A stretch of DNA of 64,000 nucleotides from Erysipelotrichaceae bacterium. GTDB taxonomy: Bacteria > Bacillota_I > Bacilli_A > Erysipelotrichales > Erysipelotrichaceae. The position numbers and the translations under genes were made by a program. The stretch covers positions 1-64,000 of the forward strand of contig JALENJ010000062.1 in NCBI GenBank assembly GCA_022767445.1, read 5' to 3'. The notes under the pieces are model-generated. The model did no database searches and was not told the DNA's origin. It saw only the letters and a list, made by a program, of their open reading frames with translations. Below, piece by piece: positions 1-64,000 of this stretch. Each line of letters begins with the position of its first letter. Within the stretch, counting starts at the first letter, position 1.

Positions 1-1
1 T

Positions 2-409
2 GAAATTATCTCTTATGATTTATCTACAAGTCCCAATCTTGATCAGGTAAAAAGAATGTTAAACAAGGCATTTGATAAGTTTCCTTCAGTCGAGGGAATC
101 ATCTTTCATTCTGATCAAGGATGGCAATATCAACATAAAGTCTACAGAAAAGAATTATCTGAACATGGTATTATACAATCCATGTCACGCAAAGGAAACT
201 GTTTAGATAACTGTGTAATGGAAAACTTCTTTGGGAAGATGAAGAATGAAATGTTTTATGGACATGCGTATGAATTCAAGACATTAGAAGAATTACAGAG
301 AGCTATGGAAGAGTACATAGATTACTACAACACAGAGAGAATACAAGTCAAATTAAAAGGCTTAACTCCTTCCCAAGCAAGAAATCAAGCCTTATCATTT
401 AATCATTAA
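2..409 (+). CDS. IS3 family (IS150-like) transposase orfB, C-terminal part; 5' end lies outside the window
   Basis: rve/integrase signature FHSDQGWQYQ...MSRKGNCLDNCVMENFFGKMKNE...YIDYYNTERIQVKLKGLTPSQ; frame is open to the window start. Confidence 0.93.
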   Translation, partial: EIISYDLSTSPNLDQVKRMLNKAFDKFPSVEGIIFHSDQGWQYQHKVYRKELSEHGIIQSMSRKGNCLDNCVMENFFGKMKNEMFYGHAYEFKTLEELQRAMEEYIDYYNTERIQVKLKGLTPSQARNQALSFNH

Positions 410-415
410 TTAATG

Positions 416-435
416 TGTCCAGGATTCTGGGTACA
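416..435. repeat. Probable right terminal inverted repeat of the IS3-type element (TGTCCAGGATTCTGGGTACA)
   Basis: Directly follows the transposase stop; resembles IS3/IS150 ends (TGTCCAG...TCTGGG). Confidence 0.65.
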
Positions 436-466
436 TATCATAAATTACTTCTTGAAAAGAAATCCC

Positions 467-1867
467 TCATTGTTTACCTCGATGAAAACGAATTACTTGT
501 GCAGATTCGATAAACTGAAAATCATTTAATTTCATTTCTAATAGATCTCTAAAATACTCTTTCGCAAAGCTTGTCTTTTTTAGTGATTCCCCTAGCATCT
601 CATAGCCATATCCTCTTTGCAGAAAATCACTCGTTAAAACACAATATTCCTTTTCTTCATCAAGTGGTTTTCCATCAATTATAATTGTTTTGAAAACACA
701 ATCTACCTGCACATTTTGGCTTACCGCTAAAGTACCAAGTTCTTTACCACGAAACCCTGCCCAACGATTTGGAGGCATATGAATATACTCATCTTTTTGT
801 GAGGCAAATATTGCATCCTTAATTTGTTTTCCAGACCATACTAAAGTCGTTGGATTTAATGGGGATGGAGAAATCTCCAAAAGATTTAACTTCGTAACTT
901 CCTTTGCAATCCCTTTTGAAAGAATTCCATGATTGATCAAAGCCAAATCCGAAGAATATGTTTTCCACATCATATCCGCAAGTACATTCATTGCCATGCA
1001 TTCATGTTCAATCGAAAACTCTAAATCTTGTGGTAAGACATAAAGAACTTTACTGAGTTCTCTGATAGCTATTTCAGTTTGTTGTGCCATCACAGATTCA
1101 ATCTGAGGATCTTTTTCTTTCTCCACCACAATATTTTCTCCACTTGCAGACACAACATGAAACTGGTCATCTACTTCCAATGTTAATTTACCAAGATACT
1201 TTGCCCAACAACCACTTTGATGAATCCAAGTACCATTGATATGCTCCGCCTCATCCATTTCCGTATGAGAATGTCCACCAATAATGCAATCTAATCCATT
1301 CACTGTTTCCGCAATTTCACGGTCTTTCTTAATACCTCCATGGGATAATAAGATTGAAATATCATAGTTGCCCTTCTCTTGTTCAAGAATCTTTTGTACA
1401 AGTGATGTTGGTTCAAGCAATTTCATACCGCACATATCTGTAAATGCAGTACTCTCAGGACTTTCTCCCCAGTAGGGTGAAATACCAATGATTAAAACAC
1501 GTGCACCACTACGCGTAAGAGTGATAAATGGTAAAACACCAGAGATAGGCTCTTTGTTTAAACGGAAAAGATTTGCGGACAGTAACGGAAAGTTTTGTTC
1601 TGTTATTTCCTCTAAATACTCCATACCTGCAAAGAATTCATTGTTTCCGATTGCCATCGCATCATAACCAGCACTCTTTAACAGTTCAATGCCACCAACT
1701 CCATGTGTCCCATTAATCATTACCGACTTCTGGTCGCAAAAATCTCCTGCATCAAGCAGGAAATCTTTTTCAAGATTTATATGTTTACGGATATAACGCA
1801 CAATTGCAGAGAAATCCTCAAACTGACTATGTACATCATTTGTATGCCAAATTGTTATCTTCTTCAT
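467..1867 (-). CDS. Bifunctional metallophosphatase/5'-nucleotidase (UshA-like), cytoplasmic form without signal peptide
   Basis: MKKITIWHTNDVHSQFEDF...DAGDFCDQ...IGNNEF...LSHGGIKKDREIA...GGHSH; start trimmed to the internal Met after the upstream stop. Confidence 0.88.
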   Translation of the reverse strand: MKKITIWHTNDVHSQFEDFSAIVRYIRKHINLEKDFLLDAGDFCDQKSVMINGTHGVGGIELLKSAGYDAMAIGNNEFFAGMEYLEEITEQNFPLLSANLFRLNKEPISGVLPFITLTRSGARVLIIGISPYWGESPESTAFTDMCGMKLLEPTSLVQKILEQEKGNYDISILLSHGGIKKDREIAETVNGLDCIIGGHSHTEMDEAEHINGTWIHQSGCWAKYLGKLTLEVDDQFHVVSASGENIVVEKEKDPQIESVMAQQTEIAIRELSKVLYVLPQDLEFSIEHECMAMNVLADMMWKTYSSDLALINHGILSKGIAKEVTKLNLLEISPSPLNPTTLVWSGKQIKDAIFASQKDEYIHMPPNRWAGFRGKELGTLAVSQNVQVDCVFKTIIIDGKPLDEEKEYCVLTSDFLQRGYGYEMLGESLKKTSFAKEYFRDLLEMKLNDFQFIESAQVIRFHRGKQ

Positions 1868-1868
1868 A

Positions 1869-2453
1869 TCAGCCTCCTGTATACGGATAATCGAATGTAA
1901 TAACAGTATAAATCTTATTCGGATACTTTTCAAAGTGACGGTCAATCTCTACTTTGATTTGTTCATTCTCTAAATGAAAACCATAAGGGACCACCAAATC
2001 AAAAACCAGATTGGTATGTTCATTCCCTAATACAGTTCTAAAATCATGAACTGTAATTCCTGGATCAATCTGTAAAAGAATACGTTTTAAGTCTTCAAAA
2101 TATGCATTTGTAATAGGATTATCATATTCAATAGGATCCATATGCAAAGTCATCATCACGTGTAGTGTATCGTCTACTTCACGTTCCGCTTGGTCAATAA
2201 TGTCATGAATCTTTACAAAGTTCATCTTCGCATCTGCTTCCGCATGTGCACTACCAATCTTAAAACCCGGTCCATAATCATGAATAATTAAATCATGAAG
2301 ACCACGAATCTCTTTATGTTTTAAAATAATTTCACGAATTTGTTTTACCAACTCTTTATCTGCTGGTTTCCCAATTATACGATCCATAATTTCTTTGATC
2401 AATTCATATCCCGACTTCAATATGAAACAGGCAATCACAAGTGTCGCAACCAT
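1869..2453 (-). pseudogene. C-terminal fragment of a cation diffusion facilitator (CDF) transporter
   Basis: Aligns by eye with the C-terminal half of the intact CDF at 41283..42392 (LKSGYELIKEIMDRIIGKPAD...GLHDLIIHDYGP...HAEADAKM); the N-terminal transmembrane half is absent and replaced by group II intron sequence. Confidence 0.85.
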
Positions 2454-3023
2454 TCTTTAAATTCTTTTAGGAAGGTCTTCATCGAACCAATCCTGAAGTA
2501 GTTTATCCATCCTCTCACGATTTGGTTTACTTGGGTGAATACAGTCGATAAAGGAAGTGCACTTGCCTTTTTACGGTATAGCACTTCTTTTATTTTCTTA
2601 CATATAGTGATTTGCACTATACAAACATTAATCCCCCCTTCAGTATTGGTGTATACCTACTATGGGCTCAGCTGACTTCTTGTGATAGACCTTTTCCGAC
2701 CGATGCTACTATAGTTGTTTGAAAACGTCTAGGATTCATCGTCCACAAGACCTCACGGGGTAAGTCACATACCTTTCTCTCTTCTTTCACAAGTTCCTGA
2801 TTTACTGTTTTGGTTTTACGCTTACCTTTTGGGCTTCGATTTGTATAGCTATCTCACCCACCTGAAGCCTTATATCAGATTTCTGTTCGTAACCTCGAAA
2901 GAATCGCTACACCACTTCCTTCACCCAAAGCCTCACGGCTTACGGCCTGTGGTTCGCTACGCTTGGCGGTAACTACCTACGACTGGACTTTCACCAGTTA
3001 GATTTGCGACATGCCCGTCACAC
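2435..3023 (-). mobile_element. Group II intron remnant (probably class C): 5' ribozyme region plus maturase C-terminal fragment; RT domain and 3' end deleted
   Basis: Minus strand starts GTGTGACGGGCATGTCGCAAATCTAACTGGTGAAAGTCCAGTCG...; ORF 2435..2617 ends QIVRGWINYFRIGSMKTFLKEFKEWLRHL, a group II maturase motif. Confidence 0.8.
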
Positions 3024-3025
3024 TC

Positions 3026-3060
3026 TAAAAAAGAACGTTAGTTTTAATGTCTAACGTTCT
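3026..3060 (-). terminator. Rho-independent terminator of the 3136..3384 gene; also the probable intron target
   Basis: Minus strand AGAACGTTAG-acattaaaa-CTAACGTTCT-TTTTT, perfect 10-bp stem. Confidence 0.85.
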
Positions 3061-3135
3061 CATCAATTCTAGGTTAGTCCCCCAAAGTGGTTCCCCAAAA
3101 GTGTTTGGAGACTCCAATTACGGGCATCTTAATGA

Positions 3136-3384
3136 TTAAAGCGTACTTAGATTTACAACGTGAACACTAGGATCCTTACTACCATAAAGTGTATCTAAAC
3201 GAGTTAAGAATTCCTCAGCTTCTTCCTTGGAAGGAAATGTTCTGACAGGTTCAGAAATACCATTCACAATAAATGTTACATCGAACATATCATCATGATT
3301 ATACACAGCCGAAACTGTCATAGCCTGAATCTGTTCAGGAACATAATACTTTGTTTCATACTCACGAACTACTTTTAATAACAT
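3136..3384 (-). CDS. Hypothetical protein, 82 aa
   Basis: ORF with a terminator downstream. Confidence 0.6.
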   Translation of the reverse strand: MLLKVVREYETKYYVPEQIQAMTVSAVYNHDDMFDVTFIVNGISEPVRTFPSKEEAEEFLTRLDTLYGSKDPSVHVVNLSTL

Positions 3385-3443
3385 AGAGAATTCCCCCTCT
3401 TTCTGTTATCTACATCATATCATTTCCACTATATACTACACTA

Positions 3444-4577
3444 TTAAATTTTATGATTTTTGATATCCTCAAACATCTTTACAGCCGCCTGCATGAAGTT
3501 CTCACTAGCTTGGGTGGATAGTTCACTTTCACTTAGCTCACGATCTGTTGTGGCATAGAACTTGGTAATACCATGTTCATACATCTTTTCATAACCATCG
3601 CCCAATATACCACAGATCGCAATGACTGGAATATTTCTCTTCTTACAACGCTCACCGATACCATATAACACTTTTCCTGAAAGTGTTTGGATATCCGTCT
3701 TACCTTCTCCTGTGATGACATAATCAATCCCATCCAGCATATGATCAAAATCCATCAAGTCTAATACAGCGTCAATTCCCGACTTCATCTGTCCATTTAG
3801 GAATAAGGCAAAGGCAGCACCCATTCCACCAGCCGCACCAGAACCTGGCATTTCATTGACATCTTTGCCAAAGGTTTCTTTTAACACTTTGCGATAGTTT
3901 TCCATACCACTTTCTAAATACTGTAGCACTTCATCACTACCACCCTTTTGTTTACCATAGACAAAGGTAGCTCCATCTTTTCCTGTTAAAGGATTGTTTA
4001 CATCACACATAATCGTAAACTTAGTTAGTTGTACCAAGGGATTCATCTTAGATATATCAATGCGTACGATATCTTTTAAGCTATCGCCAATTCCCTTTAC
4101 TGGATTTCCATCTTTATCCAAGAACTGCACACCAAGAGCCATCATAGCTCCAATACCACCATCATTGGTGGATGAGCCACCAATCGCAATTGTAATATCA
4201 CGGATACCATCATCGAGAATATTTGCGATTAACTGACCCACACCATAAGAAGATGTATAGCGAGGATCTCGTTTATTCTCAGGAATGAGTGGTAAGCCAA
4301 CAACTTCAGCCACTTCCATGACTGCCTCATTTTGATTTACAACCCCATATTTCGCATCAATATGACGCATGTATGGATCTACAGACTTTACATACGTAAT
4401 CGATCCACGCAGATTCTGGGTGATGGTCTCAACAGTACCTTCCCCACCATCAGCCATCGTAACATCTATATAATTCACATTTCCAAACACGCGATGTGTC
4501 GCATGTTTCAGTAATCGATTAATATTGACTGCACTCAAAGTACCTTTAAATGAATCAGGCGCAAACAAAAATTTCAT
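3444..4577 (-). CDS. Glycerate kinase (GlxK/GarK family)
   Basis: MKFLFAPDSFKGTLSA...MADGGEGTVE...GGSSTNDGGIGAM...GSGAAGGMGAA...DYVITGEGKTDIQT. Confidence 0.95.
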   Translation of the reverse strand: MKFLFAPDSFKGTLSAVNINRLLKHATHRVFGNVNYIDVTMADGGEGTVETITQNLRGSITYVKSVDPYMRHIDAKYGVVNQNEAVMEVAEVVGLPLIPENKRDPRYTSSYGVGQLIANILDDGIRDITIAIGGSSTNDGGIGAMMALGVQFLDKDGNPVKGIGDSLKDIVRIDISKMNPLVQLTKFTIMCDVNNPLTGKDGATFVYGKQKGGSDEVLQYLESGMENYRKVLKETFGKDVNEMPGSGAAGGMGAAFALFLNGQMKSGIDAVLDLMDFDHMLDGIDYVITGEGKTDIQTLSGKVLYGIGERCKKRNIPVIAICGILGDGYEKMYEHGITKFYATTDRELSESELSTQASENFMQAAVKMFEDIKNHKI

Positions 4578-4668
4578 ACGGTCCTCCCAGTTGTATGCGT
4601 CCTATCATAACATTTTCAAAGTCATTTTTCACAAGAAATGAAAAAGTGACTGCATATCGCAATCACTC

Positions 4669-5916
4669 TTACTCACGTCTTAACGCATCAATTGGATTTA
4701 GATTTGCGGCTTTATAGGATGGTAAAATACCAAACACAATACCGATTAACATCGAGAATAATACCGCAAAGATCGAGGCTTCTAAACTAATCGCAACCGG
4801 TGTTCCATTCAAGCGAGAAATCAAGAATGCCAATACAACACCAAAGATAACACCTACAATTCCACCAGTTGAAGTTAATACAACAGCTTCCGTTAAAAAC
4901 TGTATCAAGATCGATTTCTTAGGTGCACCCAGCGCCTTCTTCAAACCAATTTCACGTGTACGCTCCGTTACGGAAACCAACATGATATTCATCACACCAA
5001 TACCACCTACAAGTAGTGAGATTCCAGCAATCCACAACAACATCGTATTGGTTGCTTGCGATAGTTGTTGAATCTGTCTTGCCTGTTTCATCAAATCTTC
5101 CGCTTTATAACTAATCTCACTATTTTCACTGGCATGTACATTCAAGATATTCTCAGCAGCTTTGCCGATAGAAGTCATGGAACCTGTATCTTTGGCTCTT
5201 AACATCACATTCTCTGGCTCATCATATTGATACAACAGTGGCCAGATACTTGTAGGCACATATACCTTACCAACACTATCTTGGCTATAGGTGTAATAAT
5301 CCTCCATCGTTTTGATGGTTGGCTCAAATTCAATCTCAGGGCCAACAGTACCCACTACAATAAATGGTTCCCCTTGGATCTCAACTGTATTGCCAATCGG
5401 ATCCTCTCCTTGGAATAACTGTTCAACAGCTTGCTTATCTAACAGACATATCTTTCGATTCTGTTGGATATCATGGTCAGAAAAGCCTCTGCCAGTGTTG
5501 ATGATTAAACCATTGGAGTTGAGGAAAGATGCGTCTACACCATAGACATATCCACCAGATAAAGCATTTGTTAGGTGGTATACACCATCAAATACCTGAC
5601 GACGATGATATAACGCAACACTTTCAACGCCATCAATCTGACCTAAATCATCCAATTGCGAATTTGTAATCTGTTTATAACGACTCGGTTTCCCCTGGGA
5701 ATAGTCATATTCCCAATCCCCTTGGGACATACGTACATTGACAGTATTCACACCTGAGCCTATCAGGTTTGTTTGAATCTGTTCATTTGTACCTTTGATT
5801 GTCGATACAATCGCAATGATCGCAGCGATACCGATGATAATACCTAACATCGTTAGAAGGGAACGAAGCTTATGCGAAAGAATACCACGAATCGATAATC
5901 TAATATTTTCCTGCAT
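4669..5916 (-). CDS. ABC transporter permease, MacB/FtsX family
   Basis: ENIRLSIRGILSHKLRSLLTMLGIIIGIAAIIAIVS...GGIGVMNIMLVSVTERTREIGLKKALGA...PIDALRRE. Confidence 0.93.
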   Translation of the reverse strand: MQENIRLSIRGILSHKLRSLLTMLGIIIGIAAIIAIVSTIKGTNEQIQTNLIGSGVNTVNVRMSQGDWEYDYSQGKPSRYKQITNSQLDDLGQIDGVESVALYHRRQVFDGVYHLTNALSGGYVYGVDASFLNSNGLIINTGRGFSDHDIQQNRKICLLDKQAVEQLFQGEDPIGNTVEIQGEPFIVVGTVGPEIEFEPTIKTMEDYYTYSQDSVGKVYVPTSIWPLLYQYDEPENVMLRAKDTGSMTSIGKAAENILNVHASENSEISYKAEDLMKQARQIQQLSQATNTMLLWIAGISLLVGGIGVMNIMLVSVTERTREIGLKKALGAPKKSILIQFLTEAVVLTSTGGIVGVIFGVVLAFLISRLNGTPVAISLEASIFAVLFSMLIGIVFGILPSYKAANLNPIDALRRE

Positions 5917-5917
5917 A

Positions 5918-7543
5918 TTAACCTCCATACCCATTCATTTCAGTATCAATCGTCGTACGCGCACCTTCGATCGCACCATCCCCATAAGGGAAAGCAATCA
6001 AATCATTCTCGCTAAGACCCGACTTGATTTCTGTTGCCATGCCATATAGAACTCTTCCAGTTGTCACATATGTCTTAACCAACTGACCATCCACATCCTT
6101 CATAACATACTTCTTACCATGATCCTCACGGATATACGCACTGTTAAGATAGATTTGGTCTCCCTCCTCTTCTTCACTGATGATGGATAAACCTAAATAG
6201 GTATTCTGTTTTAAATCACTACCCTCCGCTATGTACGCAGTAAATCCATACATGGAAGAATTCTGATTTCCGCCATAACTAAACTGTGGAGTAGTCGCTG
6301 GGAAAGAGTCAATCTGTGTAATGGAAGCTTGATATGTACGACCTGTTTCATAGTCAACAACATTCACCATCGTACCTGCATGAATGGTATCCAGTAACAA
6401 CTCAGATATCGATCCCTTAATCTCTGTGCCACTACCACCCGCAACCGTTAAGAATGGTGTCCCATCGTTTGGAATGTTGTCTTTATCATGTAATCCAGAT
6501 ACTACACCATTACGCTTTGCGTAAACAATTCCATCTGCTAGTTGAGATTTTGATTCACTAAGTTCTAACTGTTTCCGACGAATCTCAATATCCAACTTAC
6601 GAATTTCATCTTCTTTGGCATGAATAGCCTGCAACAACTCCGTAGCAGTCATACCCTCCGGTTCAATGACTGGAGGAAGTGGTGTTTCTTCTATCATGCG
6701 TAAGGCATGTGTTTGTATATCAACTTTTACAAGATCATTTGTCTCTGTAGCAAGTATACCTTCTAATTGACTGGAAGATACCAACCAAGAAGTCTTTAAT
6801 GCATGTGTCTTATCATTATCTTCATAGATATCAAAACTTGCATAATAGGTCTTATTATTTCTTTGTGCTAACTGTACAAACTCTTTGATAAATCGACCAG
6901 AGATAAAGCCATCCTCACTTATCGCAAAGTGATATGGATTTACCTTCGTACCCTTTTCATATGTATTTGTAAAAGGGGTTGAGGATGGAATCGCACTTTG
7001 TGCATCATCAATATCCTTGGTAAATTGTAAATCCTCATTACTGAGTGCATCAACATAATTGAAAACTTGGTGATCTTGTGTTTGTCCAACAGGATTTACA
7101 TCCAACACCAAAGTAGGTGCTGGCGGAGGTGTTGGCACAACATCTCTTTCAACAGGTTGTGTATTCTTCAATGTCTGTAATTCTTCCTTTGCTTGTTTTT
7201 GACGGATTTGATCCGTTTGAATTGCGATATTCTTTAACTCAACCGTGTAATTCAAACTTGTAATATCATAGGCAAGTAACTTATCTCCTGCCACAACACT
7301 TTGACCCTCACTGACAAATACCTCATTGATGACCTGTGAGGCAGCTGGTGTTACTGTCTGTGTGGCAGGATCTGATACCATACCACTCATCATGGAATCC
7401 ATACCGCCACCACCCATTGTCAAGGAGCTAACAGGGCTTACACCTACCTTGCGTGCATGTTTACGATATTGTAATACACCTACATAGGCAATGACTAAAG
7501 TCAGAACTACCGCAATACTAATAATGATTCTCTTCTTATTCAT
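5918..7543 (-). CDS. Efflux periplasmic-adaptor-like protein (HlyD/MacA family) with a large internal insertion
   Basis: N-terminal TM anchor, biotinyl-lipoyl-like halves (VNEVFVSEGQSVVAGDKLLAYD), coiled coil, C-terminal barrel; operonic with MacB-like genes. Confidence 0.85.
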   Translation of the reverse strand: MNKKRIIISIAVVLTLVIAYVGVLQYRKHARKVGVSPVSSLTMGGGGMDSMMSGMVSDPATQTVTPAASQVINEVFVSEGQSVVAGDKLLAYDITSLNYTVELKNIAIQTDQIRQKQAKEELQTLKNTQPVERDVVPTPPPAPTLVLDVNPVGQTQDHQVFNYVDALSNEDLQFTKDIDDAQSAIPSSTPFTNTYEKGTKVNPYHFAISEDGFISGRFIKEFVQLAQRNNKTYYASFDIYEDNDKTHALKTSWLVSSSQLEGILATETNDLVKVDIQTHALRMIEETPLPPVIEPEGMTATELLQAIHAKEDEIRKLDIEIRRKQLELSESKSQLADGIVYAKRNGVVSGLHDKDNIPNDGTPFLTVAGGSGTEIKGSISELLLDTIHAGTMVNVVDYETGRTYQASITQIDSFPATTPQFSYGGNQNSSMYGFTAYIAEGSDLKQNTYLGLSIISEEEEGDQIYLNSAYIREDHGKKYVMKDVDGQLVKTYVTTGRVLYGMATEIKSGLSENDLIAFPYGDGAIEGARTTIDTEMNGYGG

Positions 7544-8222
7544 GCGAGCCCTCCTCTATTATTCCATCGATAATATGAATGACTCTTTTCGCATGTGAGG
7601 CAATCTTTGCGTCATGCGTAATCATCACAATTGTGACACCTTCTTTATTTAAACTTTCAAATAGCTCCATGACCTGCTTACCTGAAGCCTGATCCAGTGC
7701 TCCAGTAGGCTCATCCGCCAAAAGAATACGTGGATGATTAATCAAAGCTCTCGCAATCGCCACACGCTGTTTTTGACCACCTGATAATTGGTTTGGATAG
7801 AAATGTGTGCGCTCTGCCAAACCAACCTTACCAAGTGCTTCAACCGCCGCTTCCTCACGCTTTACCTTAGGCACACCAGCGTATACAAGCGGTAAAGCCA
7901 CATTGTCCATCGCGTTTTCACCAGACAACAATTCAAATGTCTGGAAAACAAAACCTATTTTATGTAGACGAACATCCGATAACGCATTTTCCGATAACTT
8001 GGAGATATCTTCCCCATCTAACTCATAGCTACCCTCCGTAGGACGATCCAGACACCCGATGATATTCATCAGCGTGGTCTTACCAGAACCAGAAGGTCCC
8101 ATAATTGCGACATATTCCCCTTCATTTACCTGAAAGGAAACATCTTTTAGTACAGGTACTTCAACAGCACCGCCATACTTCTTATAGATTCCCTGTAAAT
8201 TTAACAACATATTACTCATCAC
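7536..8222 (-). CDS. ABC transporter ATP-binding protein, MacB/LolD type
   Basis: GPSGSGKTTLMNIIGCLDRPTEG, LSGGQKQRVAIARAL, LADEPTGALD. Confidence 0.95.
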   Translation of the reverse strand: MMSNMLLNLQGIYKKYGGAVEVPVLKDVSFQVNEGEYVAIMGPSGSGKTTLMNIIGCLDRPTEGSYELDGEDISKLSENALSDVRLHKIGFVFQTFELLSGENAMDNVALPLVYAGVPKVKREEAAVEALGKVGLAERTHFYPNQLSGGQKQRVAIARALINHPRILLADEPTGALDQASGKQVMELFESLNKEGVTIVMITHDAKIASHAKRVIHIIDGIIEEGSHE

Positions 8223-9351
8223 TTCCTACCATTGAAAATGACTCAGTCGCCATACCTTCTTTATAGTTTTCCATCGGCCAAGCAATACGATCAGCTTCAC
8301 TGACACCAGACTTAATTTCATAGACATATAAATCCGTATCGAGCTCACCTACTTCAACTTCACGCTTTTCCAAACGATCATTCTTACCAGCTACCCAAAG
8401 ATATGTCTTATCCCCATCCATCATGACAAAGGAAGCGTCTAACCAAATACCATCACGATGAACAGCAGTTCCTGTATTCAACTCTGTATAGATATGTTGT
8501 CCCAACATCAAACCATCAGAGGAATCAAGAGAGATGTAGAAAGGATAGGTACTTGAACTTTCAGCAGAGTTGGAAGATGAACCAAATCCATACATGCTAT
8601 TTTGTTGAACGTTTGGATCAGTCTTAATCTCTGTAATCTTACCCGTCCAAAACTTCGTCTCATCAACGCGAGAGCGCACTATCATCTCTTGACCTACAGT
8701 GAGTGAATGAATCGAATTCTCATCCACTGTACCCTTGACTCTAAACTCACCTGATTGTGAAATTTCAATATACGCAACAGAGTTACCCTGTGCATCTGTT
8801 GGATTTTCATTGATTGCCTTGATTGTACCAGTTGTATTGGCCAATACAGACGCTCCATCAATCTCCTTTTGCTTGCTGGCAAGATCCAACTGCTTTTGTT
8901 GGATCTGTAGTTGCTTGGAGCGAATCTCATTTTCCGCAATCGCTACGGCATTAGATCCGCTAATACGACCATCCGAAATCTGTGCACGTGTATCAGTAAT
9001 ATCATTTGTTAAAGCCTCAATATCTAGATTGATAGAGTCGACTTCCTTTTGGGCATCGGAAATGTCATAGCGGAACAAAACTGTTGTAGGTGTCACCTGA
9101 TCTCCAACCGACACGAGAAGTTCAGCGACCTTCTTATCCTGATTTTTGTTGACCTTGACACTGTCCTGGGCCTCAACCACACCCGCAAAACGATCGCTAC
9201 TGGATGCGGAAGAACCCAAAATCGTACTAATCGATTCGACGTAGGCAACCTCACCTCCAGATGATGATTGACCCTGTCCTTTTAACAGAAACGCCACCGC
9301 CGCAATCACAACACCTGCGATAACCACACCAATGATAATCTTTTTCTTCAT
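8212..9351 (-). CDS. Efflux adaptor subunit (HlyD/MacA-like)
   Basis: N-terminal TM, coiled coil, DGIWLDASFVMMDGDKTYLWVAGKNDRLEKREVEVG. Confidence 0.88.
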   Translation of the reverse strand: MKKKIIIGVVIAGVVIAAVAFLLKGQGQSSSGGEVAYVESISTILGSSASSSDRFAGVVEAQDSVKVNKNQDKKVAELLVSVGDQVTPTTVLFRYDISDAQKEVDSINLDIEALTNDITDTRAQISDGRISGSNAVAIAENEIRSKQLQIQQKQLDLASKQKEIDGASVLANTTGTIKAINENPTDAQGNSVAYIEISQSGEFRVKGTVDENSIHSLTVGQEMIVRSRVDETKFWTGKITEIKTDPNVQQNSMYGFGSSSNSAESSSTYPFYISLDSSDGLMLGQHIYTELNTGTAVHRDGIWLDASFVMMDGDKTYLWVAGKNDRLEKREVEVGELDTDLYVYEIKSGVSEADRIAWPMENYKEGMATESFSMVGSDE

Positions 9352-9410
9352 AATCCTCTCCATATTCTAATCATCAGATCCTATTACTAAATTTATTGTA
9401 TAGAACGAAT

Positions 9411-9440
9411 GTGACAATTTCATTACATTCTATTTATAAT
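9411..9440 (+). promoter_or_regulatory. Promoter GTGACA-18 bp-TATAAT placed 6 nt before the ATG at 9447
   Basis: Direct read of consensus-like hexamers; no Shine-Dalgarno between the -10 and the ATG. Confidence 0.65.
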
Positions 9441-9446
9441 ATTGTC

Positions 9447-11432
9447 ATGAAAGACAAAAAATACATACGTCCATTACTTTCTATCATTTTTATCGCACTC
9501 AATGTCTACTACTTTCATTCCTACAAAGACATTGATGCGACCAACACAATGTTTACAATATCGATTGTGCTATCAATACTGTTACTATCGATACCCATCA
9601 AGCACATACCTTCACGCATGTATCAAATCCTATCTACATGTATCATACTGATCATTCCACTTTTACTGGAGATATCCGTTGAGTTTTGCAATCACAATTT
9701 ATTGTCCCAAATCGAAGGATTTGGGAATATTCTATTAAATTACCTGATCAACTTTATCATTGTACTGATATTGTATGTTCTCTTTGCAAGTATCAGAAAA
9801 TCACTTACAGTCGCAAGTGTAATACTTTCCATATTCGCAATTGCGAATATGTATGTCAAACAATTCAAAGGGATTCCACTTTTACCATGGGATCTAAGTG
9901 TCATAAAAACAGCGGCCGGTGTCGCTTCTAACTATCAATTCACATTCAACGTACAAATCGCATACACGCTTACTACACTTGCATGTATCCTTGGTCTTAT
10001 TATACAGCTTCCACGACCAAAGAAAAACAAATATCGTGCAATACGCCGTTTAAGTTGTGCATTTCTTTCAACATGCATACTCATTACTTTCTATTGGACA
10101 GACTTCTTTCAAGTAACTCTAGGTGCTACCCCTGATTTCTTCAACCAAACACGGGGATATGAAAACTATGGAGCAGTCGCTGAATTTGTTGTAAATACAA
10201 AATATCTAAGCCTCAAAAAACCTGTAAACTACCAACAGATAAACCTCGAAGATCGTATCCAACAATACACAAATCAAGATACGACAATCACCCATACTGC
10301 TCTTCAACAATCACCAAACCCAACCATCCAAAAACCGAATATCATCGTTATCATGAATGAAGCTTTTTCCGATTTAAAAGTGATTGGTGATTTTCAAACA
10401 AACCAAGATTACATGCCGTTTGAAAACAGTATGTTAAATGCTAAGAATACAATCCAGGGTAACGTTTATGTTTCCACAATTGGTACTGGTACCAGCAATA
10501 CCGAATTTGAATTCCTTACCAATAACACAATGGCTTTTTTACCGATTGGCTCAAACGCATACACACTTTATGAAAAACACAGTCAACCAGGCATGGCAAT
10601 GAATCTTGGTAATCAAGATTACAGTACGACTGCCTTTCATCCCTACTACAAAGAAAACTGGAATCGTATCAATACATATGAGTATATGGGATTTGATCAA
10701 TTCATCGGACTTGAAGATATTGATAATTATCACAAGTTAAGAAACTACATCTCAGATGAATGGGATTTCTCCTACATCACAAAACTGTATGAACAACGTG
10801 ACCAAACAAAACCTTTCTTCCTATTCAATGTGACCATGCAGAATCACTCACCATACACTACAGGTAAACTAGATGATATCCATATCACATCCATGCAAGG
10901 AAACTACCCAGAAACAGAAGAATACCTCAGTGCAATCTATCATAGTGATCAAGCACTCAAACAACTCGTCAACTACTTTCAAACACAACAAGAACCTACA
11001 ATCATCCTAATGTATGGCGATCATCAACCTTACATCGAAGACGAATTCTACGAAGAACTCTATGATAAATCTCTTCACTCACTCAGTGATAAAGAGAATC
11101 AAAAGCGATATATCACCCACTTCTTCATGTGGGCAAACTACGATATCCCTAGCGGTAATATCCCACACATTAGTGCCAATTATCTACAATTACTCTTACT
11201 TGAAAATGCCGGTACAGCACTGACACCTTACCAACAGTTTTTACAGACGCTTTACAGTCAAGTACCTGTGATATCTGCCTATGGATGTATCGACTCACAA
11301 GGAAAATATTTCACCATCAATCAAACAAATCCATACCAAGATATACTAAATTTCTATGATAATCTTTCTTACAACAATTTAATCGAACTAGAAAGAAGAA
11401 AAGATGATTTATTCATCATTAAACCAAAGTAA
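9447..11432 (+). CDS. LTA synthase-like sulfatase / phosphoglycerol transferase family membrane protein
   Basis: N-terminal TM helices; IIVIMNEAFSDLKVIG, TIGTGTSNTEFEFLTN, FNVTMQNHSPY, LMYGDHQPY. Confidence 0.88.
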   Translation: MKDKKYIRPLLSIIFIALNVYYFHSYKDIDATNTMFTISIVLSILLLSIPIKHIPSRMYQILSTCIILIIPLLLEISVEFCNHNLLSQIEGFGNILLNYLINFIIVLILYVLFASIRKSLTVASVILSIFAIANMYVKQFKGIPLLPWDLSVIKTAAGVASNYQFTFNVQIAYTLTTLACILGLIIQLPRPKKNKYRAIRRLSCAFLSTCILITFYWTDFFQVTLGATPDFFNQTRGYENYGAVAEFVVNTKYLSLKKPVNYQQINLEDRIQQYTNQDTTITHTALQQSPNPTIQKPNIIVIMNEAFSDLKVIGDFQTNQDYMPFENSMLNAKNTIQGNVYVSTIGTGTSNTEFEFLTNNTMAFLPIGSNAYTLYEKHSQPGMAMNLGNQDYSTTAFHPYYKENWNRINTYEYMGFDQFIGLEDIDNYHKLRNYISDEWDFSYITKLYEQRDQTKPFFLFNVTMQNHSPYTTGKLDDIHITSMQGNYPETEEYLSAIYHSDQALKQLVNYFQTQQEPTIILMYGDHQPYIEDEFYEELYDKSLHSLSDKENQKRYITHFFMWANYDIPSGNIPHISANYLQLLLLENAGTALTPYQQFLQTLYSQVPVISAYGCIDSQGKYFTINQTNPYQDILNFYDNLSYNNLIELERRKDDLFIIKPK

Positions 11433-11452
11433 ATAACTGTTATAATATCCTC

Positions 11453-12400
11453 ATGGACGGTATTCAGTACGAAAAATATTGCGCGAAGTATCTATCTACT
11501 CTAGGCTATAAGAATATTAGACTCACCAAGGTAAGTGGTGATCAGGGTATCGATATTATCGCCAACAAGAAAAACAAGCAGTATGGTTTCCAATGTAAGT
11601 ATTACACAAAGCCTGTTGGTAATGACGCAATCCAACAAGCTTTTTCTGGCATTGCCTACTACAATCTTGATAAAGCAATCGTCATTACCAATCAAAGCTT
11701 TACTGCCAGCGCACGTCAATTAGCCAAACAAACACATGTAGAACTATGGGATCACATAGAACCACTAGACGATGGCAGTCACTACACACCATATCACTTA
11801 CTGGCAATCGTATTACTAGGCTTGGCGATGATACAGCTATATCAAATCTTTAACGGTACATTTCTAAATAAAGACTATCTATCCATCACATATAGCTTAT
11901 TGTTTATTTCAACATTATTACAAGCAATCCCACACCACTCAAAAACTGCCACAAGTTTATCACTACTACTTGCATGTATTCATTTAGGATTGTACATGCA
12001 TGCATTAGATAATCCACTTACATTCGATCTACAAATTATCGCAACATCAGCTTTTGTACTATTAACCGGTATACGCTTTGCGTACTATCAAAAGAGATAT
12101 CGCATTCGTAAGCTGATCACACAGAAGAACCAAGTTCGCCAAAACATCCAAGAAATACAAGAACAGATGAGCGCAAATCTCATCGATATCTTTGCGAATT
12201 ATCTCGATTGCAAAGTCAAGCTAGTTTCCACAATTGAAAAAGGTAATGACCTTGTCATTACCTTACAAACAAATCATACAAGAGTAAATCTATTACCAAA
12301 TTTACAACAACAACTCAATCACCAACAAAGTAAAGTCAGTTATCAATTAACTCCAATTGGACTACATCAGATTGAAGTCAACATCAGCGTACGTCATTGA
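11453..12400 (+). CDS. Mrr-type PD-(D/E)XK nuclease domain protein with internal transmembrane helices
   Basis: YEKYCAKYLSTLGYKNIRLTKVSGDQGIDIIANKKNKQYGFQCKYY (GxDI...QCK catalytic motif), then hydrophobic helices and a coiled coil. Confidence 0.85.
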   Translation: MDGIQYEKYCAKYLSTLGYKNIRLTKVSGDQGIDIIANKKNKQYGFQCKYYTKPVGNDAIQQAFSGIAYYNLDKAIVITNQSFTASARQLAKQTHVELWDHIEPLDDGSHYTPYHLLAIVLLGLAMIQLYQIFNGTFLNKDYLSITYSLLFISTLLQAIPHHSKTATSLSLLLACIHLGLYMHALDNPLTFDLQIIATSAFVLLTGIRFAYYQKRYRIRKLITQKNQVRQNIQEIQEQMSANLIDIFANYLDCKVKLVSTIEKGNDLVITLQTNHTRVNLLPNLQQQLNHQQSKVSYQLTPIGLHQIEVNISVRH

Positions 12401-13072
12401 TTACGCTGATTTTTCTTTTACCTTGGCAAGGAAGTCCATTGTCCAAACCTGATCAATCTCTACACTATCATCATCCTGTAAGAATGGTTTATAGTGCTCT
12501 TCGAGTGTTTGATATAACTCTTTGGTAAATGGTATCTCACCCACGATCTGATCGCCTGATTGAATCAAGAATAGATATCCATCCTCTGCTGTATTGAAAT
12601 ACATATGATCAATCTTTAGATCTTGAGATTGGATTTTCGCCATATCCCCAGTAACATACTTACCAATCTCAATGATACGATCATCTAGTTCAAGTCGAGC
12701 AATCAATGCCTTTTCTTGCATGTCTGATTGACTCGATACAATACGTCTTGTACATGTATCTAACCACTTGTTTAACGCATCATCTAGTTCATCACGATGG
12801 TAGCGACGATTTAGCACTAAGCTTAATTCCTCGTAGTCCTTCTCATTATCTGGATAGCCTAACAATAGATTCTTTGATCCATCGTGATACATGCATGTAT
12901 ACAACATATTCTGTGGAGTATGGCAACGAGAACATGTATGACGGAATAACTTACCAGTAAACAGTTGTCCTTCGATACTTGCGTCCTTTGCGGTATCGAG
13001 TAATGCATGGATATGCACCTTCTCCTTTTTACCGCAGTTGTGACATACAACTTCTGCTTTATAGGTATTCAT
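12401..13072 (-). CDS. CpXC domain-containing protein
   Basis: VVCHNCGKKEKV...FRHTCSRCHTPQNMLYTCMYHD. Confidence 0.75.
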   Translation of the reverse strand: MNTYKAEVVCHNCGKKEKVHIHALLDTAKDASIEGQLFTGKLFRHTCSRCHTPQNMLYTCMYHDGSKNLLLGYPDNEKDYEELSLVLNRRYHRDELDDALNKWLDTCTRRIVSSQSDMQEKALIARLELDDRIIEIGKYVTGDMAKIQSQDLKIDHMYFNTAEDGYLFLIQSGDQIVGEIPFTKELYQTLEEHYKPFLQDDDSVEIDQVWTMDFLAKVKEKSA

Positions 13073-13079
13073 ATCACTT

Positions 13080-14051
13080 TTACGAAACATGAATATCACC
13101 ATCCAATTCTAATACTTCCTCCAGTGTAGGAGCTGCGTTCATCGCACCCTTCTTCGTAGCCACAATCGCTGCAGAACAATTCGCAAACTTCAAGGCATTC
13201 TTCATTGTATCCAAAGGTATCTTATCGATGTTAAGCTCTTGTGCATTTAGGTAATACAATAAAGCTCCAACAAAAGTATCGCCTGCACCCGTGGTATCCA
13301 GTGCAGTGATCTTATGCGAATCCGCATGACCAAAACCATGTTGTAAGTAAGCATCACTGCCATCAGGACCACGGGTGATAATCACATGTTTCACACCATA
13401 CCCCTTGACATATGCAATCGCATCACTGACATCTGTTTTCCCAGTGATAAAGCTTACTTCATCATCTGCCATCTTTACAATATCTGCGTACTTCATAAAG
13501 GATAATACAGTATTCTTGCAAGCATCTAAATCATCCCACAAGTCCTTACGGATATTTGGATCAAACAGGATTGTAGCACCTGCCTGCTTTGCCTTTTGTA
13601 GTAAGTACTCTGTTGCGTATTTGACAGGATAATCTACCAAATCCACGGAACAAAAGCTGATAAAGTCTTTATCTGTAAAGATGATGTCTTCAACATCTTC
13701 TTTTTTCAGTAATAAGTCTGCACTAGGATTACGATAGAAACTAAAGTCACGCTGTCCATTTTCACTCAGTGTCACAAATGCTAAAGCAGTCTTAGCTTCC
13801 TTTGTCATCTTGATATATTGTGTATTAACTCCATAGGACTGTATCGTATCCTTCATGAAATGTCCGAATGGATCATCTCCTACCATTCCAATAAAATATG
13901 ATTCAGCACCAAGTTTGGCTGCTGCGACCGCAACATTAGCTGGTGCTCCTCCTGGTCTTTTTTCAAAAGCATTAACCTTAGCTAAACTATCTGCAGGTTG
14001 TACAGGTATAAAGTCGATTAAAGCTTCGCCGATTGCATAGATTCTCCCCAT
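13080..14051 (-). CDS. PfkB-family carbohydrate kinase (fructokinase-like)
   Basis: MGRIYAIGEALIDFIP...RPGGAPANVAVAAAKLG...DTTGAGDTFVGALL. Confidence 0.93.
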   Translation of the reverse strand: MGRIYAIGEALIDFIPVQPADSLAKVNAFEKRPGGAPANVAVAAAKLGAESYFIGMVGDDPFGHFMKDTIQSYGVNTQYIKMTKEAKTALAFVTLSENGQRDFSFYRNPSADLLLKKEDVEDIIFTDKDFISFCSVDLVDYPVKYATEYLLQKAKQAGATILFDPNIRKDLWDDLDACKNTVLSFMKYADIVKMADDEVSFITGKTDVSDAIAYVKGYGVKHVIITRGPDGSDAYLQHGFGHADSHKITALDTTGAGDTFVGALLYYLNAQELNIDKIPLDTMKNALKFANCSAAIVATKKGAMNAAPTLEEVLELDGDIHVS

Positions 14052-14150
14052 AGTCATCTCCAAAAAATTTACATACTGATTTTAACCTTATCACTCCACA
14101 TTAGCAATCATTTCAATACATTTCATAAAGAATTCCAGATATACATCCCT

Positions 14151-14183
14151 AAAAAAAACTCTATATGAATCATCACATAGAGT
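14151..14183 (-). terminator. Rho-independent terminator of ldh
   Basis: ACTCTATGTGATGATTCATATAGAGT followed by a T-run on the minus strand. Confidence 0.8.
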
Positions 14184-14203
14184 TTACGTGATATTGATAT
14201 CTT

Positions 14204-15157
14204 TTAGAAAAGACCTTCCATGTTCTTCTTAAGAACATCCGCAGAAGCAGATAGCTTACTTCTTTCCTCTTCACTTAAAGAAATAGGAACGAGCTCTTCA
14301 ATGCCGTTTCTGCCAACAATTGCAGGAATACTCAATGAGACATCATCGATGCCATATTCTCCATGTAAAGCTGTTGAAACTGGCAAGATGGACTTTTCAT
14401 CACGGATGATTGCACGGCAAATTCGAACGACTGACATCGCAATACCGTAGTAAGTCGCATTCTTTCTTTCGATAATCTTATATGCTGCATTTTTAACATC
14501 TTCTGCGATATCTTCTTCTGCAACCTGCATATCCTTATCGCCACCCATGCCTCTTAATGCGAAGAAATCTGCGAGTGGAACGCCAGATACATTGGCCATA
14601 GACCATGTGCATATTTCAGAATCACCATGTTCACCAATTACATACGCATGAACGGAACGTGAATCAACATCCAGCTTTGTGCCTAGCAAGTATCTTAGAC
14701 GTGCGGAATCCAATACGGTTCCTGATCCAAATACGCGATTCTCTGGCATGCCAGAAGCCTTTTGTGCATAGTATGTCAAAATATCAACTGGGTTAGCCAC
14801 AACCAACATGATACCTTCAGGGTTTTGTTCCTGAATGGCTGACATGATACCCTCATGTATCTTGATATTCTTCTTGATTAAATCTAGACGTGTTTCACCA
14901 GGTTTCTGTGCTGCACCTGCTGTAACGATAATAATTGCGGCATCCTTAATATCCGAATAATCACCAGCGTAGATATTCATTGGTGAACTTAAAGATGTAC
15001 CATGGCCAATATCCATCGCTTCACCCTCAGCCTTTGCTTGATTGACATCAAGCAATACCATCTCACTGAATAGGCCACTCTGCATTAATGCAAATGCACT
15101 AGATGAGCCAACAAATCCACAGCCAATTACTGCTACTTTACGAAAGTTAATACTCAT
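14204..15157 (-). CDS. ldh: L-lactate dehydrogenase
   Basis: VAVIGCGFVGSSSAFALMQSGL...VTAGAAQKPGETRLDL...VANPVDILTYYA...GSGTVLDSARLRYLL...GEHGDSE. Confidence 0.96.
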   Translation of the reverse strand: MSINFRKVAVIGCGFVGSSSAFALMQSGLFSEMVLLDVNQAKAEGEAMDIGHGTSLSSPMNIYAGDYSDIKDAAIIIVTAGAAQKPGETRLDLIKKNIKIHEGIMSAIQEQNPEGIMLVVANPVDILTYYAQKASGMPENRVFGSGTVLDSARLRYLLGTKLDVDSRSVHAYVIGEHGDSEICTWSMANVSGVPLADFFALRGMGGDKDMQVAEEDIAEDVKNAAYKIIERKNATYYGIAMSVVRICRAIIRDEKSILPVSTALHGEYGIDDVSLSIPAIVGRNGIEELVPISLSEEERSKLSASADVLKKNMEGLF

Positions 15158-15231
15158 TACCTTTCACATCCTTCCTCGTTATCTGCCACTATTATAACAA
15201 CATTTCTAACCAACACTTATTTTGAAGCACT

Positions 15232-15254
15232 AAAAAAACATCCCGTAGGATGTT
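15232..15254 (-). terminator. Rho-independent terminator
   Basis: AACATCCTACGGGATGTT followed by T7 on the minus strand. Confidence 0.8.
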
Positions 15255-16939
15255 TATTTACTTTGTGTATCAGAAAGTGTTGGATTGAAACTTGCATCGA
15301 CATAGTCAAGAAGTGCCGATTTCGCAATGTTACAGCAGTGGTCACCCATACGCTCTAATGTACCTAGCACATCACAATAGATAGAAGCTCCAACGGATGA
15401 TTCACACTGATTCTTAGACATACGTGTAAAGTGTGCCTGACGAGCAACATACTCCTTCTTATCCATCAACTCTTCTAACTCCATGAGTTCTTCATAGATG
15501 ATGGCATCCTTCGTACGATATACCGCAATTGCCTTAGCGTACATCTCTTTAAAGTAATCATACATCGCGTTGATATCTTCCATCGCCTTAGCTGTAAACT
15601 TACTGCGATCCTCACGAACCAATGTATAGAATTCTGAAAGATTCATCGACAAGTCACCTAGACGCTCTAAGTTCTTGATGATTTCCAAATCACGACGGAT
15701 ATCTGACTGATCGCTTGGTGTTAAGTTTACATTCGCGCTGACTAATACTAGGAACTCCGTAATCTTACGATCCAATGAGTTGATTGTCGCCTCTGATTGT
15801 TTCAGATTCTCAAAGTCCTCATCCGTTCCTGGCTTATTGAGAAAATCACGAGAATCCATGACATCCTCATGTACGACATCAGCCATCTTGAATATCGCAT
15901 CTCTAGCAGCTGAAATAGCCACGGAAGGAAGTTCCGTATTTGCCATATGCTCATCCAATTCATCAACGTTAATTTCAATCTTCTTAGGTTCCTCACCTCG
16001 AATGATCAAACGAATTAAGTTACAGAACTGATGTAATAGTGGGAAGAAGACAATCGTCGCAATTGTATTAAATATAATATGTGCAACCGCAATCTGTAAC
16101 ATACCACTAACATGTAATATCGAGCATATCCACTCAATAAAATTCGCATAATGTGTTAAGAATATCATACCCAATGTTGTACCGATGATATTGAACAAGG
16201 TATGAATACCTGCTGTTCTTTTCGCTGCAGTCGAACCACCAATCGAAGCCAAAATACCTGTAATTGTTGTACCAATATTCGCACCAAACACAAATGGTAG
16301 TACTGCTCTAAATGTTAAGGCACCAGCCTCATACATCTTCTGTACAACACCAATTGTCGCTGCAGAAGCCTGCACAGCAGCTGTCATAAATGTACCAGCT
16401 AATAATGATAAGAATGGATTAGAGGCCATGGACTCCGCAAAGGACGCAAATGCAGGTAAATCCTTAATCAAGGACAACTCATCACCCATAGAATTCAAGC
16501 CATAGAATATCAAACCAAAACCAAGAATGATATAACCAGTACTCTTCGCCTTTTGCTTTTTTCCAAAGCTGATAATCATCGCACCGACAAATACAATATA
16601 TAAAACATATTGATCGATATCCAATGAAATCAATAACGAAGTGACTGTTGTACCAATATTGGCACCCATGACAATACCAGCTGCTTGTTCCAGATTCATC
16701 AGACCCGCTCTAACAAGTCCAATCGTAATCGCTGTTGAAGCAGAACTAGATTGCATCACAATTGTAATGATAATACCTATGAACAAAGCACTTAACGGAT
16801 TGGTTGTATATTTATCAATATAACCACGTAGCTTATCACCAGCAACAGCCTTTAAGCCATCCCCCATGAAGTTAATACCTATCATGAACAAGCCAAAACC
16901 GCCTACGATAATATCCCATCTAATGGATGAAAGTCCCAT
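15254..16939 (-). CDS. Na/Pi cotransporter family protein with C-terminal PhoU-like domain
   Basis: GLFMIGINFMGDGLKA...IGIIITIVMQSSSASTAITIGLV...GANIGTTVTS...PhoU-like helical tail. Confidence 0.95.
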   Translation of the reverse strand: MGLSSIRWDIIVGGFGLFMIGINFMGDGLKAVAGDKLRGYIDKYTTNPLSALFIGIIITIVMQSSSASTAITIGLVRAGLMNLEQAAGIVMGANIGTTVTSLLISLDIDQYVLYIVFVGAMIISFGKKQKAKSTGYIILGFGLIFYGLNSMGDELSLIKDLPAFASFAESMASNPFLSLLAGTFMTAAVQASAATIGVVQKMYEAGALTFRAVLPFVFGANIGTTITGILASIGGSTAAKRTAGIHTLFNIIGTTLGMIFLTHYANFIEWICSILHVSGMLQIAVAHIIFNTIATIVFFPLLHQFCNLIRLIIRGEEPKKIEINVDELDEHMANTELPSVAISAARDAIFKMADVVHEDVMDSRDFLNKPGTDEDFENLKQSEATINSLDRKITEFLVLVSANVNLTPSDQSDIRRDLEIIKNLERLGDLSMNLSEFYTLVREDRSKFTAKAMEDINAMYDYFKEMYAKAIAVYRTKDAIIYEELMELEELMDKKEYVARQAHFTRMSKNQCESSVGASIYCDVLGTLERMGDHCCNIAKSALLDYVDASFNPTLSDTQSK

Positions 16940-17065
16940 TTGTCCTCCTGCAGATCCACTGATCCCCTCTGTTAAAGAAACAAATTTAATGTAAAGTATT
17001 TCTGCACAAAATTCAAGTACCTAGATATCATATATGAAATAACAGTTCAAAGATTGACTCCAACG

Positions 17066-17092
17066 AAAAAAGTATACTGCATGTCAGTATAC
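17066..17092 (-). terminator. Rho-independent terminator
   Basis: GTATACTGACATGCAGTATAC-TTTTTT on the minus strand. Confidence 0.8.
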
Positions 17093-17096
17093 TCCT

Positions 17097-18017
17097 TTAG
17101 ACAAGTTTGCATCCCTGTATATATCCTTTTACTTTTAGTTCATGATTGATTGCGTTGAGTACTCTTCTTTTATCTGTACTCCAAAGTGGTGCAATCAAGT
17201 CTTCTCCATTTCCATCTCCTGTTAAGCGATGTATGACAATGGAAGAATCTAAATATGCGATACACTCTGTTACTAAGTCTACATATTCTTCCATTGTTAA
17301 AACATGATATAAGCTCTGATTCTGCAGATATTGCATCCCTAATCGAGTCCCTTTTAGATAATGCAATAGCTGCAGCTTAACACCATTGATACCTACATCA
17401 TTTAGATGTGTGATTGTCTGTAATAACATCTCTTTACTCTCATTTGGTAAACCTAAGATGACATGGACAATCACATCCACACCAATACTCTTTAACTGTT
17501 GTACACAATGATCAAAGGTAGATAAAGGGTATCCACGATTCATCCATTTGGCAGTTTCTTCATGAATCGTCTGTAAACCAAGTTCAACCCATATTAGCTT
17601 ACTTGGATATGTCTTCTTTAAGTGATCTAATAGCGAAATCACATCATTCCCTACACAATCCGGTCTTGTTGCGATAGAGATACCTGTAAATAGTTCATCC
17701 TGTAAGGCTGAGGTAAATATCTTCTCTAGTCTATCGATTGGTGCGTAGGTATTTGTAAAGGATTGAAAGTATGCGATGTAATCACCAACAGGTACATCTT
17801 TGTGATTGTAGATAAAGTCATCACGCTTAAATGGTTTGCCCTCATAACGTATCGCAAAATCACCAGATCCACCCTCTCCACAGAAGATACATCCACCAAC
17901 GCCAACCTTACCATCACGATTTGGACAAGTCATGCCAGTTTCTAACGCTACTTTATATAGTTTTCTACCGTACTTATCTTTCATGTACTGCGGTAGTGAA
18001 TAATATAGTTGTTTCAT
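17097..18017 (-). CDS. TIGR01212-type radical SAM protein (YtqA/YhcC-like)
   Basis: CPNRDGKVGVGGCIFCGEGGSGDFA; FQSFTNTYAPIDRLEKIF; HVILGLPNESKEMLLQTI. Confidence 0.93.
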   Translation of the reverse strand: MKQLYYSLPQYMKDKYGRKLYKVALETGMTCPNRDGKVGVGGCIFCGEGGSGDFAIRYEGKPFKRDDFIYNHKDVPVGDYIAYFQSFTNTYAPIDRLEKIFTSALQDELFTGISIATRPDCVGNDVISLLDHLKKTYPSKLIWVELGLQTIHEETAKWMNRGYPLSTFDHCVQQLKSIGVDVIVHVILGLPNESKEMLLQTITHLNDVGINGVKLQLLHYLKGTRLGMQYLQNQSLYHVLTMEEYVDLVTECIAYLDSSIVIHRLTGDGNGEDLIAPLWSTDKRRVLNAINHELKVKGYIQGCKLV

Positions 18018-18057
18018 ATTCCTATTGTATGCTGAAAGAGAAAATAAAAGAAGATAC

Positions 18058-19104
18058 CTAAATATCCTCTTCTACAAAACGTAATTTTGTGCCACCTTGG
18101 ATTAACTCTAAAATTGAAAGATAACCACTACCAACCTGGCCAATCACATTGACACGCTTGTCACTTGGTAAATCCTCTCTGATGACTTGAACTTCACCTG
18201 CATAACGTAAATAGTTGTCATTATCAATTGTGATCATGCCACGTTTACGTTCAACTGTATTGCATGGTTTAATGTTTTCATCTTTCTTCTTCATCGCTCT
18301 AGCTTCCTCGATACGGATAATCCAAGCAGGACTATCGATACGACAAGATAGCTTTTCATGTAAGAAATGTTTGGCTGCACTTAGCTGTACTGGCAGATCA
18401 ATCACTCCTGTATCACAATAGGACTGAATACGTGCAGTCTCATATTGACTAATACCAGGATCTCCTACAAATACTTGATCAACGTGATACTTCAGTACCA
18501 ACTCTAAATAGGCCGCATATGGTGAAACATGACGATGTTTTTCAAGCGTTGGTAGTCCTTCATAGATTGGACCACGCTTTAAGGCATCCCCAGCGATAAA
18601 GGCAATCACATGGATACCAGCTGCTTGTAAAGACTTTGTAATCTTTAAGAAGAATGTATCATCCAAACCTGTTTCAGGGCGTGGATAATAGTTGTGCATC
18701 GCAAGAACTTCTTTTCCTTGTTCAATAATATCCTTGATATCATCAACTTGTATCGTCGATGCATTTAATACAATTGGCATTTTTTTAGCCAGTGCTAGCA
18801 TCTGTTGATGATCGAAGCCATAGTCCAAACGCAATGCATATACACCCAATACATCTACAATCTCATCGATCGTCTGTAATGAGAATAACTCTAATGATTT
18901 ACTGGAGACATCCGCTACAATACGGAAGCCCTCATTGTTCAACCACGCACACATTTCCTTCATATCTTGTGTGTAGGTATCACTAAACTCTTCACTGATA
19001 TGCAAGGAAACAAACACCAATGGATGATTCTTTCCTAAACCTTCTAAGTATTGTTTCTGTTTTTCAAATGTGGATAAGAAAACAGAATAACCTAATGGAT
19101 TCAT
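18058..19104 (-). CDS. mupG: MupG/DUF871 family 6-phospho-N-acetylmuramidase-like protein
   Basis: MNPLGYSVFLSTFEKQKQYLE...FVSLHISEEF...ALRLDYGFDHQQM...AMHNYYPRPETGLDDTFF; overlaps murQ operonically. Confidence 0.88.
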   Translation of the reverse strand: MNPLGYSVFLSTFEKQKQYLEGLGKNHPLVFVSLHISEEFSDTYTQDMKEMCAWLNNEGFRIVADVSSKSLELFSLQTIDEIVDVLGVYALRLDYGFDHQQMLALAKKMPIVLNASTIQVDDIKDIIEQGKEVLAMHNYYPRPETGLDDTFFLKITKSLQAAGIHVIAFIAGDALKRGPIYEGLPTLEKHRHVSPYAAYLELVLKYHVDQVFVGDPGISQYETARIQSYCDTGVIDLPVQLSAAKHFLHEKLSCRIDSPAWIIRIEEARAMKKKDENIKPCNTVERKRGMITIDNDNYLRYAGEVQVIREDLPSDKRVNVIGQVGSGYLSILELIQGGTKLRFVEEDI

Positions 19105-20010
19105 TTATGCATTCTCCTTAATCGCAAGACGAACATGACCTTTCGCAGTATCTAAGCGTGAAAGTGCTTCATCATATCCACAACCTGCAAGTATCATTGT
19201 AATGGCAACTTTACAAGAACCCTTCGCTAAATCAATTGTCTTACGTGCTTCCTCTCTTTCAACGCCAGTGGCTTCCATGACGATATTTTCAGCACGATTG
19301 CGAAGCTTCTCATTTGTCTGCATCACATCAACCATCAAATTATGATAGGCCTTACCAAGACCAACCATGGTTGCGGTTGAAATCATGTTAAGAATCATCT
19401 TTTCAGCAGTACCTGATTTCAAACGTGTAGAACCTGTTAATACCTCTGCACCAACTGGTACATCGATAGCGATCTGCGCCACGGCACCAATCGCAGATTC
19501 TGTTGTATTGGAAATAGCTGCTGTATGGCAACCTAATGTATTTGCGTACTCTAAGCCACCAATGACATAAGGTGTTCGACCACTAGCAGCTAGACCAATG
19601 ACGATATCCTTACTATTTACATTGAGATTGACTAAGTCCTGTTTTGCGAAATCCTTAGAGTCCTCAGCACCTTCCAAAGCTTTGATGAAAGCGCCAGAGC
19701 CTCCAGCAATCAGTCCTACAACCACATCTGGAGATACACCAAATGTTGGTGGACATTCTGCCGCATCAAGAACACCAAGTCTACCACTTGTGCCAGCGCC
19801 CATGTAGATGATACGTCCACCGTTTGAGATCGCCTCAATCGCATAATCAATTACCTGACCAATCTTAGGTAGGTGTGGTGCAATCATTCCAGGAATGAGT
19901 GCATCTTCACGATTCATCTCAGTAATAATTTCTAATGTACTCATCTGATCAAGATTCATAGTATTTGGGTTGCGATGTTCCGTCGCAATTGTCTTAAGGT
20001 TAATTGTCAT
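19105..20010 (-). CDS. murQ: N-acetylmuramic acid 6-phosphate etherase
   Basis: TEHRNPNTMNLDQMSTLEIITEMNREDALIP...IIYMGAGTSGRLGVLDAAECPPTFG. Confidence 0.96.
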   Translation of the reverse strand: MTINLKTIATEHRNPNTMNLDQMSTLEIITEMNREDALIPGMIAPHLPKIGQVIDYAIEAISNGGRIIYMGAGTSGRLGVLDAAECPPTFGVSPDVVVGLIAGGSGAFIKALEGAEDSKDFAKQDLVNLNVNSKDIVIGLAASGRTPYVIGGLEYANTLGCHTAAISNTTESAIGAVAQIAIDVPVGAEVLTGSTRLKSGTAEKMILNMISTATMVGLGKAYHNLMVDVMQTNEKLRNRAENIVMEATGVEREEARKTIDLAKGSCKVAITMILAGCGYDEALSRLDTAKGHVRLAIKENA

Positions 20011-20056
20011 ATCTATGTTTACCTCCACAGAATTATTCACCTGTATTATAGTTAAT

Positions 20057-20127
20057 GCAATAATATTATTTCAATGGTACTATTATTATACGAAATATTA
20101 TTTCTGTTTTTGAGATAATATGTTATT
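20057..20127. promoter_or_regulatory. Three AT-rich near-palindromes in the murQ/rpiR divergent intergenic region; probable operators
   Basis: GCAATAATATTATTTC (20057-20072), GAAATATTATTTC (20092-20104), GAGATAATATGTTATTG (20112-20127). Confidence 0.5.
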
Positions 20128-20153
20128 GTTTATATAGATTGGAGCCCTCATAT

Positions 20154-21002
20154 ATGAAAAATGCACTTATTCGATTACGTGAGCATTACCATGAACTGGC
20201 TGGCGCAGAACAGACAGTTGCCCAATATATTCTAAAGAATCCCGAGATTGCTAGTACGCTATCTGTACAAGAGCTAGCCAAGAAGAGCTTCTCTTCTCCA
20301 TCCGCTGTTGTTAGAATGTGTCATCGCATCAACTTTGATGGATTCAAGGACTTTAAGCGTAACTTAACAATCGAACTCGCTGTACATACCAAAACTGGAG
20401 AACAGATGTACAACGAAGAGATTACACGTGAAGATTCCATATCTGATATTATCCGCAAAGTAACTGCGAAAAATGCGAAATCACTCGATGAAACAGAAAA
20501 ACTGATGGATGTAGAAACTCTACAAGCATGTGTGAAGTTGATGGATAACGCCCACAACATCATCCTTGTTGGTATGGGTGCCTCCCTTGTCGCACTTAGA
20601 GACTTATACTTAAAGCTACTACGTATCTCAAGACCATGTACAATCAATGATGACTGGCACTCCCAACTGCTAAGTTGTCGCAACAGTACAGCTAACGATG
20701 TAGCGATTGTATGTTCCTATTCAGGAAATACTTCCGAGGTTCTTACATGCATGAATGCATTAAAAGAAAACCTAACACCAGTGATTGCGATTACACGTTG
20801 TGTTGATACACCAGTCTCAAAACTAGCTGACTACAAACTCTACACAACAGAAAACGAATCTATACTACGTACGGCTGCGATGTCATCCCGTATCTCACAG
20901 TTAAACATCATCGATATACTCTATACAGCACTTGGTACAGTCAACTACGATGAAACCATCAAAGTATTACACAGAACATATATCGAAAAACCGAAAAACT
21001 AA
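20154..21002 (+). CDS. MurR/RpiR family transcriptional regulator (HTH + SIS)
   Basis: AEQTVAQYILKNPEIASTLSVQELAKKSFSSPSAVVRMCHRINFDGFKDFK...SIS: NIILVGMGASLVALRDLYLKL. Confidence 0.95.
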   Translation: MKNALIRLREHYHELAGAEQTVAQYILKNPEIASTLSVQELAKKSFSSPSAVVRMCHRINFDGFKDFKRNLTIELAVHTKTGEQMYNEEITREDSISDIIRKVTAKNAKSLDETEKLMDVETLQACVKLMDNAHNIILVGMGASLVALRDLYLKLLRISRPCTINDDWHSQLLSCRNSTANDVAIVCSYSGNTSEVLTCMNALKENLTPVIAITRCVDTPVSKLADYKLYTTENESILRTAAMSSRISQLNIIDILYTALGTVNYDETIKVLHRTYIEKPKN

Positions 21003-21003
21003 C

Positions 21004-21035
21004 AAATGTCCAGATGATTACACATCTGGACATTT
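21004..21035. terminator. Bidirectional terminator between convergent genes
   Basis: AAATGTCCAGATG-attaca-CATCTGGACATTT. Confidence 0.75.
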
Positions 21036-21042
21036 CATATAC

Positions 21043-21984
21043 TTAGCGATACTTAGAAATCAAATCCTTCATGATTTTCGCAAACGCTTCTCTATCCGCA
21101 TCCAAGATGACTAGCGTCTCACGTTTAGCAAACTTGGTATCACTCCACAAGTCTGTCACTGTCTTACCAAAACTAATTTGGCTTTGTGTTTCAACATAGA
21201 CGCCAGCTTTTTGTCCTGTAAATATCTCAGGATACTGTAGATAAATTAGAGGACATGCATCATGAATGCATAGCATCTCACGATGATAGAAACTCTGATA
21301 GAAATTCATATTCGCTTGTACTACATCTGTAAAGAAGCGACTGATCTTCGTATTAAAATCACTAATATCTTTTACATCCCTACCATCCAAGTATGCACGA
21401 TTGGTCACATCCAAGCCAAACATAATCACAGGGATTCCACTTTGGAATACTGTTTCAGCAGCTTGTGGATCAGCATAGATATTAAACTCTGCACTAGGTG
21501 TAGCGTTACCTCCAACAGCAGCACCACCCATAATCAGAATTCTTTCAACATACTCTTTGATATCAGGATGAGATACGATTGCGGTTGCGATATTTGTTAA
21601 AGGTCCAACCGCAACAATCTGCAGTTTACCCTTTTCTTGTTTCGCACATTGATAGATTGCATCCCATGCATGCATCGTTTCCTTTATCGCTGGCGAATCA
21701 GGAATTATAACACCACCAAGACCATCACTACCATGTACTTGCGAAGCATCCTTTAAAGGAATACACATCGGCTTAATCGCACCAGGATAGACTTTGATAT
21801 CCTCACGACCAGCATATGCCAATACATTTCTAGCATTCTTGAATGTATTTTCATGCTTAACATTTCCTGCAACGGCGGATACACCCTTTAAATCAAGACG
21901 GTCAAGTTGTAATGCACATAATAGTGCAACCGCATCATCCACACCAGTATCGGTATCAATCCAAATTGGAATGAAATCACTCAT
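21043..21984 (-). CDS. Nucleoside hydrolase (Rih family)
   Basis: IPIWIDTDTGVDDAVALLCAL...HGSDGLGGV...IMGGAAVGGNATPSAEFNIYADPQAAETVF. Confidence 0.95.
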   Translation of the reverse strand: MSDFIPIWIDTDTGVDDAVALLCALQLDRLDLKGVSAVAGNVKHENTFKNARNVLAYAGREDIKVYPGAIKPMCIPLKDASQVHGSDGLGGVIIPDSPAIKETMHAWDAIYQCAKQEKGKLQIVAVGPLTNIATAIVSHPDIKEYVERILIMGGAAVGGNATPSAEFNIYADPQAAETVFQSGIPVIMFGLDVTNRAYLDGRDVKDISDFNTKISRFFTDVVQANMNFYQSFYHREMLCIHDACPLIYLQYPEIFTGQKAGVYVETQSQISFGKTVTDLWSDTKFAKRETLVILDADREAFAKIMKDLISKYR

Positions 21985-22937
21985 TGTATCTCTACCTTTC
22001 TATCATCATACACCTTACAAGCCTCTACCAATAAATCCACGAAACCTTCACGATCTACGCCTAATACCGCACGTACATTTGGTTGTTGTTTGCTTGTGCC
22101 ATGCCAATCAGGGATGGTCGCTCCTCGTGTATATTGTCCCTTGGTATCTACTTGTACATATAGATCCTTTATCGTAAAGATTTCAGGTTTTAATAGTACA
22201 GCCACTGCACATGGATCATGTAGTGGTGAACCTGACCAACCAAGCTGTTCATGGTGTTTAAAGAAGAATGCTAACCAATCCGCTACAATCGTAGATACTT
22301 GATTGCCAATGGCACGTATCTTCTTTTCATCATCTGGATAGACAATAGCTTTCTCAGTCACATCAAGTCCACACATTGTCAGTGGAATCCCTGAGGTGAA
22401 GACAATCTGTGCAGCTTCTGGATCTTCAAAGATATTAAATTCCGCTGCAGGTGTCCAATTACCATTTCTTAGACCTCCACCCATGATGGATATCATACCA
22501 ATCTTATCCTTCACTTCAGGATGCGCTAATAATAGTGCCGCAACATTTGTCAAAGGTCCTGTAGAGATAATCGTAACAAGTTCATCTGTTTCATTTAGGA
22601 CCTTTGACATCAACTCTACAGAAGATAACTCTTCCAACTGCATGCATGGTTCAGGTAACTTCGGTCCATCCAACCCAGATTCTCCATGAAAGTTACCTGC
22701 CGTAATTAACTGTGCAAGTAAAGGCTTATTTCTACCCTTTGCGATTGGCGCTTCAATACCCAATAGTGTACATACACGCATGGCATTGTATGTTGTCTTT
22801 TCCAACGTTTGATTACCAGCTACACTGGTAACTGCTTTAATATCAAAGTTGGGATTCGATTTAGCAAGTACCCAGGCAATCGCATCATCGTGACCTGGAT
22901 CGCCATCCAAAATGACAGGTATCTTATGATCTACCAT
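21981..22937 (-). CDS. Nucleoside hydrolase (Rih family), second paralogue
   Basis: IPVILDGDPGHDDAIAWVLA...HGESGLDGP...ISIMGGGLRNGNWTPAAEFNIFEDPEAA. Confidence 0.96.
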   Translation of the reverse strand: MVDHKIPVILDGDPGHDDAIAWVLAKSNPNFDIKAVTSVAGNQTLEKTTYNAMRVCTLLGIEAPIAKGRNKPLLAQLITAGNFHGESGLDGPKLPEPCMQLEELSSVELMSKVLNETDELVTIISTGPLTNVAALLLAHPEVKDKIGMISIMGGGLRNGNWTPAAEFNIFEDPEAAQIVFTSGIPLTMCGLDVTEKAIVYPDDEKKIRAIGNQVSTIVADWLAFFFKHHEQLGWSGSPLHDPCAVAVLLKPEIFTIKDLYVQVDTKGQYTRGATIPDWHGTSKQQPNVRAVLGVDREGFVDLLVEACKVYDDRKVEIQ

Positions 22938-23887
22938 TACGCACTTACCTTTTCATGATGTGCTCTTTTTGCACGTCTTCTAGCGATAATCGCAAATACC
23001 ACAAGGCCGATAATCGTTACGAGATATGGAATTGGTGATACAAGGTTAGAATCTACACCAGTCGCAGATAACTTAATACCTAATGCCTGAGCGAATCCGA
23101 AGATCAACGCGGATAACATACAGCCAAGAGGTTCACCTGCGCCCATAGCTTGTGCAGCTAAGGCAATAAAACCACGACCAGCCAGCATGTCAAGCGACCA
23201 ACCCATTGCGTAGTACATTGACATAAATGCACCACCCATACCACAAAGAATACCAGCGATAACCATTGTGATGTACTTAATACGTAGAACACTGACACCA
23301 ACAGATGAAGCCGCATGTGGATTTTCACCAACAGAGCGGATATTCAAACCGAGCGGTGTACGATATAACAATACCCATGTTAAGAAAACACTGATAAATG
23401 CTAGGTATGTGAGTAAACTATGACCTGATAATACATTTCCAATCACCGGAATTTGATTGATGAATGGAATTGTAATACTTGGAATCTGTAGTTTTTGTGT
23501 AATTAAAGATGTTGTGGAAGTCAATTGTGTTCCTTGTGTAATACCAGTAATTACCTTCACAAGGAAGATTGTTCCACCAGACCCAATCATATTGACCGCA
23601 GTACCCGTTAGGATAATATCCGTCTTTAGATTAAACGCAAAGAATCCCATAAACAGACTGACAAGAATACCCGTCACAATGGCTACTAGTAAACCTATAA
23701 ACCAGCTGCCTGAATAGTATGCAAATAGCGAACCAAATAAAGCTGAAATCATCATCGTTCCTTCAAGACCAATGTTGGATACACCAGCCTTTTCACAGAT
23801 GACAGCCGCCATCGTTGCGAATAGAATAGGCGCCGTAATACGGAAAATCGCAAAGAAGAATTCAGGTGTAAATATCATCTGTAACAT
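22937..23887 (-). CDS. Nucleoside ABC transporter permease (NupQ/YufQ-like)
   Basis: CEKAGVSNIGLEGTMMISALFG...GLNIRSVGENPHAASSVGVSVLRIKY. Confidence 0.92.
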   Translation of the reverse strand: MLQMIFTPEFFFAIFRITAPILFATMAAVICEKAGVSNIGLEGTMMISALFGSLFAYYSGSWFIGLLVAIVTGILVSLFMGFFAFNLKTDIILTGTAVNMIGSGGTIFLVKVITGITQGTQLTSTTSLITQKLQIPSITIPFINQIPVIGNVLSGHSLLTYLAFISVFLTWVLLYRTPLGLNIRSVGENPHAASSVGVSVLRIKYITMVIAGILCGMGGAFMSMYYAMGWSLDMLAGRGFIALAAQAMGAGEPLGCMLSALIFGFAQALGIKLSATGVDSNLVSPIPYLVTIIGLVVFAIIARRRAKRAHHEKVSA

Positions 23888-23888
23888 T

Positions 23889-25034
23889 CTACTTCACACT
23901 CCCTTCTACAGTCGCATCAATCATTTTTTCACGCAGCTCTTCCTCTGCACTCTTAACAACCAGTCTTTGACGATACTTCGATAAGAATTGATCAGCCGCA
24001 AAGAACAAGAAGATTACCGCCTGAATAATGTCGATTAATTGGGCAGGTACAGATGCATATGTGGACATCAATGTACAACCCTTTTCAAGATATGCCATAA
24101 AGAAAGCCGCTAGTGGTACAAATGCAGGATTATTACCCGCAAGAATCGCTACCGTAACACCTGTCCATCCATATCCTGGCTGTGCTAACCAGTCAAAGTA
24201 CAGATTTCGACCAAGCATTTCGATACCGCCACCCATACCAGCAAGTAATCCACCGATGACTTGGGCAAGAATGATTACCATCGCAACATTCATACCAGAA
24301 TACATTGAGAACTTCTGGTTAATACCAATCATACGAATTGCATAACCCCAACGTGTACGATACATAAATAGCGCAATTAAGATTGTCACAACAATCGCAA
24401 TCACAAAGCCAATTGATAACTTGGATCCATTGTTAATTAGCTGAGGTAGTGCAGCGTTTGCTTGGAAGTTACTAGTCTGTACTGTACCCTTTGTCTTATC
24501 TGCGATAAATGCATTCATCAAGAACTTGATGACATACATGATGACATAGTTCAACATCAAGGAGTTAACCATTTCACTGACATTTAACTTCGCCTTCAGT
24601 ACTGCCGGTATCAACATCATAATTGCAGTCGCAATCGCACCAGCCGCAATCGCAACGATTGGTAATAATACACCAGGTAGTGGAGCGTATACCGCAACCA
24701 ACGATGTCACAAATGCGCCAAGCAAGATGCCACCCTCAGATCCTAAGTTAAACTGATTCGCTGAGAACATGACACAAGTCGCAAGACCCGTAAAGATAAT
24801 CGGAATCATACCTGCAAGTATGTCCGTAAATCCCTTTACACTAAAGCTACCGTTTGTTCGAATGAGCGGTTGAATCAACATCGCCTTGAGTGATTCAAAC
24901 GTAGCACCTAAACGTGCTCCAAAACTATTACCTTTTGAGCTGACAAAAATCAAGAAGGCAGCTACCAATAAGGCAATTCCAATTGCGAGTGCACCACGCA
25001 CTACGCTAAACATCAAACTTCTTTTCTTATTCAT
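23889..25034 (-). CDS. Nucleoside ABC transporter permease (NupP/YufP-like)
   Basis: FTGLATCVMFSANQFNLGSEGGILLGA...VSEMVNSLMLNYV. Confidence 0.92.
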   Translation of the reverse strand: MNKKRSLMFSVVRGALAIGIALLVAAFLIFVSSKGNSFGARLGATFESLKAMLIQPLIRTNGSFSVKGFTDILAGMIPIIFTGLATCVMFSANQFNLGSEGGILLGAFVTSLVAVYAPLPGVLLPIVAIAAGAIATAIMMLIPAVLKAKLNVSEMVNSLMLNYVIMYVIKFLMNAFIADKTKGTVQTSNFQANAALPQLINNGSKLSIGFVIAIVVTILIALFMYRTRWGYAIRMIGINQKFSMYSGMNVAMVIILAQVIGGLLAGMGGGIEMLGRNLYFDWLAQPGYGWTGVTVAILAGNNPAFVPLAAFFMAYLEKGCTLMSTYASVPAQLIDIIQAVIFLFFAADQFLSKYRQRLVVKSAEEELREKMIDATVEGSVK

Positions 25035-26586
25035 GTGTAACCCTTCCAATCTCTTCAGCACTCTGTTTCTTAATGCCTAACATATACTGACCCATAATCT
25101 CATCATCCAATTGTGTTGTATCCTCAAAGTAAGCAACAATCTTACCACCGTACATCACAATCAAACTATCGGATAATTCCATAACTTCATTTAGATCCGC
25201 AGATACGAGTAACACACCAATACCAGAACGAGACAAATCAACTAGTTTCTTACGAATGAACTCCGTCGCACCAACGTCAATACCACGTGTTGGTTGATCG
25301 GCGATAATCAAATCTGGTTGATTTGAAAACTCACGCGCTACAACCACCTTTTGGATATTACCACCCGACAACATGCCAACTTTCTGGTTGCGGCTCTTGC
25401 ATAACACCTTGTATTCTTCAATCAATTCATCTGTCTTTGCATGCATGTTCTTCATATCAAACAGTAAACCCTTGTTCATCTGTTTTGAATCACTGCGATC
25501 AGAGATGATATTTTCTTCAATCGTCGCATTGGCCGCAATGCCAAACAACATACGATCTTCTGGAACTAGAGAGATATGCTTTTGACGTAACTCACGTTGA
25601 TTGAGACCGATGATATTTTCGCCATTCATGGTGATGGTTCCACTGTTTGGTGTATTTAAACCAAACAACATATCTACCAACTCTTTTTGACCATTTCCTT
25701 CAACACCAGCGATACCAAGTATTTCTCCCTTACGTACCGATAGGGAAACACCATCTAACATCTTCTTTCCCCAGTCATTAACGTAATGTAAATCTCGTAC
25801 TTTTAGAATCGTGTCTGTTGGTTTTGCGGCATCCTTTTGTACCTGTAGTACAACATCACGGCCAACCATCAAACGAGAAATCTTCTCAGGCGTTACGTCC
25901 TTTGTCTCATAGACACCCATAAACTTACCACCACGCAAGATACTCAGACGATCTGTAATCTCCATGATTTCATTTAGCTTATGAGAGATGAAAATCAAAG
26001 TATAACCCTGTTGTTTTAAATGTTTTAGCTCTTTAAATAACTCTGTTGTTTCTTGGGTTGTTAATACAGCAGTAGGTTCATCTAAGATTAAAATCTTAGC
26101 ACCACGTACCAAAGCCTTTAGTATTTCAACCTTCTGTTTCATACCAACAGGAATATCAACGACACGTGCTGTTGGATCAACAATCAGGTTAAACTTCTTT
26201 GCATATTCTTCTGTAATTTGAATTGCCTTTTGTTTATCAATAAAAATTCCATTCTTCTTCGGTGTCATACCTAAGACGATATTCTCCGCAACCGTTAAGC
26301 TAGGCACCAACATGAAGTGTTGGTGAACCATTCCGATTCCTTTTGATATCGCTACATTTGGTGAGGAAAGATGTACCTTTTCACCATTGACATAAATCTC
26401 ACCTTCCGTCGGTTGTTCTAGGCCGAACAACATCTTCATCAGTGTTGATTTACCAGCACCATTTTCACCCATTAATGCATGGATTTCTCCCTTACGTACA
26501 TTCAAATCAACATCCTGATTAGCGACTACACCATTGGGATAAATCTTACGTATCCCTTTCATTTGAATGACATATTCTTCACTCAT
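25027..26586 (-). CDS. Nucleoside ABC transporter ATP-binding protein (NupO/YufO-like, duplicated ATPase)
   Basis: MGENGAGKSTLMKMLFGLEQPTEGEIYVNGE...two ABC domains; VAREFSNQPDLIIADQPTRGIDVGATEFI. Confidence 0.95.
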   Translation of the reverse strand: MSEEYVIQMKGIRKIYPNGVVANQDVDLNVRKGEIHALMGENGAGKSTLMKMLFGLEQPTEGEIYVNGEKVHLSSPNVAISKGIGMVHQHFMLVPSLTVAENIVLGMTPKKNGIFIDKQKAIQITEEYAKKFNLIVDPTARVVDIPVGMKQKVEILKALVRGAKILILDEPTAVLTTQETTELFKELKHLKQQGYTLIFISHKLNEIMEITDRLSILRGGKFMGVYETKDVTPEKISRLMVGRDVVLQVQKDAAKPTDTILKVRDLHYVNDWGKKMLDGVSLSVRKGEILGIAGVEGNGQKELVDMLFGLNTPNSGTITMNGENIIGLNQRELRQKHISLVPEDRMLFGIAANATIEENIISDRSDSKQMNKGLLFDMKNMHAKTDELIEEYKVLCKSRNQKVGMLSGGNIQKVVVAREFSNQPDLIIADQPTRGIDVGATEFIRKKLVDLSRSGIGVLLVSADLNEVMELSDSLIVMYGGKIVAYFEDTTQLDDEIMGQYMLGIKKQSAEEIGRVTHE

Positions 26587-26620
26587 CACTATTACCTCTT
26601 TATATATTCCTAAATAAGAA

Positions 26621-26684
26621 AGTCCAGTCACAACTACCCTTTCAAGCTATTAATCTCTACTTTCTCGGCAGTTGAAACTGGACT
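26621..26684 (-). other. Intercistronic imperfect inverted repeat (mRNA stem-loop) between BMP lipoprotein and ABC ATPase genes
   Basis: AGTCCAGTCACAACTACC (26621-26638) pairs with GGCAGTTGAAACTGGACT (26667-26684). Confidence 0.7.
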
Positions 26685-26793
26685 CATAAAACACCAAAGA
26701 TACTAATCAAATAGATTGTTTTTTCGTGACCGGATGAAACATACGAAACCTTTACGCAAAACAATTTATGAATCTTTTACTGCAACGTTTTCG

Positions 26794-27921
26794 TTAAGGA
26801 CGAACGCTTTCACGTAATGTTTCTAAATCTTTTGAAGCATTTCCTAACGCTGTTGGAACTTCAACCTTACCATCTAAGACATCTTGAATCGCAGCATTTA
26901 CCTTATCTTTTGTTTCTTGAGAAGCATACTTATCAAAATTCTTATCAGTAACAACACCTACACCATTGTCCTTAAGACCTAATGTAACTTCTTGACCCCA
27001 GTATTCTTTACCGGCATCCCATTCATCAAATACCCAGATTAAGGAATTACCAACATTCTTCAAACCAGAAGTTAATGTGATAGCCGCAAGATCTGCAGAG
27101 AATGTAGATTCTTGGTCGGAGTCAACACCAATAAACCAAGCACTACCCTTTTCAAGAGCTGCTTCTGCTGCACCATTACCAGCATTACCAGCAACACCCC
27201 AGATGATATCAGCCTTATTGTCACCAATCATGGATAGACCATATTCCTTAGCAATCGCTGTATCTACATAGTCATTTGTATAGCGAGTATCCACCTTGAT
27301 ATCAGGATCAACATTCTGTGCACCAGCAATGTATCCATATAAGAAGTCATTGATAACAGGACTATCAATACCACCTACAAAGCCGATTACCTTATCAGGA
27401 TTAATACGATCAACAGAAGTATCTGTTGTCATACTAGCTGCGAAAGTACCGATGATATATCCCAATTCATTCTGCTTATAAGTTAAATTCAATACATTAT
27501 TATTATCGCCAGCGTATGTATTGTCATCAAAGATTGCATACTTTTGATCAGGATACTCTGTCGCAACTTCCTTTAGGAAGTCAGGCATCTGATAAGTACC
27601 ACAGATAATCAAATCATACTCACCAGTTTCCGAAACTTCGTAAAGAGTAGATAGCCATCTAGGCTTATCCGCATCTGTACCACCCATTTCAATTGTCTTT
27701 AAAGTGATACGACCATCTTTTTCAAGTGTCTGTAAACCGGCAGCTGCGGAGTCAAAGAATGATTTATCTCCTAAATTACCATTAACTAAATACGCAACGT
27801 TATAAACCTTTTTATCAGATTCAGAACTATTTGCGGCTGGTTCATTGGCATTATTACCACCACAACCAACAAGTGGTGCAAGCATGGACGCAACCAACGC
27901 TGCCTTCAAAAAATTTTTCAT
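26794..27921 (-). CDS. BMP family (PnrA-like) nucleoside-binding lipoprotein
   Basis: MKNFLKAALVASMLAPLVGCGGNN lipobox; GDKSFFDSAAAGLQTLEKDG; IGFVGGIDSPVINDFLYGYIAGAQ. Confidence 0.95.
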   Translation of the reverse strand: MKNFLKAALVASMLAPLVGCGGNNANEPAANSSESDKKVYNVAYLVNGNLGDKSFFDSAAAGLQTLEKDGRITLKTIEMGGTDADKPRWLSTLYEVSETGEYDLIICGTYQMPDFLKEVATEYPDQKYAIFDDNTYAGDNNNVLNLTYKQNELGYIIGTFAASMTTDTSVDRINPDKVIGFVGGIDSPVINDFLYGYIAGAQNVDPDIKVDTRYTNDYVDTAIAKEYGLSMIGDNKADIIWGVAGNAGNGAAEAALEKGSAWFIGVDSDQESTFSADLAAITLTSGLKNVGNSLIWVFDEWDAGKEYWGQEVTLGLKDNGVGVVTDKNFDKYASQETKDKVNAAIQDVLDGKVEVPTALGNASKDLETLRESVRP

Positions 27922-27977
27922 GAATTTTCCTCCCATATATTTTCAAAACTCACACTAGAATATAAAATACTATTATG

Positions 27978-27991
27978 TGTAAGCGATTTCA
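27978..27991 (-). promoter_or_regulatory. Catabolite responsive element (CcpA cre): TGAAATCGCTTACA
   Basis: Perfect match to TGWAANCGNTNWCA, just downstream of the -10 of the BMP promoter. Confidence 0.8.
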
Positions 27992-28000
27992 TGTACTCTT

Positions 28001-28029
28001 ATTCTATTAGTGCAAAATCAATAAGTCAA
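28001..28029 (-). promoter_or_regulatory. Sigma-A type promoter TTGACT-17 bp-TAGAAT for the nucleoside transporter operon
   Basis: Minus-strand hexamers at 28024-28029 and 28001-28006. Confidence 0.75.
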
Positions 28030-28063
28030 TACACATTTTCTAATATTTAGAGAGGATAAAAAG

Positions 28064-29095
28064 ATGTACGAAAATATACCAAAAATAAACTTACATCTGC
28101 ATCTAGATGGTTCATTTCGCATGCAGACAATATGGAAGTTGGCAAAGGATCAACATGTGCAAATGCCAACCGAAACCCTTGATGAATACAAGGAATTCAT
28201 CAGGCGTTGTGCCAACGCAAAAGATGTCAATGAATATCTCAAAATGTTCGATGACCCACTCAAATGCATGCAAGATCAAGATTCTATTTCTCGTATTACA
28301 TATGAATTGATCGAAGATCTTGCTTTGCAAAACTACATCTATGCTGAAATACGCTTCGCCCCACAACTACATACACAAAAAGGACTAAGCCAAAGCCAAG
28401 CACTAGAGGCAGTTTTAAAAGGGCGCAAACAAGCACTTGAGAAATATCCAAATATTCACATCGGTATCATAACATGCATGATGTGTGTAGGACTGGATAC
28501 CATCAATCAGAAAGAGAATATGGAAACTGTTGATGTCTGCAAGAACTACCTTGGCAAAGGCGTGGTAGGAATTGATCTTGCTGGTGCAGAGGGTTTCGTC
28601 CCACTCTCCAACTTTGGACCACTATTTGCTAGGGCAAAACAATACAACATTCCTATGACATGCCATGCTGGCGATAGCCAAGGTCCAGATACAGTCAAAG
28701 ACGCAATGGACTTTGGCGTTACACGCATTGGACATGGCCATCACGTATACTTCGATGAAAGCCTCATCCAACGTGCAATCGACAATCAAATTCTATTTGA
28801 AATCTGTCCAACCTCCAATGTCCAATGTCAAACCGTACCATCTTACCAAAAACATCCAATGAAACAGCTATACGATAGAGGCGTACACATATGTGTCAAT
28901 ACCGACAATGATACCTTTGCTGGAGTACATATCGCCGATGAATATGAACGCTGCATAAAGGATATGGGATTTACAATAGACGATATCTTCAAGATGAATC
29001 TTTACGCCGCACAAAGTGCGTTTCTTCCAGAAGATGAAAAACAAGAAATCATACATGTTATCACACAAGCAAGAAAGGATTATCAAACATGCTAG
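28064..29095 (+). CDS. add: Adenosine deaminase
   Basis: IPKINLHLHLDGSFRMQTIWKLA...GIDLAGAEGF...TCHAGDSQGPDTVKDAMDFGVTRIGHGHH...CPTSNVQC. Confidence 0.93.
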   Translation: MYENIPKINLHLHLDGSFRMQTIWKLAKDQHVQMPTETLDEYKEFIRRCANAKDVNEYLKMFDDPLKCMQDQDSISRITYELIEDLALQNYIYAEIRFAPQLHTQKGLSQSQALEAVLKGRKQALEKYPNIHIGIITCMMCVGLDTINQKENMETVDVCKNYLGKGVVGIDLAGAEGFVPLSNFGPLFARAKQYNIPMTCHAGDSQGPDTVKDAMDFGVTRIGHGHHVYFDESLIQRAIDNQILFEICPTSNVQCQTVPSYQKHPMKQLYDRGVHICVNTDNDTFAGVHIADEYERCIKDMGFTIDDIFKMNLYAAQSAFLPEDEKQEIIHVITQARKDYQTC

Positions 29096-29826
29096 AAGCA
29101 CACATTCAATTAGATTCAAGCGTTAACGCAAAATACGCCATCATGCCAGGAGACCCTGCACGCATTGATCGTATTATTCCATTTTTAGATGATGTACAAA
29201 AACTTGCATACAATCGCGAATTCCGCAGTGTATCAGGTTACTACAAAGGTGTCAAAGTCATCGCTATCTCCACGGGCATCGGAGGCTCCTCGGCATCCAT
29301 CGCGATTGAAGAACTCAAACACATAGGCGTTGATACCATGATACGCATCGGTTCATGCGGAGCACTCCAAAAAGACATCCAACTTGGTGATCTAATCTTC
29401 GCCCTAGGAGCAATAAGAGATGAGGGAACCTCCAAAGCCTACGCAGATATACGTTATCCAGCCGTTGCGGATTCAGACTTCCTACAAAAATGCATCGAAG
29501 CTGCAAAAGAAAACAACTGGACATACCACACAGGTATTGTGCACAGCCATGAAAGCTTCTATATCGATACCAACGCAGAAGAAGAAAAGAAATGGTCCAG
29601 CATGGGTGCACTAGGTGCAGATATGGAAACTGCTGCCCTATTTACCGTAGGTAGACTCCGTCATATAAGAACCATGTCTATCCTCAACAATGTTGTCCTA
29701 TATGGACAAGATACCTCTGATTCCATCAGTGATTACGCAAACCAAGCAACCAAAACCATGGAGGGTGAAAAAAGAGAGATCCTAACCGCACTTGAAGCAA
29801 TCTTTAAACTTGAAAACAGTAAATAG
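29089..29826 (+). CDS. Nucleoside phosphorylase (uridine phosphorylase family)
   Basis: YAIMPGDPARIDRI...STGIGGSSASIAIEELKHIGVDTMIRIGSCGAL...ADMETAALF. Confidence 0.93.
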   Translation: MLEAHIQLDSSVNAKYAIMPGDPARIDRIIPFLDDVQKLAYNREFRSVSGYYKGVKVIAISTGIGGSSASIAIEELKHIGVDTMIRIGSCGALQKDIQLGDLIFALGAIRDEGTSKAYADIRYPAVADSDFLQKCIEAAKENNWTYHTGIVHSHESFYIDTNAEEEKKWSSMGALGADMETAALFTVGRLRHIRTMSILNNVVLYGQDTSDSISDYANQATKTMEGEKREILTALEAIFKLENSK

Positions 29827-29828
29827 AC

Positions 29829-29865
29829 AAAAGGATTTGCCTACATCGTAAGCAAATCCTTTTTA
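29829..29865. terminator. Bidirectional terminator
   Basis: AAAAGGATTTGC-ctacatcgtaa-GCAAATCCTTTT. Confidence 0.8.
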
Positions 29866-30750
29866 TAAACTACCTAAAACTTCTTGAAGCGAAGGAATAC
29901 TCTGTGCTGCACCATCCTTCGTTACAGTTATACTGCTAGCTTTGCTTGCAATACGTAATGCATTTTCAATACTTTCATCGCGTAATAAACTCGCTAAGAA
30001 ATACCCAGTGAATGTATCACCTGCAGCCGTAGTATCAACTGCATGTACTTGATAGGCATCTTGATGAATCACTCTACCACTGCCTATATAGTAAGAACCA
30101 TCACTACCAATAGTTAAAACAATCTGTTTATCAGGATATGCATCCTGAAGTCCCTTGATGATATCATCAACATCATGTGATTGAACTTTTGCTAATCCCA
30201 TCGCTTCAATCTCGTTGACAATAAAGATGTCCACAAGCTCTATAGGATATTTAAATACCTTTTCATCCATCGGTGCTGTATTAAAGGCAATCTTCATACC
30301 CTTTTGATGTGCTTGACGTATCAAGTAATCTAAACAGGATATCTCATTTTGTATTAACAACATATCCTGTGAAGAAAAATGTTGTAAAACATCATCAATC
30401 TGTTTCTCATCAATTGCTTGATTTGCACCACCATGCAAGATAATACAGTTTTCACCATTACATACCTGTATGATTGCATGACCAGTGACTTCATCAACAT
30501 CTTTCTTTAGATAGTCTGTTTTAACTCCATACTTTTGCAGATAATCGATAAATGGTTGTCCATCTTCACCAACCCTGCCAGCATGGTAGACATCAATTCC
30601 AGACTTGGCTAAAGCAATGGATTGATTTAACCCCTTACCACCAAAACCCTTTTGATAAGAAAGGGATGAGGTTGTTTCTTTCGCTTCTACGAAGTGATGC
30701 ATCTGATATACATGATCAAAATTTAAAGAACCAAAGCTTAATACTTTCAT
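29863..30750 (-). CDS. Ribokinase (PfkB family)
   Basis: GFGGKGLNQSIALAKSGIDVYHAGRVGEDG...DTTAAGDTFTGYFLASLL. Confidence 0.9.
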   Translation of the reverse strand: MKVLSFGSLNFDHVYQMHHFVEAKETTSSLSYQKGFGGKGLNQSIALAKSGIDVYHAGRVGEDGQPFIDYLQKYGVKTDYLKKDVDEVTGHAIIQVCNGENCIILHGGANQAIDEKQIDDVLQHFSSQDMLLIQNEISCLDYLIRQAHQKGMKIAFNTAPMDEKVFKYPIELVDIFIVNEIEAMGLAKVQSHDVDDIIKGLQDAYPDKQIVLTIGSDGSYYIGSGRVIHQDAYQVHAVDTTAAGDTFTGYFLASLLRDESIENALRIASKASSITVTKDGAAQSIPSLQEVLGSL

Positions 30751-30758
30751 ATCATCTC

Positions 30759-31076
30759 CTATAGTAAATCGTATTTTTGACTACTACCCTTTGCGGTTTC
30801 GACTGGATACTTGTTTTCGTTCATCGTCATCTTCATGTTGATGATATCATCCATATCTAAACCAAGCTTATCTAATAGCTGTTGACTATAGATTAATACA
30901 CCTGCTAATTCCTCTTTTACATGTTGCATGTCAAAGTCATCCGACCATTGAAAACACTCCAAGAGTTCAGCAGCTTCTATCACGATAGACTTTGCTAGAT
31001 TGGATGGTGAATGAAACCGATCCCAATCTCTATTACTTACAAATTGACGAATACGATTGACTGTTTCTTCTTTCAT
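30759..31076 (-). CDS. MazG-like nucleotide pyrophosphohydrolase
   Basis: RDWDRFHSPSNLAKSIVIEAAELLECFQW...EELAGVLIYSQQLLDKLG. Confidence 0.88.
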   Translation of the reverse strand: MKEETVNRIRQFVSNRDWDRFHSPSNLAKSIVIEAAELLECFQWSDDFDMQHVKEELAGVLIYSQQLLDKLGLDMDDIINMKMTMNENKYPVETAKGSSQKYDLL

Positions 31077-31101
31077 AATAACCTCATTTCTGTTTGGCTA
31101 G

Positions 31102-32957
31102 CTATTGGCGAAGATAGTTGGCTAGGTTTAAATCTGTACAATAGATATAACAACCCTTCATTCCTCTTGTCATCAGCGCGCGGTATTTATTCTTAATAAT
31201 TTCATCAGCTTCCATGAAAGCTAATGTTGGATTCTGTCCGTATAATTTTTTGATTCCCTTTAGGGATTAATCTTGTTTAGAGCGCTTCGTGAAATCGGTG
31301 ATGATATGACCGTCTTGATAACGCATGTCATCGCCGATAATAACACCAACATAATCAAACCCCAAACCCTGTGATGTATGAATACATCATATCTCATGAA
31401 TGGAGGATTCATCAATCGCAAATGTTTTACTGTTACCCAGATTTCAACTCATGCCGAAATCCCCAATTTGAATATCATGATAAGAACTATCATTTCGATA
31501 TTGTTTCTTCCAATCCCAACTATAACCTGCAAGCATGCAAGATTGGTTGCGCTCCTTGTTCTTTTCTTTAATTAAATCATATACCTGAGATGGGGAATCA
31601 AAGATACAAATATCATAGTCGATATCCTTTAGGTCATAGTTTGCGGTTTCCCAGATTTCCAACACATGATCAAGCCAAGCTAAATAGCCATCTGTTCCAT
31701 TACAACGGAATTGTGAAGTTTACTCCAGTACGGATACTTGACTACCTAGTTTTTCTGCCCAGTTGCGTATCTGATTGATACTACCAATATCTGCTAACGT
31801 GACACGTTGACTTTCGTCAATAAAGAACACGTTACACAAACTTCCCTTTATAAGCTCCTTAATCTGATTTTCACCTTTACACACAGGTCCATTTTGGGTC
31901 TTTTCTGTTAAACGATGCGCCTCATCACACAGTACTACATCAACGATATTCTCTTGCGCATCGGTATACTGTCCTGAAGATCGAAACATCGCATGGATAC
32001 GATTCTTTTTATGGCCAGTTAACTTCTTTTCATATACATGTCTGGATGTTCCATTCTTAGTCACATACTGCACAAATAGCTCTTGATTGGTTAATCTGGC
32101 AAGTAAGTTCATTGCGATTACAGTCTTACCAGTACCTGGTCCACCCTTAACGATATTCGTACATTTCTTATGATCTTTTGCACATTTTAGAGCTGTTGTT
32201 TGAATCTGTTCATAAGCCACTTTCTGCTCATCTAACATTACAAATTCTTGGTTGCCATCTAACATACTCTTGATAGAGTTCTGCAAACTCTTCGAAGGTT
32301 TTATCCTTCCAGTATCAATCTCATATAATAGCTTCTTATCATCACCACTCTTTACGTACTTCTTGATGAACTCTCTTAACTTAGGTACATCTCCCCTAAA
32401 GAATAGCGGTGCACTTTCAACAACATCCTGATATTGTTCACTCTCCAACACTTCTGGAGCAACTTTATGATAATTATGTAAGTATGCACAAGGATGTAAA
32501 GCAATATCACCCATCTGTACATTGCGATTATAGTCTTGGATGATAGAGGCATACGACCAAGCTTGATACGATGGATGAACAACATTCCGTTTCGCACCTG
32601 CAACATATGTTCTTACGATATTATCCATCCACCGTATCGCCTCCACACTTTCCCATTGTTTTAACTCGATAATAATCGCATGCGAATTCTGCTTTTCATC
32701 ATAACCCGATATGATAAAGTCTACGCGTTTGGCAGTCTGTGGTAGATTATACTCAATCGCAATACCTGCATTATCTGGAATCTCATCATCCGTAAGTACC
32801 TTGTACATATATTCCAACGAATTTACCCAGAGCGAAATTCATTCTTCAATGTCTTGCGATGCATCATCTCACGAATTTTATTTTCGATACTTTCAGCGAT
32901 GTAATCATTGACTACATCATTTAAAAAATCTCTTTTTATTCCCTCATATACAAGCAT
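31102..32957 (-). pseudogene. Decayed DUF2075-type helicase/ATPase gene (two frameshifts plus internal stops)
   Basis: MLVYEGIKRDFLNDVVNDYIAESIENKIREMMHRKTLKNEFRS / WVNSLEYMYKVL...GGPGTGKTVIAMNLL...VLCDEAHRL / ILNSQFRCNGTDGYLAWL...AGYSWDWKKQ / IHTSQGLGFDYVGVIIGDDMRY...YRALMTRGMKGCYIYCTD, read across frames. Confidence 0.92.
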
Positions 32958-33110
32958 ATCTCTATCCTCTTAAATCAACTAACTTAATTGTATCACTTGC
33001 CCAGTATATTTCTTTGTCATAATAAAGTGATTGTTCGTAAAATATTCAATTACAACTAAAAATCGATAATATCACTACCCATTTTAGGCTAAATCGTATA
33101 CATTATTACT

Positions 33111-33602
33111 ATGAGTACAGAAAACAAATATTCCAAAATGGTAATGGATATTGTAAAAACATTGGAAGATACAGGACGTTATAGCCAAGCTAAGGATTTT
33201 ATGCAACATGGCAAAACATCTGTATATGCACATAGTATTGACGTCGCTATCACCGCCTGCAAATTAGCAGAAAACTATCACTTTGATGTTGACTATCCAT
33301 CAATGATTAAAGGCGCATTACTCCATGATTACTTCCTATACGATTGGCATGTACCACATATCGAATATGGATTACATGGTTTTACCCATCCATATATCGC
33401 TGCCCAAAACGCAAAAGATGATTATGGACTAACACCAGTTGAGGAAGATATCATCATCCATCACATGTTTCCATTAACGCTATATCCCCCACAATCCAAA
33501 GAGGCTTGGTTGGTATGTTGGGCAGATAAAATCTGTGCTGCTCGTGAGAGTGTCGTAACAAGATTGGCCTTCTTTAGAAAAAACTTACAAAGAGAAGGTT
33601 AA
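33111..33602 (+). CDS. HD domain protein (putative phosphohydrolase)
   Basis: SVYAHSIDVAITACKLAENY...GALLHDYFLYDWH...HHMFPLTLYPPQSKEAWLVCWADKICAARE. Confidence 0.88.
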   Translation: MSTENKYSKMVMDIVKTLEDTGRYSQAKDFMQHGKTSVYAHSIDVAITACKLAENYHFDVDYPSMIKGALLHDYFLYDWHVPHIEYGLHGFTHPYIAAQNAKDDYGLTPVEEDIIIHHMFPLTLYPPQSKEAWLVCWADKICAARESVVTRLAFFRKNLQREG

Positions 33603-33618
33603 AAATTGAAAAAACTGC

Positions 33619-33647
33619 TTGCAATGAAAAAAAGTGCATGATACTAT
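33619..33647 (+). promoter_or_regulatory. Promoter TTGCAA-17 bp-TACTAT upstream of the tRNA cluster
   Basis: Hexamers and 17-bp spacing read directly. Confidence 0.7.
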
Positions 33648-33691
33648 AGTAAAGCGCTGAACGGTTAGTCAGTATGCACTTGGCAATTGTT

Positions 33692-33782
33692 GAGGAAATA
33701 CTCAAGAGGCCGAAGAGGTGCCCCTGCTAAGGGCATAGGTCGGGAAACCGGCGCGAGGGTTCAAATCCCTCTTTCCTCGCCA
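33692..33782 (+). tRNA. tRNA-Ser(GCU), CCA encoded
   Basis: Acceptor GAGGAAA/TTTCCTC, anticodon loop CCTGCTAAG, long variable arm, GGTTCAAATCC, CCA. Confidence 0.95.
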
Positions 33783-33788
33783 TACATT

Positions 33789-33865
33789 GGTCCCGTGGAG
33801 TAGTGGTTTATCTCGTCTCCCTGTCACGGAGAAGATCGCGAGTTCGAATCTCGTCGGGACCGCCA
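33789..33865 (+). tRNA. tRNA-Asp(GUC), CCA encoded
   Basis: GGTCCCG...CTGTCAC...GAGTTCGAATCTC...CGGGACC G CCA. Confidence 0.96.
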
Positions 33866-33872
33866 TTATTTT

Positions 33873-33943
33873 GCGAGTGTAGTTCAATGGTAGAACGCCA
33901 CCTTGCCAAGGTGGACACGGCGGTTCAATTCCGCTCACTCGCT
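33873..33943 (+). tRNA. tRNA-Gly(GCC), CCA not encoded
   Basis: GCGAGTG...CCTTGCCAAGG...GGTTCAATTCC...CACTCGC T followed by CCT. Confidence 0.95.
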
Positions 33944-33953
33944 CCTAATGAAT

Positions 33954-33977
33954 ACCGCATTTATATGCGGTTTTTCT
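33954..33977 (+). terminator. Terminator of the tRNA cluster
   Basis: ACCGCAT-ttat-ATGCGGTTTTT. Confidence 0.85.
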
Positions 33978-34085
33978 TTATGTTGATCATCTTTTTAATC
34001 AACATTTTTTTGTTTTATTTTGTGACAAAATATATTGTTTCATCACTATTTTTGGCGCATAATCATTTTATGAGGAGATTGACTT

Positions 34086-35318
34086 ATGCAAATAAAATTA
34101 ACCAAAGCAGAGAAACACTGGATACTTTATGATGTTGGAAACTCTGCTTTTATCTTACTTGTCACGACAATTATGCCCCTGTATTTTAATTCCTTAGCAG
34201 AAAAGGCAGGTCTTAGTTCTGTTAGTTATCTATCTTATTGGGGATTTGCGGCTTCAGCTGCTACGTTATGTGTAGCCATACTTGGACCAATCATTGGCAC
34301 AATCACTGACTTTAAAGGTCTTAAGAAACCGATCTTCCTAGCTGCTGTACTATTAGGTTCACTATTGTGTTTCATCATGGGATTTATCACCGATTGGTTA
34401 TTATTCTTAATATTCTTTGTCCTATCAAAAGCTGTATTTTCATCTAGCTTAATCTTCTATGATTCTATGTTGGTAGATATTACAACGGATGATCGATTAG
34501 ACTATGTTTCTTCCCAAGGCTTCGCCTGGGGATATATCGGCTCCTGTATTCCATTTGTGATCTCTTTGGTTGTGATTCTTGGTGGACCACGTATTGGAAT
34601 TCCAACTGGTCTTGCGATGACAATCGCCTTTACGATTACCGCTCTTTGGTGGATAATATTCTCTTTACCATTAATTCGTACTTACCAACAAAAACACTAT
34701 GTAGAACATTCTAAGAATGCAATTACAGATAGTTTTAGACGTCTAGCAAGTACTCTAAGACACGCAACAAAGCATAAAAAGATCTTCTTATTCTTACTCG
34801 CATTCTTCTTCTATATCGATGGTGTATATACCATCATCGACTTAGCAACTGCCTATGGCAAGGCTTTAGGATTAGGCAGTACAATCCTATTATTAGCACT
34901 CTTATTAACACAGGTTATTGCCTTCCCTGCTGCGATTACGTTTGGACGTCTTGCACAGAAGGTCGATACAACCAAGCTAATTCTAGTATGTATCTTTGCA
35001 TATCTAGGGATTGCTGTATTTGCGATATTCCTAGATACACAGATTGAGTTTTGGATACTCGCAGTATGTGTAGGTCTATTCCAAGGTGGTATACAGGCAT
35101 TATCTAGATCATACTTTACAAAGATTATTCCACCTGAACAATCTGGTGAGTACTTTGGTTTGATGGATATCTGTGGTAAAGGTGCTGCCTTCTTAGGTAC
35201 TGCATCTGTATCACTCGTCTCTCAGATGACAGGTTCCATCAATGCTGGTGTAGGTAGTATCACTGTATTCTTCTTGTTGGGTATCTTCTTCTTTATCAAA
35301 GCATCCCTCACAAAGTAA
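34086..35318 (+). CDS. UMF1-type MFS transporter
   Basis: LTKAEKHWILYDVGNSAFILLVTTIMPLYF...QALSRSYFTKIIPPEQSGEYFGLMDICGKGAAFLG. Confidence 0.92.
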   Translation: MQIKLTKAEKHWILYDVGNSAFILLVTTIMPLYFNSLAEKAGLSSVSYLSYWGFAASAATLCVAILGPIIGTITDFKGLKKPIFLAAVLLGSLLCFIMGFITDWLLFLIFFVLSKAVFSSSLIFYDSMLVDITTDDRLDYVSSQGFAWGYIGSCIPFVISLVVILGGPRIGIPTGLAMTIAFTITALWWIIFSLPLIRTYQQKHYVEHSKNAITDSFRRLASTLRHATKHKKIFLFLLAFFFYIDGVYTIIDLATAYGKALGLGSTILLLALLLTQVIAFPAAITFGRLAQKVDTTKLILVCIFAYLGIAVFAIFLDTQIEFWILAVCVGLFQGGIQALSRSYFTKIIPPEQSGEYFGLMDICGKGAAFLGTASVSLVSQMTGSINAGVGSITVFFLLGIFFFIKASLTK

Positions 35319-35335
35319 AAGGACTCTTTCGAGTC

Positions 35336-36907
35336 CTAGTGACTAAATGCATCAGGTAAATCATTTTCCAATAAAATTGTATCTTCAACAGAAGCGTTTT
35401 GATAAATATAATCAAACGCTTCTTTTACTGTCTTGGTTACGATCACCTTCTGCATATCAAAACCAGATTCCTGTAATCCTGTATAGATTGGTTTTGTCTG
35501 TATCTCACCAACCAAGATAACAACATCTGCTTTACCCTTCATCTTTTCACCAAATTGTTTATTGGCTTCATATTGGATCTTACCAAGATCAATCATACCT
35601 GGTGTAACGATATAGCGTGTATTTGGCATTCTTTGTAGTACTTCTAGTGCCATGGCTGATCCGACAGGATTGGAGTTAAACGCATCATCAATGAAGCGAT
35701 ATCCATTGATCGTCTTAAGTTCTAGACGATGTTCAACCTGCTTCATATTCTTGCTGGCACGTTGGATGGTACCCCATGGTACATTCAGGTGACGTGCAAC
35801 ACAGATAGAAGATAAGATATTTAGGATATTTAACTCACCGAGAAGTTTTGTTTCAATACGCACTCTTTCAACCTCATGTACAACTGTAAAGGATGAACCA
35901 GTACGTGTATACGTAATATCTTCAGCGTAATAATCCACATCATGATTTTGAATACCATACGTTACAATCTTAACTGGATTTTGAACCTGATAGTTACGTA
36001 TCAATTCATTATCATAATTGAGTACACCTAAGCCATCCTGTGGAAGGCGTTCTATCATCTGCATCTTTTCATGGATGATATTCTCTTGTGAACCAAATGT
36101 ACTTAAGTGCTGTGGTCCAATCGAAGTCACAACACCAATCTTTGGTTGTACAAACTTCATTAAATATGTAATCTCACCAACATGATCAGCCCCCATCTCA
36201 CACACAAATACTCTGTGGATAGGTTTTAACAATGTACGTATCGTAATTGTGATTCCCATTGGTGTATTGTAGGAAGCTGGAGTCATCAAGGAATTGAAGT
36301 GTTCCCCCACCATCGCATGCATGATATTCTTGGTAGATGTTTTACCATAACTACCGGTAATACCAATCTTTATCAAGTCTGTATCTTCGTTTAGAATCTT
36401 CTTGGCTTGTAAGATATACCATTGTTTTACCAGGTATTCAATTGGTGATGTAAGCCATCCCACCAAGAAGATGAAAAGCCAAGGTAATAGAGATACCAGT
36501 GCAGGCATAAAGATAAAACCAGGTAAGTAGATCACATTACATGCGATTACTAACGCTTCTAACACTACCAACACAACAATCTGTCTTTTTACGCGACCTG
36601 TATATACAAGTGGTTTGATATATTTCTTCTTACGCTCTTGTACGATATTGATATATGTAAATAAAACCAGTAGTACACTAACAAGCCATGCATACACACT
36701 TGCATGGAAGAAATATAGAATCAATGCATATACTGCAAGTTCAAATAAAGCCTGTATCACTTCTGATTTTAGTTTACTTGTGTTTTCTTGTAGCCATTTG
36801 GTGTAACGACCAATTTCATAGCGATTCTGTTGAAACATATGTAATGGTTGTTTTGATTTAACAACCATCGCAATTAGCGTAACAACACCCAGTATATATT
36901 TTTCCAT
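35336..36907 (-). CDS. Mur ligase family protein (MurF-like) with N-terminal transmembrane helices
   Basis: GITGSYGKTSTKNIMHAMV...EMGADHVGEITYLMKFVQPKIGVVTSIGPQHLSTFGS...IDDAFNSNPVGSAMALEVL. Confidence 0.9.
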   Translation of the reverse strand: MEKYILGVVTLIAMVVKSKQPLHMFQQNRYEIGRYTKWLQENTSKLKSEVIQALFELAVYALILYFFHASVYAWLVSVLLVLFTYINIVQERKKKYIKPLVYTGRVKRQIVVLVVLEALVIACNVIYLPGFIFMPALVSLLPWLFIFLVGWLTSPIEYLVKQWYILQAKKILNEDTDLIKIGITGSYGKTSTKNIMHAMVGEHFNSLMTPASYNTPMGITITIRTLLKPIHRVFVCEMGADHVGEITYLMKFVQPKIGVVTSIGPQHLSTFGSQENIIHEKMQMIERLPQDGLGVLNYDNELIRNYQVQNPVKIVTYGIQNHDVDYYAEDITYTRTGSSFTVVHEVERVRIETKLLGELNILNILSSICVARHLNVPWGTIQRASKNMKQVEHRLELKTINGYRFIDDAFNSNPVGSAMALEVLQRMPNTRYIVTPGMIDLGKIQYEANKQFGEKMKGKADVVILVGEIQTKPIYTGLQESGFDMQKVIVTKTVKEAFDYIYQNASVEDTILLENDLPDAFSH

Positions 36908-36908
36908 C

Positions 36909-37703
36909 CTACGCTTCTCCCTTTAGAAAGATTTCAAGCACGCGATTAAAGCGATCTGCTTGGTGCCAATACGCAAAGTGATCATCCCCTGCAAATATCG
37001 CAAGACCAGCATTTGGCATCATCTTTTCCATCTGTTGACCCATCCATAATGGTGCAGCTGTATCTAAATCACCCCACACCAATAATACAGGACATTTGAC
37101 ATCCGATAAGATTGGGGTGACATCATCATTGACAACCTTTACAAAGGTTGGACGCATAATTCCCTTCGCATTGCGATAATCTTCAGATCCTGAGGATTTC
37201 TGCAACTCCTGTAACTTCTCTGTTTGTCCTGTCACTTTCAAGAACCACTTACCTGCCTTATACATCTTGACTTTCACTTGATCCTCAAGACTTTGTTTTG
37301 GACGAATTCCCGCCGCACCTGTCAGACACATCTTATCCACAGGATTCTTTGCACTGTAGCGAATCGCCACACGACAACCAAAGGAATGTCCAACCAAGAT
37401 CGGATTTACAATATGATTGTGTTTCACAAAAGCTTCTAAGAACAATTCATAATCAGGTACTCCCCAGGCTTCCTTTGGATCATCACTTTCGCCAAAGCCT
37501 GGAAAATCAAAAGCGTATACGCGATAACTATCCTTAAAGTAATCAAAGATAGCCTGCATCATCTCTTTATTCTGTCCCCATCCATGCAACAAAATCATAT
37601 CTTGCCCATCACCTTCGGTGACATAAGCAGTTTTTACACCATATATTTCTTCAATCTTTTTCATACGTTTTACTATTTTAATCGAATTCATCGATTTTTT
37701 CAT
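36909..37703 (-). CDS. Alpha/beta hydrolase
   Basis: DMILLHGWGQNKEMMQAIFDYF...VGHSFGCRVAIRY...LLVWGDLDTAAP. Confidence 0.92.
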   Translation of the reverse strand: MKKSMNSIKIVKRMKKIEEIYGVKTAYVTEGDGQDMILLHGWGQNKEMMQAIFDYFKDSYRVYAFDFPGFGESDDPKEAWGVPDYELFLEAFVKHNHIVNPILVGHSFGCRVAIRYSAKNPVDKMCLTGAAGIRPKQSLEDQVKVKMYKAGKWFLKVTGQTEKLQELQKSSGSEDYRNAKGIMRPTFVKVVNDDVTPILSDVKCPVLLVWGDLDTAAPLWMGQQMEKMMPNAGLAIFAGDDHFAYWHQADRFNRVLEIFLKGEA

Positions 37704-37717
37704 CTATTTATCATAGA

Positions 37718-39082
37718 TTACTTACGACCATTGGTCTTATTTTTACTCACGACGGTATCTTGCCAGATTCTAAAGTTTACGCCATCCGTTAAATTCTCTG
37801 CCTCAACATGATATCCATAGGTATTCACAACACGATGTACAATGGATAACCCCAGTCCAAATTGGCCATCTGTTCCCTTCTCATATGGATGGAACAGTGT
37901 ACCCAATCTTTCCTTGGAAATATTCTTTCCATCATTACTGATACATAATTCTCCATCATGGAGACTGACTTTGATATATGTCTTTGCATAACGCAACGCA
38001 TTATCAATCAAGTTCTCTACCACAATACGCCATGGCTCTTCTTCGCCATGGAAGAATACACCCTGATCAATATCCTTTACGAAAGTAATCTCAGGACGAA
38101 TCACTTTGAGTGATAGTAATGCTTTATCAATCACCTGATTCATATTCAGGTGATTGCCATCCTCACCTGTATCCTTTAGATAATCCATCTTATTTAAGAT
38201 GATAAGACTCTTTACTTTCTTCTCTAAACGATTGGCATGTTCGATAATCACGTCTACTGATTTTTCTAATGTTTCATATGGGTAGATTCCATCTTTGATG
38301 GATTCGCCATAAGACTTAATAGTAGCGATTGGTGTCTTTAAATCATGAGAGATATTCTGTATCATCTCTTCCTTCTCGCGATTTTGTTTCTTAAGTTGGG
38401 CATTCATATCCCTTAGGGCATCTGCCACCTCTCCAATCTCATCGTTACGTTTGATAGCCAACTCCGCTTCTTCTTCGTTCTTTATCTTTGCGATATACAA
38501 CTTAATCTGCGATAGCGGAATAATCAAAGTTGTTACCCATACCAACAGGATCACCATAAAACCTAATACAAAGGTCACATTCATCAATACAACCCCATTG
38601 ATCAGACTACTTCTTAAACGCTGTTGGGATGCACTGGACATGACGGTAATGAGCTCTCTACCATCCTTTAACAATGTCTTTGAATACAAGATACGATTTG
38701 TATCACTTGTATAATACGCATCTAGCGTACCAGAGTATGGCGAATTCGCATTCGCCAATAAACGTTGTTTTAGCACTTCATCAATCTTATCTCCATAAAT
38801 CACAGAGAAGATATTACTTGAATGATCAAAGACATACGCACTAACTGTTCCATCTGTCTGTACAAAATCAATGGATTCTCCAGGATGATTATCCGCATAC
38901 AAGATTAAACTCTCTTGTGCACTATGCAAACGATTATATAACTCCGCCTCCGTAAAACGTTCAATCGACGGAGATAAAAAGATGACGACAAACAACGCAA
39001 AGACCATGATGAAAAAGAAGATCATGCTGAGGAGTTGTTGTGATAAGCTCAACTCCCGCAACCACATCCGTATGCGTTTCAT
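37718..39082 (-). CDS. Two-component sensor histidine kinase (HAMP + HisKA + HATPase)
   Basis: QNISHDLKTPIATIKSYGESIKDGIYP...VVENLIDNALRYAK...GLGLSIVHRVV. Confidence 0.95.
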   Translation of the reverse strand: MKRIRMWLRELSLSQQLLSMIFFFIMVFALFVVIFLSPSIERFTEAELYNRLHSAQESLILYADNHPGESIDFVQTDGTVSAYVFDHSSNIFSVIYGDKIDEVLKQRLLANANSPYSGTLDAYYTSDTNRILYSKTLLKDGRELITVMSSASQQRLRSSLINGVVLMNVTFVLGFMVILLVWVTTLIIPLSQIKLYIAKIKNEEEAELAIKRNDEIGEVADALRDMNAQLKKQNREKEEMIQNISHDLKTPIATIKSYGESIKDGIYPYETLEKSVDVIIEHANRLEKKVKSLIILNKMDYLKDTGEDGNHLNMNQVIDKALLSLKVIRPEITFVKDIDQGVFFHGEEEPWRIVVENLIDNALRYAKTYIKVSLHDGELCISNDGKNISKERLGTLFHPYEKGTDGQFGLGLSIVHRVVNTYGYHVEAENLTDGVNFRIWQDTVVSKNKTNGRK

Positions 39083-39741
39083 TATCCGAGCCTATAGCCG
39101 AAGCCATAAATTGTATGAATACTTAAATTCGGCATCTTCTTTCTAAGTCTACGCAATGTATCATCCACGACACGATCACTACCAAAGTAGTTCTCCTCCC
39201 ACACTTGCGCTAATATTTGCTCACGTGGGAAAGCCGTACCACGGTTATTGACAAACATCATCAATAATTCAAATTCCTTGGCAGTCAAATCAATCTTTTC
39301 CTTACTGCCATAAACAATTCTCTGCACTTCATCGATCTCATATCCATCCACTTTGATAAAAGCCTCTTCATCTTTATAGATACGACGAATTAAATTATTG
39401 ACACGCAACACCAACTCCTTAGGAGAGAAAGGTTTAGTGATGTAATCATCGCTACCCTTTTCTAAACCAATGATACGATCAAACTCCTTATCACGTGCAG
39501 ACATAAAGATGACAGGCACTTCAGAATTATGTAGACGAATCGAATCAATCAAATCAAAACCGCTCTTATCACCCAACATAATATCCAAAATCCACAAATG
39601 CACATCCTCATCCGAGATATGGGCATACGCTTCATCAAAGTCTAGATAAGAGCGTACTTCATACTCCTCTTTCTCTAGATATCTTTTTACAAGTTCATTT
39701 AAATCTTTTTCGTCTTCGACGATCGCTATTACTTTTTTCAT
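39082..39741 (-). CDS. OmpR/PhoB-family response regulator
   Basis: IAIVEDEKDLNELVKRYLEKE...LDIMLGDKSGFDLI...SARDKEFDRIIGLEKGSDDYITKPFSPKELVLRV. Confidence 0.96.
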   Translation of the reverse strand: MKKVIAIVEDEKDLNELVKRYLEKEEYEVRSYLDFDEAYAHISDEDVHLWILDIMLGDKSGFDLIDSIRLHNSEVPVIFMSARDKEFDRIIGLEKGSDDYITKPFSPKELVLRVNNLIRRIYKDEEAFIKVDGYEIDEVQRIVYGSKEKIDLTAKEFELLMMFVNNRGTAFPREQILAQVWEENYFGSDRVVDDTLRRLRKKMPNLSIHTIYGFGYRLG

Positions 39742-39828
39742 ATTATCACCGCCATCATTTTATCACAGGATACACGGTTTACCTATGGACAAATCAAGAT
39801 AGTAAAAAAGGGACTAGGTCCCTAATTC

Positions 39829-40068
39829 TTACTGATATCCATGTTTTTTCATCTTTAGATCAAAGATATCGTTAATGATCTGACTCAACTGCTCTTTCAG
39901 GTCACCTTCTAATGTTTCACATTCTTGGGCTTGTTTATATAAGTCAGGATGTTCATTCGCAATCTTTTCAATTGTCTTACCAGTCGCATGATTTCGAATG
40001 AAGAATGGAATCTTCTTCATCTTTTCTTCGGGCACTAAATCTAAAATCATTTTTCCTGTTTTATCCAT
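39829..40068 (-). CDS. Hypothetical protein, 79 aa
   Basis: Intact ORF (MDKTGKMILDLVPEEKMKKIPFFIRNHATGKTIEKIANEHPDLY). Confidence 0.65.
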   Translation of the reverse strand: MDKTGKMILDLVPEEKMKKIPFFIRNHATGKTIEKIANEHPDLYKQAQECETLEGDLKEQLSQIINDIFDLKMKKHGYQ

Positions 40069-40189
40069 ATCTCATATACTCCTTTATGCAACGAATTTAT
40101 TATACACCTATTCAAGATTATACTACAGTATTTTTTTAAATTATATTTTAAACGATATTTATAGATATGAAAAAAGCGGAAATTTCCGC

Positions 40190-41218
40190 TTAGTTAAATC
40201 CATAAAGTCTTTGTGCTAATTTATAAATGCCAAGTAATGCGCTTTGACCAATTTTACCAGGCATATTCACTGCTCTACCAACGAGGGAATGACGAATCTT
40301 ATGATAGATTTCTTCATCTGTATTCTTCATGTATTGCCATAGTTCATCTTTGATTGCTAAGTGTTCTGGTGTATGTGATAGAATCGCAAGTACCGTTGTA
40401 ATTGCAGTAATGATTTCCAGATAAGAGTACATATACTCTGTACACTTTGCATTTGATTTATCATACTGGCTTAGTGTATCAATCATGATGCGATTAACAC
40501 GTGCTTGTTGGTCGAGACGTTTAATCATAATTTTTTCATTAACGGATTGATCGTCACGACCAATGAAGTAATGATATAAATCAATATCTAGATAATATAG
40601 GTTCTTAACAAATGGTAATGGTTGGAATACGTAGATATTATCAACATAGAATGTATGTTTAGGTAATACAAGTCCAATGTTTCTCAATACCTCCGTACGA
40701 TAGATACATGCATGCATTGTCATGTATTTGCCAGGAGGCATCTTACGCATATCATTCCAAGTGAATGTACGTTCTAATGGTAGATATCCTTTGTAGTTAA
40801 TAACCTTCTTGTGTTTTACGCCAACTTTATCATAGATGTAATTACACAATATCAAATCGGGAACATTGACAATATCCTGTCCATGATTTGTAAACATCTC
40901 TAATCTATCTAGTAATTTCAAGAAAGCTTCTTCGCCAAGCCAGTCATCACTATCTACTACCTTAAAGAATACACCAGTTGCGTTTTTAATACCTGTGTTG
41001 ACTGCTTCACCATGCCCACCATTTTCCTGGTGTACTGCTTTGATAATTGTTGGGTATTTGGCAGCTAAATCATCCGCAATCTTTGCGGTATCATCCTTAG
41101 AACCATCGTCTACAATAATGATTTCTACTCTTTCCTTGCCCACTAACAATGTATCAATACAATGTTCCATATACTCTTGTGAGTTATAACAAGGAACAGC
41201 TATACTTAGTATTTTCAT
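40190..41218 (-). CDS. Family 2 glycosyltransferase
   Basis: LSIAVPCYNSQEYMEHCIDTLL...IIIVDDGSKDDTAKIA...ENGGHGEAVNTGIKNATGVFFKVVDSDDWL. Confidence 0.95.
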   Translation of the reverse strand: MKILSIAVPCYNSQEYMEHCIDTLLVGKERVEIIIVDDGSKDDTAKIADDLAAKYPTIIKAVHQENGGHGEAVNTGIKNATGVFFKVVDSDDWLGEEAFLKLLDRLEMFTNHGQDIVNVPDLILCNYIYDKVGVKHKKVINYKGYLPLERTFTWNDMRKMPPGKYMTMHACIYRTEVLRNIGLVLPKHTFYVDNIYVFQPLPFVKNLYYLDIDLYHYFIGRDDQSVNEKIMIKRLDQQARVNRIMIDTLSQYDKSNAKCTEYMYSYLEIITAITTVLAILSHTPEHLAIKDELWQYMKNTDEEIYHKIRHSLVGRAVNMPGKIGQSALLGIYKLAQRLYGFN

Positions 41219-41282
41219 TTTTTACCACCTATCTTTTACAAACCTATTCTAATATGAAATAACATTTTTAGCTAGCATGGTG

Positions 41283-42392
41283 TTAGTCACTGATATCACT
41301 ATCCAATGTTGTGATGAAATGATATGTTGGGTATTGTTTGCGTACATGGTCAACAATCTCATGATATAACGCATTACGATCGCCACATTGGAAGTCAATA
41401 ACGATATCAAAACTAATATCATTTCCATTCATGAAGAAACCATGCATCTGCATGACATGATCATAGGACATAACAATCTTGCGTATATCTTTAAAGATAC
41501 GTTTGGCTTCATCATCTTTTGTATTGTATGTATACACACTAATACCGGTAATTGCCACATGCGCTTCTTGATAAACACGATCTGCAATCTTTCTTTCCAG
41601 TTTATCAATTTGCCAAGCAGTCATATTATCATCCACTTCAATATGCAATGAACCATTCATTGTATTAGGACCATAGTTATTTAGGAATAAATCATAGACA
41701 CCATGTACACCTTCAAACTCCATAACGATACGCTTGATATGTGCGGAAACTCCTCCATCTGCTCTTTCGCCTAATATCGTTGAAATTGTTGATGCGACAA
41801 TCTCATAACCTGCTTTAATAATCATGATAGAAATTACAACCGCAAGATATGCTTCAATATTGATATGCAGTGTTAAGAATAAGATCGCAGCTACAAGTGT
41901 TGAGGCTGAAATGATAGAGTCCATACGGCTATCCTCACCTGAAGCAATCAAAGAACCAGAGTTTAGTCTCTCTCCTGTCTTTTTCACGTACATACCCATA
42001 AAGAACTTCGCAAGTACAGCCACAAAGATAATGATTAATCCAACAACTGTATAGGATGGGGTACTTGGATTCAATATACTCTTTACAGCCTCAATCAATG
42101 ATGTAATACCTGCATACATAATAATCAAGGAAATGACTAAAGCACTTAGGTATTCAATTCTGCCATAACCAAATGGATGTTTATGATCCGGTTTTCTACC
42201 AGCAAGCTTAGTTCCTACAATTGTAATAATCGAAGAAAAAGCATCCGATACATTATTAACCGCATCTAATACAATCGCAATTGATCCAGACAACAATCCA
42301 ATCACTGCCTTAAAAGCAGCCAATAATAGATTGACTACAATTCCTAATATACTTGTACGAATAATCTCTTGATTACGTTTCATATCCCTCAC
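41283..42392 (-). CDS. Cation diffusion facilitator (CDF) transporter, intact
   Basis: NLLLAAFKAVIGLLSGSIAIVLDAVNNVSDAFSSIITIVGTKLAGRKPDHKHPFGYGRIEYLSAL. Confidence 0.96.
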   Translation of the reverse strand: MRDMKRNQEIIRTSILGIVVNLLLAAFKAVIGLLSGSIAIVLDAVNNVSDAFSSIITIVGTKLAGRKPDHKHPFGYGRIEYLSALVISLIIMYAGITSLIEAVKSILNPSTPSYTVVGLIIIFVAVLAKFFMGMYVKKTGERLNSGSLIASGEDSRMDSIISASTLVAAILFLTLHINIEAYLAVVISIMIIKAGYEIVASTISTILGERADGGVSAHIKRIVMEFEGVHGVYDLFLNNYGPNTMNGSLHIEVDDNMTAWQIDKLERKIADRVYQEAHVAITGISVYTYNTKDDEAKRIFKDIRKIVMSYDHVMQMHGFFMNGNDISFDIVIDFQCGDRNALYHEIVDHVRKQYPTYHFITTLDSDISD

Positions 42393-42432
42393 TCCTTTAA
42401 TGCAAGGGATATTTTAACATCTTTCATCCAAT

Positions 42433-42942
42433 CTACAAGTGATGTTCATTCTCTAACAACCACTGTTTTCTATGTAGTCCTCCCGCATATCCATGCAGTT
42501 TACCATCACTGCCAATCACACGATGACAAGGTATCAGTATTAAGAAAGGATTGGTAGCGATGGCATGACCAATTGCCTGATATGACATCTTTGTTACACC
42601 TAACTTATGACATACAGATTCCTTGATATCCTTATATGTTTTCACACAGCCATACGGAATCTCTTCCACACACTCCAAAACAGCCCTTTGAAACAAAGAA
42701 CCACGGAAGTGATACCGTATATCAACATCAGGAATCTGCTTAGAAAAATACCGATCCAACCACAAGATAGTATCCTCAATCACACGATTACTACCAACCA
42801 CAACATCCTGCTGTAATAACCACTCATTTCTATCCTTTTGATCATCAAACCATACACCAATCAATCCATCCTGATCTTCAGCGATATTCATATCTCCCAA
42901 TACCGAATGATACCTAGCAACCGTTATCATAAACAACCTCAT
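42433..42942 (-). CDS. ogt: Methylated-DNA--protein-cysteine S-methyltransferase
   Basis: FQRAVLECVEEIPYGCVKTYKDI...AIGHAIATNPFLILIPCHRVIGSDGKLHGYAGGLHRKQWLLENE. Confidence 0.96.
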   Translation of the reverse strand: MRLFMITVARYHSVLGDMNIAEDQDGLIGVWFDDQKDRNEWLLQQDVVVGSNRVIEDTILWLDRYFSKQIPDVDIRYHFRGSLFQRAVLECVEEIPYGCVKTYKDIKESVCHKLGVTKMSYQAIGHAIATNPFLILIPCHRVIGSDGKLHGYAGGLHRKQWLLENEHHL

Positions 42943-43014
42943 TCACTCAACTTTCTATAACAAACACAAAAGAATCAACTATAATAGAAATAGATATTTT
43001 TGGAGTAACCAACA

Positions 43015-44109
43015 ATGAAAATAATTCTATTACTCATACATTATTTATACTATAGAATCAAACGATTTCTCATCCCCAAAGATAAGAAGTCCCTACAAAA
43101 TCTTGTGGAAGACTTGAAGTATGTCGATACAAATCAAGTCTTTCAAAAGATACAACCAGGAGATATCGTAATCGGCATCCTACCATGTTCACTCAGCCAA
43201 CTACAACGTATCGCACCAACACATCGCATTCGTCCATTTATTGTCGCAAAGAAAGAAAAAGACTACATCCTAGCGTATTGTGGAACATCCAATCAAAATC
43301 GTAAGTATCAATACTTCCTTCCACTTTTAGCTAGTGATTATCGTGTCTCCAAAGATGGCAATATCAATCTATCCAATGTGTTGGTATTACCACCTACCCA
43401 CATCCTTTATCATAACGGCCATCTTCATTACCAAGATATCCTATCCGCAAATGAGAGTATCTACCTTTCTCATCCATCACATCTTCAACCATCAATCGAT
43501 GTAGAGACTCCCATTCATGCAGGTCAGATTGTCCGTAAGGAAAGACAACTCTTTTACATCTATTCACTTTCCGAAAACATAGCACAAGCCTATAAACTCT
43601 ACAGCCATGACTATGGAAATATACGTATCCCATATCGTGATAAAGTTTATAGTATCCACGAGACAAAACCACTTTCCATTGACATTCATAATGGGTATAT
43701 CCCTGTTAGTCTGATCAATACATCCTATATTGATCAGACCAACGCAGTATTACACCCTACAGAAAAGAAAGTACATCCATCAAATGAAAACTACTTTGAA
43801 AAATACCATACATACACATATCCTGTAGGACAGACCTTTTCTGCCGGATTCAATTCCATCATTTACTTATTTACTTGTAAGGGAATTGATTACGGATTAT
43901 ACAGTGATGATTTAGAAGACGATGAACAAGCACCACAAATACGTAGAGTCGATATTACATTACATCGTAAAGCTGAAATACTAAACGAAGAAGAGTTAAT
44001 AGATGCAGTTGATCGTTTATCTTTCTTTGATGAACGCTTTACTTGGTTGTATTATGAATTACTAGATAAACAAAATGAACAGAGTGAATCATCCACCATG
44101 CATGAATGA
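43015..44109 (+). CDS. Hypothetical protein, 364 aa; possible PemK-like beta-barrel at N-terminus
   Basis: IQPGDIVIGILPCSLSQLQRIAPTHRIRPFIVAKKEKDYILAYCGTSN vaguely recalls the PemK/MazF 'GDIV...RP.lVi' pattern. Confidence 0.6.
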   Translation: MKIILLLIHYLYYRIKRFLIPKDKKSLQNLVEDLKYVDTNQVFQKIQPGDIVIGILPCSLSQLQRIAPTHRIRPFIVAKKEKDYILAYCGTSNQNRKYQYFLPLLASDYRVSKDGNINLSNVLVLPPTHILYHNGHLHYQDILSANESIYLSHPSHLQPSIDVETPIHAGQIVRKERQLFYIYSLSENIAQAYKLYSHDYGNIRIPYRDKVYSIHETKPLSIDIHNGYIPVSLINTSYIDQTNAVLHPTEKKVHPSNENYFEKYHTYTYPVGQTFSAGFNSIIYLFTCKGIDYGLYSDDLEDDEQAPQIRRVDITLHRKAEILNEEELIDAVDRLSFFDERFTWLYYELLDKQNEQSESSTMHE

Positions 44110-44124
44110 TTCACTCTGCTTTAC

Positions 44125-44736
44125 TTATAAGTTTTCCCAATCAATCTTTTCATCACGATAGAAGTATTCTCTATCTTTATCATTGATACTGCGTATCACA
44201 CGACACGAATTGCCAAAGGCTACTACATTAGCTGGAATATCCTTGGTCACAACACTACCTGCACCAATCACAGTATTCTCACCAATCGATACTCCTGGCA
44301 TGATAATCGCACCAGCACCTATCCATACGTTATTACCAATATGAACATCCTTGTTGTATTGTAATCCCTTTAGTCTTAACTCTGGTAAGATAGGATGACC
44401 AGCAGTAGCGACGATGACATTTGGTGCAAACATCACATGATCACCAATATAGATATTGCCATCATCAACAAGTGTTAGATTGTAGTTTGCGTATACACCA
44501 CTACCCATAAATACGTGTCTTGTTCCAAAGTTTGAGTGTAGTGGTGGTTCAATATAACAATCCTCACCAATCTTACCAAACATCTGTTTTAGAAGTGTAG
44601 TGCGCTTTTGTAGTTCATGGGGTCTTGTCTGATTGTAGTCATACAGCAATTCCATACAATCACGTTGAAAGTCAGCGACTACCTCATCATTTGGGTCATA
44701 AATAAGACCCTTTTCCATTCTCTCTTTTTGATTCAT
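44125..44736 (-). CDS. Maltose/galactoside O-acetyltransferase family (LbH hexapeptide)
   Basis: MNQKERMEKGLIYDPND...FGTRHVFMGSGVYANYNLTLVDDGNIYIGDHVMFAPNVIVATAGHP. Confidence 0.95.
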   Translation of the reverse strand: MNQKERMEKGLIYDPNDEVVADFQRDCMELLYDYNQTRPHELQKRTTLLKQMFGKIGEDCYIEPPLHSNFGTRHVFMGSGVYANYNLTLVDDGNIYIGDHVMFAPNVIVATAGHPILPELRLKGLQYNKDVHIGNNVWIGAGAIIMPGVSIGENTVIGAGSVVTKDIPANVVAFGNSCRVIRSINDKDREYFYRDEKIDWENL

Positions 44737-44739
44737 GTG

Positions 44740-45393
44740 CTAACTTAACAACCCTTCATCATCTTCATCGTCCCAATCTTCAAACTCATCATCACGGAAT
44801 GGATCAAAAATGGATTTTTTAAGTAGGGCTTCTACTTCTGCTAAATTCTCCTTAAAGTAAGTCGCTCCACCCTCAATGTCATCCGCATAGCCATCTCTAG
44901 CATCGAGCAACGCATTATAAGCCGTTTGTAAACAATCTTCCGTTCCAATTTTAATTAATTTTTTCGCAATACTGTAGAAGAGATATGGATATTCATATGC
45001 AGCTCTATCCCCTAGTGACGATGTCATTTCAAAAGCTGTACCTAAATAGTAATCAGCAGCTTCTGCATCTTTATCTGTACCATGTCCATGTTCATACATC
45101 AAACTCAGGTAATAAAGTCCATCAATATTCATTTTCTTGGCGGCTAACTGACTGTAGGAAAAAGCCAAATCATAATTCTTCTTACAACCTCTTCCATGAA
45201 AGTAACACATTCCTAAATCTGCCATTGCTTGCGCATTCCCCATCGCAGCTGCTAGATGAAAGTATTCCATCGAATCATCATACTTTTTATCACGATGTTT
45301 AATCATCCCTTCAAGTGATATGTCTGAGTGGTTTTCAATTTCAAATGCATACTTCAATCTCTTCTTAAATTTCATATTATGTTTTCCTTTCAC
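44740..45393 (-). CDS. Sel1-repeat protein
   Basis: AAAMGNAQAMADLGMCYFHGRGCKKNYDLAFSYSQLAAKKMNIDGLYYLSLMYEHGHGTDKD. Confidence 0.88.
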   Translation of the reverse strand: MKGKHNMKFKKRLKYAFEIENHSDISLEGMIKHRDKKYDDSMEYFHLAAAMGNAQAMADLGMCYFHGRGCKKNYDLAFSYSQLAAKKMNIDGLYYLSLMYEHGHGTDKDAEAADYYLGTAFEMTSSLGDRAAYEYPYLFYSIAKKLIKIGTEDCLQTAYNALLDARDGYADDIEGGATYFKENLAEVEALLKKSIFDPFRDDEFEDWDDEDDEGLLS

Positions 45394-45405
45394 TGGATTT
45401 CTTGT

Positions 45406-45672
45406 CTACATTATACAATATGCAAGCATAAAAAAAGAAGGCAACTCGTCAGCGCAGACCAAGATGTCTTCAACTTGAACATTTAGATACTTACTCAGCG
45501 CAAAGCAATTCTCAAGTGTTGGTAAACATTCACCACGTTCCCACTTGTATACAGCTTGCACGTCGGAGAAACCAAGATAATTCGCTAAATCGATGGTCTT
45601 CACATTGCGCTCTTTACGCAAGCGGCGAATATTACTACCAGTAGCACTTAAATTAACAACAGGATAATGCAT
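45406..45672 (-). CDS. XRE-family helix-turn-helix protein
   Basis: GSNIRRLRKERNVKTIDLANYLGFSDVQAVYKWERGECLPTLENCFALSKYLNVQVEDILV. Confidence 0.9.
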   Translation of the reverse strand: MHYPVVNLSATGSNIRRLRKERNVKTIDLANYLGFSDVQAVYKWERGECLPTLENCFALSKYLNVQVEDILVCADELPSFFMLAYCIM

Positions 45673-45752
45673 GACAATCACCTCCAAGTTCATCACCCAA
45701 AAAGAGTGGTACACCAATATATCACTCTTTCAATCTATTTGTAAATACCAAG

Positions 45753-45802
45753 ATACATACAGTGAAACTACTGTAATGGGCTTTTATTCACCCTATGTAT
45801 CA
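45753..45802. other. 50-nt three-way-junction-like element upstream of the XRE gene
   Basis: Outer stem GATACATA/TATGTATC; inner hairpins CAGT-gaaact-ACTG and GGG-cttttattca-CCC. Confidence 0.5.
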
Positions 45803-45834
45803 TTGCAATAAATATTGTTATCCGATAGAGAGAA

Positions 45835-46360
45835 AAGAGGCTGTGTAAAGCTAGCTACTTCTTTACATCTCTTCCCTAGACGTATGTCACATCAGCTCTA
45901 GTGGGAGTGATTACCCACACCTTTCACCTCGCTCTTCAGCGTCCTTATTCTTCTGATCTTATGTTTAACCAAGATTAGACGTTTGTCTTTAGGCTACTTG
46001 GAGAATCTCATTCCATATCTTATACACGGATTTCCCGCTTCACGACAAAATGGATTATGGCCCTTCTTAGGTTTATACACGAAGCCATCGCATACCTCAC
46101 TAAGATTCAGGCGTATTATTCATACAACCCTCTATTATTCCACCGATATGTATTCTGGACTATATTGCACAACGATACATGCCACCTGTAACTTTCAGGA
46201 ATTGCACCCTTCATCTAATATCACTATTTCGATGCGGTCGACCTATGAACAAGTATCCTTATCCAAGGTCCCGAGCCTATCCCAGATTCCCCAGCAAGTT
46301 GAGTAGACCATCTGCACTGGGTTATTACAGTAGCTTCACTGTATGTACCTGCTTGGTACA
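45835..46360 (-). ncRNA. Candidate ~525-nt structured non-coding RNA (family not identified)
   Basis: Minus strand purine-rich, many stops in the minus frame inspected, hairpins, promoter at 46367-46395 and terminator-like hairpin at 45835-45873. Confidence 0.5.
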
Positions 46361-46366
46361 GTTATT

Positions 46367-46395
46367 ATTCTACGTAACTTACAATATCCAAACAA
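46367..46395 (-). promoter_or_regulatory. Promoter TTGTTT-17 bp-TAGAAT driving the candidate ncRNA
   Basis: Minus-strand TTGTTT (46390-46395) and TAGAAT (46367-46372). Confidence 0.65.
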
Positions 46396-46488
46396 TGAAC
46401 TTGTAGTTCAATTTTAAAACGCATGCATAATACTTGCATTTAATAGTTAGTTAGTCTAAACTAATCATAGATACAGGAGGATGATAAC

Positions 46489-46563
46489 ATGAGAAAAACA
46501 ATCCAAAAACGTGTCCTATTCATTGAGAAGCTAGTTAAGAATCTCAACAAAAGCCTACACTAA
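46489..46563 (+). CDS. 24-aa cationic small ORF MRKTIQKRVLFIEKLVKNLNKSLH
   Basis: Strong Shine-Dalgarno ACAGGAGG 8-9 nt before ATG; below the ORF-track length cut-off. Confidence 0.5.
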   Translation: MRKTIQKRVLFIEKLVKNLNKSLH

Positions 46564-46624
46564 TATCTTAAAAAACGAGAAGAAACTGAAATAATCTCTT
46601 GTTTTCAACATGACTATATAAACA

Positions 46625-46667
46625 AAACACCGCTATACACTGGTATGACCAAAGTATAACGGTGTTT
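46625..46667. terminator. Terminator between the small ORF and the defence-like operon (convergent)
   Basis: AAACACCGCTATAC...GTATAACGGTGTTT; T-rich on the minus side (TTTTGTTT). Confidence 0.7.
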
Positions 46668-46669
46668 GT

Positions 46670-47068
46670 CTATTTACTCTTAGGATATAAATCCTTTTCA
46701 AACTGGAATCCCCAGTTCATGATGGAATAAAATACTGGAATGAGTCCCCTTCCCATAGTGGTTAGGGAATATTCAACATGTGGTGGTATTTCGTTGTATT
46801 GTTTGCGCGAGATGAGTCCATCATCTTCCAACTCTCGCAATGCCTTCGTCAACATTGTATTGGTGATATCTGGCAAATCTTTCTTTAACTGTCCAAAGCG
46901 TACTGTTTCATGGATACACATTTCATACATCAACTGTGATTTCCATCTTCCTTGTAACATTACCAATAATGGTGTGACTGGGCAATTACCATCTTTTGTG
47001 ATGATCCCCTTCTTTAAATTAACAAGGTAATCATCATAACTCATATATTCTCTAGGTTTGTGATTCAT
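46670..47068 (-). CDS. HxlR-family winged-helix regulator
   Basis: NCPVTPLLVMLQGRWKSQLMYEMCIHETVRFGQLKKDLPDITNTMLTKALRELEDDGLISRKQYNEIPPHVEYSLTTMGRGLIPV. Confidence 0.95.
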   Translation of the reverse strand: MNHKPREYMSYDDYLVNLKKGIITKDGNCPVTPLLVMLQGRWKSQLMYEMCIHETVRFGQLKKDLPDITNTMLTKALRELEDDGLISRKQYNEIPPHVEYSLTTMGRGLIPVFYSIMNWGFQFEKDLYPKSK

Positions 47069-49310
47069 TGTTGCCTCCTGTTGTTGTATTCCAAGATAGA
47101 ACTCTTCTCATCATTATTTCGATGTCTAATACACCATACGCAAATCCTTTTCTAACAAGTTCATCAGGAACATACATATCGTATTTCTCAAATACGGGAA
47201 CCTCATTTGGATATACTAGTTCCATTGGATCAATACCCTTCTGTGCCTCTTCCTTTAGCACTTGATAAAATGTCTTCTCATCTGCTTGCATGGTGAATTG
47301 AATGTAGTATGGTCTAAAAGAGGTTAATCCTCTTAAACCTAATCTTTTTGCACAACGTATCTTTAAGAAACGTTCTAATGACAAGAATGCATAGGTACCA
47401 AGCCATGGGAATAATGCCCACATATTACCGCCAAGATGAATCAGTGGCTTTTCTTGCATGTTGGCCTTACGGAACGTTTCTCTAGCATCGTGTAGACGAT
47501 AGATTGCATTGTTCATTAGGAATGGGTATACCGTATCCTCATTTAAAACTTGGTGCATTCTTTCAAGGATGCGTGTATGGATATCACCAGCCACATCACC
47601 AAAGTATGCAGGAATATTTCCCTTCACAAGTGTTACGTATAATTCTCTGCGTTTGTGGTCAACTTCATCAACAACCCAAACTCTACCAGCTATCGCAATT
47701 TTATCACCTACTGGTGGTGGTTTTACGATTGTACCTAATTGCTCAGATCCAGCATGAACAGTATATTCGATATTCTCTTGGAATACCGCAAGGAACTTGT
47801 AGTTATTGACAACTCTTTCTCCTGTAATGCCAAGAATCAAACCATTGTTTTCTGTTTGATTGATATGATCCGCCTTGATCAAATGATGCAATAGAATACG
47901 ATAATCTTCTTGGTCAATCCGTTTAAAACAATTTAGGCTCAATACACGACTTGCCAGCTCTGCTGGTGTCATTTCACCATGTGAAGCAAGTGTACTCATT
48001 GTCTGATGATATAGAAGACTGTATGGTAATCGATCTGTCTTTGGTGGTTCGACAAAACGTTCTTCGATGTACAACTGTACTAATGCAATTCCTTGAATCA
48101 AATACCAAGGAATCAAATCCGGTAACATCGCTCTGGCTTCTGAATGTTCCTCACGCATCACAAACCACATCTCAGATGGTGTACCACGTCTGCCAGTACG
48201 TCCCATTCTTTGTAAGAAACCAGATACTGTAAATGGCGCATCAATCTGGAAAGCACGCTCTAATCTACCAATATCAATACCTAATTCAAGTGTTGCAGTT
48301 GCACAGACACTCATATTTGAATCATTGTCCTTCATATCCTCTTCTGCACTTTCACGATACGAGGCAGATAGATTTCCATGATGGATTAAGAAACGATCCG
48401 GCTCATGATTCACCTCACAGTATTGCCTTAGATACTGACATACCGACTCACATTCTTCTCTCGAATTTGTAAATATCAAGCATTTTCGATTCCTGGTATG
48501 TTCAAAGATATAACCAATGCCAGGATCGGCATTCTCAGGTGCTCTATCACTCGGCATCTCAACAACCGGAAGATTCTCATTCAATGCTTTTCCATCCGAA
48601 GCTTGATGACCATTGTTATAGAAGTGTTCCATAGACAAACGCCAAACTTCCTTCGTTGCCTCAAACGATGGAATGATACAATCCCTACCGCTACCAGCGG
48701 ATAAAAATTTACCTGCTTCCTCAGGGCTACCAATAGTGGCAGATAGACCAATTCTTCTAGGATTACACTGGGCAATCTTACACAATCTTTCAATCAAACA
48801 AAATGTCTGTAAACCTCTATCTGCTCGTAGTAATGAGTGTATTTCGTCAATGACGATAAAGCGTAAATCATAGAATAAGCTTGGAATCTCCATATGCTTA
48901 TTGATGAGTAAAGATTCCAAGGATTCCGGTGTAATCTGCACAATTCCAGCAGGCTTTTTAATCAATTTACGTTTTTGTGTTTGTGAAGCTTCCCCATGCC
49001 ACTTGGTAACAGGGATACCTGCATCCTGGCAGATGACATTCAAACGTTCAAACTGATCGTTAATTAGTGCCTTCAAGGGAGCGATATACAATACACCAAC
49101 ACTGGTAGATGGATTTTCATCCAGCAGTGTCAAGATAGGAAAGAAGGCAGCTTCCGTTTTACCAGAGGCAGTGGACGCTGTTAATAACACATTCTGATCC
49201 GTATTGAAGATTGCTTCACCAGCAGCGTTTTGAATACCACGTAGTACTTGCCAACCTGATTGATAAATATAGTCTTGTATAAATGGTGCATATCTTTCAA
49301 ATACATTCAT
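47052..49310 (-). CDS. Lhr/BrxHI-like DEAD/DEAH helicase, candidate Shango SngC
   Basis: TASTASGKTEAAFFP, VIDEIHSLL, LSATIGSPEEA, QRMGRTGRRGTPSE; next to BrxD-like ATPase and TerB-N protein. Confidence 0.9.
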   Translation of the reverse strand: MNVFERYAPFIQDYIYQSGWQVLRGIQNAAGEAIFNTDQNVLLTASTASGKTEAAFFPILTLLDENPSTSVGVLYIAPLKALINDQFERLNVICQDAGIPVTKWHGEASQTQKRKLIKKPAGIVQITPESLESLLINKHMEIPSLFYDLRFIVIDEIHSLLRADRGLQTFCLIERLCKIAQCNPRRIGLSATIGSPEEAGKFLSAGSGRDCIIPSFEATKEVWRLSMEHFYNNGHQASDGKALNENLPVVEMPSDRAPENADPGIGYIFEHTRNRKCLIFTNSREECESVCQYLRQYCEVNHEPDRFLIHHGNLSASYRESAEEDMKDNDSNMSVCATATLELGIDIGRLERAFQIDAPFTVSGFLQRMGRTGRRGTPSEMWFVMREEHSEARAMLPDLIPWYLIQGIALVQLYIEERFVEPPKTDRLPYSLLYHQTMSTLASHGEMTPAELASRVLSLNCFKRIDQEDYRILLHHLIKADHINQTENNGLILGITGERVVNNYKFLAVFQENIEYTVHAGSEQLGTIVKPPPVGDKIAIAGRVWVVDEVDHKRRELYVTLVKGNIPAYFGDVAGDIHTRILERMHQVLNEDTVYPFLMNNAIYRLHDARETFRKANMQEKPLIHLGGNMWALFPWLGTYAFLSLERFLKIRCAKRLGLRGLTSFRPYYIQFTMQADEKTFYQVLKEEAQKGIDPMELVYPNEVPVFEKYDMYVPDELVRKGFAYGVLDIEIMMRRVLSWNTTTGGNNESQT

Positions 49311-50632
49311 ATTGTAAACTCCACGAAGTTTTGATCTGCTTCATCAGAGACTGCCTCTGATTTCGTAAAAGTAAATTCAGAGGAATCAAGAATGGAACGC
49401 ATTGTTTGTGATGGATTTTGATAGATGATATCCAACAGTTCAATAAAGTCACGAATAATCTCACGAGGTGTGATATTCATATCCGCTCCAACACGTCCAT
49501 ATTCTATTTTGATAAACGAACTTAAATCATCTGTCGTTACATGTTTTTGATATCCGTATAAACTTGCATGCATATCCGTTAGTTTCTCGCACAACACCAA
49601 CATTTCCTCTGGTGTTAATGGGTCCAAGCGAATCACAGGAGCTAACATATCACGCACACCAGGTTTTGAGAATTTACCTTCAGCCAAACGAGAACGCAAC
49701 GCTTCATAACTATAGATACCACGACGCTTATCATCCAAGGCTTGTGGAGTAGCACCCATAATAATACCTAGGTACTTGGCTTTACCTTGAAGGGTATCGT
49801 TGTACATCGTTAATATCTTTTCATAGTTGTATTGACGTGTAATTGAATTTGGAATCTTAAAGATATTGACAAGTTCATCAATCATAATCAACATGCCTGC
49901 ATATCCTGCTAAGCGGAAGAATACTGCAAATAACTTCAGGTATTCATACCAATCATCATCTGTGATAATCATATTTACACCCAAGTCTTCTTTCGCTTCA
50001 CGCTTTAAATTATATTCCCCACGGAACCAACGTAAGACTTTTAACTTCAATTCCTCATCACTATCGATATACGCATGGTAATACTTCGACAATAACATCG
50101 CAAACTCATAACCATGTACCAACTCACTTAATTGTGAAGTCACCTCGAAGATCTTTTGATCGACTTGTCTTGTAAGATTTACATCACCTGGTAGTACGTT
50201 TGTCTCTTGCATAATCGACATCTGAATCGAATTGATCCACTTATCCAATACAAGGCTCAAAGCACCACCTTCAGGCTTAGTCTTAGTAGAAAGATTGCCA
50301 ATGAGTTCTCGATACGTCGCAAGCCCCTGACCTCTTGTGCCTTGTAGACGTCTTTCTGGTGATAGATCTCCATCTACAACAATAAACCCACTATCCATCA
50401 CATAGTTACGTATTGTCTGTATCAAAAAACTCTTACCAGATCCATATCTACCAACGATAAAGCGAAAGGAAGCTCCTCCCTCTTTGATAATATCGACATC
50501 ATGTAATAGTGCGTCAATCTCATTTTTTCTTCCTACGGTAATATATGGCAAACCAATTCTTGGCACAACACCACCCTTTAAAGAATTCAATACTGCTTGT
50601 GAGATTCTTTTTGGTATTTTAATTTGTTCCAT
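49307..50632 (-). CDS. BrxD/DUF2791-like P-loop ATPase, candidate Shango SngB
   Basis: FRFIVGRYGSGKSFLIQTIRNYVM Walker A, MLIMIDELVNIFKI Walker B; characteristic 'GIVPRIGLPYITVGR' type N-terminus. Confidence 0.88.
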   Translation of the reverse strand: MEQIKIPKRISQAVLNSLKGGVVPRIGLPYITVGRKNEIDALLHDVDIIKEGGASFRFIVGRYGSGKSFLIQTIRNYVMDSGFIVVDGDLSPERRLQGTRGQGLATYRELIGNLSTKTKPEGGALSLVLDKWINSIQMSIMQETNVLPGDVNLTRQVDQKIFEVTSQLSELVHGYEFAMLLSKYYHAYIDSDEELKLKVLRWFRGEYNLKREAKEDLGVNMIITDDDWYEYLKLFAVFFRLAGYAGMLIMIDELVNIFKIPNSITRQYNYEKILTMYNDTLQGKAKYLGIIMGATPQALDDKRRGIYSYEALRSRLAEGKFSKPGVRDMLAPVIRLDPLTPEEMLVLCEKLTDMHASLYGYQKHVTTDDLSSFIKIEYGRVGADMNITPREIIRDFIELLDIIYQNPSQTMRSILDSSEFTFTKSEAVSDEADQNFVEFTI

Positions 50633-50636
50633 GATG

Positions 50637-52445
50637 CTAACCTCCTAATTCTTCAAGTACTTCTTCTCTATAATCTTCAACCAATCTCAATTGATCATCA
50701 TCCATCTCTAGCACATTATCTCCAATTGTATCAAACAGCGCTTCGTTGATGGTATCCATCACAATGGATGCCATCAAATGATGATCACGTAATAATTGTG
50801 TAATATCTTTATTCTCTACAACATGCATTAATATCTGTGTATGTATTTCATCCAAGCCATCGATTTGATGTGCTGTATTTGTTTCAGGTTCAACCTCATC
50901 AATATCCTGTAGTCTCTCCTCATCCGTCAATAGATTATCTCTGGTAATCGAGGCATCGATTCGAATCTTCTCAAGATTCGATAAATCAATCTCTACCTTT
51001 GGACTGAGTGCTTGCATGTCTTCTTCTTTTTGAGTTTGTATGATATCTGAGATGGCATCGATAACCCAAGCATCTTCAGGTTTATTCTTTAGATCACGAC
51101 CTGCATTCATATATTTACGCAATAACATCTCAGTGCCATGCACAAAACCCCTAAACAATCTCTTATTTCCAGCACTTGGATAATATTTTTCGATATACCA
51201 GGTACCATTACTGAGCTGATAACTTCTTGTTTCATTTATTTGATATGTAGTATCTTCAATCACAAATTGATCATAATATACAACATACCGCAAAGGATTC
51301 CATACTGTCTTTTCCAGTTTACCAAAGCACTTTTCAAATGCATTCTCTTTCTGTAGTAATACATTCCATGCCTTTGCATAAAGATATTCCGCTTTTTTTT
51401 GATCTTTTTTAAAGACTGGTGATTCAAATAATTTGTTTTGGGTCAATGCATCAATTGCCATACATACTTTGGTATCAGAGTATTTCTGTGCATCCTTTAA
51501 AATACCAATCATATCATCTTCTTCCAATGCTTTCTTTGTATCAATTGGAAGATTAATACCATCCAATGGCAATTGATGCATCATACAATATTCAAACATG
51601 CATTGATGAATACTATCTAATAGATATGGAGTACCACTTGCATAGGGTTGATACATTTCAATAAACTCTTTTAACTTCTCTACTGCATCCAATGCTGAAG
51701 TAGATCCAATTCCAGAAAATAACTCACTCATATACATGTACACAAAATTCTCTGGAGCCGCATAATACACATGTTTACGTATACTTGTACGCCAAGTAAA
51801 ATAACATCTTAGCTGTTCGAAGGAGAAATCATGGTATGTAGGATATGTTGAAGAATACTTGATTTCTCCTTCAGCTTTATAGTCATCCTCAAATTCCTCC
51901 ATAAACTTACCTTGGCGATAAAAATTCAATGTACGAGTTCGATTGGCTGTAATCTCATAATGGAATAACTTCTTCATATCTTTGATACGTTGTGGCGTAT
52001 CAACAATCGATTTGTTGCGAGAAACAACATCACCCTTAAATGATAATGGTGTATCTGCATAGGTTTTATTCACAACTCTTCCATGATAAATCTTTTCTTG
52101 TTTTAAATCATCTGTGAGTGCTCTGGCTTTTTCAAATAATTCAAATACAATCTTTGGATTTGTGTTTTCATGAAAGCGAATATTTACCCAATCATGTCCA
52201 TGCATGCGTATGGGAGGATTGATATAGCTTTCATGATAGTTCAATAGTGTATCTCTACCACTTCGTATATCGCAACACTCAATCTCTTCGCCACTATCCG
52301 TATCCCATTGGCGCATAAAAAGTGCGATCCATTTTAAACTTGATGGATTACACAATACGGAAAAGTTTGGAAATTTCTCCCATTTGAATTCCTCGATGAT
52401 TTGATATTTTTCATTTGCGTATTTCGCTAAATCATTTAATTCCAA
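50637..52445 (-). CDS. TerB N-/C-terminal domain-like protein, candidate Shango SngA
   Basis: LRCYFTWRTSIRKHVYYAAPENFVYMYMSELFSGIGSTSALDAVEKLKEFIEMY resembles TerB-N proteins; gene order with ATPase and helicase. Confidence 0.75.
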   Translation of the reverse strand: MELNDLAKYANEKYQIIEEFKWEKFPNFSVLCNPSSLKWIALFMRQWDTDSGEEIECCDIRSGRDTLLNYHESYINPPIRMHGHDWVNIRFHENTNPKIVFELFEKARALTDDLKQEKIYHGRVVNKTYADTPLSFKGDVVSRNKSIVDTPQRIKDMKKLFHYEITANRTRTLNFYRQGKFMEEFEDDYKAEGEIKYSSTYPTYHDFSFEQLRCYFTWRTSIRKHVYYAAPENFVYMYMSELFSGIGSTSALDAVEKLKEFIEMYQPYASGTPYLLDSIHQCMFEYCMMHQLPLDGINLPIDTKKALEEDDMIGILKDAQKYSDTKVCMAIDALTQNKLFESPVFKKDQKKAEYLYAKAWNVLLQKENAFEKCFGKLEKTVWNPLRYVVYYDQFVIEDTTYQINETRSYQLSNGTWYIEKYYPSAGNKRLFRGFVHGTEMLLRKYMNAGRDLKNKPEDAWVIDAISDIIQTQKEEDMQALSPKVEIDLSNLEKIRIDASITRDNLLTDEERLQDIDEVEPETNTAHQIDGLDEIHTQILMHVVENKDITQLLRDHHLMASIVMDTINEALFDTIGDNVLEMDDDQLRLVEDYREEVLEELGG

Positions 52446-52461
52446 ACTTTTCCTACACTTT

Positions 52462-54963
52462 CTATACCTTTAAATATTTACCTGTAATACTTTCTTTTGT
52501 ATTAGCTACTTCTTCAACAGTACCACTGGCAATAATCTTACCACCTAGTGTTCCACCACCTGGACCCATATCAATGATGTAGTCAGCGTTACCAATCACA
52601 TCCAGGTCATGTTCGATTACCACTACAGTTGCACCTGCTTGTACAAGTCTTTCAAATACATCCAATAGCACCTTTACATCCAATGGATGTAAACCAATGG
52701 TTGGTTCATCGAAGATGAATAACGCATCATCTTGTGTCTTACCCATTTCACTGGCTAACTTTAAACGTTGTGCCTCACCGCCAGATAAGGCAGGTGTATC
52801 CTCACCAATTGTTAAATATCCAAGCCCTAAATCATGTAAGACCTGTAGTTTTGTATACACATTCTTATTCTTAGAAAATACTTCCATTGCATCATCGACC
52901 GTCATAATCATTAACTCCGGTAAAGAGAATGTCTTTTCAAGATGTTGCGGTTTCCAACGTATTTTCTTGGCAGCCCTACCATAACGCTCACCCTTACAAT
53001 CAGGACAAGTAATCGTTACATCCGGTAAGAACTGTACATCCAAGGAAATCTGACCAGTACCATCGCAAGTAGGACAACGCAAAGATCCTGTATTATACGA
53101 GAAATCAGATGCGTGTAACTTTTGTTCCTTAGCTGTTTGTGTGCTTGCATACATCTTACGTAAGTAATCTAAGATACCACTGTATGTCGCAACAGTAGAA
53201 CGGATGTTTGTACCAATAGGTGTAGCGTCAATCAGATTAGCACGATGAATACCACCATCTTCCAGCTCTACAACAGGCTTTGGTAATTCCTTGCCCTCAC
53301 ATCGGGCAGATAAACCTGCATACAAACTCTCTAAGACCATCGTTGTCTTACCAGAACCAGATACACCAGTTACCACAGTTAATCTACCCTTTGGTATCTT
53401 CACATCCAATCCCTTAACGGTGTGAATTGGTTCTGTCTTCATATGAATTGTACCCAAAGAGAATAGTTCCTCTACAGATGCTCTCTTTCTTACATGCATA
53501 CTATCATCAGATACCAAGTATGGCGCAATCTTAGAATCTTGATTCTTAGCTACTTCTTCAATTGTACCCTGGGATAAAATCGTACCACCCTTACTACCAG
53601 CCATCGGACCCATCTCAATCATATAATCTGATTGTTTTAACACCTGTACATCATGATCGACCAATACAACAGAGTTACCATCATCTATTAGATCATTGAT
53701 AACACCCATTAAGCCATCGATATTCGATGGATGTAAACCAATACTAGGTTCATCCAATACATAAAGAACACCTGTTGTTTCATTTCTAACAGAACGTGCT
53801 AATTGCACGCGTTGACGCTCACCAGTTGATAAAGTACTACTAGCTCTATCAAGAGATAGATAATCCAATCCCAAATCACATAGACGCTTTGCGTTATCCA
53901 AGAAGGATTGGATAATACTCCAAGCCATCGGCCTCATCTCTTTTGGTAATGTTTCAGGTACGGACTTAATCCAAGGAATCAATTCCGCAAGAGTCATTGC
54001 GGTAGCTTCCGCTAAGTTCTTACCTGCAAGTCTTGTAGAGCGCACCTTTTCTGAAAGTCTTGTACCGTGGCAGCTAGGACAGGTTGATTGGTGTAAGAAC
54101 TTCTCAACACGCTTCATACCCTTTTCATCACGTACTTTAGACAATGCATTCTCTACAGAATATGTCGCATTGTAATACGTAAAGTCCATCTCTGTAGAGA
54201 CATTCGTCTTCTCATTGACATATAAGATATGACGTTTCTCTGCTGGTCCATGTAAGACAATATCTTTTTCCTTATCTGTTAGATCCTTGTAAGGAACATC
54301 CGTACGGACACCCATGTCCCTGGCAACATCCTTCATCAAGGACCACATCAAAGTCTGCCAAGGTGCAACCGCACCCTCATCAATTGTCAAAGATTCATCC
54401 GGTACAAGAGAAGCCTCATTTACCGTACGAACAACACCCGTACCAGAACAAGTAGGACAAGCGCCATCCGAATTAAAAGCCATCTCCTCAGCACCCGGTC
54501 CATAGAACTCTTCCCCACATACAGGACAATGTATCGGCAACATCAATGCCACACCCATATTTGGTGGACATAAATGTCCATTTGGACAGGCATGACTACC
54601 CAAACGAGAGAACATCAAACGCAAGCTATTCAATAGCTCAGAAGCAGTTCCAAACGTACTTCTAACATTTGAAACACCAGGTCTTTGATGTAATGCAAGT
54701 GAAGCAGGCACATGCTTAATCTCATCCACATCCGCCTTAGATGCTTGCGTAATACGTCGACGAGTATACGTCGATAAAGCCTCCAGATATCTTCTAGAAC
54801 CTTCCGCATATAACGTACCTAAGGCAAGCGAAGACTTACCAGATCCAGATACACCCGCAATCGATACCAACTTACCTAAAGGAATATCGACATCCACATT
54901 CTTTAGATTATGGACCTTCGCACCCCTAACGATAATATTCTTTACATCACTCTTCTTTTTCAT
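52462..54963 (-). CDS. UvrA-like ABC ATPase (short UvrA2-type excinuclease A paralogue)
   Basis: VSIAGVSGSGKSSLALGTLYAEGSRRYLEALSTYTRRRI; two ABC modules; CPTCDGTGQ...CPDCKGERYG zinc modules; ALSGGEAQRLKLASEMG. Confidence 0.93.
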   Translation of the reverse strand: MKKKSDVKNIIVRGAKVHNLKNVDVDIPLGKLVSIAGVSGSGKSSLALGTLYAEGSRRYLEALSTYTRRRITQASKADVDEIKHVPASLALHQRPGVSNVRSTFGTASELLNSLRLMFSRLGSHACPNGHLCPPNMGVALMLPIHCPVCGEEFYGPGAEEMAFNSDGACPTCSGTGVVRTVNEASLVPDESLTIDEGAVAPWQTLMWSLMKDVARDMGVRTDVPYKDLTDKEKDIVLHGPAEKRHILYVNEKTNVSTEMDFTYYNATYSVENALSKVRDEKGMKRVEKFLHQSTCPSCHGTRLSEKVRSTRLAGKNLAEATAMTLAELIPWIKSVPETLPKEMRPMAWSIIQSFLDNAKRLCDLGLDYLSLDRASSTLSTGERQRVQLARSVRNETTGVLYVLDEPSIGLHPSNIDGLMGVINDLIDDGNSVVLVDHDVQVLKQSDYMIEMGPMAGSKGGTILSQGTIEEVAKNQDSKIAPYLVSDDSMHVRKRASVEELFSLGTIHMKTEPIHTVKGLDVKIPKGRLTVVTGVSGSGKTTMVLESLYAGLSARCEGKELPKPVVELEDGGIHRANLIDATPIGTNIRSTVATYSGILDYLRKMYASTQTAKEQKLHASDFSYNTGSLRCPTCDGTGQISLDVQFLPDVTITCPDCKGERYGRAAKKIRWKPQHLEKTFSLPELMIMTVDDAMEVFSKNKNVYTKLQVLHDLGLGYLTIGEDTPALSGGEAQRLKLASEMGKTQDDALFIFDEPTIGLHPLDVKVLLDVFERLVQAGATVVVIEHDLDVIGNADYIIDMGPGGGTLGGKIIASGTVEEVANTKESITGKYLKV

Positions 54964-55067
54964 CTTTACCCTCTCATTCTTACAATCAAGTATATAAAAT
55001 ATACTATCTTTAGAAACAAATACAAGCACGCAGATATTTGATAGATAGTATAAAAAGTATACTATAT

Positions 55068-55100
55068 AAAAAGATGCCTAATAACGAAACATCAGGCATC
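55068..55100 (-). terminator. Terminator of the degraded surface-protein gene
   Basis: GATGCCTGATGTTTCGTTATTAGGCATC-TTTTT on the minus strand. Confidence 0.8.
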
Positions 55101-55115
55101 TTATAAACATATTTA

Positions 55116-56308
55116 TTAAGAATTCTTACGTCGGATATACAACATACCAGCAGATAATACAACAGCACTCAACCAAACCATACCCCATAACATTACGGAA
55201 CTGTGATCAGATGTCTGTGGTGTACGTGCTACAGTCGTAGTAGGCTGTGCTGGTGTACTTGGTGTTGTCACACCCGGTGTTGCTGGCGTATTTGGAGTCG
55301 TTGTTCCAGGTGTAGTAAGTGTAGGTGGAACGACAGGTACAGGTTGCCACTATGCCACCATATGCAACACCGGTTGTACAGAGGTTAACTGTAAAGCATC
55401 CGCTGGTGAATATTCGATACCAGTCTCTGTTGCCTTCCATCCTGCAAATTGATAACCAGGACGAGTTGAAACTTGATTTGTAATCTCATAGTTATATGTT
55501 AAAGGTTTACTCGTAGGATCATCCCAAAGACCACCAGAAGCTAATGTAGTCACCTTATCCAAAGCCTTCTCTTCATTTAACATTGAACTACCATCCGCAA
55601 ATGTTCCACCATTTGCGTTATAGTGCATGTAAGCCTTCCAAGTTGTTGTAGGACGATCAACCTCTACTTTATATGCCACATTACGTACAAACAAAGCAGT
55701 ATCTGTATTTGCGGCGTTATATCCCCAAATTTGAACATTGAATTATACACGTACATCATGTCCTTGTGTGGATTGTTTTCCCAGGAAACTGTACTGTACA
55801 TTACCATCTTGTCCATTCACAACACCAGTCGAAGTTACATCCACATATGGATTATTTGTACCAACAGGATAGAAGACACCATCTACAGAGTGTCCCATAG
55901 GACCAATCGCTGTAGTCATTCTAGTACCTAGATTGTTATATCCAGTTGAATCATAGATCAATGGAGTTGCTCCACCACCTAAGAAGTTATCCTTCACGAA
56001 ATGTGTAATCTGGCCACTGTCTATAATTATCTCACCAACCAGTACTCTTACAAATCCAAAATCACCCACAATCGTCGTCGCATCCGCATTGACATCTATA
56101 GAAGATACACCATCCAACTTCGCAACTGTCTTAATATCATTGCCAGATTGCGTAGTAAAACACTTGTGTTAATCGCTGAAGGCGCAACTGTTGTTGTATC
56201 CTGTTCAATGACCGTAGTTTCCGCATTTACGATGACACTCGCTAGTGGTGATATCGCAAGAAATCCTGTTAATACTATCGCTGATAGCCTTGTTTTTCTA
56301 TTCATCAT
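55116..56308 (-). pseudogene. Degraded secreted/cell-wall-anchored surface protein (one frameshift, two in-frame stops)
   Basis: Signal peptide MMNRKTRLSAIVLTGFLAISPLASVIVNAE; frames rejoin as FTTQSGNDIKTVAKLDGVSSIDVN; DVRV[TAA]FNVQIWGYNAANTD; HMVA[TAG]WQPVPVVPPTLTTPGTTTPNTP...TPQTSD + TM + RRKNS. Confidence 0.9.
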
Positions 56309-56425
56309 CTTCTCCCGTTGTTTAATTAAACGAATTGAGTCTCCTATATGAACCTCTCAATTTTCATCATTGTATCAACATATGTCATATTAAAACAGCA
56401 GATGAATCACCTGCTGTTTTAACAA

Positions 56426-56980
56426 TCATTGTGTCGCAAGAAGATAATACTGATGGGCAAAGCCATGCGCTCCTATCTCAGATAATGCATGAATACCAGT
56501 TTTACCAATCTTGAGTTTGCCAATGGTAATCATCGGTACTAAGTAAGACTTACTGAGTTGTCCAATCTCATTCATTTCTAAGTAATGAAAGTATTCGTGA
56601 CTGAGAATGAGATTGATAGCTTCTTGTTGAGTTAGGTTATTCTCTTTTGCCCATTGGGCAATTGACTTTAGATACAGATTGATTTGGTTGGTACCAGATA
56701 TATAGTCACTAAAGTATCTCTGGTTACCAACAACATAATCTGTATCTTTTTCATTCAACTTTAAACCTGACTGTACACAGATACTGCGGAAGTCATAACT
56801 TCCGTTAAACTTCTTGTATATCTGTTTCGCAGTATCCTCACCCATAAGCCAAGCTTGATCAACGATACGTTGTTTATCCTCTTCCTTAATCTTGACATAA
56901 CAATAATCATAAGTTAGTTCTTGATATGCAAGGTCTTTGGTTGGAAATGGATATGTAAAGCCTACCATACTATCCATCAA
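56426..56980 (-). CDS. Hypothetical protein with HExxH motif (possible metallopeptidase-like)
   Basis: INLILSHEYFHYLEMNEIGQLSKSYLVP...HALSEIGAHGFAHQY. Confidence 0.6.
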   Translation of the reverse strand: MMDSMVGFTYPFPTKDLAYQELTYDYCYVKIKEEDKQRIVDQAWLMGEDTAKQIYKKFNGSYDFRSICVQSGLKLNEKDTDYVVGNQRYFSDYISGTNQINLYLKSIAQWAKENNLTQQEAINLILSHEYFHYLEMNEIGQLSKSYLVPMITIGKLKIGKTGIHALSEIGAHGFAHQYYLLATQ

Positions 56981-59123
56981 CTCTCTTTGTCGCTATGACA
57001 ATGAGTTTTGTATCAGAAGAGATACCACTGAGTTCAACACCACCAATGGACTTAATCTGATCACCATTCTGTAACCCTGATAAGTCGATGATGCGTTTAC
57101 CTAAAACGATATATAAGTTTGGTAGATTCGCACCTCCATCGTTGTATTCAGTAAGTTCTTCAATCATCCAATCTACGTCTCCTTGCCAACTAGATGCGGA
57201 TGATTGACGTGCCCATGCATTCTTCTTTTGTAAGCGAATGACACCCTCATCATCGATTAAACGTAATGGATGTGTTGTCTTCTTTACAAAGCCAAAGAGT
57301 TTCTTCTCTGTAATCGTTGCCTGTACTGCATACATACTGCCATTATCTGCACTGATCCCTAGTGTTGAGGCATTAACATTTAAGTTATGGGCAACTGTAT
57401 CCAATAGCTCTTCTTTTGTTAGATTCTGCTTAAATCTATCTTTACTACGTAGTTCGGTAGCTCCTACCGCTATTGCACGTATGATATTGCGTTGTGTATC
57501 AACTTCCACAGAGACTTCTACCGTATCCGGTGATGCGCCATTTTGGATTGCCTTTAGCTCTGCTTCACGCCGTACACTGATGATATCCTCTTGTGTTGGA
57601 TTAGATACGGAGCGTTCTACCATATCACGTACCATAGCCAGCGCTACACCAATCGTAGAGATAACTGGTGCGTTCTTTGCAATCTTGAATTGGTGGCCCA
57701 TCGTCTCTGCTAGATGTGGTACAACACTAGCAGCACCACCACCTCCACCAACAAACAAGGTTGTACGTGGATCCATATTGTAATCACGCATTAAGGCTTT
57801 CACGACTTTGCCATTCTTTTCAGCCGCATACGCCATAACTTTTTTTGCGGTATCCACAACACTTAAACCCATATTATCAGCCAGTGGTTGCCAAGCTTTC
57901 TTAGCAGCCTCTATATTACCGTAGGCATAATCATCCTCTTTGACATAGCCTGCAATATTAGCTGCACCAGCCATTGTCAAAGATACTTTAACTCCATTCT
58001 CACATTCAATATATGCATACTCGGGATCACCCTGCATTGGCTGAATGGTCTTCAAAACTGGATTCACGATTTTACTTGGGTCTGTATAGACTTCATATTC
58101 TAGATTTGCGATATGTGCAGAACGTGGTCCGATGTTGACAGCTTTACCATCTTTGATTTCTACCATGGAGCCACCACCAATGCCAACTGTACGTACATCC
58201 AAAGAGTTTAGGTATGTCTTATGTCCACCAACTTCGGCGTACTTAATCATGACCTTTCCATCCTTCACACAAGAGATATCTGTCGATGTTCCTCCTACTT
58301 CAAAGAAGATACCATCTGTTAGTTTCTCATACATCAAAGCACCTGCTACACCAGCTGCTGGTCCAGATAAGATTGTTAGGATAGGACGGTTTCTCACTTC
58401 ATCCACTGTCATAACACCACCATCACAACGCATGACCATCAAAGGATTCTGAATACTAGCTTTCTTGATGGATTCATCTGTCATGGTAGCCGCTTCCAAC
58501 ATCTTAGGCATGATACTCGCATTGACTACAGCAGTACGTGTTCGTATCTTTAAACCATATAATTTAGAAATATCATTGGTCGCAGTGGATGGCATATTCG
58601 CTTCTGTGCAATGTTTGATCACCAAATTCTCATTGGTTGGATCATCCACTGAGAAAGCCTCAGCCGCAACAATACTTTGACAACCTTTATCTTGTAAAGA
58701 CTTGATTGCATTGACAATCGCTTCATCAATCTTGGACGCATCTGATGTATCCACAAACTCATTTTCTGAGTATAGGTATTTACCCTTTGCTAGTTCGATA
58801 TTATCGATTGTCGTATCACTTTTTGACTTGGCACCTTGTAGTCCTTTACCAAGTGTAATGACACCAACCTTAACTACATCACCTTCCAGTAATGCGTTGG
58901 TTGCCTGGGTTGTACCATGGGCAATAAACACGACATCATCTGGTTGAATGTGATACTCCTCCATAATCTTATGTAATACCTGCACGATACCAGCAGCTAC
59001 GCCTTCTGGCGCAAAGTGTGTTGTTGGAATCTTAACAGATCCAATTAACTCATACGTTTCATTGTTGATGGCTACCGCATCTGTAAATGTACCACCAACA
59101 TCAATACCAATACGAACTTTCAT
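56970..59123 (-). CDS. Hydantoinase/oxoprolinase family protein
   Basis: VRIGIDVGGTFTDAVAINNETYE...FIAHGTTQATNALLEGDVVKVGVITLGKG...VMRCDGGVMTVDEVRNRPILTILSGPAAGVAGA. Confidence 0.95.
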   Translation of the reverse strand: MKVRIGIDVGGTFTDAVAINNETYELIGSVKIPTTHFAPEGVAAGIVQVLHKIMEEYHIQPDDVVFIAHGTTQATNALLEGDVVKVGVITLGKGLQGAKSKSDTTIDNIELAKGKYLYSENEFVDTSDASKIDEAIVNAIKSLQDKGCQSIVAAEAFSVDDPTNENLVIKHCTEANMPSTATNDISKLYGLKIRTRTAVVNASIMPKMLEAATMTDESIKKASIQNPLMVMRCDGGVMTVDEVRNRPILTILSGPAAGVAGALMYEKLTDGIFFEVGGTSTDISCVKDGKVMIKYAEVGGHKTYLNSLDVRTVGIGGGSMVEIKDGKAVNIGPRSAHIANLEYEVYTDPSKIVNPVLKTIQPMQGDPEYAYIECENGVKVSLTMAGAANIAGYVKEDDYAYGNIEAAKKAWQPLADNMGLSVVDTAKKVMAYAAEKNGKVVKALMRDYNMDPRTTLFVGGGGGAASVVPHLAETMGHQFKIAKNAPVISTIGVALAMVRDMVERSVSNPTQEDIISVRREAELKAIQNGASPDTVEVSVEVDTQRNIIRAIAVGATELRSKDRFKQNLTKEELLDTVAHNLNVNASTLGISADNGSMYAVQATITEKKLFGFVKKTTHPLRLIDDEGVIRLQKKNAWARQSSASSWQGDVDWMIEELTEYNDGGANLPNLYIVLGKRIIDLSGLQNGDQIKSIGGVELSGISSDTKLIVIATKRVDG

Positions 59124-59221
59124 AGCTCCTCCATTCTATCTAAAATCAACACAAGTCAAACTTGTACTCATTTTAAATAACTGAGGGTACTTAAAGAATA
59201 AGCACCCTTCAGTTTCAATTT

Positions 59222-60523
59222 TTAGAAATATAATACTGCAGATAGTACAACACCAAATACTGCAATTACCCATAGGTATGGCAATAACTTACGTGTAATA
59301 CTGTTGACATCTACCTCACAGAAATTCGCTGTCCATACATTCTGTGTATTGGTTGGATCTCCACATCCCTGAATTCTTTCAGCAGATAGGAACGCACCCA
59401 TCACAGCTAATGGAGATAATGTACCTAAACCAATAATCAAAGCAGCGATACCAGAACCCAAACCAAATAAGTTCATAGGTCCACGATATAGCGCTAGTGG
59501 CGCAAGTAGTGAGAAGAATAGAATATACGATACAACTGACTTAGGAGTTACAGCCAATAAGAATGGGTTTAGAACCTCTTTTACCATTGGATGTGTAACA
59601 GCCAAATAAAGAATACCAATACCCACCATCAAGATGATTGCAGGTCCTGCGTCTGTAATACCATCATAGCAAGTCTTCGTCAGTGTGTTCATTGCCTTGG
59701 CAACAGAAGAAGATGTAAAGATCAAAGCCCATGCAATACCAACCATGAAGGCAGGACATACTGGAACCTTAAGACCAGCAACTAGGACAATTGGAATTAA
59801 TGGTGTCAACATTGCAAGACTTCCTCTAACACCTGATAACTGTGTACTCTTAACATCAGGTTTTACAGGTGCAGAGAAAGCAAACTTAATTCCATTTTTC
59901 TTGAATTCAACAAAGATGAGAATTAGAGTCGCTACTGCAGTGGCAACCATCAGATAAATCTCAAAGTTACGAATCTGCTCAATATCTAAAGAGAAAATAC
60001 CAGCGAACATCTTCCAGTTAGCGATATTGAATGTCAAACCAGTTGTAAAAGACATCAAGAAGATGGAAGCTGCAGATAAAGCCGGAACACCAATCGATAT
60101 CAAGATTGGAAGCACAATCGATCCAACCATGATAATAGAACCAAGTCCACTTAGTGTTGTAAATAATAGAGCTACCGCAACACAGAGAATCAATGTTACT
60201 ACGAGTGGTTTATCACCACCAAGTTCCGCAGACTTCTTGATGATATTTTCAGTAATCCCAGTCTTGTTCATCAACTGACCTAACCAAGAACCAAAAATAA
60301 CAGCCATGATAGCGGCACCCATACGAACAGTACCAGCCTCTAATACAGCCTGAAGCCAACCAATCGCTACCCCATCAGCGTTGACACCAATTGCAGGAAC
60401 ACCCGCAATCAAGCAGATAACCACTGCCATTAAAGGTAACGCCAATAACGTAGGAATCTTCTTTGTCATCATCAAAGTAGCGATAACAACAAAGGCTAAA
60501 ATAATTAGAATACCTTGAAGCAT
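59222..60523 (-). CDS. Citrate/C4-dicarboxylate-type (CitMHS/GntP-like) membrane transporter
   Basis: Polytopic hydrophobic protein, MTKKIPTLLALPLMAVVICLIAGVP...TTLSGLGSIIMVGSIVLPILISIG. Confidence 0.75.
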   Translation of the reverse strand: MLQGILIILAFVVIATLMMTKKIPTLLALPLMAVVICLIAGVPAIGVNADGVAIGWLQAVLEAGTVRMGAAIMAVIFGSWLGQLMNKTGITENIIKKSAELGGDKPLVVTLILCVAVALLFTTLSGLGSIIMVGSIVLPILISIGVPALSAASIFLMSFTTGLTFNIANWKMFAGIFSLDIEQIRNFEIYLMVATAVATLILIFVEFKKNGIKFAFSAPVKPDVKSTQLSGVRGSLAMLTPLIPIVLVAGLKVPVCPAFMVGIAWALIFTSSSVAKAMNTLTKTCYDGITDAGPAIILMVGIGILYLAVTHPMVKEVLNPFLLAVTPKSVVSYILFFSLLAPLALYRGPMNLFGLGSGIAALIIGLGTLSPLAVMGAFLSAERIQGCGDPTNTQNVWTANFCEVDVNSITRKLLPYLWVIAVFGVVLSAVLYF

Positions 60524-60549
60524 AAATAAATCCCCTTTCCTATATGAAC

Positions 60550-60563
60550 ACGACTATTGTCGT
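60550..60563. promoter_or_regulatory. Inverted repeat ACGAC-tatt-GTCGT upstream of the transporter
   Basis: Direct read; located between the regulator and transporter genes. Confidence 0.45.
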
Positions 60564-60569
60564 TCGTTC

Positions 60570-61490
60570 CTAAATCAACAACAACTCATCTCTGACGATT
60601 TCCGCCATCCTTGGCGTTAACATCTCTGTATCCTTTTGATACAACTGTACAAGTTCAACATCTTTATCCTGAATCTTTAATGACTGATAAAACTTCGTAT
60701 CAACACCCATCATAAAGATCTTCTGAATATCAAACATCAAACATAACATATTCAATAAACGACTTACTTCTTGACTACTTGTAGTATCCGACAATACCTC
60801 CTTACAGAAAGTCGAACGCAATGGTACCTTTTGACCATCAATCGTTATTGTCGTAAACACCTTTTCACCAATCATCACATGTGCACAATTTACCTTTTCA
60901 TCATACGCAGGATTCAATGCATGCATGATAGTAAAACTAGCACAGGTCTCCTCACTAATAGGAATATGTAAAAGATTCACCAAAGCATCTTTCAAGCGAA
61001 TCGTCGCAGATGAATATCCAGTATCATAGATAATATTCAAATCACTTGGTTGTACATCATCCTGTAGCAGTAAACCAACACCCAGAATATGATCTTCATC
61101 ATGTTGTTTGACAGTATCCACTATCACCTGTAGTAAGTCATTCCCCGTCACCCTTTCTTTTGTAATGCATGTTGAAAACTTTGACTTCAAACACATATCA
61201 AATAAACAAAAGAACACACCGTGACGGCTAACTTCAAATACACCCACACTACCAAAGTCACTCGCAATTGATAAATCCTTGCGACTTCTACCCTTTTCAA
61301 TTGTCTGCATACCAACTTCAACAATGATACCCTTCGCTAATAAATCGCTGACAATTGACCCAACAGTACTGGGAGATAAATGTGTAGCCTGTGCAAGCTC
61401 AATGCGAGAAATACACCTTGCTTGCATGATTTCTTGCATGATCAAATTGGTATTCTGATTTTTAATATCTTTTAGTCCCTTTTTTATCAT
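60570..61490 (-). CDS. ROK/NagC-family-like transcriptional regulator
   Basis: winged HTH NTNLIMQEIMQARCISRIELAQATHLSPSTVGSIVSDLLAKGIIVEVG...KGRSRKDLSI. Confidence 0.8.
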   Translation of the reverse strand: MIKKGLKDIKNQNTNLIMQEIMQARCISRIELAQATHLSPSTVGSIVSDLLAKGIIVEVGMQTIEKGRSRKDLSIASDFGSVGVFEVSRHGVFFCLFDMCLKSKFSTCITKERVTGNDLLQVIVDTVKQHDEDHILGVGLLLQDDVQPSDLNIIYDTGYSSATIRLKDALVNLLHIPISEETCASFTIMHALNPAYDEKVNCAHVMIGEKVFTTITIDGQKVPLRSTFCKEVLSDTTSSQEVSRLLNMLCLMFDIQKIFMMGVDTKFYQSLKIQDKDVELVQLYQKDTEMLTPRMAEIVRDELLLI

Positions 61491-61504
61491 GCCTACTCCT
61501 TTAA

Positions 61505-61517
61505 TTCGGACTCCGAA
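61505..61517. promoter_or_regulatory. Perfect palindrome TTCGGA-C-TCCGAA, probable operator of the ROK-like gene
   Basis: Lies 15-27 nt upstream of the ROK start codon. Confidence 0.6.
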
Positions 61518-61570
61518 ATAAATTACACTTTTTAAATTACACCCACACACCAAAATATGCAAGATAAATT

Positions 61571-61584
61571 TGTAAACGCTTTCC
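61571..61584 (+). promoter_or_regulatory. cre-like site TGTAAACGCTTTCC (one mismatch to consensus)
   Basis: Compared with TGWAANCGNTNWCA; upstream of the ROK-like regulator. Confidence 0.5.
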
Positions 61585-61595
61585 TAGAAAGCGAT

Positions 61596-61619
61596 AAAAA
61601 AAGCACTCCTAAGAGTGCT
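61596..61619 (-). terminator. Terminator of the FAD oxidoreductase gene
   Basis: AGCACTC-ttag-GAGTGCT-TTTTTT on the minus strand. Confidence 0.85.
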
Positions 61620-61626
61620 ACATACA

Positions 61627-62976
61627 CTAACGGTATTCACCAAGTTTGTCAGCGATAGTCTTACCATCCAGCTGATTCAACACTGTATTACCCTGATTAG
61701 CAATGACAGTTGCCATACCAGCAGCTTCACCCATATCAATGCAGGTCGGAATAATTCTAACACTTGCCTGCATTAAGAACGTTGTCGAAATACATCTGCC
61801 AGCCACAACCAAATTCTCTATCTCATCGGTAATCATTGCACGATATGGGATCTCATAATAATCCCCTTCTTGATAAGAAATCTGATGTACTAAACTCTTG
61901 TTGGCAGAATGCACATCAATATACCAATCCCCACGAGCTACTGCATCCTCATATCTTGCCTGACGTGAGTAATCTTCTTCATGCATTAAAAGCTTACCAA
62001 CAATCTGCCAAGACTCACGTACACCTAGCATATTCGCTACCTGTACTAGATAACAGTTTTCAAATCCAGGCATCATTTCCTTTAGGAAACGAACAAGTCT
62101 GCGTATACATTGGTGTCCATATACGATTGCTTTCGATCTTTCTAATGCATATGTATTATTCTTTAACTCCACTAAGTGTGGACAGTTAAAGGACATCACA
62201 CCTGCCTTATCAGGAATTGTAAAGTTTTGGAAGTAATGCAAGTCCTGAGGTATCAAAATACCAGCTTCCACACCCTTTTGAAACAGTGGCTCCATCTTAA
62301 AGTTCTTACCAGCCACCATCGCAGATTCAAACTGGTCACCCTTCAAGCGATGAATACTGTATGTATCATCCAAAGAGAATACATATTCACGATACTTCTC
62401 AATATCGATACCGCCAACCTCAAAACGAAGGGAAGTAATCTGATTATTACCATCCTCATCACCACATAATACCTTCACCCCAGCAAGGCGAGATAACACC
62501 GCATCTCCACTGGCATCCACAAACTGTTTACCACCAATCGCAACTAGGCCCTCTACCGTATTGACGATGACGTAGGTGATTTTGTTGTTATCGATTATCA
62601 CATCACATACACTAGCATCGTATAATAGCTCACCACCAACACCAGTATATAGACTCTCCCAAGCATCGGCCATCGCCTCCGCAGAGAACCATCTCTGCGC
62701 CGTACCCTGCTTATCTCGAGTCTCACCATACTTCTTCATCTCATTTTCCAAATCATAGAAATTTTGATGATGGTATGTAAATGATCTCATCATCGGTGTC
62801 ACAAGTGCGTTGGTTGCACTACCACCCAAACGAATGGATTTATCAATAATTAAAGTAGAAAAACCATTCTTAGCAGAAGTGTAACCAGCAGAACTACCCG
62901 CACTTCCACCACCGACAATCACCGTATCATAGGTCTTTAAAACCACTAACTCCCTATTCCCATAATGAATTTTCAT
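61627..62976 (-). CDS. FAD-dependent oxidoreductase (FAD_oxidored family)
   Basis: YDTVIVGGGSAGSSAGYTSAKNGFSTLIIDKSIRLGGSATNALVTPMM...QFVDASGDAVLSRLAG. Confidence 0.92.
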   Translation of the reverse strand: MKIHYGNRELVVLKTYDTVIVGGGSAGSSAGYTSAKNGFSTLIIDKSIRLGGSATNALVTPMMRSFTYHHQNFYDLENEMKKYGETRDKQGTAQRWFSAEAMADAWESLYTGVGGELLYDASVCDVIIDNNKITYVIVNTVEGLVAIGGKQFVDASGDAVLSRLAGVKVLCGDEDGNNQITSLRFEVGGIDIEKYREYVFSLDDTYSIHRLKGDQFESAMVAGKNFKMEPLFQKGVEAGILIPQDLHYFQNFTIPDKAGVMSFNCPHLVELKNNTYALERSKAIVYGHQCIRRLVRFLKEMMPGFENCYLVQVANMLGVRESWQIVGKLLMHEEDYSRQARYEDAVARGDWYIDVHSANKSLVHQISYQEGDYYEIPYRAMITDEIENLVVAGRCISTTFLMQASVRIIPTCIDMGEAAGMATVIANQGNTVLNQLDGKTIADKLGEYR

Positions 62977-63070
62977 ATGTATATTTTCCGTCCTTATATT
63001 TGTTATAGTTATGCAACAAAACAAAAACTTTGTCAAATATCAATGACGAAAAACATATGCATACATGTAA

Positions 63071-63514
63071 CTAGTCATCCACACTGAAAGTGAAAGAACG
63101 AATATCAATAGGCTTCTTGGTTAAATCATACCAATTACCTTCACCCTTATAGATCTGAAAAGCAGTTAAAACTTTACGAGATTCCTCCGTAGGATAAATC
63201 TCATACATATATGGATTCTTATCACAGAGTTCTTTCGCTTTCACACTACCCAACTCTTTAACCTTACCCCTTACAGACACCGCAATCGAAGACATCGTAT
63301 CTTCACCCTTTAATGCGGTAAAAGCCAGATAACCCTTATCCTTTAATCTACGATAAAAACTCTTACCAGTCCCCGTCAGAAAATACAGACTATTTTCATC
63401 CGCATCCATCATATCAATTGCAGCTGTAACGGGTAACCAATCTTCATCTACAGTAACAACAATCACTATATGTATATCATCTACTATAAGTCTTAAATAT
63501 TCTTTTGTATTCAT
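63071..63514 (-). CDS. Pyridoxamine 5'-phosphate oxidase (FMN-binding split barrel) family protein
   Basis: VVTVDEDWLPVTAAIDMMDADENSLYFLTGTGKSFYRRLKDKGYLAFTALKG. Confidence 0.85.
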   Translation of the reverse strand: MNTKEYLRLIVDDIHIVIVVTVDEDWLPVTAAIDMMDADENSLYFLTGTGKSFYRRLKDKGYLAFTALKGEDTMSSIAVSVRGKVKELGSVKAKELCDKNPYMYEIYPTEESRKVLTAFQIYKGEGNWYDLTKKPIDIRSFTFSVDD

Positions 63515-63671
63515 TTTTTAACCTTTTAATATTGTTTTAAACCAACAGAGTCATATTATTCCATCCAATAAAAAAAGATATGTTAATGTTGGTGATTTCG
63601 TACAACCTACGCTTATTTGTAATATACAAAATAGCGTAGCAGCCATAAAACTGTTACGCTTGAAAATACAT

Positions 63672-64000
63672 TCACTCTAGAATTTTTCCGTTTGAACCTG
63701 TTACCTTTTGGTACCAGTAATAACTATCTTTTAACTTACGTTCTCCAGTGCCATTTCCGTAGTTATCATAATCGACATAGATAAATCCATAGCGTTTTTC
63801 CATTTCACTAGATGAGCAACTAATGATATCAATCGGCCCCCATGGATAGTATCCTCTTAAATCGACACCATCTTTGATGGCTTCAAGCATCTGTTCTATA
63901 TGTTTTTTTAAGTACTCAATTCTATATTGATCATGAATCTTACCATCTTCAGATACTTTGTCATATTCTCCAAAACCATTTTCGGTTATGTAGATAGGTT
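63672..64000 (-). CDS. Glycoside hydrolase family 1 (6-phospho-beta-glucosidase-like), C-terminal part; start is outside the window
   Basis: Reading through the window edge: PIYITENGFGEYDKVSEDGKIHDQYRIEYLKKHIEQMLEAIKDGVDLRGYYPWGPIDIIS. Confidence 0.95.
   Translation of the reverse strand, partial: PIYITENGFGEYDKVSEDGKIHDQYRIEYLKKHIEQMLEAIKDGVDLRGYYPWGPIDIISCSSSEMEKRYGFIYVDYDNYGNGTGERKLKDSYYWYQKVTGSNGKILE

Follow-up and report, generated by a model that had tools for sequence, protein, structure and literature searches.

ROOL cages rank among the largest natural RNA-only assemblies. One ROOL RNA forms an octamer in vitro (PMC12286853), and in the cryo-EM structure of the ROOL env-120, L8 of one chain makes a kissing contact with J6/8 of the next (PMC12286853). 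The ROOL of L. salivarius has been studied in the cell: in stationary phase its abundance equals that of 16S rRNA, its deletion, with or without the adjacent HTH gene, causes no growth phenotype, and the HTH gene is a separate transcription unit, the product of which may affect ROOL expression or stability (PMC5643018).

The RNA described here is encoded on the minus strand of a 64,000-nt stretch of an Erysipelotrichaceae contig (the window). A cmscan comparison of the whole window with 4,227 Rfam families detected ROOL (RF03087) at 45759-46345, scoring 279.5 bits where the gathering score is 99.1, with an E-value of 5.8e-63, which is more than chance, and the match covers the model end to end (1-574 of 574). 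No other Rfam family matches the region, even at E-values up to 1. This includes OLE, GOLLD, HEARO, raiA and the group II intron, whose covariance models do not match at the ROOL locus. Elsewhere in the window, at 2635-2942 on the minus strand, there are two group II intron domain matches (RF02001, RF01998), near which we did not notice a reverse-transcriptase ORF.

A sequence-only reading of this DNA had proposed a large, ornate non-coding RNA in the size class of OLE, ROOL or HEARO. The Rfam covariance-model search that it suggested settles the family, since the single match in the region, above the gathering threshold, is the full-length one to ROOL. The RNA can no longer be called unexplained, as Rfam already lists the family together with its consensus structure, and a cryo-EM structure has been published (PMC12286853). 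The same reading saw no plausible protein, and indeed neither strand contains a convincing protein-coding gene between 45835 and 46360; the 107-aa plus-strand ORF that it listed (45983-46306) is antisense to the ROOL RNA. We consider the identity of the locus as ROOL near certain. The more specific reading is that a complete ROOL RNA of about 590-620 nt is encoded on the chromosome here and transcribed leftwards from its own sigma-70-type promoter. In our estimate this reading has a probability of roughly 0.93, a figure that refers to the identity of the RNA and not to its function. The family being known, what is new here is a chromosomal member.

The window ROOL shares only 58% sequence identity with the model consensus. 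Among the 159 consensus pairs that are readable in the model alignment, 152 have letters on both sides, and 129 of these (85%) are canonical, including 46 that are altered on both sides relative to the consensus. When the 3' partners are slid by 1-3 columns as a control, the proportion of canonical pairs drops to about 40-50%. The retention of canonical pairs at 58% identity indicates that pairing has been preserved by compensatory change. The minus strand had been described earlier as rich in structure; it is indeed highly structured, with the ROOL helices kept. A blastn search with the window ROOL found no match in phages and plasmids, because ROOL is too divergent for DNA comparison.

The contact that joins ROOL subunits (bridge B4) also has a counterpart in the window. 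A loop AUGGC (46084-46088, minus strand) is complementary to a GCCAU segment (46057-46061, minus strand), and by position and complementarity the two can be labelled as the L8 and J6/8 sides of the intermolecular kissing contact. Complementary segments are found in similar places in other ROOLs: AUUGGC/GCCAAU in the related loci C3 (a second ROOL contig of the same assembly) and G061 (the single-contig chromosome of a related species), GGUAA/UUACC in three genomes of the genus (G019, G006, G020), UUGGAA/UUCCAA in L034 and UUGACA/UGUCAA in L024. Judging from these sequences, the subunit-joining contact is kept and covarying, and its retention supports cage assembly. The unconserved linker is present as well, as an A-rich, poorly alignable stretch of about 60 nt between the GCCUAAAGAC and GCUGAAGAG segments. 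Building on the observed model match, pairing and contact, we suggest that the RNA, its two ends paired in a long P1 helix, would assemble through L8 and J6/8 into an octameric RNA-only cage, as another ROOL does. Because the end pairing in P1 and the L8-J6/8 contact are both kept, such a cage is probable. In two species of the genus, tandem ROOLs lie about 30 nt apart (L007/L002, G004:C93:29743-30329 and 30359-30861; L016/L014, G071:C5:65126-65700 and 65729-66235). The upstream copy of each pair, 503-507 nt long, does not have the linker that lies inside the cage, which raises the possibility of mixed cages.

Set against C3, G061 and the L. salivarius ROOL, the window sequence allows P1 to be extended beyond the model. 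The full transcript would span about 46360-45740 on the minus strand, roughly 621 nt, with UGUACCAA at the 5' end pairing with UUGGUAUUUACA at the 3' end. The two strands of the helix (46324-46360 and 45740-45777) cofold with -47.7 kcal/mol. The extended pairing is present in G061 and C3 as well, and in L. salivarius UCC118 the outer P1 reads UGUACCGA/UCGGUUUACA, a compensatory change relative to the window. A 5' hairpin reported previously (GTACC-aagca-GGTAC) competes with this long, comparatively supported end-to-end helix. The promoter that had been proposed, TTGTTT-17-TAGAAT, holds up: its -35 box (46390-46395), which is too weak for the consensus promoter scan, and its -10 box (46367-46372) align with TTGCGG-17-TAGAAT in C3 and TTGTGG-17-TAAAAT in G061, and the 5' end suggested by P1 (46360) lies near the point where transcription from the TAGAAT box should begin.

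The 3' end needs revision. The model match ends at 45759 and outer P1 at about 45740, so that an end at 45835 leaves out about 75-95 nt, among them the 3' strand of P1. What had been taken for a terminator (45835-45876, minus strand) lies within the model match: it is one of the conserved internal helices of ROOL, close to the 3' end, with loop AAGUAGCUAG. A likelier terminator would be the hairpin at 45730-45701, followed by TTTTT. The hairpin-terminator scan reports this element at 45696-45730, listed on the plus strand (the stem is symmetric), and it overlaps the promoter of the next gene. In C3 and G061, paired compensatory changes preserve its stem, although the T tail there is weak. A near-palindrome TTAGTTAGTCTAAACTAA (46447-46464), located upstream of the ROOL promoter and conserved in the window, C3 and G061, is a candidate operator. 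The word TGTACCA, which is common to the ROOL start and the promoter of the downstream gene, was also considered as an operator and set aside, as P1 pairing constrains it too. Further upstream, a 24-codon ORF, MRKTIQKRVLFIEKLVKNLNKSLH (46489-46563, plus strand), is divergent from ROOL, has a strong AGGAGG ribosome-binding site and is conserved at a related locus, with MRKTIYKRILFLEKLFSKIENKSN as its counterpart in C3 (from the alignment, translated by eye).

On the minus strand, ROOL is followed by an XRE/Cro-type HTH regulator (45672-45406) and a Sel1-repeat protein (45378-44740; Pfam Sel1). The ROOL-XRE-Sel1 order is the same in C3 and G061, and on this side more than 15 kb of the G061 chromosome aligns collinearly with the window. 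Over 6.8 kb, C3 matches G061 at 98% identity. Its ROOL, which could have come from a duplication within one genome, is for this reason more likely to lie on a stray contig that a related strain contributed to the assembly than to be a true second copy. The side upstream of ROOL carries different genes in the three cases. In the window, these are an HxlR regulator and, all on the minus strand, the genes of a Shango defence system for the SngC helicase (47052-49310; padloc E 1.5e-276), the BrxC/D-like ATPase SngB (49307-50632; padloc E 7.4e-189; Pfam BrxC_BrxD) and the TerB_N/TerB_C protein SngA (50637-52445; padloc E 9.2e-56). In G061, they are a NERD-helicase and a DruE-like (Druantia-like) protein, and in C3 unrelated small genes. 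ROOL therefore borders a variable site.

Such neighbours could mean that ROOL is a defence or counter-defence RNA that works with the systems next to it. The Shango genes of the window and the DruE and NERD-helicase genes of G061 point in this direction, as do the type I restriction-modification system beside the ROOL of L. salivarius ZLS006 and the type I specificity genes beside an Atopobiaceae ROOL (L043). However, many ROOL loci have no defence neighbour, and defence genes cluster at variable sites anyway; the association has to be read without a background rate. As an account of function, we consider this unlikely.

ROOLs are mostly phage or prophage genes, judging from the literature (PMC12286853) and from the phage loci that we looked at. 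It is therefore conceivable that the window ROOL is the decaying remnant of a lost prophage, recognizable but functionless; it scores 279.5 bits, less than the copies in C3 (339 bits) and G061 (336 bits), and 23 of the 152 pairs are non-canonical. Against this, the RNA is full length, the promoter elements, the P1 ends and the B4 contact are all kept, and the differences between window and C3 at B4 and in the downstream hairpin are compensatory. Moreover, phage-like genes were not recognized by eye among the ORFs of the window, and the locus is syntenic with G061. The usual, though not defining, location of ROOL in a phage or prophage near a tRNA island was not found in the window, in which the nearest tRNA genes (33692-33945) are about 12 kb from ROOL. 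Decay is thus quite improbable. A chromosomal ROOL that occurs in two related species, outside a recognizable prophage and with a fixed partner gene, provides a simple genetic setting to probe the role of ROOL.

The partner gene (45406-45672, minus strand; 88 aa; Pfam HTH_3 E 1.4e-9) starts 86 nt downstream of ROOL and has a promoter of its own, TTTACA-18-TATATT (45716-45745, minus strand), with 10 of 12 matches in the promoter scan and both boxes also present in C3 and G061. The shared strand, the short distance and the conserved order might suggest that ROOL is not a free-standing RNA but belongs to the XRE-Sel1 genes, as their long 5' UTR (leader) or as a regulator in cis. The separate promoter and the terminator-like hairpin between ROOL and the XRE gene speak against this idea, as do the separate transcription of the L. 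salivarius HTH gene (PMC5643018) and the fact that most ROOLs examined have no XRE neighbour downstream, which together make a leader very improbable. The least tenable alternative, a degraded transposase or other mobile-element end, was raised by the sequence-only reading and takes account of the missing intact ORF, but can be dismissed, as the ROOL model explains the region fully, the RNA is intact with conserved pairing, and a related chromosome shows synteny at the locus.

The XRE protein, made from its own promoter, is a plausible regulator of either ROOL transcription or its own; we give this idea an even chance. Across 70 genomes of the genus, proteins more than 80% identical to the window XRE are confined to the ROOL loci of the window, C3 and G061; the closest one elsewhere reaches 49%. 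When plasmids were searched at the protein level with the window XRE, 33 of the 53 records were L. salivarius megaplasmids. In UCC118, the match is to the HTH gene that follows the known ROOL after 77 nt, a member of the same XRE family. ROOL and XRE occur together in all 10 L. salivarius plasmids compared, with about 96% or more DNA identity across the stretch, next to upstream genes that vary: a PTS gene, a whole type I restriction-modification system together with a tyrosine recombinase (ZLS006, L093), DUF3800 (S39) or lantibiotic genes (2102-15). A common origin of the ROOL-linked XREs was tested by tree and is unsupported. The XREs of the two ROOL lineages fall into different branches of one family and are not sisters, and the pairing of ROOL with XRE may therefore have arisen more than once. 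In two L. salivarius loci (L075, L076), cmscan did not find ROOL, although they share about 98% DNA identity with the ROOL region of UCC118; the Rfam model gives 130 bits to a ROOL that is about 98% identical to theirs. These misses mark a sensitivity limit, and the cmscan counts of ROOL are therefore lower bounds.

Small XREs of this family recur on chromosomes, a plasmid and gut phage contigs (L048-L067, L077, L082, L084-L086). Some are directly beside tRNA arrays, at five loci of the genus (L054, L058, L064, L066, L067), on a Ruminococcus albus plasmid (L077) and on gut phage contigs (L084, L085, L086); some are beside RtcB (L063, L082, L085) or DUF2828 proteins (L048, L049, L054, L055, L059). 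Three other genomes of the genus have ROOL itself about 35 nt ahead of rtcB (L003, L004 and L005, in G019, G006 and G020), with a weakly WYL-like gene on the other side of ROOL, and in G006, where this was tested, macro-domain, ADP-ribosylglycohydrolase, B3/4 and VWA genes are nearby. Many of the phage ROOLs checked sit near tRNAs. Divergent genes for 346-458 aa, with a WYL/WCX match that is weak (below cut-off) or missing, are found upstream of ROOL in G081, a Eubacteriales bacterium and a Coriobacteriaceae bacterium (L015, L036, L039), and this type of gene may be a second recurring neighbour. RtcB is absent from the window's own genome and was rejected as an obligatory partner of ROOL. Outside the genus, the spread of ROOL and its neighbours comes from motif scans and has no background rate to be read against.

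These neighbourhoods suggest a link of ROOL to RNA repair or phage conflict. In Salmonella, rtcB and Y RNAs share an operon, which damaged tRNA induces (PMC7790460); in the literature library that we searched, ROOL and RtcB were not found together in any paper. Because of this operon, and because tRNA arrays, RtcB and DUF2828 recur next to ROOL or its XRE family, a role in RNA repair is worth testing. Such work has a direction in the recurrence of one XRE family, RtcB and tRNA arrays in these neighbourhoods. The cage would hold or shield an RNA, or a protein that processes RNA, when the cell is under stress or attacked by phage, in connection with tRNA damage and repair; we propose this job tentatively, from the neighbourhoods, and give it a low probability. 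The broader model is equally speculative. It would place ROOL in a recurring RNA-repair and tRNA-array neighbourhood, in which one XRE family (or a WYL-like protein) occurs with RtcB, DUF2828 or tRNA arrays; the cage would handle damaged tRNA or an RNA-cleaving enzyme in phage or stress attack, and ROOL would in some lineages have become a fixed chromosomal gene at the border of a defence-exchange site.

Together, the comparisons with described systems place the window RNA as follows. GOLLD (RF02032) is, like ROOL, a phage-borne cage-forming RNA (PMC12286853), but differs from it in sequence and fold and does not match in the window. One phage contig (L018, IMGVR_UViG_3300022753_000048) carries ROOL, GOLLD and a large tRNA island together. 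The lncRNA of the L. salivarius megaplasmid (the pMP118 ROOL; PMC5643018) resembles the window locus in being followed by an XRE of the same family and in having upstream genes that vary between strains. However, it is plasmid-borne and lacks the Sel1 gene, its similarity to the window RNA is not detectable by blastn, and its XRE is only 36% identical to that of the window and not its sister in the tree. With ROOL as defined by RF03087 and by the env-120 structure (PMC12286853), the window RNA shares the whole consensus (1-574), the closure by P1, the variable linker and the L8-J6/8 contact; it differs in its setting, which is chromosomal, outside a recognizable prophage, and flanked by XRE-Sel1 on one side and Shango on the other.
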